Below are positions 1-51,084 of a stretch of DNA of 51,084 nucleotides, one piece after another (position 1 is the stretch's first letter; every line of letters begins with the position of its first letter). The notes beneath the pieces were generated by a model. It made no database searches. It was not told the DNA's origin and saw only the letters and a program-made list of their open reading frames with translations. Position numbers and translations under genes: made by a program. The DNA is from OCS116 cluster bacterium AG-390-I16. GTDB taxonomy: Bacteria; Pseudomonadota; Alphaproteobacteria; MED-G09. Location of the stretch: positions 1-51,084 of the forward strand of contig QCGZ01000007.1 of assembly GCA_003279705.1 (NCBI GenBank), given 5' to 3'.

Positions 1-1437
1 ATATAGTCTAGCGCCACTTAATATTGGAGCAAGTGCAACAGCATCACCACCGTTAAAATATACATCATATAAATTGACTAATTCAGACTCAACCATATTA
101 AAGCCAGCAACAAAATTAACATTACCATCAAAATCTGAACTAATAATAATATCGCCATATTTGTATTCATTGTCACTCATTGATGTGTCATAGGCAAATG
201 GGAAATCATGATAACCACCAACAGATCCACCAAAAATACCCATTGATCCACCACTATTTGGATCTGTCCATCCAGAAATTGGTAGTTCACCATTAGGGAA
301 AAATGGATTAGTTCCTTTATATAATTTAGTCCTACCATCATTATTCGTGTAGTCCTGTTGAGTTAAAATTATACGATCATGAAGTGCAAAATTTGCTTTG
401 ATAGTAATATTTTCAAATGAATTATTTTCTATTGCAAAAATATAGGCTTTTTCATCAACTTTATATACAGGGTCAATTGCTTGATAAGTTTGTCTAATAT
501 CAAATAGAGGATTACTTGGTGCTGTATCTAGTGGGCTAAAGCTTTGAAGTCCAGCCGTAGCTAAAAGAAGACCATTTAAACCTGAACCAGCAGTAGGTTG
601 TTCGCGGCCAAATTCAAAAGGGTTACACCCATAAGCAGGTGTTTCAGTCATTTTACACATTTGGCGACCAGCACGTGCTCTGTTGTCATCTTCTTCAAAT
701 TTCATGTAAGTAAATCTTGCAATGGTATCTTCATTTAAGTCTGCTTCTAGAACAGCTCTATAAGAGGAAATATCTCTACCGTCTACATCTTCACCCTCTT
801 TACCTGGGAACATGTTTGTAGAAAAACCATCTCTTCTTAAATTCATTCCTGAAACTCTAAGTCTAAGATTATCAGACAAAGGCATATTCATAGCAATTTT
901 TAATTTTCTACTATTATAATCTCCATACTCTATTTCAATATTTCCACCAGTTTCATTGGTAGGTCTAGCAAAAATTAAATTAACTGTTCCAGCAGTTGCA
1001 TTTGCTCCGTATAGAGTTCCTTGGGGGCCTCTTAAAACCTCTACACGCTCAACATCAAAAAATTCTGTCTCAAAAATACTTGTTGGAAGAGGGACACTAT
1101 CTAAGTGATATGCAACAGCGCCATCACCAGAAGCGGCAACTGCTGCTGAAGCAACACCTCTAATTGACATACTACCACCAGTAAAGTTACCTCGAGTATA
1201 TGTAATACTTGGAATATTAAACTGAAGATCACCAAAGGTTTCGATTTGTTGTAGCTCAAGAGCATCAGAACCAAAGGCCGAAACAGCAATTGGAACATCT
1301 TGAATACTTTGTTCAGATCTTTCAGCTGTTACAAGAATTTCTTCTATACCAGCATTAAGTGTCTGGGCTGAAGAATTTGTTGAGAAAATTAAAGGAGCAA
1401 TCATAAACATGATTGCGATTATTAAACGTTTTGACAT
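1..1437 (-). CDS. TonB-dependent receptor, N-terminal 479 residues (cut by window edge)
   Basis: The frame is open for 479 codons from an ATG at 1435-1437 to base 1 and has no stop, so the gene continues outside the window. A signal peptide (residues 1-24, ending NSSAQ) is followed by a TonB-box/plug start, EEILVTAER, at residues 32-40, then QDVPIAVSA and the plug signature VEVLRGPQGTLYG. These are hallmarks of outer-membrane TonB-dependent receptors that import large or scarce ligands using inner-membrane energy. The rest is alternating beta-strand barrel sequence. A strong Shine-Dalgarno sequence (GGGGAGG, minus strand, at 1447-1453) supports the start. The ligand cannot be read from the sequence. 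The next upstream gene (1830-4427) is a second receptor of the same type on the same strand but is separated by a terminator, so the two are probably transcribed separately. Confidence 0.93.
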   Translation of the reverse strand, partial: MSKRLIIAIMFMIAPLIFSTNSSAQTLNAGIEEILVTAERSEQSIQDVPIAVSAFGSDALELQQIETFGDLQFNIPSITYTRGNFTGGSMSIRGVASAAVAASGDGAVAYHLDSVPLPTSIFETEFFDVERVEVLRGPQGTLYGANATAGTVNLIFARPTNETGGNIEIEYGDYNSRKLKIAMNMPLSDNLRLRVSGMNLRRDGFSTNMFPGKEGEDVDGRDISSYRAVLEADLNEDTIARFTYMKFEEDDNRARAGRQMCKMTETPAYGCNPFEFGREQPTAGSGLNGLLLATAGLQSFSPLDTAPSNPLFDIRQTYQAIDPVYKVDEKAYIFAIENNSFENITIKANFALHDRIILTQQDYTNNDGRTKLYKGTNPFFPNGELPISGWTDPNSGGSMGIFGGSVGGYHDFPFAYDTSMSDNEYKYGDIIISSDFDGNVNFVAGFNMVESELVNLYDVYFNGGDAVALAPILSGARLY

Positions 1438-1561
1438 TATTAAGTGCCTCCCCAATTGCATACGCTTTATCGTATTTGTTATTTTTTTATAGGCTTAAGA
1501 TAGGATAGCATTCAAAATTTTAATAAGACAATGATTTTTTTTAAAAAAATGATAAAAAAGA

Positions 1562-1612
1562 CGTAGTGTACCAAAATTACAACATATTTAATTATTTATT
1601 TAGTACACTACG
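1562..1612. repeat. Perfect 10-bp inverted repeat upstream of a TonB receptor gene
   Basis: CGTAGTGTAC at 1562-1571 is repeated as its exact reverse complement at 1603-1612 with a 31-nt AT-rich spacer. It lies 125-175 bp upstream of the receptor start at 1437. The long spacer makes an intrinsic terminator unlikely. It could be a paired operator, a looped RNA leader or a relic of an insertion. Function is not known from the sequence. Confidence 0.5.
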
Positions 1613-1782
1613 CAAATGGGATTTTTTTTAGTTCCAAGGATCTAAAATAAATTTGCCCCCGACCATATATTCATAAGTATATGAAATTATTATTATTATT
1701 ATTTATGGCTTATGAAATCTTACAACCATTTTAATATTTATCAACTAAATAATTACTATTTATTATAAAAATAATTAGAAAT

Positions 1783-1810
1783 AAAAAAGGCGACTGAAAA
1801 GCCGCCTTTT
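1783..1810 (-). terminator. Intrinsic terminator of the TonB receptor gene at 1830-4427
   Basis: Read on the minus strand, AAAAGGCG (1803-1810) pairs with CGCCTTTT (1785-1792) around a 10-nt loop and is followed by further T residues. It begins about 20 bp after the stop codon of the 865-residue receptor. The GC-rich core in an otherwise AT-rich region, plus the T-tract, fits rho-independent termination. The A-tract on the other side could also make it work in the plus direction. Confidence 0.75.
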
Positions 1811-1829
1811 ATTATACAATTTTTATTTT

Positions 1830-4427
1830 TTAGAATTCTTTACCTAGGGTTATACCAAACATTTTAGGCAAATTTGGATACATTGCCCACGAACCAGGAG
1901 ACCCTGGAACATTAAATGATGTAAGCATGTATTCGTCTTTATTAAGATTTCTTCCCCAAAGCATAAGATTAATTCCTGAATTTTCATCTGAAATTCCAGC
2001 GCTTGCATTAATCATTCCAACTTTTCGAGAAGCGATTGAAGCTGGTACACCATCAGTTGCTTGATGGTTTTCTTCATAAACATATTCTGCTCTTATATAT
2101 CCACTCATAGAATTTGATAAATCAAAGTTGTATGTTCCAGAAACTGTAAAAGCTAATTCTGGAACTCCGCCAGGTGTTCGTCCTGAGAAATCTTTTACTC
2201 TTTCTCCGATAGGACAATTATCTTCTGCCGGCGGAAGTTGAGTTGGATCACAAGGTCCATTCTTAAATGTACCAAACTCTGCATCAATGTAACTTGCATT
2301 AAAAGTAGTTACAAAGTTTTCAGAAAGGAAGAATAATGAATCTATTTCAATACCTTTGTGAGTTTGTTCATCAACATTTACGAGATTAAAACCAGTTCCA
2401 ATAAATAAATTATTTTGTATTCCTTCAACAGTCATATGAAAGGCTGTTAAATTTAAATAACCATTGCTAAATGTCTTTTTAAATCCAACTTCAAAATTTT
2501 CTGCTTCTTCAGGGTCAGCAAAATAAATACTTGGATCCATTGGAAGACCGGCAAATACAGTAGCATTTGCGGACATATTTACAGAAATTGCTTTAAAACC
2601 AGTAGAATGACTAAAATATACAGAAAGGCTATCATCAAGATCATGCATAATTTTAAATGAATGTGTTACGTCATCTGAGTCCCATTTACCATCTTCATTT
2701 TCATTTGGATAGTTAAAGAATGGAGGGAAAAATTGTAATCCAGCTAATCCTGCTGTAGCAGGATTTAATATGAAAGGATAGGTTGCAAAAGTATCTGATA
2801 TGATAACATTTGAAACAACTGTTTTTTCATCTTTTGTGTAATTTACACCAAGAGAAACTGTGGTATTTGGAGAAATATCATAGTCAAGGTTAGCAAAGAT
2901 TGAAAAGGATTCATTATCCATATCAAAATATTCATGCTGAAGACCATCATTTAAATTATACCATTGGCTTCTTGTGCTAGCTGTAAGAACAGGAACGGCT
3001 CCTGCAATACCAGCATCTAATGCAGGACTTCCAGTTGAAACACCAGCTAATACTCCTCCAATTTGTGGAATTGATAGAGGAGGTAGAGCAAATCCTAGAA
3101 GAGATGTTTGAATAGCAGCAGGTAATTGAGATATACCAGACAATGTTTGAACTGCAACTCCTCCAGCTACAGAATTTAGGCTTGTTCCGGAAGCTCCTAG
3201 TAAGATGTCAGCTACTATTGGAAAGTATTCTTTATAAAGAACATCTCTATCGTGATTAACAGTTTCATCTTGATAAAAGGCTCCAATCATCCACTGAAAA
3301 GGACTATCATTATTAGAACTAATTCTAAATTCCTGAGTAAAGGTTTCAAATTCATCAGCTATGCTATTTGTTAGTAACGGCATAGCACTAAAATCAACAT
3401 CACCGTCAAAAACTTCTTGCTCACTCTCGCGATAAGCAGTTATTGATTTAAATTTTACATTTTCCATTTCATAATCAACATGGAATGAGATACCACTTGT
3501 ATCAATTTTTGTTCTAGGTTCTTTATCTAAATATGTTTCGTAACCAAATGGATCAACAGGATTTTTGATAACTGGTTTCCCTAACATAGGACCTATAACA
3601 GATGCAAATCCAAGAGTAGCAGCACCATTTGTAAGTGCTGATGTGGTACAACAATTTTCATCTGCGCTATCCGAGTCAACAATTAATCTAAGTGTAAGGC
3701 TATCACTAACTTCAGATAGTAATTGGGCTCTTACTGAATAACGATCTCTATCATTTATTTCATTTCCAGTATTTAAATTTTTAGTATAGCCATCTCTTTC
3801 ATGAGTTGATGCTGTAATTCTAAAAGAAGTATTTTCTGAAATAGGCCCAGTTACTGTACCACCAATTTTTTGTAAACCATAATCACCACCTGTTATTTGA
3901 ATTTTTCCTCCAAATTCATTTTCAGGTAATTTTGTTGTGATACTAATTACACCAGCAGAAGAATTTTTACCAAATAAAGTTGATTGTGGTCCTTTTATCA
4001 CTTCTACTCTTTCCAGACTCATTAAATCATTCAGAGCAGATTGATTTCTAGAAATCATAACTCCATCAATCGAAACGGCCACAGCTGGTTCAACACCAGG
4101 ATTGTTAGCGCCATTTCCAAAACCTCTAATTAAAAAAGTATTTTGACTTGCAAATTGCTGTTGATTAATTCTCAAAGACGGAACAGATTGTTGCAGATCG
4201 ATTAGATCACTTATTGCTAATTGTTCAATTTCAACATCAGAAACTATTGATATAGCGATAGGTGCCTCTTGAAGTGTTGTTTCTTTTTTTGTTGCAGTAA
4301 CAACAATTTCTTCAATTAAATTATTAAATTGATTTTGTGAATTATTTGTTTGAGCTTCTGAATTATTGATTACAGTTAAAGAAAGTAAAAATGTAAGCAA
4401 TATAAAAACATTTTTGTGCCAACGCAT
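1830..4427 (-). CDS. TonB-dependent outer-membrane receptor (865 aa)
   Basis: Complete receptor. The signal peptide spans residues 1-25 (hydrophobic core FILLTFLLSLTVI), the TonB box and plug start EEIVVTATK is near residues 39-47, the plug signature VEVIKGPQSTLFGKNSSAG is near 141-159, and a long barrel ends in a terminal aromatic (GITLGKEF), as expected for BAM-assembled proteins. Residues 404-488 form an unusual Gly/Ala/Ser/Leu-rich hydrophobic stretch inside the barrel region, probably an external loop. A vicinal Cys-Cys pair is near 259-260. It is preceded by a GGGGAG Shine-Dalgarno (4435-4440) and followed by an intrinsic terminator. The dioxygenase gene 143 bp upstream on the same strand may belong to the same uptake and catabolism unit (inference). 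The ligand is unknown. Confidence 0.95.
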   Translation of the reverse strand: MRWHKNVFILLTFLLSLTVINNSEAQTNNSQNQFNNLIEEIVVTATKKETTLQEAPIAISIVSDVEIEQLAISDLIDLQQSVPSLRINQQQFASQNTFLIRGFGNGANNPGVEPAVAVSIDGVMISRNQSALNDLMSLERVEVIKGPQSTLFGKNSSAGVISITTKLPENEFGGKIQITGGDYGLQKIGGTVTGPISENTSFRITASTHERDGYTKNLNTGNEINDRDRYSVRAQLLSEVSDSLTLRLIVDSDSADENCCTTSALTNGAATLGFASVIGPMLGKPVIKNPVDPFGYETYLDKEPRTKIDTSGISFHVDYEMENVKFKSITAYRESEQEVFDGDVDFSAMPLLTNSIADEFETFTQEFRISSNNDSPFQWMIGAFYQDETVNHDRDVLYKEYFPIVADILLGASGTSLNSVAGGVAVQTLSGISQLPAAIQTSLLGFALPPLSIPQIGGVLAGVSTGSPALDAGIAGAVPVLTASTRSQWYNLNDGLQHEYFDMDNESFSIFANLDYDISPNTTVSLGVNYTKDEKTVVSNVIISDTFATYPFILNPATAGLAGLQFFPPFFNYPNENEDGKWDSDDVTHSFKIMHDLDDSLSVYFSHSTGFKAISVNMSANATVFAGLPMDPSIYFADPEEAENFEVGFKKTFSNGYLNLTAFHMTVEGIQNNLFIGTGFNLVNVDEQTHKGIEIDSLFFLSENFVTTFNASYIDAEFGTFKNGPCDPTQLPPAEDNCPIGERVKDFSGRTPGGVPELAFTVSGTYNFDLSNSMSGYIRAEYVYEENHQATDGVPASIASRKVGMINASAGISDENSGINLMLWGRNLNKDEYMLTSFNVPGSPGSWAMYPNLPKMFGITLGKEF

Positions 4428-4445
4428 AAGTAGTCTCCCCTACGT

Positions 4446-4480
4446 TAACAATGCTTTATTATTATTATTAATGATTGTTA
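4446..4480 (-). promoter_or_regulatory. Leader hairpin of the TonB receptor gene at 1830-4427
   Basis: TAACAAT (4446-4452) and ATTGTTA (4474-4480) form a 7-bp inverted repeat around an ATT-repeat spacer, ending just upstream of the GGGGAG Shine-Dalgarno at 4435-4440. It could be a leader stem controlling ribosome access or an operator. AT-rich stems arise easily by chance in this genome, so the assignment is weak. Confidence 0.3.
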
Positions 4481-4569
4481 GGATTAAAAAATACACAATA
4501 AAGTAATGATAGAGCGTATACAATAAAAATCTTCTAAAAAATAACTTTATGTTGTATTTATACAACTAA

Positions 4570-5496
4570 TTAGCTTAATTTTATTTCTCTTAGCCTTTCA
4601 TTTAAAAAATCGTCAGCACTAATCCCCTCTGGAAAAATATTAGGATTATTATCATTAATACAAGAATTTATGGTTTCTATAAAAAAATCAGGATTAAGAT
4701 GAATAAAAAAAGGCATCGAATATCTGGAATTATTTTCTAAAACATTTTTTGGATTAACAACTTTATGTGTTGTTGAAATTAATCTCTTATTCGTCAACCT
4801 TTCAAGCATATCACCAACATTACAAACAATAATTTCTGAATTAGTTTTAATAGGAATCCAATTATTGTTTTGATCCAGGATTTCTAATCCCTTTTGCTGT
4901 GTTCCAAGAAGAAGGGTCACTAAGTTAATATCTTCATGAGGACCTGCCCTAAGTCCAGCATTTTTTTTATCATTAGGTGGGTAGTGTATTAATCTTAAAA
5001 TAGAATTTCCTTGATTAATTTTATTATCAAACCAATCAGACTTTAAGCCAAGAAAAAGGGATATATATGATAATATTTTTTTCCCTAAAAAATCTAAATC
5101 TTTAAAAAAACCATTCAATGTTTGATCAAAAAACTGAATTTCATTTACATTTTCATTTGTGGGCATCTTATCAATATATTTTTCTTGCCAATTAAACCTA
5201 CCATGATGCCAAAATTCTTTTTGATCAGGGCTTAATGAGTTTACAGCTTTTTCAATTCCAAATGGGGTGTAACCTCTTTGTCCTGCACCCCCAACTTGAT
5301 GATATTTCATTTTATTTTCTATGGGTAAGTTAAAAAATTCTCTAGATAAATTTCTAACATTTTCAATGGTCTTGATCTTTAGATTATGGTCTTTAATTAT
5401 GAAAAATCCATATTTTTCACAACTTTTCCCTATATCTTTAGATATATCAATTTTTTCACGGTTTGACTCGTCTATAGAAATAATTGGTAAACTCAT
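4570..5496 (-). CDS. 2-oxoglutarate/Fe(II)-dependent dioxygenase, isopenicillin-N-synthase-like (308 aa)
   Basis: The N-terminal DIOX_N-type region is residues 5-110, with the family-typical segment YGFFIIKDH near 29-37. The C-terminal jelly-roll domain carries the iron ligands His187-x-Asp189 (GPHEDINLVTLL) and His244 (STTHKVVN), and the co-substrate motif Arg258-Tyr-Ser260 followed by MPFF. All expected catalytic residues are present, so an active cytoplasmic oxygenase is likely. The substrate cannot be inferred; family members act on amino acids, peptides, flavonoids, gibberellins and other small molecules. It lies 2 bp after the DUF1330 gene, which itself follows a DUF3108 gene, giving a three-gene minus-strand operon. 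A TonB receptor lies 143 bp downstream. Confidence 0.9.
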   Translation of the reverse strand: MSLPIISIDESNREKIDISKDIGKSCEKYGFFIIKDHNLKIKTIENVRNLSREFFNLPIENKMKYHQVGGAGQRGYTPFGIEKAVNSLSPDQKEFWHHGRFNWQEKYIDKMPTNENVNEIQFFDQTLNGFFKDLDFLGKKILSYISLFLGLKSDWFDNKINQGNSILRLIHYPPNDKKNAGLRAGPHEDINLVTLLLGTQQKGLEILDQNNNWIPIKTNSEIIVCNVGDMLERLTNKRLISTTHKVVNPKNVLENNSRYSMPFFIHLNPDFFIETINSCINDNNPNIFPEGISADDFLNERLREIKLS

Positions 5497-5498
5497 TT

Positions 5499-5906
5499 TT
5501 AAAAGTCTTTTGTCTCTATATTTAACTGACCATCTAGGCCAGCTGACCTATGCTTTTCACTCTCTAAATAGTCTGGATTTAAAATCATTTCCAACATCGT
5601 CTTTCTACTCGGATACTTCACAATGGCAATCCAATCCCATAATTTCTCAACTTCACCAAGCATTAGCCTGCTTACAACCCCTGAAAAGATTGGTTCCCCA
5701 CCAATTTTTTTTAAATGTTCTATTACCTCTATTCCATAAATTGCATAAGCCTCTTCCCCAGAAAGATTTGTTTTTCTTCCATCTTCATATACTGCTTTTT
5801 CTTTGAATTTTAAAAGATTGACCATATATATTGGTGTATCAATATCACCCTCTGTGAATTCCTTCATTTGCTTATCATTTGGTGTTAAGGCATTTTCATA
5901 TTTCAT
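5499..5906 (-). CDS. DUF1330 domain protein (135 aa)
   Basis: A small soluble protein with the DUF1330 pattern: IYMVNLLKFK near residues 26-35, a central YAIYG segment, GGEPIFSG near 69-76, and the closing WDWIAIVKYPSRKTMLEMI followed by HRSAGL. The family adopts a dimeric alpha/beta (ferredoxin-like) barrel fold and has no agreed biochemical function. It is commonly found near oxidative or catabolic enzymes. It sits between a DUF3108 gene (7 bp upstream) and the dioxygenase gene (2 bp downstream), so a shared transcript and a role in the same pathway are likely. No signal peptide or membrane helix is visible. Confidence 0.88.
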   Translation of the reverse strand: MKYENALTPNDKQMKEFTEGDIDTPIYMVNLLKFKEKAVYEDGRKTNLSGEEAYAIYGIEVIEHLKKIGGEPIFSGVVSRLMLGEVEKLWDWIAIVKYPSRKTMLEMILNPDYLESEKHRSAGLDGQLNIETKDF

Positions 5907-5913
5907 AATATTT

Positions 5914-6687
5914 TTATCCTATGTAATTATCCTTTATTTCTTTTGCTTTTATCACTAATGCTCCAAGTGGTGTATCGATTGTAAATTTAATAGGTATCCA
6001 CATTTTTTCTTTTTCAAAAAAAGAATACCAATATGTAATAGCATTTTCCTCAGAAGCTGTTTCTAAGAAATCACTATTACTATAACCAACGATGGCATTG
6101 AAGGAGCCTCTGCAAATAATCGTTTCATATTCCTTATCATCAATTGTTAATTTTGAACTTTTTGATCTTTTATTCATTTTTATTTCATAAGATCTAACAC
6201 CATCAAAACTTTTACTATTCTCTAAGCATGGATTACTAAATTTATTTGAAACTACAAATACACTATTTGGATCACTGGCATTTTCTCCATATTTTTTTAA
6301 GAATTCTTCAGTTGGAATATCTTCTCCTCTATACGGAGGTTCTGCAGTTACTGAGATTGGTAAACCTTCGCTATAATTAATTTCTGCTACTCTCGATTTA
6401 TTTTTATTTTTAATCTCATATGAGAAATTATAAGAGTCACTTACAAGATTTTTATTGATGTATTTTCCATTGCTTTCAGCTAAAAAAACAAAACTTACAA
6501 ATACATCCACTAATCCTGATGCTGTTATTGTGGTTTTTATTTTCCAATCATCTTGATTAAGTTCTGCAGAGTAAAGGATATTGGCTACTTGAAACCCACC
6601 TAAATAGGCCGAGTATTTAAGTTCTGTTTCAGCTTTTAAGCTAGTAAAGTTTAAGATAATTAGCACCGATAGAATAATTTTTTTCAT
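5914..6687 (-). CDS. DUF3108 periplasmic or outer-membrane-associated protein (257 aa)
   Basis: The signal peptide (residues 1-19, MKKIILSVLIILNFTSLKA) precedes the typical DUF3108 opening LKYSAYLGGFQVANILYSAEL, predicting a beta-rich exported protein. The second half holds WYSFFEKEKMWIPIKFTIDTPLGALVIKA, the conserved closing segment of the family. Function is unknown. Family members in alphaproteobacteria are often chromosomal singletons, so its place at the head of the operon with DUF1330 and dioxygenase genes may be fortuitous. It is divergent from the HAD gene, with 86 bp between the starts holding both promoters. Confidence 0.85.
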   Translation of the reverse strand: MKKIILSVLIILNFTSLKAETELKYSAYLGGFQVANILYSAELNQDDWKIKTTITASGLVDVFVSFVFLAESNGKYINKNLVSDSYNFSYEIKNKNKSRVAEINYSEGLPISVTAEPPYRGEDIPTEEFLKKYGENASDPNSVFVVSNKFSNPCLENSKSFDGVRSYEIKMNKRSKSSKLTIDDKEYETIICRGSFNAIVGYSNSDFLETASEENAITYWYSFFEKEKMWIPIKFTIDTPLGALVIKAKEIKDNYIG

Positions 6688-6773
6688 AATTGTTTATTTT
6701 AAATATTTAAACTCTGTAATCAACTATAGCCTGATTTATTTAAGGAGGTTATTATAAAGCTTAGGAGTTTGAA

Positions 6774-7400
6774 ATGAATTATAAATCAATAATATGGGAT
6801 TTTGGAGGTGTCATAACATCAAGTCCTTTTGAAGCATTTAACAAATTTGAGTTAAGTAATAATCTTCCAAAAGATATAATTAGAACAATCAATTCAGAGA
6901 ACCCCGATGATAACGCTTGGGCAAAATTTGAAAGGAATGATATTGATCTAGATGAATTTGATAATTTATTTTCTATAGAAGCTGATAAAAAGGGATTTAA
7001 AATTTCTGGAAAGCAAGTTGTAAAATTACTATCTGGTGAAATTAGAGAGCAAATGGTAGATTTTTTGTCTTTCTTAAAAAAAGACTATAAGCTTGGATGT
7101 ATTACAAATAATATTCAAAATAGTAAGAATGAAAAGGTCAATCACCTCAATGAAGCTGGTCAAGTTATGAAGATTTTTGATCATATAATAGAATCTTCAA
7201 AAGTAGGTTTAAGAAAACCAGATCCCAAAATTTATTATATGTCTTGTGATGCTCTTGGTGTTAAACCTCAAGAATGTATTTATCTTGATGATTTGGGTAT
7301 AAACTTGAAACCAGCAAGGGAAATTGGAATGACTACAATTAAGGTGATAGATCCAAATGAAGCTATTAATGAAGTTAAAAAATATCTGCAATTAATATAA
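6774..7400 (+). CDS. HAD-superfamily hydrolase, subfamily IA (208 aa)
   Basis: Four HAD motifs are visible: I, the nucleophile region IIWDFGGVIT with Asp9; II, GCITNN near residues 103-108; III, the lysine segment VGLRKPDPKIY; IV, CIYLDDLGINL. Motif I is Asp-x-Gly rather than the usual Asp-x-Asp, a pattern shared with the YihX/ACAD10/epoxide-hydrolase N-terminal group, so a small phosphatase or dehalogenase-like activity is possible but the substrate is open. The start is supported by AGGAG at 6763-6767. It ends 6 bp before the regB-like kinase gene, so the three genes (HAD, kinase, regulator) may be co-transcribed. Confidence 0.88.
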   Translation: MNYKSIIWDFGGVITSSPFEAFNKFELSNNLPKDIIRTINSENPDDNAWAKFERNDIDLDEFDNLFSIEADKKGFKISGKQVVKLLSGEIREQMVDFLSFLKKDYKLGCITNNIQNSKNEKVNHLNEAGQVMKIFDHIIESSKVGLRKPDPKIYYMSCDALGVKPQECIYLDDLGINLKPAREIGMTTIKVIDPNEAINEVKKYLQLI

Positions 7401-7406
7401 ATTATT

Positions 7407-8702
7407 ATGGAAAGTAAAAAAGAGAATACTTCTAGTTTAGGTCTTGGAATAAGAGTTAAAACTCTTGTTAATTTGAGATGGATAGCTGTATTAGGTCAAA
7501 CTATTACATGCTTTATTGTTCATTATTTTTTAAATTTTGAGTTACCATGGACTGAGGTATCTCTTACAATATTGGCCCTGGCTATTTCTAATTTTGCTCT
7601 TTACCCAGGTTATTCAATTAATAATAGACTTAACGAAACTTCGACAACATTTGTAATCGCTGCAGATATAATTCAATTAGCCTTGATGATATTTTTTACT
7701 GGAGGACTTTCAAATCCATTTGTCGTTTTATTTTTAACCCATATAGCTATAACTGTTACAAGTCTCCCAATACGATCTACATCAATATTAATTATTTTAA
7801 CGATTTTCCTGATAACTATCCTAGGGTTTTTCAATTATCCTTTAGTAAATGAAAGTTTAGATTTAACTATCCCATTAATTTTTATTATTGGGATGTGGAT
7901 TTCATTATTTGTAACTATTTTATTTTTAACTTTTTATGCCGGTGGACTTACTGATGATTCACGTAAAACTTCTGCTGCATTGAAAATTGCAGAGGATTTA
8001 TTAGTCAATGAGAAAAATTTATCTTCTCTAGATGGTCTTGCTGCAGCAGCAGCTCATCACTTAGGGACACCTCTGGGGACAATAAGTCTTATCGCAAATG
8101 AATTAAAAAATGAAAATGATATACCTGATAGTGCAAAAAAGGATTTAATAATTCTTTCTGATGAAGTTGAGAAATGTAAGGCTATACTTGGTTCCCTTGG
8201 TGAAAAACCTTCAAGCGATGACGATTTAATTACTAAAATTGAACTTCAAGCATTATTGGAAGAGCTTTGTGAGTTAATTAAGGCCAAGGGAATAGAGTTT
8301 GTTATTAATTTTCAGAATAATGATCCAAATTTAAAAAAATTCTTATTATTAAGAAGATCTGAATTATTACTTGGATTATCAAATATTGTTGAAAATGCAG
8401 CTGATTTTACTTCAAGCATTGTTGAGCTAAACGTTAATTATAATAATGAAAATATTGAATTAAAAATTCAAGATAATGGTAATGGTTTCTCAAATTCAGT
8501 TTTAAATAGATTAGGGGATCCATATGTTTCTTCGAGAACTAATTCACAAAAAGAAGATAAAGGATCAGGCTTAGGTTTAGGATTTTTTATTTCTAAAACA
8601 TTACTTGAAAGGTTGGGAATAAGAATTAGCGCTTATAATAGGCCATTACCGCAGACTGGTGCAATAGTATCTATTATAATACCGACTGGCAAAAGGGTTT
8701 AA
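7407..8702 (+). CDS. regB: RegB/PrrB/ActS-type redox sensor histidine kinase (431 aa)
   Basis: The N-terminus RVKTLVNLRWIAVLGQ is characteristic of RegB proteins. Six membrane helices fill residues about 22-178. The quinone-sensing motif GGLSNPF occurs at 99-105. The dimerisation/phosphoacceptor segment AAAAHHLGTPLGT is near 213-225, and Cys257 (EKCKAIL) lies where RegB carries its redox-active cysteine. The ATPase domain has N-box VENAADF, G1 DNGNGF and G2 GSGLGLGF. In this family the kinase senses quinone pool and redox state and phosphorylates RegA to control respiration, carbon and nitrogen genes. The residue after the acceptor His217 is His instead of the usual Glu. The regulator follows 29 bp downstream. 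Confidence 0.93.
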   Translation: MESKKENTSSLGLGIRVKTLVNLRWIAVLGQTITCFIVHYFLNFELPWTEVSLTILALAISNFALYPGYSINNRLNETSTTFVIAADIIQLALMIFFTGGLSNPFVVLFLTHIAITVTSLPIRSTSILIILTIFLITILGFFNYPLVNESLDLTIPLIFIIGMWISLFVTILFLTFYAGGLTDDSRKTSAALKIAEDLLVNEKNLSSLDGLAAAAAHHLGTPLGTISLIANELKNENDIPDSAKKDLIILSDEVEKCKAILGSLGEKPSSDDDLITKIELQALLEELCELIKAKGIEFVINFQNNDPNLKKFLLLRRSELLLGLSNIVENAADFTSSIVELNVNYNNENIELKIQDNGNGFSNSVLNRLGDPYVSSRTNSQKEDKGSGLGLGFFISKTLLERLGIRISAYNRPLPQTGAIVSIIIPTGKRV

Positions 8703-8731
8703 AATTAAAAAAAGATAACTATATTATTAAT

Positions 8732-9271
8732 ATGAGTAATTCAGAAATAAATAAAAATATTATTATCGTTGATGATGATCAGACGTGGCTTAATCAACTT
8801 TCTAGAGCCTTTGAGAGAAGGGATCACAATACTTATGTTGCGAAATCAGTTTCAGAGGCAAAAGACATAATTGCTAAGAATGATATTCATTACGGAGTTA
8901 TTGATTTAAGGCTTGATGATGGTGACGGGCTGGAAGTTATTTTAGAGCTTCAGAAAAAGAATCCAAAATCTAGGTCAGTCATACTAACCGGTTTTGGAAA
9001 CATTGCTAATGCAGTTTCAGCTATCAAGGTTGGAGCAATAGATTATTTATCAAAGCCAGCTGGAATTGATGATATATGTTCAGCTCTTTTTGCTTCCCCA
9101 AGCGAGAAGGCCTCACCTCCTGAAGAACCAATGAGTGCTAACAGGGTAAGATGGGAGCATATACAAAGAGTATATGAATTATGTGATAAAAATGTTTCTG
9201 AAACGGCAAGAAGGCTGAAAATGCATAGGCGAACTCTTCAAAGAATATTATCAAAAAGAGCACCTAACTAG
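8732..9271 (+). CDS. regA: RegA/PrrA/ActR-type response regulator (179 aa)
   Basis: The receiver domain (residues 9-118) has the acidic pocket VDDDQ (13-17), phosphoacceptor Asp58 (YGVIDLRL), Thr in ILTGFG and Lys in YLSKPA. A proline-rich hinge follows (SPPEEPMSANRVRWEHIQ), then a Fis-type helix-turn-helix (ETARRLKMHRRTLQRIL). The linker and DNA-binding helix are nearly invariant in alphaproteobacterial RegA proteins, so the assignment is secure. It acts as a global redox-responsive transcription factor with the upstream kinase. It ends convergently with the CinA-like gene, overlapping it by 8 bp, so the two transcripts must be antisense at their 3' ends. Confidence 0.96.
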   Translation: MSNSEINKNIIIVDDDQTWLNQLSRAFERRDHNTYVAKSVSEAKDIIAKNDIHYGVIDLRLDDGDGLEVILELQKKNPKSRSVILTGFGNIANAVSAIKVGAIDYLSKPAGIDDICSALFASPSEKASPPEEPMSANRVRWEHIQRVYELCDKNVSETARRLKMHRRTLQRILSKRAPN

Positions 9272-9755
9272 TTTTTAGAATTTCAAAAAATTGCTCTAAA
9301 GCAGCTTTTGTAAAAGCCTCCATATTTTCTATTCTAATTTCTGAATTTGTATATATGTGTGATGTTTTTTCTTTTTTACCAGCGATAGCAAAGCACGAAT
9401 ACCCTGCCGGATCACCATACCCATTACCCGATGGACCAGCTGCCCCACTTTCACCAATTGCCCAATCAGTTTCGTACAAGCCACATGCTTTTTGAGCAAT
9501 TAGTAATGCAAATGGTTCACTGCTGGACCTAATATTTTTTTCTTTTAGTTCTCTTATTCTTAGATCCGTTATAGCCCTTATCGATTGTAAAGTATAAATA
9601 ACCTGACCACCCATATAGTAGGCGGATGCTCCTTCTTGAGATAAAAGGGCTGAAGATATAAGACCTCCCGATGATGACTCAATCACAGAGACAGTTTGTT
9701 TATTTTTTTTTAGTAAACTAGCTATTCCAGAAGATAACTTTACAATATCATTCAT
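9264..9755 (-). CDS. CinA C-terminal-like protein, possibly degenerate at the active site (163 aa)
   Basis: The length and order of motifs match the CinA-C/PncC family: ESSSGGLISSALL near residues 26-38, the GASAYYMGGQVIYT segment, and a Gly-rich GESGAAGPSGNGYGDPAG near 104-121. The family removes the amide of nicotinamide mononucleotide in NAD recycling. Two signatures differ from typical members: ESCTGG is ESSSGG, and the Y-S-N-E-x-K stretch is YTLQSIR, without the lysine. Deamidase activity is therefore doubtful. It is 1 bp from the downstream end of the TIGR03084-like gene, so the two are co-transcribed. Confidence 0.78.
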   Translation of the reverse strand: MNDIVKLSSGIASLLKKNKQTVSVIESSSGGLISSALLSQEGASAYYMGGQVIYTLQSIRAITDLRIRELKEKNIRSSSEPFALLIAQKACGLYETDWAIGESGAAGPSGNGYGDPAGYSCFAIAGKKEKTSHIYTNSEIRIENMEAFTKAALEQFFEILKTS

Positions 9756-9756
9756 T

Positions 9757-10569
9757 TTAAATTTTCCTTACGTAACGACTTCCTTTAATTGGAGGATCTT
9801 CTGGAGGCCCTGCAAAACATTGAGCGATAGACATCCATTTTTTTGCTATATCTCCTTCAACTTTAAGGTTTGTGTCATTTATATTTCTAACTTGCGTGAC
9901 AACTTTACAAAAATCTGAGGCATCTCCAATTATAGAGTCGTTATTGTTGTCGGTATTCCATTCCCATTTTTTATTTGATGGTGAATTTAATATAATCATT
10001 GGAACTTTTTCAGGTACTTCAAGAGATCGATTTATAAAAGTCCAACTAAATGTATTGATCCCAATTATGACAATATTTTTTATTCTATCGGTATTTATTC
10101 TATCAATACCCAATTGATCAAAAATTTCTTGCCCGTGAGACCAGGTTTCCATATGTCTGGCTGATATACTTGATCGAACACTCATATCAGGACCAGCCCA
10201 TTTTACCCTTTTTTTTGGGTCAGCCATTGAGAATGCTTCAGCAACCTTAGAGAATTGATCTTTCCAAAGACTAATTAATTCTTTTCCAGAAAGATTTTTT
10301 GATAGTTTTTTTTCATATTCTCTTGCGGTAACTCCACTTTTTACTGCGTTATAAAAATCTTTCATAAATTCAGAAAACCTATCTTCATCTGTTAGAGATA
10401 AATATGCAGCATTATTAAAGACATGAAGATGATATAGGACGTCATTTATAGTCCAATCTTTAAATTGTGTTTTTGATCTAAAAACTTCGTCTTTTTGATC
10501 CTGAAGAATTTCATATAAAGAAATAGACTCTTCTTTAAAATCTTCACTTTGAGTATAATTTTTTGTCAT
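9757..10569 (-). CDS. TIGR03084-like / DinB-fold metal-binding protein (270 aa)
   Basis: The N-terminal four-helix DinB/mycothiol-maleylpyruvate-isomerase-like domain contains WTINDVLYHLHVF with His47, and AGPDMSVRSSISARHMETWSHG with His139, Glu141 and His145, the likely divalent-metal ligands. The combination of AGP-x-MS-x-RS and ARHMETW-x-HGQ is typical of the TIGR03084 group. The C-terminal 100 residues form an SCP2-like domain. Members are thiol-dependent or metal-binding enzymes of unknown substrate; mycothiol is not expected in this organism, so the cofactor is unclear. It is followed 1 bp later by the CinA-like gene. Confidence 0.8.
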   Translation of the reverse strand: MTKNYTQSEDFKEESISLYEILQDQKDEVFRSKTQFKDWTINDVLYHLHVFNNAAYLSLTDEDRFSEFMKDFYNAVKSGVTAREYEKKLSKNLSGKELISLWKDQFSKVAEAFSMADPKKRVKWAGPDMSVRSSISARHMETWSHGQEIFDQLGIDRINTDRIKNIVIIGINTFSWTFINRSLEVPEKVPMIILNSPSNKKWEWNTDNNNDSIIGDASDFCKVVTQVRNINDTNLKVEGDIAKKWMSIAQCFAGPPEDPPIKGSRYVRKI

Positions 10570-10574
10570 TCAAT

Positions 10575-10703
10575 TCAATTCGTAAAATAATAATAAATAA
10601 GTGGCACCCATATTAAAGAGGTTGTTATGGCACCTTTAATAGCCTGATATATTATCCAAAGCCAAAAATAACGTTTACAGAATTCTTTGATACTATTTAA
10701 CAT
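10575..10703 (-). CDS. Small membrane protein, start-coupled to the cysteine synthase gene (42 aa)
   Basis: An ATG at 10701-10703 opens a 42-codon frame ending in TGA at 10575-10577. It begins 1 bp after the TAG of the upstream enzyme gene, so translational coupling is likely. The product is basic and aromatic at the N-terminus (LNSIKEFCKRYFWLW), followed by one or two hydrophobic helices (IIYQAIKGAI, SLIWVPLIYYYF), a typical inner-membrane microprotein with a positive-inside N-terminus. No function is recognised. Without it, the 135 bp between neighbouring genes would be an unusually long gap for this window. Its end lies 5 bp before the start of the TIGR03084-like gene. Confidence 0.65.
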   Translation of the reverse strand: MLNSIKEFCKRYFWLWIIYQAIKGAITTSLIWVPLIYYYFTN

Positions 10704-10704
10704 G

Positions 10705-11703
10705 CTAGAGCCAATTTGGTATTGGTAAATTATTTTCTTTTAAAAAACTAGCGTTAAACATCTTATTTTGATAACGATTTGCTAAATCGCATAATATAGT
10801 AACTATTATTTTACCCTCTCCTAATTCTTTTGCTAATTTTTTTGCTCCAGCAATATTTATTCCAGAGGATAATCCAAGAAATAAGCCTTCAAACTCTATT
10901 AGATCGTATAAAATTTTCAAGGCTTCTTCGTCTTCAACTCTAAAAGGATGATCAAGGTGCATACCTTTTATATTTTCAGTTTCTCTTCCTTGGCCAATAC
11001 CTTCAGTAATTGATGAGCCCTCGGCCTTAAGCTCTCCATTTTTAAAAAAATTGTACATGGCTGCTCCCATTGGATCTGCCAAACCAATTTTTATTTTTTG
11101 ATTTTTTGATTTTAAATAAGCTCCTACGCCAGATAATGTACCTCCAGTTCCAATAGCGCAAATAAAAGCATCAATTTTTCCATTCGTTTGAGCCCATATT
11201 TCTGGACCAGTTGTGTTAATATGAGCTTCTCTATTTGCAGTATTATCAAATTGATTTGCCCAAAATGCTCCATTTTCAAGCTCATTATTGAGTTTCTCTG
11301 CTAATTTTCCTGAATATTTAATATAATTATTATCATCCTTGTAAGGAACTGCAGGTACTTCAATTAATTTCGCACCTGAGAATCTAATAGCATCTTTTTT
11401 TTCTTGAGATTGTGTATCGGGTATTACAATTGTTGTCTTATATCCCAGAGCGTTCCCAACCAATGAGAGACCAATACCAGTATTACCAGCAGTCCCTTCA
11501 ACTATCATTCCTCCTTTTTTAATTAATTGTTTTTTTTCAGCATTTTTAATTATAGATAATGCCGCCCTATCCTTCACAGACTGCCCAGGGTTAAGGAACT
11601 CAGCTTTTCCATAAATTTTACAACCAGTTTCCTCAGAAGCACCTTTTAAATATATCAAAGGTGTATTGCCAATCATTCCAACTATGTTATTTTTTTCCTG
11701 CAT
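10705..11703 (-). CDS. cysK: Cysteine synthase A-type PLP enzyme (332 aa)
   Basis: A fold-type II PLP enzyme. IGNTPLIYLK lies near residues 11-20. The PLP lysine is Lys44 in GQSVKDRAA. The substrate loop is EGTAGNTGIGLS, the phosphate-binding loop is AIGTGGTLSGVG, and the C-terminal cofactor loop is GLSSGINIAGA. The EGTAGNTG variant and the closing segment ILCDLANRYQNKMFN match the alphaproteobacterial cysteine synthase branch that converts O-acetylserine and sulfide to cysteine. A related beta-replacement reaction cannot be excluded. It is divergent from the 1022-residue TonB receptor gene (96 bp between starts) and heads an operon with the small membrane protein, TIGR03084-like and CinA-like genes. 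Confidence 0.88.
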   Translation of the reverse strand: MQEKNNIVGMIGNTPLIYLKGASEETGCKIYGKAEFLNPGQSVKDRAALSIIKNAEKKQLIKKGGMIVEGTAGNTGIGLSLVGNALGYKTTIVIPDTQSQEKKDAIRFSGAKLIEVPAVPYKDDNNYIKYSGKLAEKLNNELENGAFWANQFDNTANREAHINTTGPEIWAQTNGKIDAFICAIGTGGTLSGVGAYLKSKNQKIKIGLADPMGAAMYNFFKNGELKAEGSSITEGIGQGRETENIKGMHLDHPFRVEDEEALKILYDLIEFEGLFLGLSSGINIAGAKKLAKELGEGKIIVTILCDLANRYQNKMFNASFLKENNLPIPNWL

Positions 11704-11799
11704 TTTACCTTTATGTCACATCCTAAAATGTATATTTATCTTTAAATTTTTTGTTTTATTATCTACAAGGGTAAGAACAAAATTTAAGTAGAAAATATC

Positions 11800-14700
11800 A
11801 TGAAAATACTCGATTATAAAATTTTTAAAATTACTATTTTTCACTTTATTATTCTCATGTTAATTACGCCTTTTCCATTGAAAGCAACTGAAAGTGATAT
11901 TGAGGAAATATTAGTTGTTGGGAGTAGAATAAATAGTCAAAATTTAAAGAAAATTTTGCCGGTAACCATTATTAACTCTGAAGAGCTGAAAGTTTTAGGT
12001 ATTGACTCTGGCGATGATCTTATAATGAGTCTCGTTGAAAACGGTACTAACCGATTTAATGATGCAGGTAATGCAATAGCTGGCGTAAATAGTGCTCGCG
12101 GTGATATGGGTGCATTTAATCTAAGAAATCTAGGAACTGGTAATACTCTTGTTCTTATGAATGGGAGAAGGTTGATTAATTCACCAAGTTTTCAATCCGA
12201 GTCAGTAGGTGGAAGTTTTGTCCCCGTTAATTCTGTTAATACAAATATTATATCTGTTAATGGTATTGAAAGAGTTGAGGTTTTAAGAGATGGTTCTTCA
12301 GCAATATATGGCGCTGATGCTGTCGCAGGAGTTATTAATTTTGTAACTAAAAAAAATAGAGAGGGTTTTGAATTTAATTTTAAAAATTCTGAATTTGAGA
12401 ATTTTGATAGATCTGATTACCAGTTTGGTTTTGTTTATGGATCAAGCTTTAACTCAAGTAGAACTAATATTAATATTAGTTACAATCATTATGAAAGGGA
12501 ACCAATTAAGGCTAGTGAAGATAAAAGAATGGGTATTTCTGATTGGAGAGACTTCCCTGAAATTGCCAGTACTGAATGGGCAACGACAAGATTTAGAAGA
12601 AATTCTATAAATTCACCTTATGGACAATTTGATTTCGTTGATAATATAAAAGGATATGAGTTTTATAAAGAAAGAGGCCTAACTGATAGTTCAGGAGAAT
12701 TTGAAATTTTTCCATCATCAGACCCAAAGTGTTTAGCTGATCTCGGAAATCAATCTTGTATTGCTAAAGATACTTCAACTAAGCGATATAATTTAAATCA
12801 AGAAAGGTGGGTAGTATCAGATTTAGAAAGAGATAATTTTCAGTTTGACCTTTCGCATGAATTTAAAAATGGTGTAGAAGGTTTTACTGAATTTTCTTTT
12901 TATAAATCAAAAACTAAACAAAATAATAGTCCATCAGCAGCATTTTCTTCCTCTAAATTAGTAGTTCCGTCAAGTAATTATTGGAATCCATTTGGTGCAA
13001 AAACCTTTGCTGATGGTGCTATAAATCCTAATCGTTTAAGCGAGAATGATGCCCCTGGAATTCCTGAGGAAGGATTATCTATAATTATAGATAATTATCG
13101 TTATGTAGATGTAGGGCCAAGAAAGATAAATGTTGAAAAAGATACTTATAGAATACTGCAAGGTTTTAGAGGGTCGTTTAATAATTGGGATTGGGAAATT
13201 GCTGGATTTATTTCCGAAGCTTCATCTGACGATATTACAAGTAATAGATTATCTAATTCTTTAATGGAGCAAGCTTTATCAATTTCTACTCCTGAGGCTT
13301 ATAATCCATTTAATGGTGGTGGAGATTTCGATAAATATCTTCTTACAGGTCAAGACGGAACACCAAGCATAGATGGTGCAATTCAAAACGCAATTATCGA
13401 TGTTTATAGGAAAGGTAAGAGAAAACTAAATAGTATTGATTTTAGATTTAATAATGTTGATTTTATTAAAAGTCCTGGTGGATTTACATCTATAGTTCTT
13501 GGTGCTGAGTATCGTGAGGATTCTTTTGAAGATGATAGAGATCCAAGACTTGACGGAACTATCCAATATACTGATAGGGATGGTGATACATTTCCATTTG
13601 TTAGTGATGTTATGAATTCCAGCCCTACGCCTGATAACTCAGGGAAAAGAGATGTTTTCTCAGCCTTTGTTGAATTTGGAATACCTTTGATATCTAATGA
13701 AATGGGGGTTCCTTTTATTAAAAATTTTAATCTTCAGCTGGCGGCTAGATATGAGGACTTTTCTGATATTGGCAGTAAATCAGTGCCAAAAATAAGTTTT
13801 GGTTGGCAGGTAGATGATAGTTTTTATTTTAGAGGTTCATGGTCAAAAGGATTTAGAGCTCCTAATCTTGTCCAGGTTAATGAGACAATAGTATCGAGAC
13901 AAATTTTCGGAGTTGATGCTCTCCTATGTCTTCAACAAATAAATAACAACGGTGAGATAGATTATTGTGATTATTCATTTCAAAGAGTTGCAAGGGGTAG
14001 TAAAAATTTAAGGCCCGAGGAGTCTACGAATATTTCTCTGGGAATTATTTATGAACCAAAAAATATTGATAATTTAGTCTTTACTATTGATTGGTGGGAG
14101 ATTGAAAAAGAGGACACTATAGGCTTATTTGGAGAGGATAATATTCTTTTATCTGATTTAGTCTTAAGGATGGAGACAAATAATATTTCAGATTGTTCTT
14201 TAGTTCAGTCAAGTCCTTTTGTTTTTCGGGACGCACTGGAAGAAAATGAGATTCAAGATTACCTTAAAGCTGGAATTTGTCCTGCAGGAAGAGTAACTCG
14301 TGTTGAGGAAAAGTATAGAAATCTTGATACAAGAATTATAAGCGGTTTTGATTTTTCAACTCGTTACTTTGTTAACAGCGATTATGGAAATTTTAATTTT
14401 ATAGTTAATATTTCTAAATTAGAAAAATTCAGACAAAAGGCAGGAAATGATTTTATTGAGTTAATAGATGCTCAAGAAAAAGATATTATTCCTGAGGAAT
14501 TAGCAATTACAGGTTTTTCTGATTTAATTGAAAAAGATGGTTCTCCAAAAATTCAGGCTAATTTTAAATTTCTTTGGAATAGAGGATCTTGGGGCCTTGG
14601 TTTGTTTGGCCGTCACATAGGTGAATTCTATGAAACAAGAAATAAATTATCTGATGGAAGGCTATGGAAGGTTAAAGCTTATAATACAATTAACACTTTT

Positions 14701-14868
14701 ATAGATTATAATTTTAAAATATCTGGCTCTCAATCAAATTTACGGTTTGGTATTAATAATATCGCCGATGAGAGAGCTCCCCTGGCATCTGATATATTTG
14801 GTTACTATATTGATAAACATGATAATCTAGGTAGATCTTACTACATTAATTTTATCCATAGATATTAG
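11800..14868 (+). CDS. TonB-dependent outer-membrane receptor (1022 aa)
   Basis: The signal peptide covers residues 1-29 (FHFIILMLITPFPLKA), followed by EEILVVGSR at 35-43, the usual TonB-box region. The plug holds FNLRNLGTGNTLVLMNGRRL and VEVLRDGSSAIYGADAVAGVINFVT, typical of the large receptor class with a long barrel and extended external loops. The C-terminus ends in tyrosine (INFIHRY), suiting BAM recognition. It is about 150-230 residues longer than the other two complete receptors here. Its stop is 4 bp before an exported M14 carboxypeptidase, so the pair is almost certainly one transcription unit, which points to peptides or peptide-linked ligands as cargo (inference). Confidence 0.95.
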   Translation: MKILDYKIFKITIFHFIILMLITPFPLKATESDIEEILVVGSRINSQNLKKILPVTIINSEELKVLGIDSGDDLIMSLVENGTNRFNDAGNAIAGVNSARGDMGAFNLRNLGTGNTLVLMNGRRLINSPSFQSESVGGSFVPVNSVNTNIISVNGIERVEVLRDGSSAIYGADAVAGVINFVTKKNREGFEFNFKNSEFENFDRSDYQFGFVYGSSFNSSRTNINISYNHYEREPIKASEDKRMGISDWRDFPEIASTEWATTRFRRNSINSPYGQFDFVDNIKGYEFYKERGLTDSSGEFEIFPSSDPKCLADLGNQSCIAKDTSTKRYNLNQERWVVSDLERDNFQFDLSHEFKNGVEGFTEFSFYKSKTKQNNSPSAAFSSSKLVVPSSNYWNPFGAKTFADGAINPNRLSENDAPGIPEEGLSIIIDNYRYVDVGPRKINVEKDTYRILQGFRGSFNNWDWEIAGFISEASSDDITSNRLSNSLMEQALSISTPEAYNPFNGGGDFDKYLLTGQDGTPSIDGAIQNAIIDVYRKGKRKLNSIDFRFNNVDFIKSPGGFTSIVLGAEYREDSFEDDRDPRLDGTIQYTDRDGDTFPFVSDVMNSSPTPDNSGKRDVFSAFVEFGIPLISNEMGVPFIKNFNLQLAARYEDFSDIGSKSVPKISFGWQVDDSFYFRGSWSKGFRAPNLVQVNETIVSRQIFGVDALLCLQQINNNGEIDYCDYSFQRVARGSKNLRPEESTNISLGIIYEPKNIDNLVFTIDWWEIEKEDTIGLFGEDNILLSDLVLRMETNNISDCSLVQSSPFVFRDALEENEIQDYLKAGICPAGRVTRVEEKYRNLDTRIISGFDFSTRYFVNSDYGNFNFIVNISKLEKFRQKAGNDFIELIDAQEKDIIPEELAITGFSDLIEKDGSPKIQANFKFLWNRGSWGLGLFGRHIGEFYETRNKLSDGRLWKVKAYNTINTFIDYNFKISGSQSNLRFGINNIADERAPLASDIFGYYIDKHDNLGRSYYINFIHRY

Positions 14869-14872
14869 ACAA

Positions 14873-16144
14873 ATGAGAGTTTTTCTTTTTTTGTCACTTT
14901 TTTTTGTTTGTGACTATACCTTTGCTTCTATTAAACAAGATAGCCAAAAATGTACTACCGATTTAGTCACAATTGATTTTAATTTTTCCGGTGGAGGTAA
15001 TTCAGTTTGTGAAGTTATATCCTCAGATCATATTAAAATATTAGTAAAACCTGAGTCCAAAGATTCTATTAACCCAAGCCCATGGTACGCATTTCGAAAA
15101 TCAAAGCATATAAAAAAAATTCTTTTAGAGCTTGATTATGGAGAGTATGAGCATAGATATTTTCCAAAAATAAAAAAAATTAACAGCGGCTGGGAAAGAC
15201 TAAATAAGAGTGATATTTTATTAAAAAATGATGGTAAAAATGTTTTTATAAATTTTTATCCATCAAAGGAAGATCAATATATATCATCACAGGAATTGAT
15301 CACTGAGGATTGGTACGAAGATTGGTATAAAATTTTAAAAAAGAACAAATTTTTGAAAAGTAAGATCATTGGATATTCTGTTCAAAATCGTCCAATTAAA
15401 GCATTTTTTTCAAATGAGAATATTAATAATCCATTTATTTTAATCTTGGGCCGTCAGCACCCCCCAGAGGTTTCTTCAGTATTTGCAATAAAGGGTTTTG
15501 TAAATGAACTAATTGGAAATATTAATTTATCAGAAAAATTTTTATCAAAATACAATATATTTTTTGTTCCTTTAATGAACCCTGATGGCGTTGAGAATGG
15601 TTTTTGGCGTTATAATTATAATAAAAAGGACCTAAATCGAGATTGGGATAATTTTTTTCAACCCGAAACTTATTCAGTTAAGAATTTTCTTGATAATTTA
15701 AAAAATAGAAATCAACCTATTTTATATATAGATTTTCATTCAACTTATAAAAATATTTTTTATATTAGCGATGCACAACTTACAAATTCTCAGCCTAGTT
15801 TTTTATTAAATTGGTTAGAAAAATCTAGGTTAGAATTATCTAAAATCGGTTATAATTTTTCTATTAAAGAGTCTTATACAAATAGCAACAAGATATCGAA
15901 AAATTATTTCCACAATAAATACAATATACCTTCTATGACTTATGAAGTCTCAGATACTGAAGAAAGATCTAAAATTACTAAATCTTCCAAGATTCTTGCT
16001 AGGAATTTAATAACTATCTTATTAAATCCTGAAGATAAAATTATTGATATGGCGGAGAGGAAGGGATTCGAACCCTCGAGACGGTTACCCGTCTACACGC
16101 TTTCCAAGCGTGCGCCTTCGACCACTCGGCCACCTCTCCATTAA
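14873..16144 (+). CDS. Secreted M14-family zinc carboxypeptidase; reading frame runs through an antisense tRNA (423 aa as read)
   Basis: The signal peptide covers residues 1-18 ([15 protein letters not shown]). Zinc ligands are His196 and Glu199 (GRQHPPE) and His289 (IDFHST). The substrate-binding Asn-Arg pair is in DLNRDWD near 253-259, and the catalytic Glu is at 358 (MTYEVSD). All active-site elements of an M14 metallocarboxypeptidase are present, in a periplasmic enzyme. The domain ends near residue 390. The last 31 residues, from Met393, are the antisense translation of the tRNA-Ser gene at 16050-16139, and the first stop (16142-16144) lies just past it. The natural terminus may be this one, or a stop may have been lost. 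It follows the 1022-residue TonB receptor by 4 bp. Confidence 0.88.
16050..16139 (-). tRNA. tRNA-Ser(GGA)
   Basis: A 90-nt class II tRNA. Acceptor stem GGAGAGG (16133-16139, minus strand) pairs with CCTCTCC (16054-16060), followed by G73 and an encoded CCA (16050-16052). The anticodon stem CACGC/GCGTG encloses the loop TTGGAAA with anticodon GGA at 16103-16105. A variable arm and the T-loop sequence GGTTCGAATCC are present. It would decode UCC and UCU. It begins 18 bp after the lepA stop on the same strand and overlaps the 3' end of the carboxypeptidase reading frame on the other strand. Confidence 0.97.
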
Positions 16145-16157
16145 ATTCACCTTAAAT

Positions 16158-17960
16158 CTAATTTTCATCAAACTTAAGTGCTGATATAAATGCATCTTGA
16201 GGAATATTTACACTTCCAAACTCGCGCATTCTTTTCTTTCCTTTCTTTTGCTTTTCTAATAATTTCTTTTTTCGGGTAACGTCACCGCCATATAATTTTT
16301 CGGTAACATCTTTTCTAAAAGGCGGTATCGTCTCTCTTGCAATTACTCTGGCACCAATGGCTGCCTGAACAGGTACTTTGAATTGATGGCGGGGTATCAA
16401 ATCTTTTAATTTCTTACACATTGTTCGACCGCGCATATCCGCTCTGTCAGCATGTACAATTATTGATAATGCATCAACTGTTTCAGAGTTAACTAGTACA
16501 CTCATCTTCACTAATTTCTCTTGTTTGTATGTATCCATTTGCCAGTCAAAGCTTGCATAGCCACTTGAAATTGATTTTAGTCGATCATAAAAATCAAAAA
16601 CGACCTCATTTAATGGCAGATCATAAACTACCATTGCTCTTGTTCCAGCATAAGTTAATTCAACTTGATTACCTCTTCTTTCTTCGCATAATTTTAATAC
16701 TGCGCCCAGATATTCATCAGGTACAAGAATAGTCGCCTTAATCCAAGGTTCCTCAATATAATTTATTAAACTAGGGTCGGGCATATCTGCAGGATTATGA
16801 AGGTCAATACATTTACCATCATTAAGATAAATTTTATAAATAACACTTGGAGCGGTAGTAATTAGATCAATATCAAATTCTCTTTCTATTCTCTCTCTTA
16901 CTATTTCAAGATGAAGAAGGCCTAAAAAGCCACATCGAAAACCAAACCCAAGGGCTGCAGAATTTTCTGTTTCGTGCTGAAAACTTGAGTCATTTAAACT
17001 AAGCTTTTCTATAGATTCTCTTAAGTCTTCAAATTCTCCGCTATCGACTGGAAATAAGCCACAAAAAACAGATGGTTGTGATGGTCTAAATCCTTTGAGC
17101 ATTTCTTTACAGGGTTTTTTATCATCAGTTATCGTGTCACCTATCTGAGTATCTGATACCGTTTTTATACCTGCGATAATGTAACCTAATTCGCCAGGTC
17201 CTAATTTATTTACTGATACTTTTTTTGGTGTAAATACCCCAATATCATCAATTTCATAGGTACTGTTTGTACCCATCATTTTTATTTTTTGTCCTTTTAT
17301 TAATTCACCATTTATTACTCTAACCAGAACTATTACGCCCAAATATGAATCATACCAACTATCAACGAGTAAAGCTTTTGTTTCTTCAATATCACCGCCA
17401 GATGGAGGGTTTAATCTCTCTATTAGAGCTTCAAAAATATCATCTATTCCCTGGCCTGTTTTAGCCGAGACATATATTGCATCTGACGCATCGAGGCCAA
17501 TAACATCTTCTATTTGCATAGCAACTGTTTCAGGCTCTGCAGCAGGTAAATCAATTTTATTGATAACAGGAATAATTTCGTGATCAAGATCGATAGCTTG
17601 ATAAACATTTGCAAGCGTTTGAGCCTCAACCCCTTGTGTTGAGTCAACAACTAATATTGATCCTTCACAGGCTGACAAAGATCTACTAACTTCATAAGCA
17701 AAATCAACATGACCAGGGGTATCAATCAAATTAAGCTGAAAATTTACACCATTTTTATCTTTATAGTTTAATCTCACAGTTTGCGCTTTGATTGTTATTC
17801 CTCTCTCTCTTTCAATATCCATGGAGTCTAAGACCTGATCTTTCATCTCTCTATCAGTCAGTCCATCACAACTCTGAATTAATCTATCAGCAAGGGTAGA
17901 TTTGCCATGATCAATATGAGCAATAATTGAGAAATTCCTAATATTTTTAATATCTGTCAT
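16158..17960 (-). CDS. lepA: Elongation factor 4 (LepA), 600 aa
   Basis: Translational GTPase. G1 AHIDHGKST (near residues 14-22), G2 in [11 protein letters not shown]3 DTPGHVDF and G4 NKID are all intact. Later domains include the EF4-specific segment [22 protein letters not shown] and the closing [20 protein letters not shown], characteristic of the LepA C-terminal domain. The length equals the usual 595-605 residues. It acts on the ribosome, where it back-translocates tRNA or assists 30S biogenesis. The tRNA-Ser gene follows 18 bp after its stop and may share its transcript. It follows pheT by 32 bp on the same strand. Confidence 0.98.
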
Positions 17961-17992
17961 TAATGAAGGTATATCATAAAAATTTTATAAAA

Positions 17993-20374
17993 CTAGCTAC
18001 GCAATTTTCCTTTCGTTGCGCTTTCTACAGAATTGATAACTTTAAGAGAAATATTTTCTAACTCAGAGTCAGTTAAAGTATGATCTGTTTGCTGAATTGT
18101 AATTTCAATGGCAATGGATTTATTTTTATCATTAAGGAATTGATCAAATATCTTTACGTTTTGTATAAGTTTATTATCAGATTTCATAGCTGCTTCAATA
18201 ATCGTTTGGGCGCTTACCTCATTATTAACAACAAATGAAAAATCCCTTCTTACTGGTTGTAAATTATAAATCTCAGGTGCAGTTTGTATTAATTTTTTCT
18301 CTTTTAATAAGTTTATACAATCTAAAAATATCTCAAACCCAACAGCTACATTAAAATCTTTTTCTTTAATAATTTTTGGATGAATTTCACCAAAGTTTGC
18401 AATGATATCTCCTTTTTTTGACAATATTTGACCTGATCTTCCAGGATGATAAAATTTTGGAGCAGAGTTTTTGATTTTAATTTTTTGATTGTTAATACCT
18501 ATCTCTTCTAAAACCGAAGCAACATCCTTTTTTACGTCAAAGACATCTACTTTTTTAGATCCTTGCCAATCTTTTCCAAATTGTTCTAGCTTATAAGTAC
18601 CGGTCCTTACACCAGATGCTATTAAAATTTGACCGTCTTCATCTTTACCAGAAAAACCAGGGCCCAATTCAAAAATACCAAGATCCCCATATCCTCTTTT
18701 AGAGTTTTCATCAGCAATATTTATTATTGAAGCAAGAGGTGTTGGTCTCATATCAGATAATTCTTCTGAGATTGGATTGATAATTTTTAAACTATTTTTG
18801 CCGCCTCCATAATTTTTTGCATCCTCTTCATTTATAAATGAATAAGAAATAGTCTCTAATAAACCCCTGGAGGCAATAGCTCTTCTTATTAGTCTTAAAT
18901 TTTTTTGTTCATCAGTTAATATAGGCTTTGAAGGTTGTTGTTTGTTAAACAAAGGTTCTGATTTTATATTATTTAGTCCATAAATTCTTACAACTTCTTC
19001 AACAATATCTTCGTTTATTGAAATATCGGGCCTCCAAGAAGGTATTGTTATTTCCCAATCTTTTGAAACTTTAAAACCTAAAGAATTTAGAATTTTATTA
19101 GTAATTTTATTGTCAATTTTTAGGCCTGTCATTTCTCTAACTAATTCGGGTTTAAAGTTAATTTTTTTATTTACGAATTTTCTATTATCAATAACTGATA
19201 CTTCTCCAGCACTACCTCCGCATAATTCTATTATTAAACTAGTTGCATACTCTAAACCTTCTAAAACATATTCAGGATCAACACCTCTTTCAAATCGATA
19301 CCTTGAATCAGACATTATATTTACTTTTCTTCCAGTAATTGCGGTTTTGACAGGGTCAAAATAAGCTGACTCAAGAAATATTTCGGTTGTATTCATTGAG
19401 GATCCAGAAACTTCTCCACCCATAATACCGCCAATACCCAATACTTTTTCATCATCAGCTATTACACACATTTCATTATCTAATTTATAATTTTTACCAT
19501 CTAAAGCTTGAATTTCTTCACCTTTTTTTGAACTTCTAGCACCAATTTTTTTTGAGATTTTTTTTAAATCATAGACGTGAAGTGGTCTGCCTTTATCAAA
19601 ATTTATATAATTTGTAATATCAACTAAACAATTTACTGATCTTAAACCTATGGCCTCAAGTTTATTTACTAACCATTCAGGACTTTTAGTATTTTTTACA
19701 TTTTTTATTATTCTTCCAGAGAAAATTGAACATGCATCATCTTGATTTTTATAATCAAGAAATATTGGAAATTTTTCTTTAGAAACAGATATCTCTTTTT
19801 TATCTTTATTAACAAGCTCACCAACACCTGCTGCTGCTAAATCTCTTGCTATCCCATAAACACCAAGACAGTCTGGTCTATTTGGAGTGATAGCTATTTC
19901 GATTTGAGTATCATTTAAATTCAATTCATTAGCTATAGATTTACCGGGTTTTAAATTATTAGATATCTCGGCGATTCCTTCAGAGTCTTCACCTAGGCAT
20001 AACTCTTTCTTTGAACATAGCATTCCAGAAGATTCGATACCTCTAATTTTTGCTTTTTTTAATTTAAAACCAGAATCTGGAATAGTACTACCAACAGGTG
20101 CGTATATAGTTGTTAAACCTTCTCTTGCATTTTTCGCACCACAAACCACTTCAATTGTTTCTTCACCAATATCTACTAGACACAATTGAAGCCTATCTGC
20201 ATTTGGATGTTTTTTTGTAGAAATAATTTTTGCTACTTTGAAGTCTTTATATACAGAGTACTGATCGAAAGCCTCTTCTACCTCTAAACCAATGTTTGTA
20301 AGGGTTTCTAGTATAGTATTTATATCTTTATCTGTTTTTAGATATTCTTTTAACCAAGATAGAGTAAATTTCAT
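17993..20374 (-). CDS. pheT: Phenylalanine-tRNA ligase beta subunit (793 aa)
   Basis: The N-terminus MKFTLSWLKEYL is typical. An OB-fold tRNA-binding domain follows (residues about 40-150, with KHPNADRLQLCLVDIG). The B3/B4 editing region carries NCLVDITNY and GGEVSG, the B5 domain spans about 400-475, the catalytic-like core holds RPTPLASII, and a C-terminal anticodon-binding FDX-ACB domain (QPVRRDFSFVV to the end) closes the protein. The length matches the family (about 795). It charges tRNA-Phe as an alpha2-beta2 enzyme with PheS, whose gene overlaps by 4 bp (ATGA type), indicating translational coupling. Confidence 0.98.
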   Translation of the reverse strand: MKFTLSWLKEYLKTDKDINTILETLTNIGLEVEEAFDQYSVYKDFKVAKIISTKKHPNADRLQLCLVDIGEETIEVVCGAKNAREGLTTIYAPVGSTIPDSGFKLKKAKIRGIESSGMLCSKKELCLGEDSEGIAEISNNLKPGKSIANELNLNDTQIEIAITPNRPDCLGVYGIARDLAAAGVGELVNKDKKEISVSKEKFPIFLDYKNQDDACSIFSGRIIKNVKNTKSPEWLVNKLEAIGLRSVNCLVDITNYINFDKGRPLHVYDLKKISKKIGARSSKKGEEIQALDGKNYKLDNEMCVIADDEKVLGIGGIMGGEVSGSSMNTTEIFLESAYFDPVKTAITGRKVNIMSDSRYRFERGVDPEYVLEGLEYATSLIIELCGGSAGEVSVIDNRKFVNKKINFKPELVREMTGLKIDNKITNKILNSLGFKVSKDWEITIPSWRPDISINEDIVEEVVRIYGLNNIKSEPLFNKQQPSKPILTDEQKNLRLIRRAIASRGLLETISYSFINEEDAKNYGGGKNSLKIINPISEELSDMRPTPLASIINIADENSKRGYGDLGIFELGPGFSGKDEDGQILIASGVRTGTYKLEQFGKDWQGSKKVDVFDVKKDVASVLEEIGINNQKIKIKNSAPKFYHPGRSGQILSKKGDIIANFGEIHPKIIKEKDFNVAVGFEIFLDCINLLKEKKLIQTAPEIYNLQPVRRDFSFVVNNEVSAQTIIEAAMKSDNKLIQNVKIFDQFLNDKNKSIAIEITIQQTDHTLTDSELENISLKVINSVESATKGKLRS

Positions 20375-21462
20375 TTTTTTAGACCTCTCGAAAGAGTAGG
20401 TAAATCAAGAAACGAGAATCCATAGTGACTCAACCATCTAATATCACCGTTGAAGAATGTTCTTAAATCAGGAATTCCATATTTTAATTGAGCTAATCTA
20501 TCAACGCCTAGACCAAAAGCAAAACCTTGATATTTACTGGGATCAATATTTGAGGATCTTAAAACCTCAGGGTGAACCATTCCTGCTCCTGCAACCTCAA
20601 GCCAATCGGAGCCTTCACCTATTTTAAGAACTGAACCAGATCTATCACATAATACATCAACCTCTAATGATGGTTCAGTAAAAGGAAAGTAACTTGGTCT
20701 TAATTGAATTTCTATATTATCTAATTCAAAAAATGATTTAAAGAATGTTTCTAAAGTCCATTTTAAGTGGCCAAGATGAGTCTTTTCATCAACAACCAAA
20801 CCCTCTATTTGATGAAACATTGGAGTATGGGTTTGATCAGAGTCACATCTGTATGTTCTGCCTGGTGAAATAAACTTAAAAGGTGGTTTACCTTTCTCCA
20901 TAGTTCTTACTTGAACAGGACTTGTATGGGTTCTTAGAACATATTTTTCTTTTGTATTGTCATCGTTTAAATAAAAGGTATCGTGCATTTGTCTGGCAGG
21001 ATGTGACTCAGGGATATTTAGAGCGTTAAAATTATAGTGTTCAGTTTCAATATCTGGACCTTCTGATATTTTATAACCTAAGGAACCAAATATTTCAGAA
21101 ATTTCATCAAGAACCTGTGATACAGGGTGGATTTTACCATACTTTGATTGGTTGACTTGAATAGGCAGTGTGACATCAATCTTTTCTTCTAATAATTGTT
21201 TTTCTAATTCGATATTTGCTAGTTCAATTTTCTTTAAAGAAATAGCATCAGAAATATTTTTTTTTAAAATATTTAGCTTGGAGCCTTGCTCCTTTTTATC
21301 CTCAGGACTGAGTTTTGATAAATCCTTCATTAAAAGCGAAACCTTACCTTTTTTACCAAGCTCTGCAATACGGATTTTTTCAAGAGAGTCTTGATTTTCT
21401 GCAACAGAGATTTTTTTTAAAATCTCTTTCTCTAATGTTTCAGAATAAGTCATAAGTTTCAC
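20371..21462 (-). CDS. pheS: Phenylalanine-tRNA ligase alpha subunit (363 aa)
   Basis: An N-terminal coiled-coil (residues about 10-95) is followed by the class II synthetase core: HPARQMHDTFYL, motif 2 region RTYRCDSDQTHTPMFHQIEG, and motif 3 GFAFGLGVDRLAQLKYGIPDLR. Phenylalanine-pocket residues are in place. The first ATG is used here; a second Met at residue 4 is also possible, and neither has a clear Shine-Dalgarno advantage. It overlaps pheT by 4 bp and lies 49 bp downstream of rplT, giving the classical infC-rpmI-rplT-pheS-pheT order. Confidence 0.98.
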   Translation of the reverse strand: MKLMTYSETLEKEILKKISVAENQDSLEKIRIAELGKKGKVSLLMKDLSKLSPEDKKEQGSKLNILKKNISDAISLKKIELANIELEKQLLEEKIDVTLPIQVNQSKYGKIHPVSQVLDEISEIFGSLGYKISEGPDIETEHYNFNALNIPESHPARQMHDTFYLNDDNTKEKYVLRTHTSPVQVRTMEKGKPPFKFISPGRTYRCDSDQTHTPMFHQIEGLVVDEKTHLGHLKWTLETFFKSFFELDNIEIQLRPSYFPFTEPSLEVDVLCDRSGSVLKIGEGSDWLEVAGAGMVHPEVLRSSNIDPSKYQGFAFGLGVDRLAQLKYGIPDLRTFFNGDIRWLSHYGFSFLDLPTLSRGLKK

Positions 21463-21511
21463 CCAAGAACTATAAAAGCATTAAATAAATGATTTTAAAA
21501 CAAATTTAGTT

Positions 21512-21868
21512 TTATTTTAATGTAGATTGAGCTTTTTCAACTAATTTCTGAAAACCTGCAGCATCTGACACAGCTAACTCTGCCAAAACTTTTCTATCAA
21601 TTTCAATACCTGCCTTCGATAGTCCATTTATGAATTGTCCATATGTTGAGCCGTTAAGTCTTGCAGCAGCATTAATTCTTTGAATCCATAAGGATCTGAA
21701 GCTTCTTTTTCTTGCTTTTCTATCCCTATAAGCATACTGCCCAGCTTTTTCAACAGCTTGGTTAGCAATCCTGAAAGTATTTTTTCTTCTTCCCCAGTAA
21801 CCCTTAGCACTTTTTATAACTTTTCTATGCCTTGCATGGCTTGCTGGTCCACCTTTTACTCTGGCCAT
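21512..21868 (-). CDS. rplT: 50S ribosomal protein L20 (118 aa)
   Basis: The conserved basic N-terminus ([25 protein letters not shown]) and [25 protein letters not shown] are diagnostic of L20, and the length is the family norm. It binds 23S rRNA early in 50S assembly and, in several bacteria, represses its own operon by binding the rpmI leader. The start has a good Shine-Dalgarno (AGGAGAG, about 4-5 bp before the ATG). It follows rpmI by 10 bp. Confidence 0.99.
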
Positions 21869-21878
21869 CTATCTCTCC

Positions 21879-22076
21879 TTAAGCGTATGGCAGGAATTTT
21901 TTTACTATCCTGCTGTCAGAATCGGAAAGAACGGTAGTTCCTCTTTTATTCCGTATTTGTTTAGGGGTTCTTTTAATCATGCCGTGCCTTTTACCAGCTT
22001 GTGCACGAGAAACTTTACCTGAAGCGGTAAGTTTGAAGCGTTTTTTTGCTCCACTTTTTGTTTTCAATTTGGGCAT
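21879..22076 (-). CDS. rpmI: 50S ribosomal protein L35 (65 aa)
   Basis: The protein starts at [14 protein letters not shown], the normal N-terminus of L35. The chosen ATG (22074-22076) follows an AGGAG sequence by about 8 bp. An upstream in-frame start would add 18 non-conserved residues and is rejected. The internal segment [18 protein letters not shown] is characteristic. It is located between infC and rplT as in most bacteria. Confidence 0.98.
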
Positions 22077-22129
22077 TTTGCATTCTCCTGTATTAAAATA
22101 ATTAAAGGAATAAGCTTTTAAGATAAACA

Positions 22130-22144
22130 CGGCATGCCCTGCCG
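22130..22144 (-). promoter_or_regulatory. Possible leader hairpin upstream of rpmI
   Basis: CGGCA (22130-22134) and TGCCG (22140-22144) form a 5-bp GC-rich stem around a 5-nt loop, in the 126-nt gap between infC and rpmI. On the minus strand the stem is followed by TGTTTATCTT, so partial termination is conceivable. In other bacteria this gap holds the L20-binding translational operator. The match is by position only; no L20-site sequence can be verified here. Confidence 0.35.
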
Positions 22145-22202
22145 GATCATCTAGTGTGGTTTATTTATATTACTTTTATAAATAATTCAACCTAAGAAGT
22201 GA

Positions 22203-22739
22203 TTATCTTGGTGCTAAGACCATAATCATTTGTCTTCCTTCAAATTTTGGATTTAGCTCTACTTTAGCAATAGGATTAATTTCATCTTTAACTTTTTGTA
22301 AAAGATCAGCCCCCCTGTCTTGGTGAGCCATTTCTCTACCTCTAAATCTTAGTGTTATTTTTACTTTGTCACCTTCATTTAAAAATTTTTCAACACTTCT
22401 CATTTTTACTTGGTAATCATGAACGTCAATATTTGGACGAAGTTTAATTTCTTTTATATCAATTGTTTTTTGCTTCTTTTTTGCTTGATTGGCCTTTTTT
22501 TGACTTTCATATTTGTATTTACCATAATCCATAACCTTACAGACAGGTGGATTTGTTTTAGGAGAAATTTCAACTAGGTCTAATCCTTGTTCTTTTGATA
22601 TTTCAATTGCTTGAGGTGTAGGTATATTACCTTTTTTTTCACCAGATGAATCTATGAGCAGAACTTCCTCTGCTGTGATTTGATCATTGACGCGTGGTCC
22701 TTTTGAGGATGGTGGCGTCGAGTTATATTGTCTACCTAT
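22203..22739 (-). CDS. infC: Translation initiation factor IF-3 (178 aa) with a probable AUA start codon
   Basis: The first ATG in this frame (22532) lies inside the conserved segment [10 protein letters not shown] and would remove the whole N-domain. Extending the frame upstream restores the full factor: [24 protein letters not shown]-like [10 protein letters not shown], and GLDLVEISP. The frame is closed by TAG at 22752-22754, and the only near-cognate start between is ATA at 22737-22739, placed 8 nt after a GGGAG Shine-Dalgarno (22748-22752). The result is 178 residues, normal for IF-3 (170-180). E. coli infC uses AUU and is autoregulated because IF-3 discriminates against such starts; the same control is likely here. 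C-domain: [14 protein letters not shown] and [10 protein letters not shown]. Confidence 0.93.
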
Positions 22740-22747
22740 GGAAACTT

Positions 22748-22752
22748 CTCCC
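22748..22752 (-). promoter_or_regulatory. Shine-Dalgarno that decides the infC start
   Basis: GGGAG on the minus strand, 8 nt before the ATA codon at 22737-22739. It overlaps the in-frame TAG region (22752-22754), so translation must begin downstream of it. This makes ATA the best-supported start for IF-3. Confidence 0.7.
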
Positions 22753-22803
22753 TATTTAATAATTACCTTAAGATTGCCTTCTAAAAATATCATGTCAAGA
22801 AAT

Positions 22804-23979
22804 TCATTCAAAAATCAATAATCTTTTATAAACTTCTAATGTCTTTTTACACATATTTTCAAGTGAAAAATTATTTTTAACATTTAAAACAGCTCTATCA
22901 CGCATTTCATTTAAGCCTTTGCCATCCATTAAAATAGCTTTTTTTATTGCTTCTGATAAAGCCAAAGGGTCATTAGGCTTAACTTTGAAGCCTGTAAAGC
23001 TATCACCACTTATAATCGTATCTTTAACTGCTCCATGATCAGAGGCTATTATAGTTTTTCCTGCAGCTTGTGTCTCTATTGGTATTCTCCCAAATGGTTC
23101 AGGTTCTATTGATGGTGACAATACTATTTCCGAGGCTTGATAAGCAAGCTGCATATTCTCTATTCTTTCAACTAATTTAATATTTTTTTGTAATTTATAT
23201 TTTTCAATCAAAGAGTCTAATTTTTTAACATAACTCTCTGCGCCACTCTTTTCTCCTGCAAAAACAAAGATTGTCTCATTGAAAAATTTTTCTTTTTTTA
23301 AAAAATTGATTGCCTCTATTGTTACTAAATGTCCTTTCCATCGAGTCAACCTTGCTGGGAATAAAATTATTCTTTTATTATTATCAATCGACCATAATTT
23401 TTTTATATTATCAATTTCTGTTTTAGAAAATTTTCCTAATTCATATGATTTAACATCAACACCCCTAGAAACAATATCAATCTTGCTAATATCTATATTA
23501 TAAATTTTAGAAATTCTTTTAGCGGTATAAGATGAGTTAGCTATAACTGCATCACCTTTTAGCATAATTGAGTTATACATTTTCTTCAAAAAAGACGAAT
23601 TACTTACATGACCATGCCATGTAGTTAATACTGGTATGCCTATTCTCTTTGCTGCAAAAATTGCGGACCAAGCAGGTCCTCTTGATCTTACATGAACTAG
23701 ATCAATTTTTTTTTCTCGAAAAATTTTTATGAAAATAAAAAAATTTTTTATTACTGAATAAGGATTCTTTTTATCAATTGGTAGTTTTATAACTTCTATA
23801 TTAGCTTTCTCAAGATCATTTATAAGTTTTCCTCCTGAAGTTAGAACTAGAGATAAAAAATTTGTTTCTTTAAGAAAATTTGTTATCTCTAAAACTGTTC
23901 TCTCAGCACCACCTATTTCCATATTAGGAATTATTTGTAGAATTCTTTTATTTTTATACTTAAAATCTGATTCTAACAT
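22804..23979 (-). CDS. Glycosyltransferase family 4 (GT-B fold), 391 aa
   Basis: The N-domain opens with RILQIIPNMEIGGAERTVLEI, the typical GT4 acceptor-side loop. HVRSRGPAWSAI and TTWHGHVS follow. The C-domain carries RLTRWKGH (donor phosphate contacts) and the E-x7-E-like motif EPEPFGRIPIETQAAGKTII (near residues 295-315) that binds the nucleotide-sugar. A cytoplasmic, membrane-associated retaining transferase for LPS or other surface glycans is likely. No other glycan genes adjoin it, so the sugar and acceptor are unknown. Its start is only 13 bp from the divergent alpha/beta hydrolase start. Confidence 0.92.
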   Translation of the reverse strand: MLESDFKYKNKRILQIIPNMEIGGAERTVLEITNFLKETNFLSLVLTSGGKLINDLEKANIEVIKLPIDKKNPYSVIKNFFIFIKIFREKKIDLVHVRSRGPAWSAIFAAKRIGIPVLTTWHGHVSNSSFLKKMYNSIMLKGDAVIANSSYTAKRISKIYNIDISKIDIVSRGVDVKSYELGKFSKTEIDNIKKLWSIDNNKRIILFPARLTRWKGHLVTIEAINFLKKEKFFNETIFVFAGEKSGAESYVKKLDSLIEKYKLQKNIKLVERIENMQLAYQASEIVLSPSIEPEPFGRIPIETQAAGKTIIASDHGAVKDTIISGDSFTGFKVKPNDPLALSEAIKKAILMDGKGLNEMRDRAVLNVKNNFSLENMCKKTLEVYKRLLIFE

Positions 23980-23992
23980 ATATTATAAACCT

Positions 23993-24751
23993 ATGAAAAA
24001 ATTATATGATACATTAAAAATCGTAAATGGTAATTCATTAGCTTATATTTATGATTATTCTGCAAAAAATAAGCATAATCTTGTTTGGTTTGGTGGTTTA
24101 AATTCTGACATGTATGGAACTAAAGCGGAAGCTATTTCTGAATATGCTTCGCTTAATAATTTAAATTTCTGTAGATTTGATTATTGTGGGCATGGTCTTT
24201 CATCTGGAAATTTTGAAGATTTTAATATTTCCGATTGGTTAAATGACAGCATATCTATTTTAGATAATATTTGTATGGGACAACAAATTTTTATTGGGTC
24301 ATCAATGGGTGGTTGGATCTCACTATTGTTAGCTCTTAAAAGAAAGAAAAGAGTGAATGGTCTTGTTTTGATTGCTCCAGCTGTTGATATGACAGAAATA
24401 CTAATGTGGAATAATTTTAGTAATAAAGAAAAAGAATTGCTTGAAGAAAAAGGTTATATAGAAATTTTTTCCGATGATTATCCTTCCTACAAAATAACAA
24501 AAAACATAATTAACGATGGAAGAAATCATTTACTAATGAACGAGCAAATTGCATTAGAATGCCCTGTAAATATAATTCATGGAATGGAAGATGACGCTGT
24601 TCCTTGGAGTTTATCAATAGAATTAAGTAAAAAAATTTCATCCAACTCCATAACTCAATCTTATATAAAAGATGGAGATCACGCGCTTTCTCGTTTGTCA
24701 GATTTGGATATTATATTTTTTTCTATAGAGCAGATTATAAAAAAAATTTAA
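23993..24751 (+). CDS. Alpha/beta hydrolase (252 aa)
   Basis: The nucleophile elbow is GSSMGG with Ser104. A catalytic acid is offered by IIHGMEDDAVPW, and the histidine by GDHALSR near the C-terminus. The oxyanion segment is WFGGLNSDMYGTK. The architecture matches short cytoplasmic serine hydrolases (esterase/peptidase-like); no signal peptide is visible. The substrate is unknown. It ends 2 bp before the convergent queG stop. Confidence 0.87.
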   Translation: MKKLYDTLKIVNGNSLAYIYDYSAKNKHNLVWFGGLNSDMYGTKAEAISEYASLNNLNFCRFDYCGHGLSSGNFEDFNISDWLNDSISILDNICMGQQIFIGSSMGGWISLLLALKRKKRVNGLVLIAPAVDMTEILMWNNFSNKEKELLEEKGYIEIFSDDYPSYKITKNIINDGRNHLLMNEQIALECPVNIIHGMEDDAVPWSLSIELSKKISSNSITQSYIKDGDHALSRLSDLDIIFFSIEQIIKKI

Positions 24752-24753
24752 AT

Positions 24754-25872
24754 TTATAGTTCTATCCACTCTTTAATCACATCTGGATCTTTTTCTTTTG
24801 ATAATGAGAGTTTTTTAATTTTATCTAATTCCTCTCCTTCAGTTATTTGATTTAGTGCCCAAATAGCTGCTCCCCTTACAATCGGTGACTCATCAAAAAT
24901 ATTCTTATTTATATGATATTTTGCGTCTTTTAATTTTGCATTTCCTATAGCTATTAAAACATTCCTTAAAAATCTGTTTCTTCCAATTCTTTTAATAGGT
25001 GATTTTGAAAACATTTTTCTAAAATTATTATCATTAAGTAAAGATAGTTTCTTCAAATCATATAATTCGGTTTGGTTTTTCTGTTTAAATTTTATCTCAT
25101 TAGATTCCTTTGCAAATTTATTCCATGGACAAACAGCTAAACAGTCATCACAACCATATATTCTATTTCCAATTTTAGAGCGAAGATGTGAAGGAATAAT
25201 ACCTTTGTGCTCAATAGTTAGATAAGAAATACACTTTCTAGCATCAAGCTTGTAGGGTTCTGTAAAAGCATCAGTAGGACAAATTTCAATACAATTATTA
25301 CAATTTCCACAATGATTTATCCCTTCTTTATCACTCTCTAATTCTAAATTAGTAAATATCGATGCTAGGAATAACCATGATCCATAATCTCTTGATACTA
25401 AATTAGTATGTTTTCCTTGCCAGCCTAAACCAGCTTTTTGAGCAATTGTTTTCTCCATAATTGGTGCAGTATCAATAAAAACTTTAATTTCTGAATTAGT
25501 TTGATTAACAATCCATCTTCCAAATTTTTTTAAATTTTTCTTTATAACGTCATGATAATCATTTCCTCTGGCGTAAACTGATATATTACCTATTTCTTCA
25601 TTTTCCAGATTTTTCATTGGGTCATGATTAGGGCCATAATTAACCCCGAGGACAATAATGCTTTTTACATCCGGCCAAAGTTTTTTTGGCGAAACCCTTC
25701 TTTCTAAATTCTTTTTTAGCCAGTCCATATCTCCATGAAAATCATTTTCAAGAAAATCTTTTATATAATGTTGATCTTTTTTGTGAATTTTAGGATCAGT
25801 AATTTTAATTATATCAAACCCAAACTCTTTTGATTTTTTTTGTATTGTACTTTTAGAAATCAAGGAGTGCAT
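24754..25872 (-). CDS. queG: Epoxyqueuosine reductase (372 aa)
   Basis: An N-terminal cobalamin-binding reductase region with the catalytic Asp in VFIDTAPIMEK and KAGLGWQGKHTN is followed by two [4Fe-4S] motifs, CGNCNNCIEICP and CDDCLAVCPW, and a C-terminal HEAT-like repeat (GNAKLKDAKYH, SPIVRGAAIWALNQI). This is the full domain order of QueG, which makes queuosine in the wobble position of GUN-decoding tRNAs using cobalamin. The start at 25870-25872 (ATG) is preferred because AGAGGA precedes it by 6 bp; a TTG 39 bp upstream lacks such support. It overlaps the GST gene end by 20 bp. Confidence 0.95.
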   Translation of the reverse strand: MHSLISKSTIQKKSKEFGFDIIKITDPKIHKKDQHYIKDFLENDFHGDMDWLKKNLERRVSPKKLWPDVKSIIVLGVNYGPNHDPMKNLENEEIGNISVYARGNDYHDVIKKNLKKFGRWIVNQTNSEIKVFIDTAPIMEKTIAQKAGLGWQGKHTNLVSRDYGSWLFLASIFTNLELESDKEGINHCGNCNNCIEICPTDAFTEPYKLDARKCISYLTIEHKGIIPSHLRSKIGNRIYGCDDCLAVCPWNKFAKESNEIKFKQKNQTELYDLKKLSLLNDNNFRKMFSKSPIKRIGRNRFLRNVLIAIGNAKLKDAKYHINKNIFDESPIVRGAAIWALNQITEGEELDKIKKLSLSKEKDPDVIKEWIEL

Positions 25873-26524
25873 AGTTTCCTCTTGGCGGAATTCCAATAAT
25901 TTTATCTGCAAGAATTGATCTAAAACTTGGTCTACTTTTTATTCTTGAGTACCAGTGTTTAATTTCAGGAAATTTATCCCATGGCATATCACCTAAATAA
26001 TCTATGCAAGAAATATGAGCAGCTGCAGTTAAATCTGCAAGTTGAATTTTATTATTAACTAACCAAAATCTTCTCTCTAAAAGATATTCAATATACTTTA
26101 AGTGATTATTTAGATTATTTTTAGCTAATCGAATATTGTCTGTATTTGGAAGTCCACCACCTTTTTCTAATGATCTAAATCTTTTCTCAACTCTCTCATT
26201 TATTATAATTTTACTCACTTCTTTATGGAATTTATTATCAAACCAATCAATTAAACGTCTATTTTCTGACTTATTTGCAAGGTCTTTTGGGAGAGTATCT
26301 TCAAATTTATTTTCTATATATTCTGATATTGCATAATGACCGCAAAATTTATTATCATCAAAAAGCATAACAGGAACTTCTCCAGATGGATTTAATTTTA
26401 TAAATTCTTTCCTATTTTCCCAAAATCTTTCAATTATCAAATCAGCACCAACCTTTTGTTCTCCAAGAAAAAGTCTAATTTTTCTACTGAATGGACATAA
26501 TGGATAGTGGTATAAGGTTGTCAT
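25853..26524 (-). CDS. Glutathione S-transferase family protein (223 aa)
   Basis: The N-terminal thioredoxin-fold half contains YHYPLCPFSRKIRLFLGEQ (Cys9-Pro-Phe-Ser12) and the glutathione-binding cis-proline segment NPSGEVPVMLFDD, with HYAISEYIE. The C-terminal helical half contains IQLADLTAAAHISCIDYLGDMPWDKFPEIKHWYSRIKSRPSF, typical of GSTs. It is likely a cytosolic glutathione-dependent transferase or peroxidase; the substrate is unknown. It lies 4 bp downstream of the permease gene and overlaps queG, so the three genes form a minus-strand operon. Confidence 0.92.
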   Translation of the reverse strand: MTTLYHYPLCPFSRKIRLFLGEQKVGADLIIERFWENRKEFIKLNPSGEVPVMLFDDNKFCGHYAISEYIENKFEDTLPKDLANKSENRRLIDWFDNKFHKEVSKIIINERVEKRFRSLEKGGGLPNTDNIRLAKNNLNNHLKYIEYLLERRFWLVNNKIQLADLTAAAHISCIDYLGDMPWDKFPEIKHWYSRIKSRPSFRSILADKIIGIPPRGNYALLDF

Positions 26525-26528
26525 TTTC

Positions 26529-27818
26529 TTACAGGAATATAAATTTTGCTAAAAATATTAATGTTAAAAACCATGCACTTGGAGATATTTCTTTATGCCT
26601 ATTTGAAGTCAACTTAATTAGTGTATACGTAATAAATCCAAGAGCAATTCCATTTGCAATAGAGAAAGTAAGTGGAATCATTATAATTATAATTAGTGCA
26701 GGAAGTATCTCTGTGGAATCCGACCAATCTAATCTTTCAACATCGCTCAACATAATTATAGCCACATATATTAGTACACCAGCTGTTGCATATGGTGGAA
26801 CCATCTCTGAAAGTGGTGATAAAAATATTGATAATAAAAATGCAAATCCAGTTACAACAGCAGTTAAACCAGTTCTTCCTCCAATTTCAATCCCAGCAGA
26901 GCTTTCAACATAACTTGTAACAGGAGCGCAACCAAAAAAAGATCCTAAAATGCTTGATGTACTGTCAGCTTTTATAGCCTTATCAAGATTTTGTATTTCA
27001 CCTGTTTTTTTTACCAATTTAGCTCTATTGGCTACTCCTAATAAAGTTCCTGTAGTATCAAAAAAATTTACAAATAAGAATGAAATAATAACGCTTATCA
27101 TTGCCACATCAAAGGCACCAATAATGTCTAATTTTAAAAAGACAGGAAGCGGATCGGGCGGCAGTGATATAATTCCCTTAAACTTTACTAATCCAGAAAA
27201 TATTGAAATTGAAGTAATTGTTAATATGCCAATTATTATTGATCCAGAAACTTTTCTCATAGATAAAATAGCTATTATTAAAAAGCCTAATATTGATAGC
27301 AGAGTACTTTCTTCACTCAAATCTCCTAAAGAGAGTAAGGTTGCGTCATTTCCAGTAATTATTCCACCACTTTTAAGGCCTATTAGTCCGATAAATAAAC
27401 CTACACCTGAACCCATCGCAATCCTGAGATTTAGAGGAATTCCCTCTAACATCCATTTTCTTAGAGGGGTTATACTCATTATAGTAAACAATATGCCTGA
27501 CCAAAATACAGCTCCAAGAGCAATCTCCCAAGGATATCCCATTCCTCCTACAACAGTATAAGTAAAGAAGGCATTTAAACCCATCCCAGGGGCGAGTCCT
27601 ACTGGCCAATTTGCATAAAGTCCCATAAAAAAACATGCTAGTGATGCAGCTATACAAGTCCCAACAAAACTTGCTCCATAATCCATGCCGCTTTCTGCCA
27701 TCATTTGTGGATTTACAAAAATAATATATGACATAGTCACGAAAGTGGTTATGCCAGCTAAGATTTCTCTTTTTAAGGATGTATTATTAGTTTTTAAATT
27801 GAAAATTTTTTCTAACAT
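26529..27818 (-). CDS. AzgA-type (NCS2/nucleobase-ascorbate) purine permease (429 aa)
   Basis: The opening REILAGITTFVTMSYIIFVNPQMM is followed by GLAPGMGLNAFFTYTVV and the substrate-site signature CAPVTSYVESSAGIEIGGRTG, all diagnostic of the AzgA branch. About 12-14 membrane helices fill the protein and the length is the family norm. Known members import adenine, guanine or hypoxanthine with protons across the inner membrane. Which purine is transported here cannot be told from sequence. The gene is divergent from the TonB receptor at 28029 (210 bp between starts), with a phosphoribosyltransferase beyond. Confidence 0.92.
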   Translation of the reverse strand: MLEKIFNLKTNNTSLKREILAGITTFVTMSYIIFVNPQMMAESGMDYGASFVGTCIAASLACFFMGLYANWPVGLAPGMGLNAFFTYTVVGGMGYPWEIALGAVFWSGILFTIMSITPLRKWMLEGIPLNLRIAMGSGVGLFIGLIGLKSGGIITGNDATLLSLGDLSEESTLLSILGFLIIAILSMRKVSGSIIIGILTITSISIFSGLVKFKGIISLPPDPLPVFLKLDIIGAFDVAMISVIISFLFVNFFDTTGTLLGVANRAKLVKKTGEIQNLDKAIKADSTSSILGSFFGCAPVTSYVESSAGIEIGGRTGLTAVVTGFAFLLSIFLSPLSEMVPPYATAGVLIYVAIIMLSDVERLDWSDSTEILPALIIIIMIPLTFSIANGIALGFITYTLIKLTSNRHKEISPSAWFLTLIFLAKFIFL

Positions 27819-28028
27819 TTTTGAATATTATGACGTAATTTTTTAAATTGTAACTTTTTTATTTATAATCATATTTAATAAATAAAATTTTAAAGCTTAG
27901 ATCTATAAAATAAAAATATTACTTTATAAAAAAATAAAGAATCATTTTAAATTATAGACTATAATTTAGACAAAGGCATACTTCTTGCTTAGTTATACCT
28001 AATATATTTATAAATTTCGGGGTTAGTT

Positions 28029-30386
28029 ATGATTTTATTTAAAATTTTAAAAAAAAGTAGTTTTTATTCTTTATTCTTTATTTTAAGTGCTCAACTTCTA
28101 TTGGCCGATGAGGCTGTTAATGTTGAGACTAATTCACTTGTAATAGATGAAATAATTGTTACTGCTGAAAAAAGAACGGAAAGCTTACAGGATGTTTCTA
28201 AAGCTGTTACAGTACTTGGGGCCGACGAGTTAGAGACTAAAAATATTGTTGACTTTGTAGGTCTAAGTGCAATTGCTCCAGGGGTAACCGTAGCTAAGAA
28301 TGAGGGCTATAAAACTATCATATCAATAAGAGGTGTGGGTGATGAGACAAACCAAAATGCTATAGCCGCCCCCTCAGTCGCACTTCATATGGATGGAATT
28401 TTTATTGCCTCAAAATTTTCCTTAAGAACTGATTTTATAGATTTAGAAAGAATAGAAGTTTTAAGGGGTCCTCAAGGAACTCTTTTTGGACAAAATTCAA
28501 CTGGTGGTACTGTAAATGTGATTAGTAAATTACCAAGCTTTGATGGTTTTCAAGGCAAGGCTGATATTACCTTGGGAAACTATGGTTTAACTAAAGTTAG
28601 AGGTTCTTTTAACACTCCCTTATCAAGCAAAATAGCAACAAGAAATTCTTTTGTTATAACTGATAGAGATGGTTTTACTGATAATATTATTAATGGACAA
28701 GATTTAGATGATGCTAACAATGTTAGTTTCAGATCCGATTGGTTATTTGATATTAACGAAAACTCAACTTTAAGAGTTTTCTTTCAATACTTTGATGCTG
28801 ATAATAATGGTGCAGCCATGAAAGGTTTGGATGATAAAACCCCAAATCCAAGAAAATTAGCCCAAGATTCAATGTCAGATTATCAATTAACTTCAGAAGT
28901 TTTTGGTTTAATCTATGAAACAGATTTAGGCCCAGCGAGTTTAAAAATTTTAGCTAGCTCACAAGAAGATGATATTTATGTCATGCGTGATAATGATAGG
29001 CACAACTTTGGTGATGTTCACGCTGAAGGCCCTTTAGCAGGACTTCCATATATTGCTGCAGAATATCGGCCTGAGACCTCTTTAGTTGAGACAAAAACTT
29101 TTGAAGTGAACCTAATTTCAAATGAACCTCTTTTTGGTGTTATTGATTGGATACTTGGAGCATTTTACTTTGATCATGAAATTGAAAACCACATTTATGA
29201 AGTTAAAGATGTAAATAATGTAAAATTAGTTGACCAAATGGATGGAAAATTTACTCCATATACTCATGATCCCATATGCTCAACTAATCCTTTTGCTGGC
29301 GTATGTTTTGCCGCATTTGGTGCTGAATTAGGCTTTATTTCAGATGCATTTCCAACGAGAGAGTCTCAATCAATTTATGGGCAAGCGACATTTAATATTA
29401 GTGATGACACAAGAATAGTTTCTGGTTTTAGATATACTGAAGATACATTTTCTAGTGATGTTACAAATTTCTTTGGATTACAATCTTATTTAATTGAAGA
29501 TGATTTGGAAAAAACTACTGGTAGAATTGCTATAGAGTATGATGTTGATGACGATACAATGACTTATTTATCTTTTACAAAAGGCTTCAAGCCAGGGGGT
29601 AGTAATTTAACTTTTGGTTATCCAGTCGATGATGAGCAGAATTTTGGCGCAAATCCAGCTCCACAATTAGTTTTTCCATTGTTTGAAAGTGAAACTATTG
29701 ATGCTTATGAGATTGGTTTAAAAACAGATTTATTAGATAGTAGGTTAAGAGCAAATATTTCTGCCTTTTTCTATAAATATGAAAACCTTCAATTTCAATC
29801 AACTGACCCTGATATTTACAGAGGGGGTGTTGCTAATATACCCGAGTCAGAGATGAGTGGTTTAGAGGTTGAATTTTTAGGGATTCTTTCAAATGAACTA
29901 TCATTTGATCTAAGATTATCATTCTTAGATACAGAAATTACATCTGATTATGAAGCCTTAGACAATATCAGAGCTGAACTATATTTTTTCGGAGAGGAGC
30001 CAATTCGTTATAGCTTAAGAGAAAATATTAAAGGTAATAAACTTGCAAAAAGCCCAGAATTTAATGCAAATTTTGGATTAATGTATGAAAAAATATTATC
30101 CAATGGTAAACTTTTAACAGCTACCGCAGAATTAATACATCGTGGTGATTTCCAGCAAAGAGTTTTTAATAATCCTGTTGTGGATTACGTTGATGAGTAT
30201 ACCATTTATAATTTAAGCCTAAACTATGAGTTTTCTGATAGAATTGGCATAAATTTAATTGCTTTAAATATTTCAGATGAAGATGGTGTTAACTCAAGTA
30301 TGACTGATGTATTTGGTGTAGCAGGAACAGGGATTGAATTAATACCTCCTAGACAGATTATGGGAAGGTTAAGTTATAATTTCTGA
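28029..30386 (+). CDS. TonB-dependent outer-membrane receptor (785 aa)
   Basis: The signal peptide covers residues 1-26 (FYSLFFILSAQLLLA). The TonB-box region EIIVTAEKR is at 41-49, then LQDVSKAVTVLG. The plug signature is RIEVLRGPQGTLFGQNSTGGTVN, and the barrel ends in a terminal Phe (MGRLSYNF). A Cys pair in the barrel (DPICSTNPFAGVCFAAFG) may form a loop disulfide. A single receptor gene with its own leader; GGGG lies just before the ATG. A ligand is not shown by sequence, but the purine permease and phosphoribosyltransferase neighbours are suggestive. Confidence 0.95.
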   Translation: MILFKILKKSSFYSLFFILSAQLLLADEAVNVETNSLVIDEIIVTAEKRTESLQDVSKAVTVLGADELETKNIVDFVGLSAIAPGVTVAKNEGYKTIISIRGVGDETNQNAIAAPSVALHMDGIFIASKFSLRTDFIDLERIEVLRGPQGTLFGQNSTGGTVNVISKLPSFDGFQGKADITLGNYGLTKVRGSFNTPLSSKIATRNSFVITDRDGFTDNIINGQDLDDANNVSFRSDWLFDINENSTLRVFFQYFDADNNGAAMKGLDDKTPNPRKLAQDSMSDYQLTSEVFGLIYETDLGPASLKILASSQEDDIYVMRDNDRHNFGDVHAEGPLAGLPYIAAEYRPETSLVETKTFEVNLISNEPLFGVIDWILGAFYFDHEIENHIYEVKDVNNVKLVDQMDGKFTPYTHDPICSTNPFAGVCFAAFGAELGFISDAFPTRESQSIYGQATFNISDDTRIVSGFRYTEDTFSSDVTNFFGLQSYLIEDDLEKTTGRIAIEYDVDDDTMTYLSFTKGFKPGGSNLTFGYPVDDEQNFGANPAPQLVFPLFESETIDAYEIGLKTDLLDSRLRANISAFFYKYENLQFQSTDPDIYRGGVANIPESEMSGLEVEFLGILSNELSFDLRLSFLDTEITSDYEALDNIRAELYFFGEEPIRYSLRENIKGNKLAKSPEFNANFGLMYEKILSNGKLLTATAELIHRGDFQQRVFNNPVVDYVDEYTIYNLSLNYEFSDRIGINLIALNISDEDGVNSSMTDVFGVAGTGIELIPPRQIMGRLSYNF

Positions 30387-30479
30387 TTAATATTTATGGT
30401 TTAATAAAATAGATTAAATCTAATAAATATTCTTTCTATATATTCTTGACTTTAAATAGAGAATATTAAGATTAATACC

Positions 30480-31043
30480 ATGAAAAAGTTTTTTATAGAC
30501 TCAAATCAACTATTAGAGGATTCTTTTCAACTAGCTTGGAAAGTTTATGAAAGTGGTTTTAGACCAAATTATATAGTCGGCGTATGGAGAGGAGGAGCTC
30601 CAGTTGGTATCGCTGTTCAAGAATTACTTCACGTTTTAGGAATTTCTTCTGATCATATTGCAATTAGGACATCTTCATATACGTCTATAGGTAAAAGATC
30701 AAAAGAAGTAAGTGTTTACGGTTTAAATTATGTTATTAAAAAACTAGAGTCAGAGGACTCTCTGCTGATCGTTGATGATGTATATGATACGGGACTCTCT
30801 ATTAATCAGGTAATATCAGACTTAAAAACTGCTTGTAAAAAAAATACACCGGACATAAAAATTGCTACTCCTTATTTCAAACCTTCAAACAATAAGACTG
30901 ATATAAAACCAGATTATTACATTCATAAATCCGATAATTGGTTAGTTTTCCCTCATGAGCTTGAAGGATTAAATTTTGAAGAGATTAAAAAAAATAAACC
31001 AGAGATGAAAAATTTAATTGATAAGATTACTTCTCTTAAATAG
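30480..31043 (+). CDS. Phosphoribosyltransferase (187 aa)
   Basis: The PRPP-binding loop LLIVDDVYDTGLS is near residues 96-108, and an N-terminal VGVWRGGAPVGIAVQE matches the purine-type phosphoribosyltransferase (PRT) fold (type I). The C-terminal hood segment is PDYYIHKSDNWLVFPHELE. Such enzymes convert a nucleobase plus PRPP into a nucleotide; a xanthine/hypoxanthine/guanine substrate is the closest family analogy, not proven. It lies 93 bp after the TonB receptor gene and precedes the RNase D gene by 42 bp. Confidence 0.86.
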   Translation: MKKFFIDSNQLLEDSFQLAWKVYESGFRPNYIVGVWRGGAPVGIAVQELLHVLGISSDHIAIRTSSYTSIGKRSKEVSVYGLNYVIKKLESEDSLLIVDDVYDTGLSINQVISDLKTACKKNTPDIKIATPYFKPSNNKTDIKPDYYIHKSDNWLVFPHELEGLNFEEIKKNKPEMKNLIDKITSLK

Positions 31044-31085
31044 AAAACTCTTATATTCTTAAAATTATTTATTTAAAGAGCTTAA

Positions 31086-31700
31086 ATGACAGAAATTTTT
31101 TTTCATAAAAATGATTTACCTCCAGAAATTGAATTTAATGAATCAATTGCTGTTGACTCTGAAACACTTGGCCTAAGACCAGAGAGAGATCCGCTTTGTT
31201 TAGTTCAACTTTCATCAGGTGATGGAAATGCTCATTTAGTTCAGCTTGATAGAGATAATTATAATGCCCCAAATTTGAAAAAAATTTTAACAGATAAAAA
31301 TTGCTTAAAAATTTTTCATTTTGCTAGGTTTGATGTGGCTGTTTTTAAAAAATATCTAAATATAGATTGTGAACCTATTTATTGTACTAAAATTGCCTCT
31401 AAACTTGTTAGGACATATACAGATAAACATGGATTAAAAGATTTATGTAAAGAGACATTAAATATAGATTTATCCAAGCAACAGCAGAGCTCTAATTGGG
31501 GCGCAGAAGAATTATCTGAAGATCAGAAAAAATATGCAGCCTCAGATGTCATCTATTTGCACAAGATTAAATCCAAGCTTGATGAACAGTTGGTAAAAAT
31601 GAATAGGCAAGATATGGCTAAAGAATGCTTTTCATTTATAAAAACTAGAGTGGATTTAGATTTAAAAGGATGGCCAGATATTGATATATTTAGTCATTAA
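31086..31700 (+). CDS. RNase D-like 3'-5' exonuclease (204 aa)
   Basis: The DEDDy catalytic residues are visible: Asp24 and Glu26 (AVDSETLGL), Asp in FHFARFDVAVF, and Tyr/Asp in YAASDVIYLH. The HRDC domains of E. coli RNase D are absent, and the short form of about 204 residues is usual in alphaproteobacteria. It trims RNA 3' ends, probably tRNA precursors. The gene sits 8 bp upstream of lptC, as in many alphaproteobacteria. Confidence 0.94.
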   Translation: MTEIFFHKNDLPPEIEFNESIAVDSETLGLRPERDPLCLVQLSSGDGNAHLVQLDRDNYNAPNLKKILTDKNCLKIFHFARFDVAVFKKYLNIDCEPIYCTKIASKLVRTYTDKHGLKDLCKETLNIDLSKQQQSSNWGAEELSEDQKKYAASDVIYLHKIKSKLDEQLVKMNRQDMAKECFSFIKTRVDLDLKGWPDIDIFSH

Positions 31701-31708
31701 TTAATCAA

Positions 31709-32320
31709 ATGATAAATAAAGACCAAGTCCAAAATATTCGAATTAAAAAATTGAAAGTTATTTTTCCTTTAATCGCATTAATAATAGTTTCTCTTATATT
31801 TTTTCAATCTATAAATATTAAATCAAATACAGAAGATAAAAATCTAAATCTTATTTTATCAGAACAATCTAACGATGGAGTTTTAAAGCCATCTATGATT
31901 GGTGAAACCTCCTCTGGTCAACCATTTGTTTTGAATGCTCTCAGGGCAAGCCCTCTTGGACCAGATCTTAAGGATATAGAATTAGAAAATGTAAGTATTA
32001 CTCTTGGTGATGAGGGAGTTCAAACGATAAGTGTGAATTCTAGAAATGCAAAATATTTTGCAAAAAATAATATTGCAGTTTTTTTTGATGATATTGTTTC
32101 AAAAACATCAGATGGTTATGACTTTATTGCTCAAGTTGTAAATGTAAACTTGGAAACTGGATTTACTTTTTTAGATGGGCCTGTTCAAGGAAGAAAAGGC
32201 GAAATTGAATTTGATGCAGGTAATGTCGAGATACATGAAAGAGGTAATAAAATCTTTATATCCTCTGGGGTTAAATTAATTATACCTTCAAGTTTTATGA
32301 AACAAATTAGCGAGGAATAA
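31709..32320 (+). CDS. lptC: LPS export protein LptC (203 aa)
   Basis: A single N-terminal membrane helix (VIFPLIALIIVSLIFFQSI, near residues 14-32) anchors a periplasmic beta-jellyroll domain. The segments GETSSGQPFVLNALRA and LNLETGFTFLDGPVQGRKG-like strands fit the alphaproteobacterial LptC family. LptC bridges the inner-membrane LptBFG complex and LptA. The next gene encodes LptA, and lptB follows, so the operon order rnd-lptC-lptA-lptB is complete. Confidence 0.9.
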   Translation: MINKDQVQNIRIKKLKVIFPLIALIIVSLIFFQSINIKSNTEDKNLNLILSEQSNDGVLKPSMIGETSSGQPFVLNALRASPLGPDLKDIELENVSITLGDEGVQTISVNSRNAKYFAKNNIAVFFDDIVSKTSDGYDFIAQVVNVNLETGFTFLDGPVQGRKGEIEFDAGNVEIHERGNKIFISSGVKLIIPSSFMKQISEE

Positions 32321-32325
32321 ATACA

Positions 32326-32841
32326 GTGTCCTTAATTAGAAGTTATTTAATTTTTTTTTCAATTTTTATATATTTAAATAATCAATTATTAGCTAATGAA
32401 TTGATGTCTTTTGATACTAATATTAATGCACCGCTAAAGGTTAATGCTGATAAAATGTATATTGATAAAATTGCTCTTGAGGGGGGTTTTTCAGGATCAG
32501 TTAGTATAAATCAAGGGCCACTGAATTTTAAAGCTGACCAAATGAAATTTATTTTTACGAATGACGCTTCATTGCCCCTAATAACTAGTCTATATGCGTT
32601 CAACGGAGTAGTTATTTCAAATCAAGATATGACTGCAACTGGAAATAATGCTTCTTATAGTGTAAGTAATAATGAAATTATTTTATTAGGAAATGTTACC
32701 GTTGAAAATAGTCTTACAACACTAAAAGGTAACAAGCTTTTAATCGATTTAGAATCTGGTGCAATAGATTTCATGGCCGATGGCAATCAAAATAATCGAG
32801 TTAAAGGTGTTTTAATGCAAAGTGAAAAAAAAGATGAATAA
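32326..32841 (+). CDS. lptA: LPS transport periplasmic protein LptA (171 aa)
   Basis: A GTG start with GAGGA 9 bp upstream, overlapping the end of lptC. The signal peptide (residues 1-23) ends in LLANE. The OstA/LptA domain shows repeated strands: APLKVNADKMYID, GPLNFKADQM, GVVISNQDMTATGNNASY, and LLGNVTVENSLTTLKGNKLLIDLESG. LptA polymers carry LPS through the periplasm from LptC to LptD. The end overlaps lptB. Confidence 0.93.
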   Translation: MSLIRSYLIFFSIFIYLNNQLLANELMSFDTNINAPLKVNADKMYIDKIALEGGFSGSVSINQGPLNFKADQMKFIFTNDASLPLITSLYAFNGVVISNQDMTATGNNASYSVSNNEIILLGNVTVENSLTTLKGNKLLIDLESGAIDFMADGNQNNRVKGVLMQSEKKDE

Positions 32842-33601
32842 TAACCTAAAGGGTAAACCTTCCATAATTAGCAATAATGATCAAGGTCTTGAGATTAAAC
32901 GTATTAGTAAATCTTATAATGATCGTCCTGTTGTTAGAGAGGTTAGCTTTAGTATAAATAAAGGTGAGGCAGTCGGCCTTCTTGGTCCAAATGGCTCAGG
33001 TAAAACTACTATTTTTTATACCATTATTGGTTTAATAAAACCAAATGCTGGTTCTATTTTATTAAATGGTTTTGATGTAACAGATCTTCCAATATATAAA
33101 CGTTCAAAAAATGGTATTGGATATCTACCGCAAGAGGCTTCAATTTTTAGAGGCTTGAATGTAGAAGATAATATAAAATCCATACTTGAAATTGTAGAAA
33201 ATGATAAACAAGTCATTGAAAGTAACCTTGATCAATTATTAACAGAATTTGATATTAGTCATTTAAGAAGAACACCTTCATTAGCATTATCTGGTGGAGA
33301 AAGAAGAAGGGTTGAAATCGCTAGATGTCTTGCAGGAAAACCAAATTATATTTTACTTGACGAACCTTTTGCTGGTATTGACCCAATTGCTCTTGGTGAA
33401 ATCAAAGAATTAGTTTCACATTTAAAAGATAAAGGTGTTGGAGTTTTAATTACTGACCATAATGTTAGAGAGACTATGGGCTTAATAGACAGAGCAGTTT
33501 TAATTCATGAGGGTTCTGTCTTAATTGAAGGTAAACCAGAAGATATTATTAAAAATGATGATGTAAGGCGCGTTTACCTTGGAGAACGTTTTTCGATTTA
33601 A
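32834..33601 (+). CDS. lptB: LPS export ABC transporter ATPase LptB (255 aa)
   Basis: Walker A GPNGSGKT (residues 51-58), Q-loop YLPQEASIFRGL, signature LSGGERRRVEIAR, Walker B YILLDEPFAGIDP, and H-loop ITDHNVRETMGL are intact, and the pattern EASIFRGL is typical of LptB. It powers LPS extraction with LptF and LptG, which are not in the window. The ATG at 32834 is chosen; a GTG at 32822 in the same frame is an alternative. Either overlaps the end of lptA. Confidence 0.96.
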   Translation: MNNNLKGKPSIISNNDQGLEIKRISKSYNDRPVVREVSFSINKGEAVGLLGPNGSGKTTIFYTIIGLIKPNAGSILLNGFDVTDLPIYKRSKNGIGYLPQEASIFRGLNVEDNIKSILEIVENDKQVIESNLDQLLTEFDISHLRRTPSLALSGGERRRVEIARCLAGKPNYILLDEPFAGIDPIALGEIKELVSHLKDKGVGVLITDHNVRETMGLIDRAVLIHEGSVLIEGKPEDIIKNDDVRRVYLGERFSI

Positions 33602-33605
33602 GATT

Positions 33606-33953
33606 ATGATTGCAACTATATTTGATGATTTAATAAATTCAGTAATAAATTGTTTTAATAAATATTTTGACTTTGAGACTAGGTCATCAAGAAAGGAATT
33701 TTGGTATTGGCAACTGTTTAGAATTTTGATGTTTTTGTCTATTACTTTTATTGAGAGTCTTGGTCTAAATGGATTACTTTTTATATCTAATTTTATATTT
33801 ATAATTCCTGAAATTGCTGTTTCTATTAGAAGATTACATGACATAAATAAATCTGGTTGGTGGATACTTTTAACTTTTACTATTATAGGTATTATTCCCC
33901 TTACTTATTTTTATTGTATTAAGGGCGATGAAAATAATAATAATTATGGTTAA
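33606..33953 (+). CDS. DUF805 family small membrane protein (115 aa)
   Basis: The family pattern is clear: RSSRKEFWYWQLFR near residues 25-38, and IAVSIRRLHDINKSGWWILL near the C-terminal third, with three hydrophobic helices. It probably sits in the inner membrane; function is unknown for the family. The ATG at 33606 is chosen because it starts 4 bp after lptB; an upstream TTG inside lptB would add 9 residues. It is followed after 20 bp by sppA. Confidence 0.86.
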   Translation: MIATIFDDLINSVINCFNKYFDFETRSSRKEFWYWQLFRILMFLSITFIESLGLNGLLFISNFIFIIPEIAVSIRRLHDINKSGWWILLTFTIIGIIPLTYFYCIKGDENNNNYG

Positions 33954-33973
33954 CCAAATTAAGGATTAAGAAT

Positions 33974-35809
33974 TTGAGTACTCTAAAAAATATTGCTCGC
34001 AACCTTTTTAAGATTTTGAAGTGGCTATGGACTTTAATTTCTTATATTCCAACTTTTTTTATCAGAACTCTAACTGTATTAATTATCATTATGATTATAT
34101 TTAATTATTTTTCAAAATTTACTTCAAATATAAAAACCGGAACCGCATTACTAATACAAATGGATGGTATCCTTGTTGAGCAGACAAAAAATAAGAGTAG
34201 TTTTGATTTATTTATCCAGAGCAGTGATCCTAAGGAAATTGAAATTAGTAAAATTGTTAAAGCAATTAAGTTAGCTGGAGACGATAAAAATATAGAAAGC
34301 ATTGTTATTGATTTAAGTAACTTTATTGGCGGGTATCCAGCAGATATAATTTATATCTCTGAAACTTTGTTAAAATTCAAAAAAAATACAAAGAAAAGTA
34401 TTATTGCAATAGCAGACTATTATTCTCAGTCATCATATATTTTGGCATCCACTGCAGATGAAATAATTGCTCATCGAAATGGCGGAGTTTCTCTTTATGG
34501 ATGGTCTTCCAAAAGAGTATTTATAAAAAATTTACTAGATAAGCTCGATATTGAAGTTATTCAGTTTTCAAAAGGTGAATATAAAAGTGCAACTGAAATT
34601 TTTACTGAGGAATCAATGAGTGATGAGTCAAAGGAGGCAAATTTAAAATTACAAAGTTCGATTTGGGAATTTACTTCTAATCTAATTGAGAAAAATAGAA
34701 ATCTTGAGACTGGTAAAATTAATTTTTATATAGAAAATGCCGATATTCTGGCAGGAGATAATAATTTTGATTTTGCTAGTTTAGCTCTTAATTATGGACT
34801 GGTAGATAGTTTAAAAACGAGGTCTGAAACCGAGCAATATCTAAGTGATAAATTTCCACATCCAAAAGAAGATTGGCGATATATTAGTTTAGATGAATAT
34901 TTAAAATCTGAAATAACTAATAGTGAAAATATAATAGGAGTAATTTCAGTTGCAGGCACCATTATGGATGGGAGTCAACCTAGGGGTATTGCTGGAGGAG
35001 AAAATATTTCCTTATTGATTAAAAATGCTAGAAAAGAAAAAGATCTAAAAGCCCTTATTTTGAGAGTTAATACCCCTGGGGGTAGCGCTTTTGCATCAGA
35101 GCTTATTAGAGAGGAGCTTATGGAGATTAAGAATCTCGAGATACCAATTATTGTTTCAATGGGAGGTGTTGCAGCTTCTGGCGGATATTGGATTGCAGCT
35201 GAGTCAGATTTTATATTCGCTCATGAAACTACTGTAACAGGCTCTATTGGTGTCGCAGCCATTTTATTCAATGCCGAAAAAACAGCTAAAAAAATAGGAC
35301 TAAATGAGGATGGAATTGAAAAAACACCTTTTTCTAGTGGTCTCAATAGTGGCGTATTTCTTAAAACTCCTTCAGATAGATTGATTAATCTAATCCAGGG
35401 TTCTGTGGATAGGCTTTATGATAATTTTACAGGTATTGTATCTAGGGGAAGAAATTTATCAATTGATCAGGTTAATGATATAGCAAGAGGTAGAGTTTGG
35501 TCAGGCAGCGACGCTTTAGATAAAGGCCTTGTTGACGCAATAGGATCTTTTGAAGATGCGGTAAATAAAGCAAAAAATTTAGCAAATATTGAAAATTATA
35601 AAATTAAAAGATTTGATCAAAAAAAGAATGATTATACATTTTTAAAAAATTTTTTTGGGCTAATGAATATTCAGGAAAGAGATAATTATAATAAAAATTT
35701 ATTTTATAATTTAAAAAATAATTTTTTAAAAACTATTAAATGGTCAGAAAACTTAAATGATCCTGATAATTTATATTTTCTTTGTGATGAATGTATAGTT
35801 AAGTATTAA
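33974..35809 (+). CDS. sppA: Signal peptide peptidase SppA, 67K type (611 aa)
   Basis: A TTG start with AAGGA at 33961-33965. One N-terminal membrane helix (near residues 28-46) is followed by two S49 domains. The catalytic Lys204 is in the first (KGEYKSATE), and the nucleophile Ser402 in the second (GGVAASGGYWIAA), as in E. coli SppA. TPGGSAFASE marks the second domain's entry. The length is close to the usual 610-620. It degrades cleaved signal peptides in the membrane. Confidence 0.95.
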   Translation: MSTLKNIARNLFKILKWLWTLISYIPTFFIRTLTVLIIIMIIFNYFSKFTSNIKTGTALLIQMDGILVEQTKNKSSFDLFIQSSDPKEIEISKIVKAIKLAGDDKNIESIVIDLSNFIGGYPADIIYISETLLKFKKNTKKSIIAIADYYSQSSYILASTADEIIAHRNGGVSLYGWSSKRVFIKNLLDKLDIEVIQFSKGEYKSATEIFTEESMSDESKEANLKLQSSIWEFTSNLIEKNRNLETGKINFYIENADILAGDNNFDFASLALNYGLVDSLKTRSETEQYLSDKFPHPKEDWRYISLDEYLKSEITNSENIIGVISVAGTIMDGSQPRGIAGGENISLLIKNARKEKDLKALILRVNTPGGSAFASELIREELMEIKNLEIPIIVSMGGVAASGGYWIAAESDFIFAHETTVTGSIGVAAILFNAEKTAKKIGLNEDGIEKTPFSSGLNSGVFLKTPSDRLINLIQGSVDRLYDNFTGIVSRGRNLSIDQVNDIARGRVWSGSDALDKGLVDAIGSFEDAVNKAKNLANIENYKIKRFDQKKNDYTFLKNFFGLMNIQERDNYNKNLFYNLKNNFLKTIKWSENLNDPDNLYFLCDECIVKY

Positions 35810-35884
35810 TCTAATTACTTGCCCCAAAGCATCTATAGGGTTATAAGTCCTTCAAAGAAATTAATATACCGAGCGGAGTATAAA

Positions 35885-36070
35885 ATGGCAGTTCCAAAAA
35901 GAAAGGTGAGCCCTTCTCGAAGAGGAAAGAGGAGAGGTGGTCATCAATCAGAGAACCCTACTTATGTAGAAAACAAAGATTCTGGAGAGCTTCACAGACC
36001 TCACCATATTGACCTAAAAACAGGCATGTATAATGGTCGTAAGGTAATAGAGACTAAAGAACCAAAATAA
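35885..36070 (+). CDS. rpmF: 50S ribosomal protein L32 (61 aa)
   Basis: Starts at [18 protein letters not shown], the standard N-terminus of L32. GGAG precedes the ATG by 6-7 bp. An upstream in-frame TTG would add 22 unconserved residues. Cysteine zinc ligands are absent, as usual in alphaproteobacterial L32. It lies 75 bp after sppA. Confidence 0.98.
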
Positions 36071-36079
36071 ACTTTTATT

Positions 36080-36973
36080 TTGATTATTTCATCAAAAACA
36101 AAAGGTCTAATTCTTTTATTAATAGCATCAATTGTATGGGGTTCTACATTCGTACCTCAAAAAATTGCTATGGAAGACTGGTCACCAATACAATTTACAT
36201 CTTTGAGGTTTTTAATTGGAGGTATAATTCTATTTTTTTTCATTAAATTTTCTTCAGAAAAAATAGAATCTTTCAAGGAATTTGTAATGTTTTCGTCTAT
36301 AAGCGGTATGGTACTAGCGTTAGCTGCCTTAACTCAGCAAATTGGAATTGTGACAACAACAGCCACTAATGCTGGGTTTTATACAAGTCTATATGTTTTA
36401 ATTGTTCCTATAATTGGAATTTTTATCTCAAAATCAATACATTGGTCTATATTGCCAAGTATAATAATTTGTTTCATAGGTTCAATTTTACTAAGTTCTT
36501 CAGGTGATAATATAAGCCTAACTAATATAAGCAATGGAGATTTGTGGGTAATCCTTAGCGCTATTTTTTGGGCTATTCATTTACATGTGGTATCTTACTC
36601 AGTATCAAAGCTTCCAATTTTCAAATTTTCAATAATTCAATTTATTATTTGTGGTTCTTTATTATTTATCTATGGAAGTATTTTTGAAGGTAAAAATTTT
36701 TTAGACTTTAAAGATATTTCAAGTTCAGGGATTTTTTATCTTTTTTATTGTTCCCTAGGATCAGTATGTATTGGTTTTACTCTTCAGATGTTTGGTCAGA
36801 GATTAGTGGAGCCAACACCTGCTGCTTTAATTATGAGTACTGAGGCAATATTTGCTGCATTTTTTGGATGGATAATTTTATCAGAGATTTTAAATTTTAA
36901 TGGGTTTATAGGTGCTAGTCTTATATTTTTGGGTGTAGTCTTTGTTCAATTAGCTCCAAAGATTAAAATATGA
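36080..36973 (+). CDS. EamA/DMT-family transporter (297 aa)
   Basis: Two EamA repeats giving 10 predicted membrane helices. Typical segments are ASIVWGSTFVPQK near the start of repeat 1, FWAIHLHVVSYS in repeat 2, and LVEPTPAALIMSTEAIFAAFFGWI. A TTG start is used. Such carriers export or import amino acids or other metabolites; the substrate cannot be told. It ends 7 bp before the convergent gloB stop. Confidence 0.92.
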   Translation: MIISSKTKGLILLLIASIVWGSTFVPQKIAMEDWSPIQFTSLRFLIGGIILFFFIKFSSEKIESFKEFVMFSSISGMVLALAALTQQIGIVTTTATNAGFYTSLYVLIVPIIGIFISKSIHWSILPSIIICFIGSILLSSSGDNISLTNISNGDLWVILSAIFWAIHLHVVSYSVSKLPIFKFSIIQFIICGSLLFIYGSIFEGKNFLDFKDISSSGIFYLFYCSLGSVCIGFTLQMFGQRLVEPTPAALIMSTEAIFAAFFGWIILSEILNFNGFIGASLIFLGVVFVQLAPKIKI

Positions 36974-36980
36974 TTAAATT

Positions 36981-37772
36981 TTACCACTCATTTCTTAGTT
37001 CTCTTAATTTTAAAAAAACTTCTTTTGTACTTGGATTTTTAGGTAGGTCTGGAAAATCATCCCTTAATTTATTTATAATTTCTTCATTTTTTAATCTAAA
37101 GAAGGAATTTATTTCTTTCTCAATTTCAATTGTTGATACTAATGCATCGTCAGGATTTTTTACAAGTGTTCCTTCAATCATTTCTTTAGCCTTAATATTT
37201 TCTGGTTCTCGATCTAAGGTAAATTTTAAATTATTTTCCCAATAATCATGACCAGGGTAGATTTTCGTATCATTAGGTAACTTAAATAGCTGATTTATAA
37301 AGGTATCATATAATTCCTCAGGATTACCGCCTCCTTTACAGTGTCCTACACCAGCATTAAATAGTGTGTCTCCACAAAATAAGGAGGGGTTATCGTTATT
37401 TGCAAATAAACATACATGGCTCATAGTATGGCCAGGCGTATCTAAAACATTTAAAGTGATTGAAGAGCCTATCTTAACATTATCACCAGCCGATAAACCG
37501 ATATCTATACCATCGATTACGTTCTTTGCATTCTTATGGGCCAAAAGTTTTGCATTAGTGGATTCTATTATGCTTTGATTACCACCAATATGATCCCAGT
37601 GTTCATGAGTATTTAGTACTTTTGTAATTTCCCAACCATTTTTCTTACAAATTGCTAGGCATTTTTCGTGATCAAGAGGATCAACAGCCATAGCTTCACC
37701 AGTTTCAGGGCATACGATTAAATAATTAAAATTACGAAATTGATTACCTGTCCATATTTGTTCTACAATCAA
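36981..37772 (-). CDS. gloB: Hydroxyacylglutathione hydrolase (glyoxalase II), 263 aa
   Basis: A metallo-beta-lactamase fold with the metal motif THEHWDHIGG (near residues 55-64), followed by DTPGHTMSHVCLF, FCGDTLFNAGVGHC and IYPGHDYWENNLKF. The C-terminal substrate-binding HAGH segment runs from REPENIKAK to the end. It hydrolyses S-lactoylglutathione to lactate and glutathione. Divergent from the methyltransferase gene with 43 bp between, a pairing common in alphaproteobacteria. Confidence 0.95.
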   Translation of the reverse strand: MIVEQIWTGNQFRNFNYLIVCPETGEAMAVDPLDHEKCLAICKKNGWEITKVLNTHEHWDHIGGNQSIIESTNAKLLAHKNAKNVIDGIDIGLSAGDNVKIGSSITLNVLDTPGHTMSHVCLFANNDNPSLFCGDTLFNAGVGHCKGGGNPEELYDTFINQLFKLPNDTKIYPGHDYWENNLKFTLDREPENIKAKEMIEGTLVKNPDDALVSTIEIEKEINSFFRLKNEEIINKLRDDFPDLPKNPSTKEVFLKLRELRNEW

Positions 37773-37815
37773 TTATATCTCCAACGGAATTCTGAATTAA
37801 ATTAGAGTATATAAT

Positions 37816-38529
37816 ATGAAAATAAATATTGAAAATCTTAAAATTTTTTATTCTAGTTTTTTAGGCAAATCTGTAATTCAAATTATTTCAAAGAAAATTT
37901 TTTTATTATGGCCAGATTTCAATAATTCAAGGAATGCTGTGATAGGTTATGGATTTCCTTTTTTAGGAATTTTTAAGTCTAATTTTCAAAGATTATTTTT
38001 TCTCGTTCCTAAAAAATTCGGATTATTCAATTTTTCTGTAGATGAAAAAAATTTAACAGTTTCAGTTAATGAATACACTCTTCCATTAGACGACCTATCA
38101 ATCGATCGGTTACTTGTTGTAAATTGTTTTGAATATTTATATAACCATAAAAAATTTTTAAGGGAAGCTTGGAGGGTTTTAGAAAAAGATGGTGAGATAA
38201 TAATTGTGACACCAAATACATTTGGATTTTGGAGTTTCTTTTATAAAAAAAATTTAAACTCTTTAAGAACATTTAATTCTTGTGAATTAAATCTATTATT
38301 ATCAAATAATTTTTTTACTCCTTTAGATATAGAATACTCTTTATTTCTTCCGCCATCTAAAAGTAGATTTTTAATTGATAGATTAAAATTATTTGAATTT
38401 TTAAATAATGCACTAACAAAGTATTTCTCTGGAGTAATAATTATAAAGGGTAAAAAAAATTATTTAGTACCAGTTAAAAATAATAAAAAGTTAATTAATC
38501 AAAAAATTAAAGGCGATATAAAAGCTTAA
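37816..38529 (+). CDS. SAM-dependent methyltransferase-like protein (237 aa)
   Basis: A class I methyltransferase outline can be followed: degenerate motif I NAVIGYGFPFL near residues 41-51, DRLLVVNCFEYLYNHKKFLREAWRVLEKDGEIIIVTPN near 98-137 as motifs post-I to III. The first glycine-rich motif is weak, as is common in the alphaproteobacterial protein encoded next to gloB. The substrate is unknown. It overlaps the metW stop convergently by 4 bp. Confidence 0.83.
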   Translation: MKINIENLKIFYSSFLGKSVIQIISKKIFLLWPDFNNSRNAVIGYGFPFLGIFKSNFQRLFFLVPKKFGLFNFSVDEKNLTVSVNEYTLPLDDLSIDRLLVVNCFEYLYNHKKFLREAWRVLEKDGEIIIVTPNTFGFWSFFYKKNLNSLRTFNSCELNLLLSNNFFTPLDIEYSLFLPPSKSRFLIDRLKLFEFLNNALTKYFSGVIIIKGKKNYLVPVKNNKKLINQKIKGDIKA

Positions 38530-39131
38530 TTTTTTATTAAAAAAATTGCCTCTTCCCCAAAAAAATTTGACCAATTACTTGGAGAACCATTATATGATTT
38601 AGTTTTATTTGATGAAAGAACAATTGTTTTTTCAATTTTAATATTTAGCTCCCGACATAAATCAACAAAATCTAGTATACTACATAAGTGGATATTTGGA
38701 GTATCATACCAATTGTTTGAAAGTTTTTTTGTTATAGGCATTTTACCATAAGTTGCAAAACCTAACCTTACTTTCCAAAAGCCAAAATTTGGTATTGAGA
38801 CAATTGCTTTTTTACCAATTCTAACTAATTCGATTAAAATATTTTTTGGGTTATTAGTCGCTTGGATTGTTTGGCTTAAAATTACGCAATCAAATGACTG
38901 ATTTGGATAGAGGCTGAGGTCGCTATCAGCATTTCCTTGAATAGCCGACAAACCCTTTGATACGCATTGATTAACTCTCTCTTGTTTAAGCTCTAGACCT
39001 TGTCCTTTAACATTTTTTTTATCTTTTAGGGATTGAAGTAACTCTCCATTTCCACAACCTACATCAAGTATTCTTATCCCTTCTTCTACGAGAGATGTTA
39101 TTAATTCAAGATCAGTTCTATTGTTATTCAT
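38526..39131 (-). CDS. metW: Methionine biosynthesis protein MetW (201 aa)
   Basis: Motif I ILDVGCGNGELLQSL (near residues 19-33), then GQGLELKQERVNQCVSKGL, FDCVILSQTIQATNNPKNIL and VSIPNFGFWKVRLG, the characteristic MetW series. It is the partner of MetX; in proteobacteria the MetX-MetW pair is needed for full homoserine acyltransferase activity. Its ATG overlaps the metX stop by 1 nt (TAATG), so the two are translated together. Confidence 0.95.
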   Translation of the reverse strand: MNNNRTDLELITSLVEEGIRILDVGCGNGELLQSLKDKKNVKGQGLELKQERVNQCVSKGLSAIQGNADSDLSLYPNQSFDCVILSQTIQATNNPKNILIELVRIGKKAIVSIPNFGFWKVRLGFATYGKMPITKKLSNNWYDTPNIHLCSILDFVDLCRELNIKIEKTIVLSSNKTKSYNGSPSNWSNFFGEEAIFLIKN

Positions 39132-40264
39132 TATATTTTCGCCTCTATAGAAACTGAATTAATAAACCCCCTCATTGCATCGTCAAACTCTGGTTCTTCC
39201 AAAAGAAATGCATCATGACCTTTGTCAGATTCAATATTAACAAAACTAACATCAGCCCCTCCTGCGCTTAATGCTCTAACAATCATTAAATTTTCAGATG
39301 GTGGATAAAGCCAATCTCCAGTAAATGATGCTATCAAAAACTTAATATTAGTTTTCTCAAAAATTTCTGTTAAACTTTTTTTATGAGTTTTTTCTAAATC
39401 AAAATAATCCATAGCTCTTGTAATATAAAGATAAGAGTTGGCATCAAACCTATCCACAAAAGTTAGGCCCTGGTGTCTTAAGTAACTTTCGATTTGAAAA
39501 TCGGCATCAAATCCAAAACTTATTTCTTCTTTATCTTGAAGCCTTCTTCCAAATTTTTTCGTTAGAGAAGCCTCAGATAAATAAGTAACATGAGCTGTCA
39601 TTCTTGCAATTGACAACCCTTTGGTAGGATTGGTACCAACTTTTATATAGTTACCACCACTCCAATCTGGATCTGCCATTATAGCCTGTCTACCAAGTTC
39701 ATGGAATGCAATATTTTGCGCTGTATGTCTAGAAGATGTCGCAATTGGTATAGCAGAGAGAATATTAGATGGATAAGAAGCTGCCCACTCAAGAACTTGC
39801 ATTCCACCCATTGACCCTCCAATAACTGATAAGAGTTTATCAATTTCTAGGTACTGAATTAACCTCATTTGTGCATTTACCATATCGGAAATAGTTATAA
39901 CTGGAAAATTTAGCCCATATTCTTCACCGTTAGACGGATTTATCGAAGTAGGTCCAGTTGATCCTAGGCAACCACCAAGAACATTTGCACAAATTACAAA
40001 ATATTTGTCAGTATCAATAGGTTTCCCACTACCGACCATTCTATTCCACCAACCATCTTTATTTGTTAAAGGATTTTTGCTTGCCAAAAACTGATCTCCA
40101 GAAAGGGCATGGCAAATTATTATTGCATTTGATTTATCTTTATTGAGCTTACCATAGCTTTCATAGGCTACAGTAAGCTCATCTATACTTGTTCCATTTT
40201 CAAGTAAAAGAGGTTTAGTATCTGTAAAATATGAACATGGAAGTTTATTTTGATCAGTATTCAT
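39131..40264 (-). CDS. metX: Homoserine O-acyltransferase MetX (377 aa)
   Basis: An alpha/beta hydrolase with nucleophile Ser151 in IGGSMGGMQ, and the family segments [23 protein letters not shown] and [11 protein letters not shown]. Catalytic Asp and His are in [11 protein letters not shown] and [10 protein letters not shown]. It acylates homoserine in methionine synthesis; acetyl versus succinyl donor use cannot be decided by reading alone. Followed by metW in a coupled pair. Confidence 0.96.
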
Positions 40265-40318
40265 AACAATAAGATAACCTCTTATTGGAAATATTAGAAT
40301 TAATATTTAATTAATTCT

Positions 40319-40990
40319 TTAAAATCTCCAACCATAGCCAATACTTACAGCTAGTGGGTCCAGGTCTACTGATGCAGTTGCAATTCCAGCAGGCCCAGCA
40401 TCAATCACTGTATCAGTTGAAAGCTTATATTTTTTGATGTCTACATTAAAATAGTTATTTTCATTAATAACATAATCAAAACCTATATTTAGCGCAAAAC
40501 CAACCTCATCTTTGTAGCTAATACCTACAGCATCACCAGGATTATCATCGTAGAAAAAAGTATAATTTATTCCAGCACCGATATATGGCAAGAATCTACT
40601 TTCGCTATTGAAATGATATTGAAGAGTAAATGTAGGCGGTAAAACTTTGACTGTACCTAAATTAACATCTCCAAGAGCTGTTCCAACGGCTTTTACACTA
40701 TGTTCAGTAGTACCAAAAATTGCTTCGATAGCAATATTATCAGTTAAAAAATATCTAATATCTAGTTCCGGTACAGTATCATCATCAACTTTTGCTTCAC
40801 CGCCAATTGAAGTTACTGATTTTTCATCAGGATCTAAATTTAAAACTTTAAGACCGACTAGCCATTTCCCAGCACTTTTAAATGCTGTTGCTTCTTGAGA
40901 CATTACGCTCAGCGGGGTTAAAGAAATAAATAAAACTAATACCAAAAATGATAGTAGTGATGGAGTTTTTTTTAAGAATTGTTTTTTCAT
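40319..40990 (-). CDS. ompW: OmpW-family outer-membrane protein (223 aa)
   Basis: The signal peptide (residues 1-31, cleaved near VMSQEA) is followed by GKWLVGLKVLNLDPDEKS, an eight-strand barrel outline with TVKVLPPTFTLQYHFN and FLPYIGAGINYTFFYDD, both typical of OmpW, and a terminal aromatic (IGYGWRF). It forms a small hydrophobic-channel barrel; expression in other bacteria responds to oxygen, iron and osmolarity. It has a leader of more than 190 nt with several hairpins (see separate entry). AGAGAGG precedes the ATG. Confidence 0.93.
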   Translation of the reverse strand: MKKQFLKKTPSLLSFLVLVLFISLTPLSVMSQEATAFKSAGKWLVGLKVLNLDPDEKSVTSIGGEAKVDDDTVPELDIRYFLTDNIAIEAIFGTTEHSVKAVGTALGDVNLGTVKVLPPTFTLQYHFNSESRFLPYIGAGINYTFFYDDNPGDAVGISYKDEVGFALNIGFDYVINENNYFNVDIKKYKLSTDTVIDAGPAGIATASVDLDPLAVSIGYGWRF

Positions 40991-41351
40991 TTTTTCCTCT
41001 CTTTAGTGCTTTTAGGAAATCTAGGGTGCACAATCTGAAAATCAAATACCCAGCTTCTTTAGGAAGCTAAACTTAACTATATTTTACAAATGAGAGAAAG
41101 AACCTTTTTTTGCTTATTAAGCCACATTAAAGTTACCACCTTCGCAGGTTATTGCAGGTTGGCAGGGATTACTCCCTCTCAAAATGTAGTTTGATAAATA
41201 AGACTTATTTTTATAAATTGCAAATAAAATATGCCTATTACTGAATTTTAAAGTTTTGTTATAAGAATTTTATAAGTTATATAAAAAACTATAATTTCTT
41301 TTTTTGAGATTTTAATAATATAACTATTAATCAGAATAATGTTTTTTAAAT
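40991..41351. other. Non-coding region between ompW and hisC (361 bp)
   Basis: The divergent promoters of ompW (minus) and hisC (plus) must lie here. It includes a 6-bp hairpin at 41052-41068 (AGCTTC/GAAGCT), the element at 41121-41180 with two tetraloop hairpins, an 11-bp palindrome ATAAGACTTAT near 41198-41208, and a repeated TTTAGGAA at 41011-41018 and 41058-41065. No coding frame is convincing. Confidence 0.7.
41121..41180 (-). promoter_or_regulatory. Candidate structured RNA element in the ompW leader
   Basis: Read on the minus strand, AGGGA-GTAA-TCCCT (41164-41177) and ACCT-GCGA-AGGT (41138-41149) form two hairpins, each closed by a GNRA tetraloop; the plus strand would give non-GNRA loops, so the minus strand is the likely RNA strand. 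An AACCTGC heptamer occurs twice between them, 3 nt apart. The element is about 130-190 nt upstream of the ompW start. It does not match any riboswitch class I can recall. Confidence 0.35.
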
Positions 41352-42440
41352 ATGAATAAACCTATACCAAATAATTTTTTGAATGATTTAAAGCCCTATA
41401 AAGGTGGCGCTAGTAGTATTAATGGCGTTGATAAAATATTTAAATTATCTTCAAATGAAAATCCACTTGGGCCAAGCGAAAGTGTAATAAATGCATATAA
41501 CGAAGCTATAAAGGATATAACCGTATACCCTGATCCATCAAACTCATTGTTAATAAAAAAGTTGTCCCAATTCTACTCTATAAACGCAAAAAATATAATT
41601 TGCGGATGTGGTTCAGATGAAATACTTCATTTGCTTGCTAGAGCTTATTTATCTGGAAATGACGAAGCAATTGTTTCAGAGAATTCTTTTGCAGTCTATC
41701 CTCTAGCTATTCAGGCATCGGGCGCAAGAATTGTTAGAGCCAAAGAGATAAACTTTCAAACGCAGATAAATTCAATTTTAGATTTAATAAATAATTCTAC
41801 AAAAATGATTTTTATAGCTAATCCAAACAATCCTACTGGTACAATGGTTTCATATGAAGATTTAATAAATCTTCATAAAAATCTTCCATCTAAAATACTA
41901 TTAATTATTGATGAAGCATACATAGAGTACGTAAATGATAATAATTACTCTTCATTTATTTCATTGATTGAAGATAATAATAATATTGTTGTGACAAGAA
42001 CTTTTTCAAAAGCTTATGGTCTTGCGGGCTTAAGAGTAGGATGGGCTTATTGCCCTGATGAAGTAATTAACGTTTTAGGTCGATTAAGGATACCTTTTTC
42101 AGTGAATTCCACAGCTCAAAAAGTTGCAGTAGCTGCTGTTAATGATCAAAACCATATTTTAAAATCAATCGAACACAATAATTTATGGCTTCCAAAAATT
42201 ACTAAGGAGCTTGATAGCTTAGGATATTTAACAATTCCAAGTAATTGTAATTTTATTTTATTTCAGGTTTCAAATAATCTAAGTTTTGATGCAAATCATG
42301 TTTTTGATTATTTATGCTCTAAAGGTTTAATTCTTAGGCAAATGCATGAGTATAATTTACCAGATTTTCTGAGGGTGAGTATTGGAAATGATGAGGCTAA
42401 TAATCTTTTAATTAAATCCTTAAAGGAGCTTTCACAATAA
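41352..42440 (+). CDS. hisC: Histidinol-phosphate aminotransferase (362 aa)
   Basis: A class I/II PLP aminotransferase. The PLP lysine is Lys220 in TRTFSKAYGLAGLRVGW. Substrate-binding and PLP contacts include SSNENPLGPS, CGCGSDEILHLLARA, NPNNPTGT and IIDEAYIEY. The C-terminus RQMHEYNLPDFLRVSIG is typical of HisC. It catalyses the seventh histidine-biosynthesis step and in some alphaproteobacteria also serves aromatic amino acids, fitting the tyrA gene 1 bp downstream. Confidence 0.95.
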   Translation: MNKPIPNNFLNDLKPYKGGASSINGVDKIFKLSSNENPLGPSESVINAYNEAIKDITVYPDPSNSLLIKKLSQFYSINAKNIICGCGSDEILHLLARAYLSGNDEAIVSENSFAVYPLAIQASGARIVRAKEINFQTQINSILDLINNSTKMIFIANPNNPTGTMVSYEDLINLHKNLPSKILLIIDEAYIEYVNDNNYSSFISLIEDNNNIVVTRTFSKAYGLAGLRVGWAYCPDEVINVLGRLRIPFSVNSTAQKVAVAAVNDQNHILKSIEHNNLWLPKITKELDSLGYLTIPSNCNFILFQVSNNLSFDANHVFDYLCSKGLILRQMHEYNLPDFLRVSIGNDEANNLLIKSLKELSQ

Positions 42441-42441
42441 T

Positions 42442-43356
42442 ATGAAAAATAATTTTGACACTGTTTGCATTATTGGGCTCGGATTAATAGGAGGCTCAAT
42501 CGGTCTTAGTATGAAGAAAAATAACTTTAAGTCCAAAATTATTGGCTATGCAAAAACAGAGAAAACTCTTTTTAGGGCGATTGAAAGAGGTCTTGTTGAT
42601 GAAGCTGAAAAGTGCTTAATTAAGGCTGCAGATGGTGCTGACTTGGTAATATTAGCAACACCTTTATCAACATTTAAGCCAATAATTGAAGAAATAGCTC
42701 CTTTTTTAAAAAAAGGCAGTATTGTAACTGATACTGGATCAGCAAAGTCTACTGTCTTAGAGGAGTTAAAGGACTTAATTCCAAGTGGGGTTGAATTTAT
42801 TCCAGGTCACCCTATTGCAGGTACAGAGGAATCTGGACCTGACTCTGGCTTTCCTGAATTATTTGAAAATAGGTGGTGCATTTTAACTCCAACAGAAGAC
42901 AATTCAAAAGACAGCATTGAAAGTATTAAGTGTTTTTGGGAATCACTTGGCTCAAGAGTTGAAATTATGGATGCCTTACACCATGATAAAGTACTGGCAA
43001 TAACAAGTCATATTCCTCACCTCATAGCATATAATATTGTTGGAACAGCAAATGATCTAGCTAACGTAACTGATTCTGAAGTAGTAAAGTATTCAGCTGG
43101 TGGTTTTAGGGATTTTACAAGAATTGCAGCATCTGATCCAAAAATGTGGAGTGATATTTTTACATATAATAGTGAGGCAGTTTTGGAAATGTTGGATCTA
43201 TTTTCTAATGATTTAACAAAATTAAAAAAATCTATTTTAGAGAAAGATACAAATATGCTTTTTTCTAGCTTCGAAAGAACAAGAAATGTTAGAAAGAGAA
43301 TTATTGATGCAGGACAGGATGAGAACACAATTGATTTTGGTAGAAAAAATAAATAA
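42442..43356 (+). CDS. tyrA: Prephenate/arogenate dehydrogenase (304 aa)
   Basis: The NAD(P) fingerprint IIGLGLIGGSIGLSMKKN is near residues 9-26. Family motifs include LVILATPLSTF, TDTGSAKS, PGHPIAGTEESGPDSGFPELFENRWCILTP and ITSHIPHLIAY with GGFRDFTRIAASDPKMW. This is TyrA/TyrC-type and has no fused chorismate mutase. It makes 4-hydroxyphenylpyruvate or tyrosine. The ATG follows hisC by 1 bp, so coupled translation with the aminotransferase is likely. Confidence 0.95.
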   Translation: MKNNFDTVCIIGLGLIGGSIGLSMKKNNFKSKIIGYAKTEKTLFRAIERGLVDEAEKCLIKAADGADLVILATPLSTFKPIIEEIAPFLKKGSIVTDTGSAKSTVLEELKDLIPSGVEFIPGHPIAGTEESGPDSGFPELFENRWCILTPTEDNSKDSIESIKCFWESLGSRVEIMDALHHDKVLAITSHIPHLIAYNIVGTANDLANVTDSEVVKYSAGGFRDFTRIAASDPKMWSDIFTYNSEAVLEMLDLFSNDLTKLKKSILEKDTNMLFSSFERTRNVRKRIIDAGQDENTIDFGRKNK

Positions 43357-43360
43357 TTAA

Positions 43361-44086
43361 CTAATTAATTGCACTTTCGACTAGGATTTTTGTTTCACTT
43401 TCAATAACAGTCTCTAATTTTTTTTCAAATTCGTCTCTACTTAAGCCAGGTTCAATAGGCTCCATAAATTTTACTATAATTTTTCCTTTATTTCTTTTAA
43501 GACCTTTAGTTTCCCAATATATACCAGAATTAAGCGCAACAGGAATACATGGTATACTTAAAAATTTATATAAAGCTGTAACTCCAGGCTTATATTCATT
43601 TTTATGCCCGACTTGACTCCTTGTACCTTCTGGAAAAATAACAATTGGCCTTTTTTCATTTTTACAGTTTTCTCCTTGCTTAATCAACTTTTTTAGGGCC
43701 TTGCTATGACCTTTTCTATCCAGCCATATCATTTTTGCTTTAATGGCATGTAGCCCATAAAACGGAATCAATATAATTATTCTTTTTAAAACCATTGCTG
43801 CATCAGAGAAAAAAGCAGTGAAAAAAATTGTATCCCAAACAGACTGATGCTTTGACGCTACTACAAATGGACCATTAGGGATATTATTGATACCTTCGAC
43901 ATCCCAATCTAAACCATCATAATTTTTAAAAAATAATAACATTATTTTAGACCAAGAATTAATTAGTTTAGCAGTATACTTTCTTGGCAATGCTAAAAAG
44001 GGTAAGCCTAAAATTGCAATTATTGCAGTAATTAAAATTAGTAAACTAATTGAAATAATTGAAAAAATTTTATTTTTAATATTCAT
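43361..44086 (-). CDS. plsC: 1-acyl-sn-glycerol-3-phosphate acyltransferase (241 aa)
   Basis: The HX4D motif is His80-x4-Asp85 (SKHQSVWDT), and the second block is FPEGTRSQVG. An N-terminal membrane helix (near residues 7-30) precedes them. These define the PlsC/LPLAT family, which makes phosphatidic acid for membrane lipids. It overlaps the upstream YdcF-like gene by 11 bp and ends 4 bp from the convergent tyrA stop. Confidence 0.95.
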   Translation of the reverse strand: MNIKNKIFSIISISLLILITAIIAILGLPFLALPRKYTAKLINSWSKIMLLFFKNYDGLDWDVEGINNIPNGPFVVASKHQSVWDTIFFTAFFSDAAMVLKRIIILIPFYGLHAIKAKMIWLDRKGHSKALKKLIKQGENCKNEKRPIVIFPEGTRSQVGHKNEYKPGVTALYKFLSIPCIPVALNSGIYWETKGLKRNKGKIIVKFMEPIEPGLSRDEFEKKLETVIESETKILVESAIN

Positions 44087-44684
44087 AACTATTATTTGAT
44101 TTAAATAAATATTGTAATCTTATAAAATTAAATTTCAAATATTCGATAGTTAATTTTTTTATATTATTAAAAGTTGTTTTTTCTTTTTCAGCAATATTCC
44201 AAGGATATATGGTAATTTTAGGAGCATTTTTTTTAAACTCGTAAATACTTCTTGGCATATGAGATGAGGATGTAACTAAAAAAATTTCATTATATTCATT
44301 TTCAGTTAACCATTTATTTGCTTCAATGGAATTTGATTGGGTATTTTCTGATTTTTTTTCATAATAAACACAGCAATCAAATAAAATATTTTTTTTGTTA
44401 GAAGTATTTGCATTTAAAATTTTTTTTAAGTCTTTTATTGTAACTATTGGATTCACTCCTGAAATAAAAAGAGCACCTCCCATTTTTTTCTCTAATAACT
44501 GGAAGCCTTCTTCCAATCTTCTAGGTCCCCCCGTTAAAACAACAATGGCTTTTTTGTTTTCACTAATTATTTCTTTTTTATTACCTAGATTTAGAAAATT
44601 GAAAATATCAAAACTTAAAAAAGATATAAGAATTAGTAAGGAAATGATTTTGATCTTTGTTGAAATAAAAATTTTTCTTCTCAT
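44076..44684 (-). CDS. YdcF/DUF218 family membrane protein (202 aa)
   Basis: One N-terminal helix (near residues 12-31) is followed by a DUF218 domain: AIVVLTGGPRRLEEGFQLLEKK, GALFISGVNP, the ENTQSNSIEANKWL segment, and LVTSSSHMPRSIYEFKK. Family members such as SanA, ElyC and YdcF act in envelope-related roles with unknown chemistry. It is placed just before plsC, a common alphaproteobacterial arrangement, and overlaps it by 11 bp. Confidence 0.88.
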   Translation of the reverse strand: MRRKIFISTKIKIISLLILISFLSFDIFNFLNLGNKKEIISENKKAIVVLTGGPRRLEEGFQLLEKKMGGALFISGVNPIVTIKDLKKILNANTSNKKNILFDCCVYYEKKSENTQSNSIEANKWLTENEYNEIFLVTSSSHMPRSIYEFKKNAPKITIYPWNIAEKEKTTFNNIKKLTIEYLKFNFIRLQYLFKSNNSYEY

Positions 44685-44772
44685 AGAATAATAATTATAG
44701 AAATATACTTATTTTTTCTATCTTAATAATCATTCTTAGTCTATTTAAAGAATATTACTCGAACATATATCT

Positions 44773-45678
44773 ATGAATTATTCTATGAAAAAAACTCTTT
44801 CTAACTTTCTCCCTTACGTAATGCTTTTTTGTTTAGTTGTTATGTGGGGGTCAGCTTTTGCTGCCTTAAAAATTTCATTAGAAACAATTAGTCCTCTAAA
44901 AGTGATGTCCTTGAGGCTTATCATTGGCAGTATTACAATATTCACATTTTTTCTTATTTTGAATAGAAAGTTACCAATTTCCTTAAATTTTTGGTTATGG
45001 AGTTCCTTGATTGGATTTTTAGGATTTTCATTACCATTTTCAATTATTTCATGGGGAGCACAGTTTATCCCATCTTCTTTGGTTGCAATCTTAATGGGTG
45101 CAAATCCAATTATAACTATAGTTTTATCTAACTTTTTACTTAAAGATCGTTTACTTAACATAAAAGTAATTTTTGGAATTTTTTTAGGATTATTTGGTAT
45201 TATCTTACTCGTAGGGTTTAATAGTCTCAATAGTTTAACTATTGATAATAACTTCTTTATTGGTCAGGTTGCTGTTTTATTTGGAACATTTTCTTTTGCT
45301 TTGGCAAGCGTAATAATAAAAAATGCTCCTTCAGAAGACTCTTTTGAAAGATCTCTTAGTTCATTGATATGTGGGAGTATAATTGGTTTATTAATATTAT
45401 CTCTTTTTGAAAGTAACCCACTAAATTTTGATAAGATTTCAATCAAAAGTCTTTTCGCATTATTTCTTTTAGGAGTGTTTCCAACAGGAATAGCAACACT
45501 ACTGTGGTTTAAAATAATTTCTCTAAAAGGACCATTATTCCTTTCACTTGTAAATTATTTAATCCCAGTTTGGGCATTATTAATTGGTATTTTTTTTCTA
45601 AATGAGAAAATTAATTTTGTAATTGGATTTGGTTTAATTTTTATTACAATGGGTATATGGCTAATAGAGAAGAGGTAA
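44773..45678 (+). CDS. EamA/DMT-family transporter (301 aa)
   Basis: Two EamA repeats with 10 helices; VMWGSAFAALKISLE starts repeat 1 and AVLFGTFSFALASVIIKN starts repeat 2. The first ATG is used, with a second in frame 12 bp later (MKKTLSNFLP). It resembles the RhaT/EamA-like small-molecule transporters; the substrate cannot be told. The gene starts 88 bp from the divergent YdcF-like gene and is followed after 7 bp by an unrecognised membrane protein gene. Confidence 0.92.
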   Translation: MNYSMKKTLSNFLPYVMLFCLVVMWGSAFAALKISLETISPLKVMSLRLIIGSITIFTFFLILNRKLPISLNFWLWSSLIGFLGFSLPFSIISWGAQFIPSSLVAILMGANPIITIVLSNFLLKDRLLNIKVIFGIFLGLFGIILLVGFNSLNSLTIDNNFFIGQVAVLFGTFSFALASVIIKNAPSEDSFERSLSSLICGSIIGLLILSLFESNPLNFDKISIKSLFALFLLGVFPTGIATLLWFKIISLKGPLFLSLVNYLIPVWALLIGIFFLNEKINFVIGFGLIFITMGIWLIEKR

Positions 45679-45685
45679 TCTTAAG

Positions 45686-46195
45686 ATGTATTTAATAAAA
45701 CTTTTCTTTAGCCTGTTACTGGCTTTTATATTTTCTGCTATTTTAACTAGTGTTTTTATACTTTTTCAGAATACTATATGGAATATATTTTGGTTAAAAA
45801 CTCAAGGATTTGATATTTCATTTTTTGTTTTAGTTGACTCACTTTTTCATGATCTTCGAGGCGGTTTATCGACAATTCTAATTCAATGGGGAATCCCTAT
45901 AAATATGTATAGTTTAATTTTTATTACATTATTCTTAGGTTATTCTTTAACAGCTATAATAAGATTTATTATACCTATTAATGCCATGTTTTCCTTCGGC
46001 TTTGCTGGGCTTGTAAGCGTTTATGGAATTATTTTTTATACAAGGATGACTTTTGATGAAATTGTATTGATTTCTAGTGCGCGAGAGTTAATGGGTTTAT
46101 TTATATTCTGCTTAATTGGTTTTTTTGGAGGAATATTTTTTAATCAATTAAAAGAATTTTTTTTAAAGGTACTTAAATATGAAAAAAATAACTAA
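45686..46195 (+). CDS. Unrecognised four-helix membrane protein (169 aa)
   Basis: I do not recognise this family. Four hydrophobic segments are visible, near residues 5-27, 75-98, 100-116 and 131-149, with a basic tail (KEFFLKVLKYEKNN). Between the first and second helices is a soluble stretch with SLFHDLRGGLSTIL. It is probably an inner-membrane protein. It starts 7 bp after the EamA gene and overlaps the PQQ-dehydrogenase gene by 17 bp, so it is part of that operon. Its codon use looks like its neighbours'. Confidence 0.8.
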   Translation: MYLIKLFFSLLLAFIFSAILTSVFILFQNTIWNIFWLKTQGFDISFFVLVDSLFHDLRGGLSTILIQWGIPINMYSLIFITLFLGYSLTAIIRFIIPINAMFSFGFAGLVSVYGIIFYTRMTFDEIVLISSARELMGLFIFCLIGFFGGIFFNQLKEFFLKVLKYEKNN

Positions 46196-47300
46196 ATATT
46201 TATTAATTTTTATAATTCTTTTTTTATTAGGTTCTTCAGCGAATGCTAAAGACAGAATATATAAGCTGGAAACTTTATATGAAGGGCTTGATATGCCTTG
46301 GGATATTGATTTTCTTCCAAATGGAGATTTTTTAGTTTCAGAGCTAACTGGAAAATTAAAAATTTATAATCCAAGCTTAAAAACATTAACAACAGTATCA
46401 AATGTTCCTTTAGTATTATCCAGAAGTCAAGGTGGTTTGTCCGATGTTGAATTGCATCCTGATTTTGAATTAAATAACCTTATTTATTTATCTTATTCTA
46501 TTAAAACTAAAGAAGGAAATACTCTGCGTGTTTCTAGGGCCAAACTCCAAGAAAACACTTTAGTTGATATAGAGACAATTCATACTGCAAAAGCCTTTAG
46601 AAAAACATCAGCTCATTATGGTGCTAGACTATTATTTTTAAAAGACAATACCTTGTTAATTTCATCTGGGGATGGTTTTAATCATAGAGAGAAGTCTCAA
46701 GAATTAGATAATCATTTTGGTAAAATATTGAGAATTAATGATGATGGTACAATTCCAAGTGATAATCCTATTTTTAGAGACGATAAAGCTCTTAAAGATA
46801 TTTTTACTTATGGTCATAGAAATCAGCAAGGACTTACAAAAGATATCAATGGAGTTATTTATAGTCATGAACACGGTCCAAAAGGTGGCGATGAATTAAA
46901 TATTATTAATCCAGGTTTAAATTATGGGTGGCCAGCAATAACATATGGTATTGATTATAATGGTACTATCATTTCACCATTTAAGAAAAAAGAGGGAATG
47001 GAGCAGCCTATAAAATATTGGACGCCTTCAATTGCTTTATCTGATATGACTTTTTATTACAGTGATTTATTTTCTGAGTGGTATGGAAATTTATTTATTT
47101 CAGCTTTGTCACCTGGTGATGTAAGAAGATTAGTAATTAAAGATAATATTGTCGTTTCTGAAGAAATTATGTTTAAAGAGATTAACTCTAGAATTAGAAG
47201 TATAAAATCATCTAAAAATGGCAATTTAATTATTCTAACAGATGGTAGAGGAAAGAAAAATTCTGGTAAAATTATTAAAGTTTCACCAAATAATTTATAG
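46179..47300 (+). CDS. PQQ-dependent sugar dehydrogenase, soluble-aldose type (373 aa)
   Basis: The signal peptide covers residues 1-23 (LLIFIILFLLGSSANA). The six-bladed beta-propeller shows GLDMPWDIDFLPNGDFLVSE, GGLSDVELHPDF, the catalytic-His segment SAHYGARL with His146, and YGHRNQQGL with Arg214, both conserved in PQQ-glucose dehydrogenase B-type enzymes. SHEHGPKGGDELNII and LNYGWPAI complete the pattern. It oxidises aldoses in the periplasm with PQQ; cofactor synthesis genes are not in the window. It follows the unrecognised membrane protein gene. Confidence 0.9.
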   Translation: MKKITKYLLIFIILFLLGSSANAKDRIYKLETLYEGLDMPWDIDFLPNGDFLVSELTGKLKIYNPSLKTLTTVSNVPLVLSRSQGGLSDVELHPDFELNNLIYLSYSIKTKEGNTLRVSRAKLQENTLVDIETIHTAKAFRKTSAHYGARLLFLKDNTLLISSGDGFNHREKSQELDNHFGKILRINDDGTIPSDNPIFRDDKALKDIFTYGHRNQQGLTKDINGVIYSHEHGPKGGDELNIINPGLNYGWPAITYGIDYNGTIISPFKKKEGMEQPIKYWTPSIALSDMTFYYSDLFSEWYGNLFISALSPGDVRRLVIKDNIVVSEEIMFKEINSRIRSIKSSKNGNLIILTDGRGKKNSGKIIKVSPNNL

Positions 47301-47316
47301 GTTTTAAAAGAATTTA

Positions 47317-48000
47317 ATGATTATTCAATGTCCATCATGCAGCACAAATTTTTTCCTAGATGAAAAAAAATTTAACGGATCACCTAAAAAATTAAAATGT
47401 TCAAGATGTTCACTAATTTGGACTTCATCTTCAAAAGGGGAGCCAATTGATATTCCTAAATTATTTGAGCCATCTTCAACACAAGGTCTAAAGACAAACG
47501 TCAAAAATCAAGAAAAAATTGATAAAAATGTGAAACCTGATCACCCTTTGCCGGTTGTATTTAATAAGCCACAGAAAAATAAATTAGATTTTATTTTTTG
47601 GATTTTTTTACTTTTATTTTTTAGCTCTTTTATTATTGGCTGGAATAATAGGGTTTTAATTGTGAATAAATTTCCTACTTTATCACCCATAATAGAAATT
47701 TTTGATCCTTCAATAAAGTATAGGGGAATAGAGATCAACAATCTATCTAGCAGAATATCTTCCACTGAGGATGGCTTTCCATTAATAGTTTCTGGGTCTT
47801 TAATAAATCAAGAAAATTATATAAGAAAAGTACCATCTGTAATGATCATTATAGAAAGTAGTGATAGAACAGTTTTAATGAGGGAAACTATAAAATTTAA
47901 TAATGAATTTTTTGATTATCTAGAAATTAAGGATTTTGAAGTTAAATTTATTAATTTTCCTGAAAATGCTTCTAATATTTTTGTTGAAATTATTGAGTAA
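47317..48000 (+). CDS. MJ0042-type zinc-ribbon membrane protein (227 aa)
   Basis: The N-terminal zinc ribbon is CPSC near residues 5-8 and CSRC near 28-31 (MJ0042 pattern). A linker of charged residues precedes a single membrane helix (LDFIFWIFLLLFFSSFIIGW, near 89-108) and a beta-rich C-terminal DUF3426-like domain (PLIVSGSLINQENYIRKVPSVMIIIESSD). Family members are found in alphaproteobacteria; function is unknown. It starts 16 bp after the PQQ-dehydrogenase gene, and its stop abuts the convergent lysA stop with no gap. Confidence 0.87.
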   Translation: MIIQCPSCSTNFFLDEKKFNGSPKKLKCSRCSLIWTSSSKGEPIDIPKLFEPSSTQGLKTNVKNQEKIDKNVKPDHPLPVVFNKPQKNKLDFIFWIFLLLFFSSFIIGWNNRVLIVNKFPTLSPIIEIFDPSIKYRGIEINNLSSRISSTEDGFPLIVSGSLINQENYIRKVPSVMIIIESSDRTVLMRETIKFNNEFFDYLEIKDFEVKFINFPENASNIFVEIIE

Positions 48001-49260
48001 TTATACCCATTTTGAAATTATATCTTTATCAATAATAATGTCTTCATTAATTCTTTTTCTAATAATTTCATATTCACCGTTATTTATTAATAACTCATCT
48101 ATACTTGCCCTAGTATTATAATTTGAGGATTGAACTGATCCGTATGCCCCAGTAGAACATATTGCTAGAAAATCATCTTCATTTATATCATTTAGATCTA
48201 TATCTTTAGCAAAAAAATCACCAGTTTCGCATACTGGTCCCACAATATCACATTTTAGATTTTCTAATTTTTCTGGCTCTTTGAGTGGTATTATATTGTG
48301 ATGTGCCCCATATAGAGTTGGTCTAATAAAATCATTCATTCCCGCATCAACAATAACAAAATTTTTAATATCAGATTTTTTTATATGAAGAATTTTTGTT
48401 ACTAATATTCCTGCGTTTGCAGTTAAAAATCTTCCTGGCTCAATAATTACTTTACAATCTAATTCTCCAAGTTTTTCTGATAATAATTCTCCATATTTTT
48501 TTACATCAATCGGGGTTTCATTTTCTTTGTATTTGACTCCTAGACCCCCACCGACATCTATAATATCTATTTTAAGACCTTTGTTTTTTAGCATCGATGT
48601 AATTTCTTTTAATTTATCAAATGAATGGCTAAAAGGTTCTAGTTGATTTATTTGACTACCAATATGAGCATCAATTCCTTTAATTTCTATTCCATTAAGG
48701 GTAGATGCATATTCGTAAACTTCATAAGCCTCCTTCCAGCTTATTCCAAATTTATCTTGAGCCTTACCAGTTGATATTTTTTCATTTCCCCCTGCAGAAA
48801 TATCTGGATTTATTCTAATAGCAATTGGAGCTTTCTTTGATTGTAATAAAGCCTCACTAGAAATTTTTTTTAATTCACTTACTGACTCTACATTAAACAT
48901 TAAAATATCATTCTCTAATGCGAACTTAATCTCATTGGAGTTCTTACCAACTCCTGAAAAAACTATTTTATTTGGTGATATATTAGCTTTAAGGGCACGT
49001 TTCATTTCACCGATTGATACAACATCAGCTCCTGAACCCATATTTGCAAAATTCTTTATTATTGACTGATTTGAATTTGATTTTACAGCATAACAAATTT
49101 CATAATCTTTCAGGCTAATAGAGTTATCAAGTGATAAATATTGATCTTTCAAATGATTCAAAGAATAACAATAAAAAGGAGTTTCAATTTCTTCTGTAAT
49201 ATTTTTAATGTTTAGATCATCAAAAATAAGATTCCCTTTTTTATAATTATAATTAATCAT
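48001..49260 (-). CDS. lysA: Diaminopimelate decarboxylase (419 aa)
   Basis: The PLP lysine is Lys60 in YAVKSNSN, followed by GADVVSIGEMKRAL, the HIGSQI loop, DVGGGLG, EPGRFLTANAG, VCETGDFF with the active-site cysteine, and YGSVQSSNYNTR. It makes L-lysine from meso-diaminopimelate. Its ATG overlaps the stop of the small lipoprotein gene by 1 nt (TAATG), so it is translationally coupled to argH and that gene. Confidence 0.97.
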   Translation of the reverse strand: MINYNYKKGNLIFDDLNIKNITEEIETPFYCYSLNHLKDQYLSLDNSISLKDYEICYAVKSNSNQSIIKNFANMGSGADVVSIGEMKRALKANISPNKIVFSGVGKNSNEIKFALENDILMFNVESVSELKKISSEALLQSKKAPIAIRINPDISAGGNEKISTGKAQDKFGISWKEAYEVYEYASTLNGIEIKGIDAHIGSQINQLEPFSHSFDKLKEITSMLKNKGLKIDIIDVGGGLGVKYKENETPIDVKKYGELLSEKLGELDCKVIIEPGRFLTANAGILVTKILHIKKSDIKNFVIVDAGMNDFIRPTLYGAHHNIIPLKEPEKLENLKCDIVGPVCETGDFFAKDIDLNDINEDDFLAICSTGAYGSVQSSNYNTRASIDELLINNGEYEIIRKRINEDIIIDKDIISKWV

Positions 49261-49397
49261 TATTTACTGTCCGAAACAGAATTAGAAGATAACATTGAAG
49301 TGAGATTTGGAGGTGGTAATAAATCTCCTTTTCTTCCACAACTACCCAAAGCTAATAAAATAATAAAAATAATAAGAAGTTTTTCTTTATTTACCAT
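49260..49397 (-). CDS. lptM: Small LptM/YifL-like lipoprotein (45 aa)
   Basis: The ATG at 49395-49397 lies inside the argH end (11-bp overlap), and the TAA at 49260-49262 shares a base with the lysA ATG. The product has a lipobox-like signal (LLIIFIILLALGSC, Cys20) followed by GRKGDLLPPP, the LptM-type motif C-G-x-K-G-x-L-x-x-P, and a short polar tail. LptM assists LptD maturation in the outer membrane. The argH-lptM-lysA order is conserved in alphaproteobacteria. Confidence 0.88.
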   Translation of the reverse strand: MVNKEKLLIIFIILLALGSCGRKGDLLPPPNLTSMLSSNSVSDSK

Positions 49398-50790
49398 TTT
49401 CAAGTCTCTTAATCCATTGACTAGCTTGTTTTAGAACGTTTTTTGGAGATGTGCCACCTTCAGAAATTTTTCTTTCAACAGAGTTTCTTATATTCAAGGC
49501 TTTGTATATTTCTTTATTAATTCTTTTGTCTATTTTTTTTAGTTTTTCTATATCCATTTGTTCTAAAGTAATATTTTCATCAACACACATTTTTACAATT
49601 TTACCTGTAATTTCATGTGCAGTTCTAAATGGAATATTTAAATTTTGAACAAGCCAATCTGCTAGATCGGTAGCAGTTGAGAATTGAGAAGCTGCAGCTA
49701 ATTCCATATTTTCTTTATTGGCTTTTAGTGAAGTTATCATTGCAGTCATTGATTGAAGACATAATTGAATATTTTCTATAGCATCAAAAGTCGGCTCTTT
49801 ATCTTCCTGAAGATCTTTTGAGTAAGCAAGAGGTAATCCTTTCATAACAATAGACATATTAATGAAAGAACTAATTAATCTTCCAGTTTTGCCTCTAATA
49901 AGCTCAGCAAGATCAGGATTCTTTTTTTGAGGCATTATTGATGACCCCGTTGTTAAATTATCGGGTAGGCTGATAAAATTAAAACCACTAGACATCCACA
50001 TTACTATTTCTTCAGCCAACCTTGAAAGGTGAATAGAGCAAATAGTTATTGACGAAATCGTTTCTAAAACAAAATCTCTTGATGAAACCGCATCCAATGA
50101 GTTTTGCATCGGCTTGTTAAATCCTAATGATTTTGTTGTGATTTTTCTATTTATTGGAAAAGAAGTACCAGATAATGCTCCTGATCCAAGTGGATTATCA
50201 TTTAATCTTTTATTGCAATCTATGAATCTACTTTTATCTCTTGATAGCATCTCGACATATGCAAGAAGATGATGACCAAATGTAATTGGTTGGGCAGTTT
50301 GCATATGGGTAAATCCAGGCATCAAAATATTGTATCCAGCTTTAGCTTTTTTTGATAATGCGTATTGTAAGTTTGATATTTCTTTTATCAATTGATCGTT
50401 TCTTTTTCTTACATAAAGTTTTAAATCAGTCGCAACTTGATCATTTCTAGATCTAGCAGTATGTAACCTTTTTGCAGGATCTCCTATCTCTTTTTGTAAT
50501 TGAGCTTCGATATTCATATGAATATCTTCTAATTCTGGGTTTAATTTAAAATTTCCTTTTTTAAATTTATTATTTATTTTTTTTAAACCTGCGATGATTG
50601 ATATAGAGTCTTTTTTGGAAATTATTTTACATTCTGCAAGCATTGTTGCATGTGCAATTGATGCTTCAATATCTTCTTCAAATAGTTTATAATCAAAATG
50701 AATTGATGAATTAACTTTCTGTAAAAGATTTGATGGCTTTGAGGTAAATCTTCCTCCCCACATCTTATTCTTCGATGGTTTTTTTTTCAT
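49387..50790 (-). CDS. argH: Argininosuccinate lyase (467 aa)
   Basis: The opening MWGGRFTSKPSNLLQKVNSSIHFD is typical. Active-site segments are HTARSRNDQVATD, GFTHMQTAQP, LGSGALSGTSFPI and the superfamily signature GSSIMPQKKNPDLAE with the catalytic serine. Length 467 is normal. It makes arginine and fumarate from argininosuccinate. It is divergent from the tlpA-like gene with only 36 bp between starts. Confidence 0.97.
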   Translation of the reverse strand: MKKKPSKNKMWGGRFTSKPSNLLQKVNSSIHFDYKLFEEDIEASIAHATMLAECKIISKKDSISIIAGLKKINNKFKKGNFKLNPELEDIHMNIEAQLQKEIGDPAKRLHTARSRNDQVATDLKLYVRKRNDQLIKEISNLQYALSKKAKAGYNILMPGFTHMQTAQPITFGHHLLAYVEMLSRDKSRFIDCNKRLNDNPLGSGALSGTSFPINRKITTKSLGFNKPMQNSLDAVSSRDFVLETISSITICSIHLSRLAEEIVMWMSSGFNFISLPDNLTTGSSIMPQKKNPDLAELIRGKTGRLISSFINMSIVMKGLPLAYSKDLQEDKEPTFDAIENIQLCLQSMTAMITSLKANKENMELAAASQFSTATDLADWLVQNLNIPFRTAHEITGKIVKMCVDENITLEQMDIEKLKKIDKRINKEIYKALNIRNSVERKISEGGTSPKNVLKQASQWIKRLENGK

Positions 50791-50826
50791 TTTTCCGAAC
50801 CTGTTAACAATCTAAGGTAATACCAT

Positions 50827-51084
50827 ATGAATATATCAAAAAAACCACTCTTAATAGGTCTAATCTTAATATCTTCTTTTGTTTTTTTATTTTTTATTTC
50901 TTTTGGCATCAAAAAAAATAATTTAGATAATGATAAAGTATTTCTTGAACCTAATAAAGAAGCAAGTCTGAGCCAAATTAATTTTTATGACATGGAAAAT
51001 AATCAGTTTTTTTTAGAAAACTTTAAAGGAAAAGTTTTATTAATTAATTTATGGGCAACATGGTGCTTGCCTTGTAAAATTGAA
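50827..51084 (+). CDS. tlpA: TlpA-family thiol-disulfide oxidoreductase, N-terminal 86 residues (cut by window edge)
   Basis: The frame opens at ATG 50827 and is still open at the window end. An N-terminal membrane anchor (residues about 8-26, LIGLILISSFVFLFFISFG) is followed by SLSQINFYDMENNQFFLENFKGKVLLINLWATWC-type sequence carrying the redox motif Cys-Leu-Pro-Cys (WCLPC, near 79-83). This is a TlpA/ResA-like periplasmic thioredoxin, used for cytochrome maturation or periplasmic thiol reduction. In alphaproteobacteria it commonly lies divergent from argH-lysA. Confidence 0.93.
   Translation, partial: MNISKKPLLIGLILISSFVFLFFISFGIKKNNLDNDKVFLEPNKEASLSQINFYDMENNQFFLENFKGKVLLINLWATWCLPCKIE

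Follow-up and report, generated by a model that had tools for sequence, protein, structure and literature searches.

The window, the 51,084-nucleotide stretch of DNA analyzed as a whole, contains an open reading frame for an M14 zinc carboxypeptidase at positions 14873 to 16144 of the forward strand. The frame encodes 423 amino acids, starting with an N-terminal signal-like segment, has no internal stop across its 423 codons, and ends with a TAA at 16142 to 16144. A tRNA-Ser(GGA) gene with an encoded CCA end lies on the reverse strand at 16050 to 16139 (ARAGORN; Rfam RF00005, 59.4 bits at 16053 to 16139). It is contained wholly within the peptidase frame, and its 5' end is separated from the peptidase TAA by 2 bases. 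The gene at 16158 to 17960, identified by sequence as lepA (elongation factor 4), shares the strand of the tRNA, begins the region just upstream of it, and is convergent with the peptidase. The host is a small-genome marine alphaproteobacterium belonging to a PS1-clade (OCS116) genus. The initial annotation had described a frame running through the entire antisense tRNA gene, with 31 terminal residues translated from it and the TAA 2 nt past the tRNA 5' end, and all of these details proved correct.

Residues 159 to 374 match the Pfam family Peptidase_M14 (PF00246) with a score of 67.4 bits, above the curated cut-off of 21.6 (E = 2.1e−18). The motif HxxE ... H and a downstream Glu are present as H196, E199, H289, and E358, which are invariant in an alignment of 14 homologues and which, from knowledge of the family, we take to be the zinc ligands and the catalytic Glu. 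The product is an M14-type protein with predicted zinc carboxypeptidase activity. No match to NCBIfam was found for either the whole protein or the tail.

The conserved protein ends at residue 384 to 387 in the 14-way alignment, and the last helix in an AlphaFold2 model spans residues 365 to 384. On the basis of the homologue end point and the predicted fold, the conserved peptidase part was assigned to residues 1 to 384 (14873 to 16024, forward strand). It is followed by a bridge of former 3' spacer that has become coding (residues 385 to 392, 16025 to 16048) and by a 31-residue C-terminal tail antisense to tRNA-Ser (codons 393 to 423, 16049 to 16141). The extra sequence thus amounts to ∼38 residues, of which ∼8 derive from the former spacer and 31 are antisense to the tRNA. 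The last recognizable domain residue had been placed near 390, which is too far downstream given that the Pfam match ends at 374 and the homologues and last helix end at 384 to 387. Residues 392 to 423 have a pLDDT of ∼30. The mean for the model is 72.6, and because the underlying 11-sequence alignment is shallow, only the contrast between the two values counts. The tail is therefore predicted to be disordered, and it lies outside a complete M14 domain.

Extended and short peptidase forms in related genomes

The locus was compared across 18 genomes of the family. The extended form was found in the window genome (G000) and in four relatives (G004, G005, G007, and G008), in each case with 423 codons, the tRNA in the same phase, and the TAA in the identical place. 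These are five species-level genomes of the genus, available as separate public records, and their peptidases share 86 to 87% protein identity. A short form with the convergent order retained was found in G002, G003, G006, G009, and G011, where the peptidase stop lies 1 to 26 nt before the tRNA (6, 17, 17, 26, and 1 nt; four of these species belong to the genus and the fifth to a sister genus). The four short-form species of the genus show 52 to 54% identity, and in the other sister genus, the peptidase has no adjoining tRNA. The overlap is conserved beyond one assembly, and relatives carry the shorter form.

The window genome is a draft of 30 contigs with 77% completeness, so a sequencing or assembly error could have masked a stop or frameshift ahead of the tRNA, which the initial annotation had named as a possible refutation. 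However, the identical frame is present in five separately assembled species-level genomes, with true substitutions between them in the bridge. These assemblies rule out sequencing error as the source of the overlap and leave this explanation with a negligible probability.

The extended-form sequences group together in a maximum-likelihood tree, as one clade with 100/100 support. Together with the short form in relatives, this would make a single loss of the stop, in the subclade's ancestor, the simplest history that explains the pattern, and we infer that the shorter peptidase is the ancestral form. A tolerated coding overlap and the loss of an original stop had been offered as alternatives. 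At the level of sequence, both are true, as the stop appears to have been lost once in an ancestor and the overlap has been kept in five species. Spacer lengths and phases vary between lineages, so an indel may have been involved.

We propose that the peptidase of the subclade ancestor stopped a few bases short of the 3' end of tRNA-Ser and that a substitution or a small indel within the 3' spacer would have removed this stop. Because stops hardly ever occur on the antisense strand of tRNA-Ser, the new stop would have fallen just past the tRNA 5' end, and the outcome would be a complete M14 domain carrying a tail of ∼38 residues, including 31 that are antisense to the tRNA. A convergent gene-tRNA overlap created by stop codon loss, with a tail that is tolerated and not selected, is very probably the correct explanation.

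Two further features were observed in the extended-form genomes. The G000 peptidase gene looks recombinant: codons 1 to 200 are 95 to 99% identical to G005 and G008 and 73 to 91% identical to G004 and G007, while past codon ∼200 the pattern is reversed and the gene shares the 3' part of G004 and G007. The G004 tRNA differs in the base preceding its CCA end (CTCCTCCA instead of CTCCGCCA; L004 codon 394, position 2680 to 2682), an unusual discriminator for tRNA-Ser that may reflect an error in sequencing or amplification.

Openness of the antisense frame and evolution of the tail

Among 43 distinct tRNA-Ser sequences from the loci compared, the three antisense frames are free of stops in 40, 33, and 42, and the frame used here is open in most tRNA-Ser matches in 144 alphaproteobacterial genomes. 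Antisense frames through tRNA-Ser are thus open as a rule. If a convergent gene ahead of a tRNA-Ser loses its stop, its frame will therefore nearly always extend across the whole tRNA, and since the tRNA itself holds the frame open, openness over this region is no evidence of selection on the protein.

A genuine gene that spans an entire tRNA is, by contrast, out of the ordinary: the tRNA loci scanned in the window genome include just one large gene with homology support that does so, the peptidase. No independent homology-supported long gene over tRNA-Ser was clearly seen among the longest open frames in the 144 alphaproteobacterial genomes. Two of these cases, both from high-GC genomes, were examined in full and rejected as shadow or out-of-frame ORFs. 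In one of the two, G161, the real convergent gene stops ∼15 nt before tRNA-Ser. Further ORFs that lie antisense to tRNA-Trp and tRNA-Lys genes of the family lack a Pfam match and are probably spurious.

The only part of the extension that is informative about selection is the bridge (codons 385 to 393), which comprises a mere nine codons. G007 and G008 differ at 8 of its 27 bases, with 7 of the changes nonsynonymous, and the pN for this pair is 0.31 to 0.35 compared to 0.12 in the domain (Fisher P = 0.016). The bridge evolves like noncoding sequence or a free tail, with no measurable amino acid constraint. The idea that the tRNA fixes part of the peptidase sequence accordingly stands for the tail and falls for the enzyme domain: the tail lies outside the domain and is predicted to be disordered, and the bridge codons are unconstrained.

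Persistence of the open frame counts against a neutral tail in that it is intact in all five species seen, where the bridge shows substitutions and no indels. However, short spacers in this window kept their length in 8 of 13 (G008) and 16 of 26 (G007) comparisons, and in a small simulation, 8 random neutral substitutions created a stop in 21 to 25% of trials. The frame had about an even chance of surviving neutrally, so that its persistence does not need selection. This test of neutrality is weak because G000 is recombinant and shares its 3' part with G004 and G007, which leaves only about two independent deep lineages. No sign of selection on the tail was found in the bridge codons, the predicted disorder, or the estimate of neutral survival. 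We infer that the tail is translated, and it is probably tolerated, nonadaptive, and without function.

Transcription across the locus and possible roles

No intrinsic terminator was found between the peptidase and the tRNA in a search of positions 14700 to 16600, which makes overlapping transcripts plausible. In distant alphaproteobacteria, too, lepA is found on the strand of tRNA-Ser(GGA) and directly or almost directly upstream of it (16050 to 17960 in the window; L135; L139), which suggests an old synteny or cotranscription. The same sequence precedes tRNA-Ser in ten genomes.

The overlap might have been kept for a function, either mutual regulation of tRNA-Ser(GGA) and the peptidase mRNA, which would include a full antisense copy of this tRNA, or a useful basic, proline-rich tail. 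Its retention in five species, the lack of a separating intrinsic terminator, the stable folding of the antisense mRNA segment (z = −2.8), and the mutual antisense regulation proposed for Shewanella selB-selC are consistent with such a role. However, folding of the antisense strand follows from its complementarity to the tRNA, and the short-form species share the convergent order, so an antisense transcript would not need a coding overlap. Combined with the unconstrained bridge codons, the predicted disorder, and the likelihood of neutral persistence, this makes retention for function improbable. The specific proposal that pairing between the peptidase mRNA and pre-tRNA-Ser ties expression of the peptidase to the supply of tRNA-Ser, and that the overlap was kept for this reason, is very improbable.

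The frame could also be open while the tail is rarely or never made, through early transcript ends, collision with convergent tRNA transcription, or rescue by tmRNA of an mRNA without a stop. The peptidase is transcribed toward a convergent tRNA gene of a kind that is normally highly expressed, and nothing speaks directly against this scenario. However, if the mRNA ended short of its sole stop, each copy would require ribosome rescue. This should favor an earlier stop, and none has arisen in five species. We therefore consider an unmade tail quite unlikely and favor stop loss with a translated, tolerated tail.

Comparison with other convergent overlaps

The closest parallel is the selB gene of Shewanella and Ferrimonas, in which a C-terminal extension is antisense to the selC tRNA-Sec gene (Mukai 2021, PMC8124441, section 2.4), while Photobacterium damselae has kept a stop between selB and selC (Mukai 2021, PMC8124441). 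Both loci have a convergent protein-coding gene that continues across the strand complementary to a tRNA and thereby acquires a C-terminal tail, and in both cases a relative retains the stop. The two cases differ in that SelB and tRNA-Sec work together, and regulation was suggested for that pair, whereas no link is known between the peptidase and tRNA-Ser. selB-selC was the only direct precedent for a bacterial gene-tRNA antisense overlap in our literature search, which covered few subscription journals.

Stop loss has been described as a route to convergent overlaps (Palleja 2008, PMC2478687; later study, PMC4161906), and 54 convergent overlaps of >60 bp were judged possibly real, most of them conserved in very close species only (Palleja 2008, PMC2478687; also PMC4161906). 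Those studies concern pairs of protein-coding genes, whereas the partner here is a tRNA. AntiFam lists false proteins over tRNA genes (PMC9710616), and the peptidase tail taken alone resembles them as a plain translation of antisense tRNA. It differs in ending a genuine conserved gene, whereas the AntiFam entries are free-standing false predictions. A spurious ORF of the AntiFam type was ruled out by the 384 residues of conserved M14-type protein ahead of the tail.

The peptidase/tRNA-Ser overlap is real, inherited, and of a kind already known from selB-selC. It is best seen as a modest consequence of dense gene packing, the likely reason for such overlaps. It provides a clean case of a protein gene absorbing the antisense strand of a tRNA while the unextended form survives in close relatives, and it shows how easily such overlaps form when the antisense frames of tRNA-Ser are open. 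For annotators, it is a warning that a true gene may truly end in residues that look like antisense tRNA. Our understanding of the peptidase or the tRNA is not changed by the overlap.

A second overlap was found in the family. In four species of a sister genus (G010, G012, G014, and G016; L151 to L154), a gene for a DUF6580 membrane protein (78.9 bits) has its stop 27 nt inside the antisense strand of tRNA-His, and in other genera the DUF6580 gene has no adjoining tRNA. Taken together, the two loci indicate from their sequences that convergent gene-tRNA overlap arose at least twice in the family. In both, a convergent gene ends in or beyond an antisense tRNA, but the DUF6580 overlap is partial at 27 nt, whereas the peptidase covers the whole tRNA.
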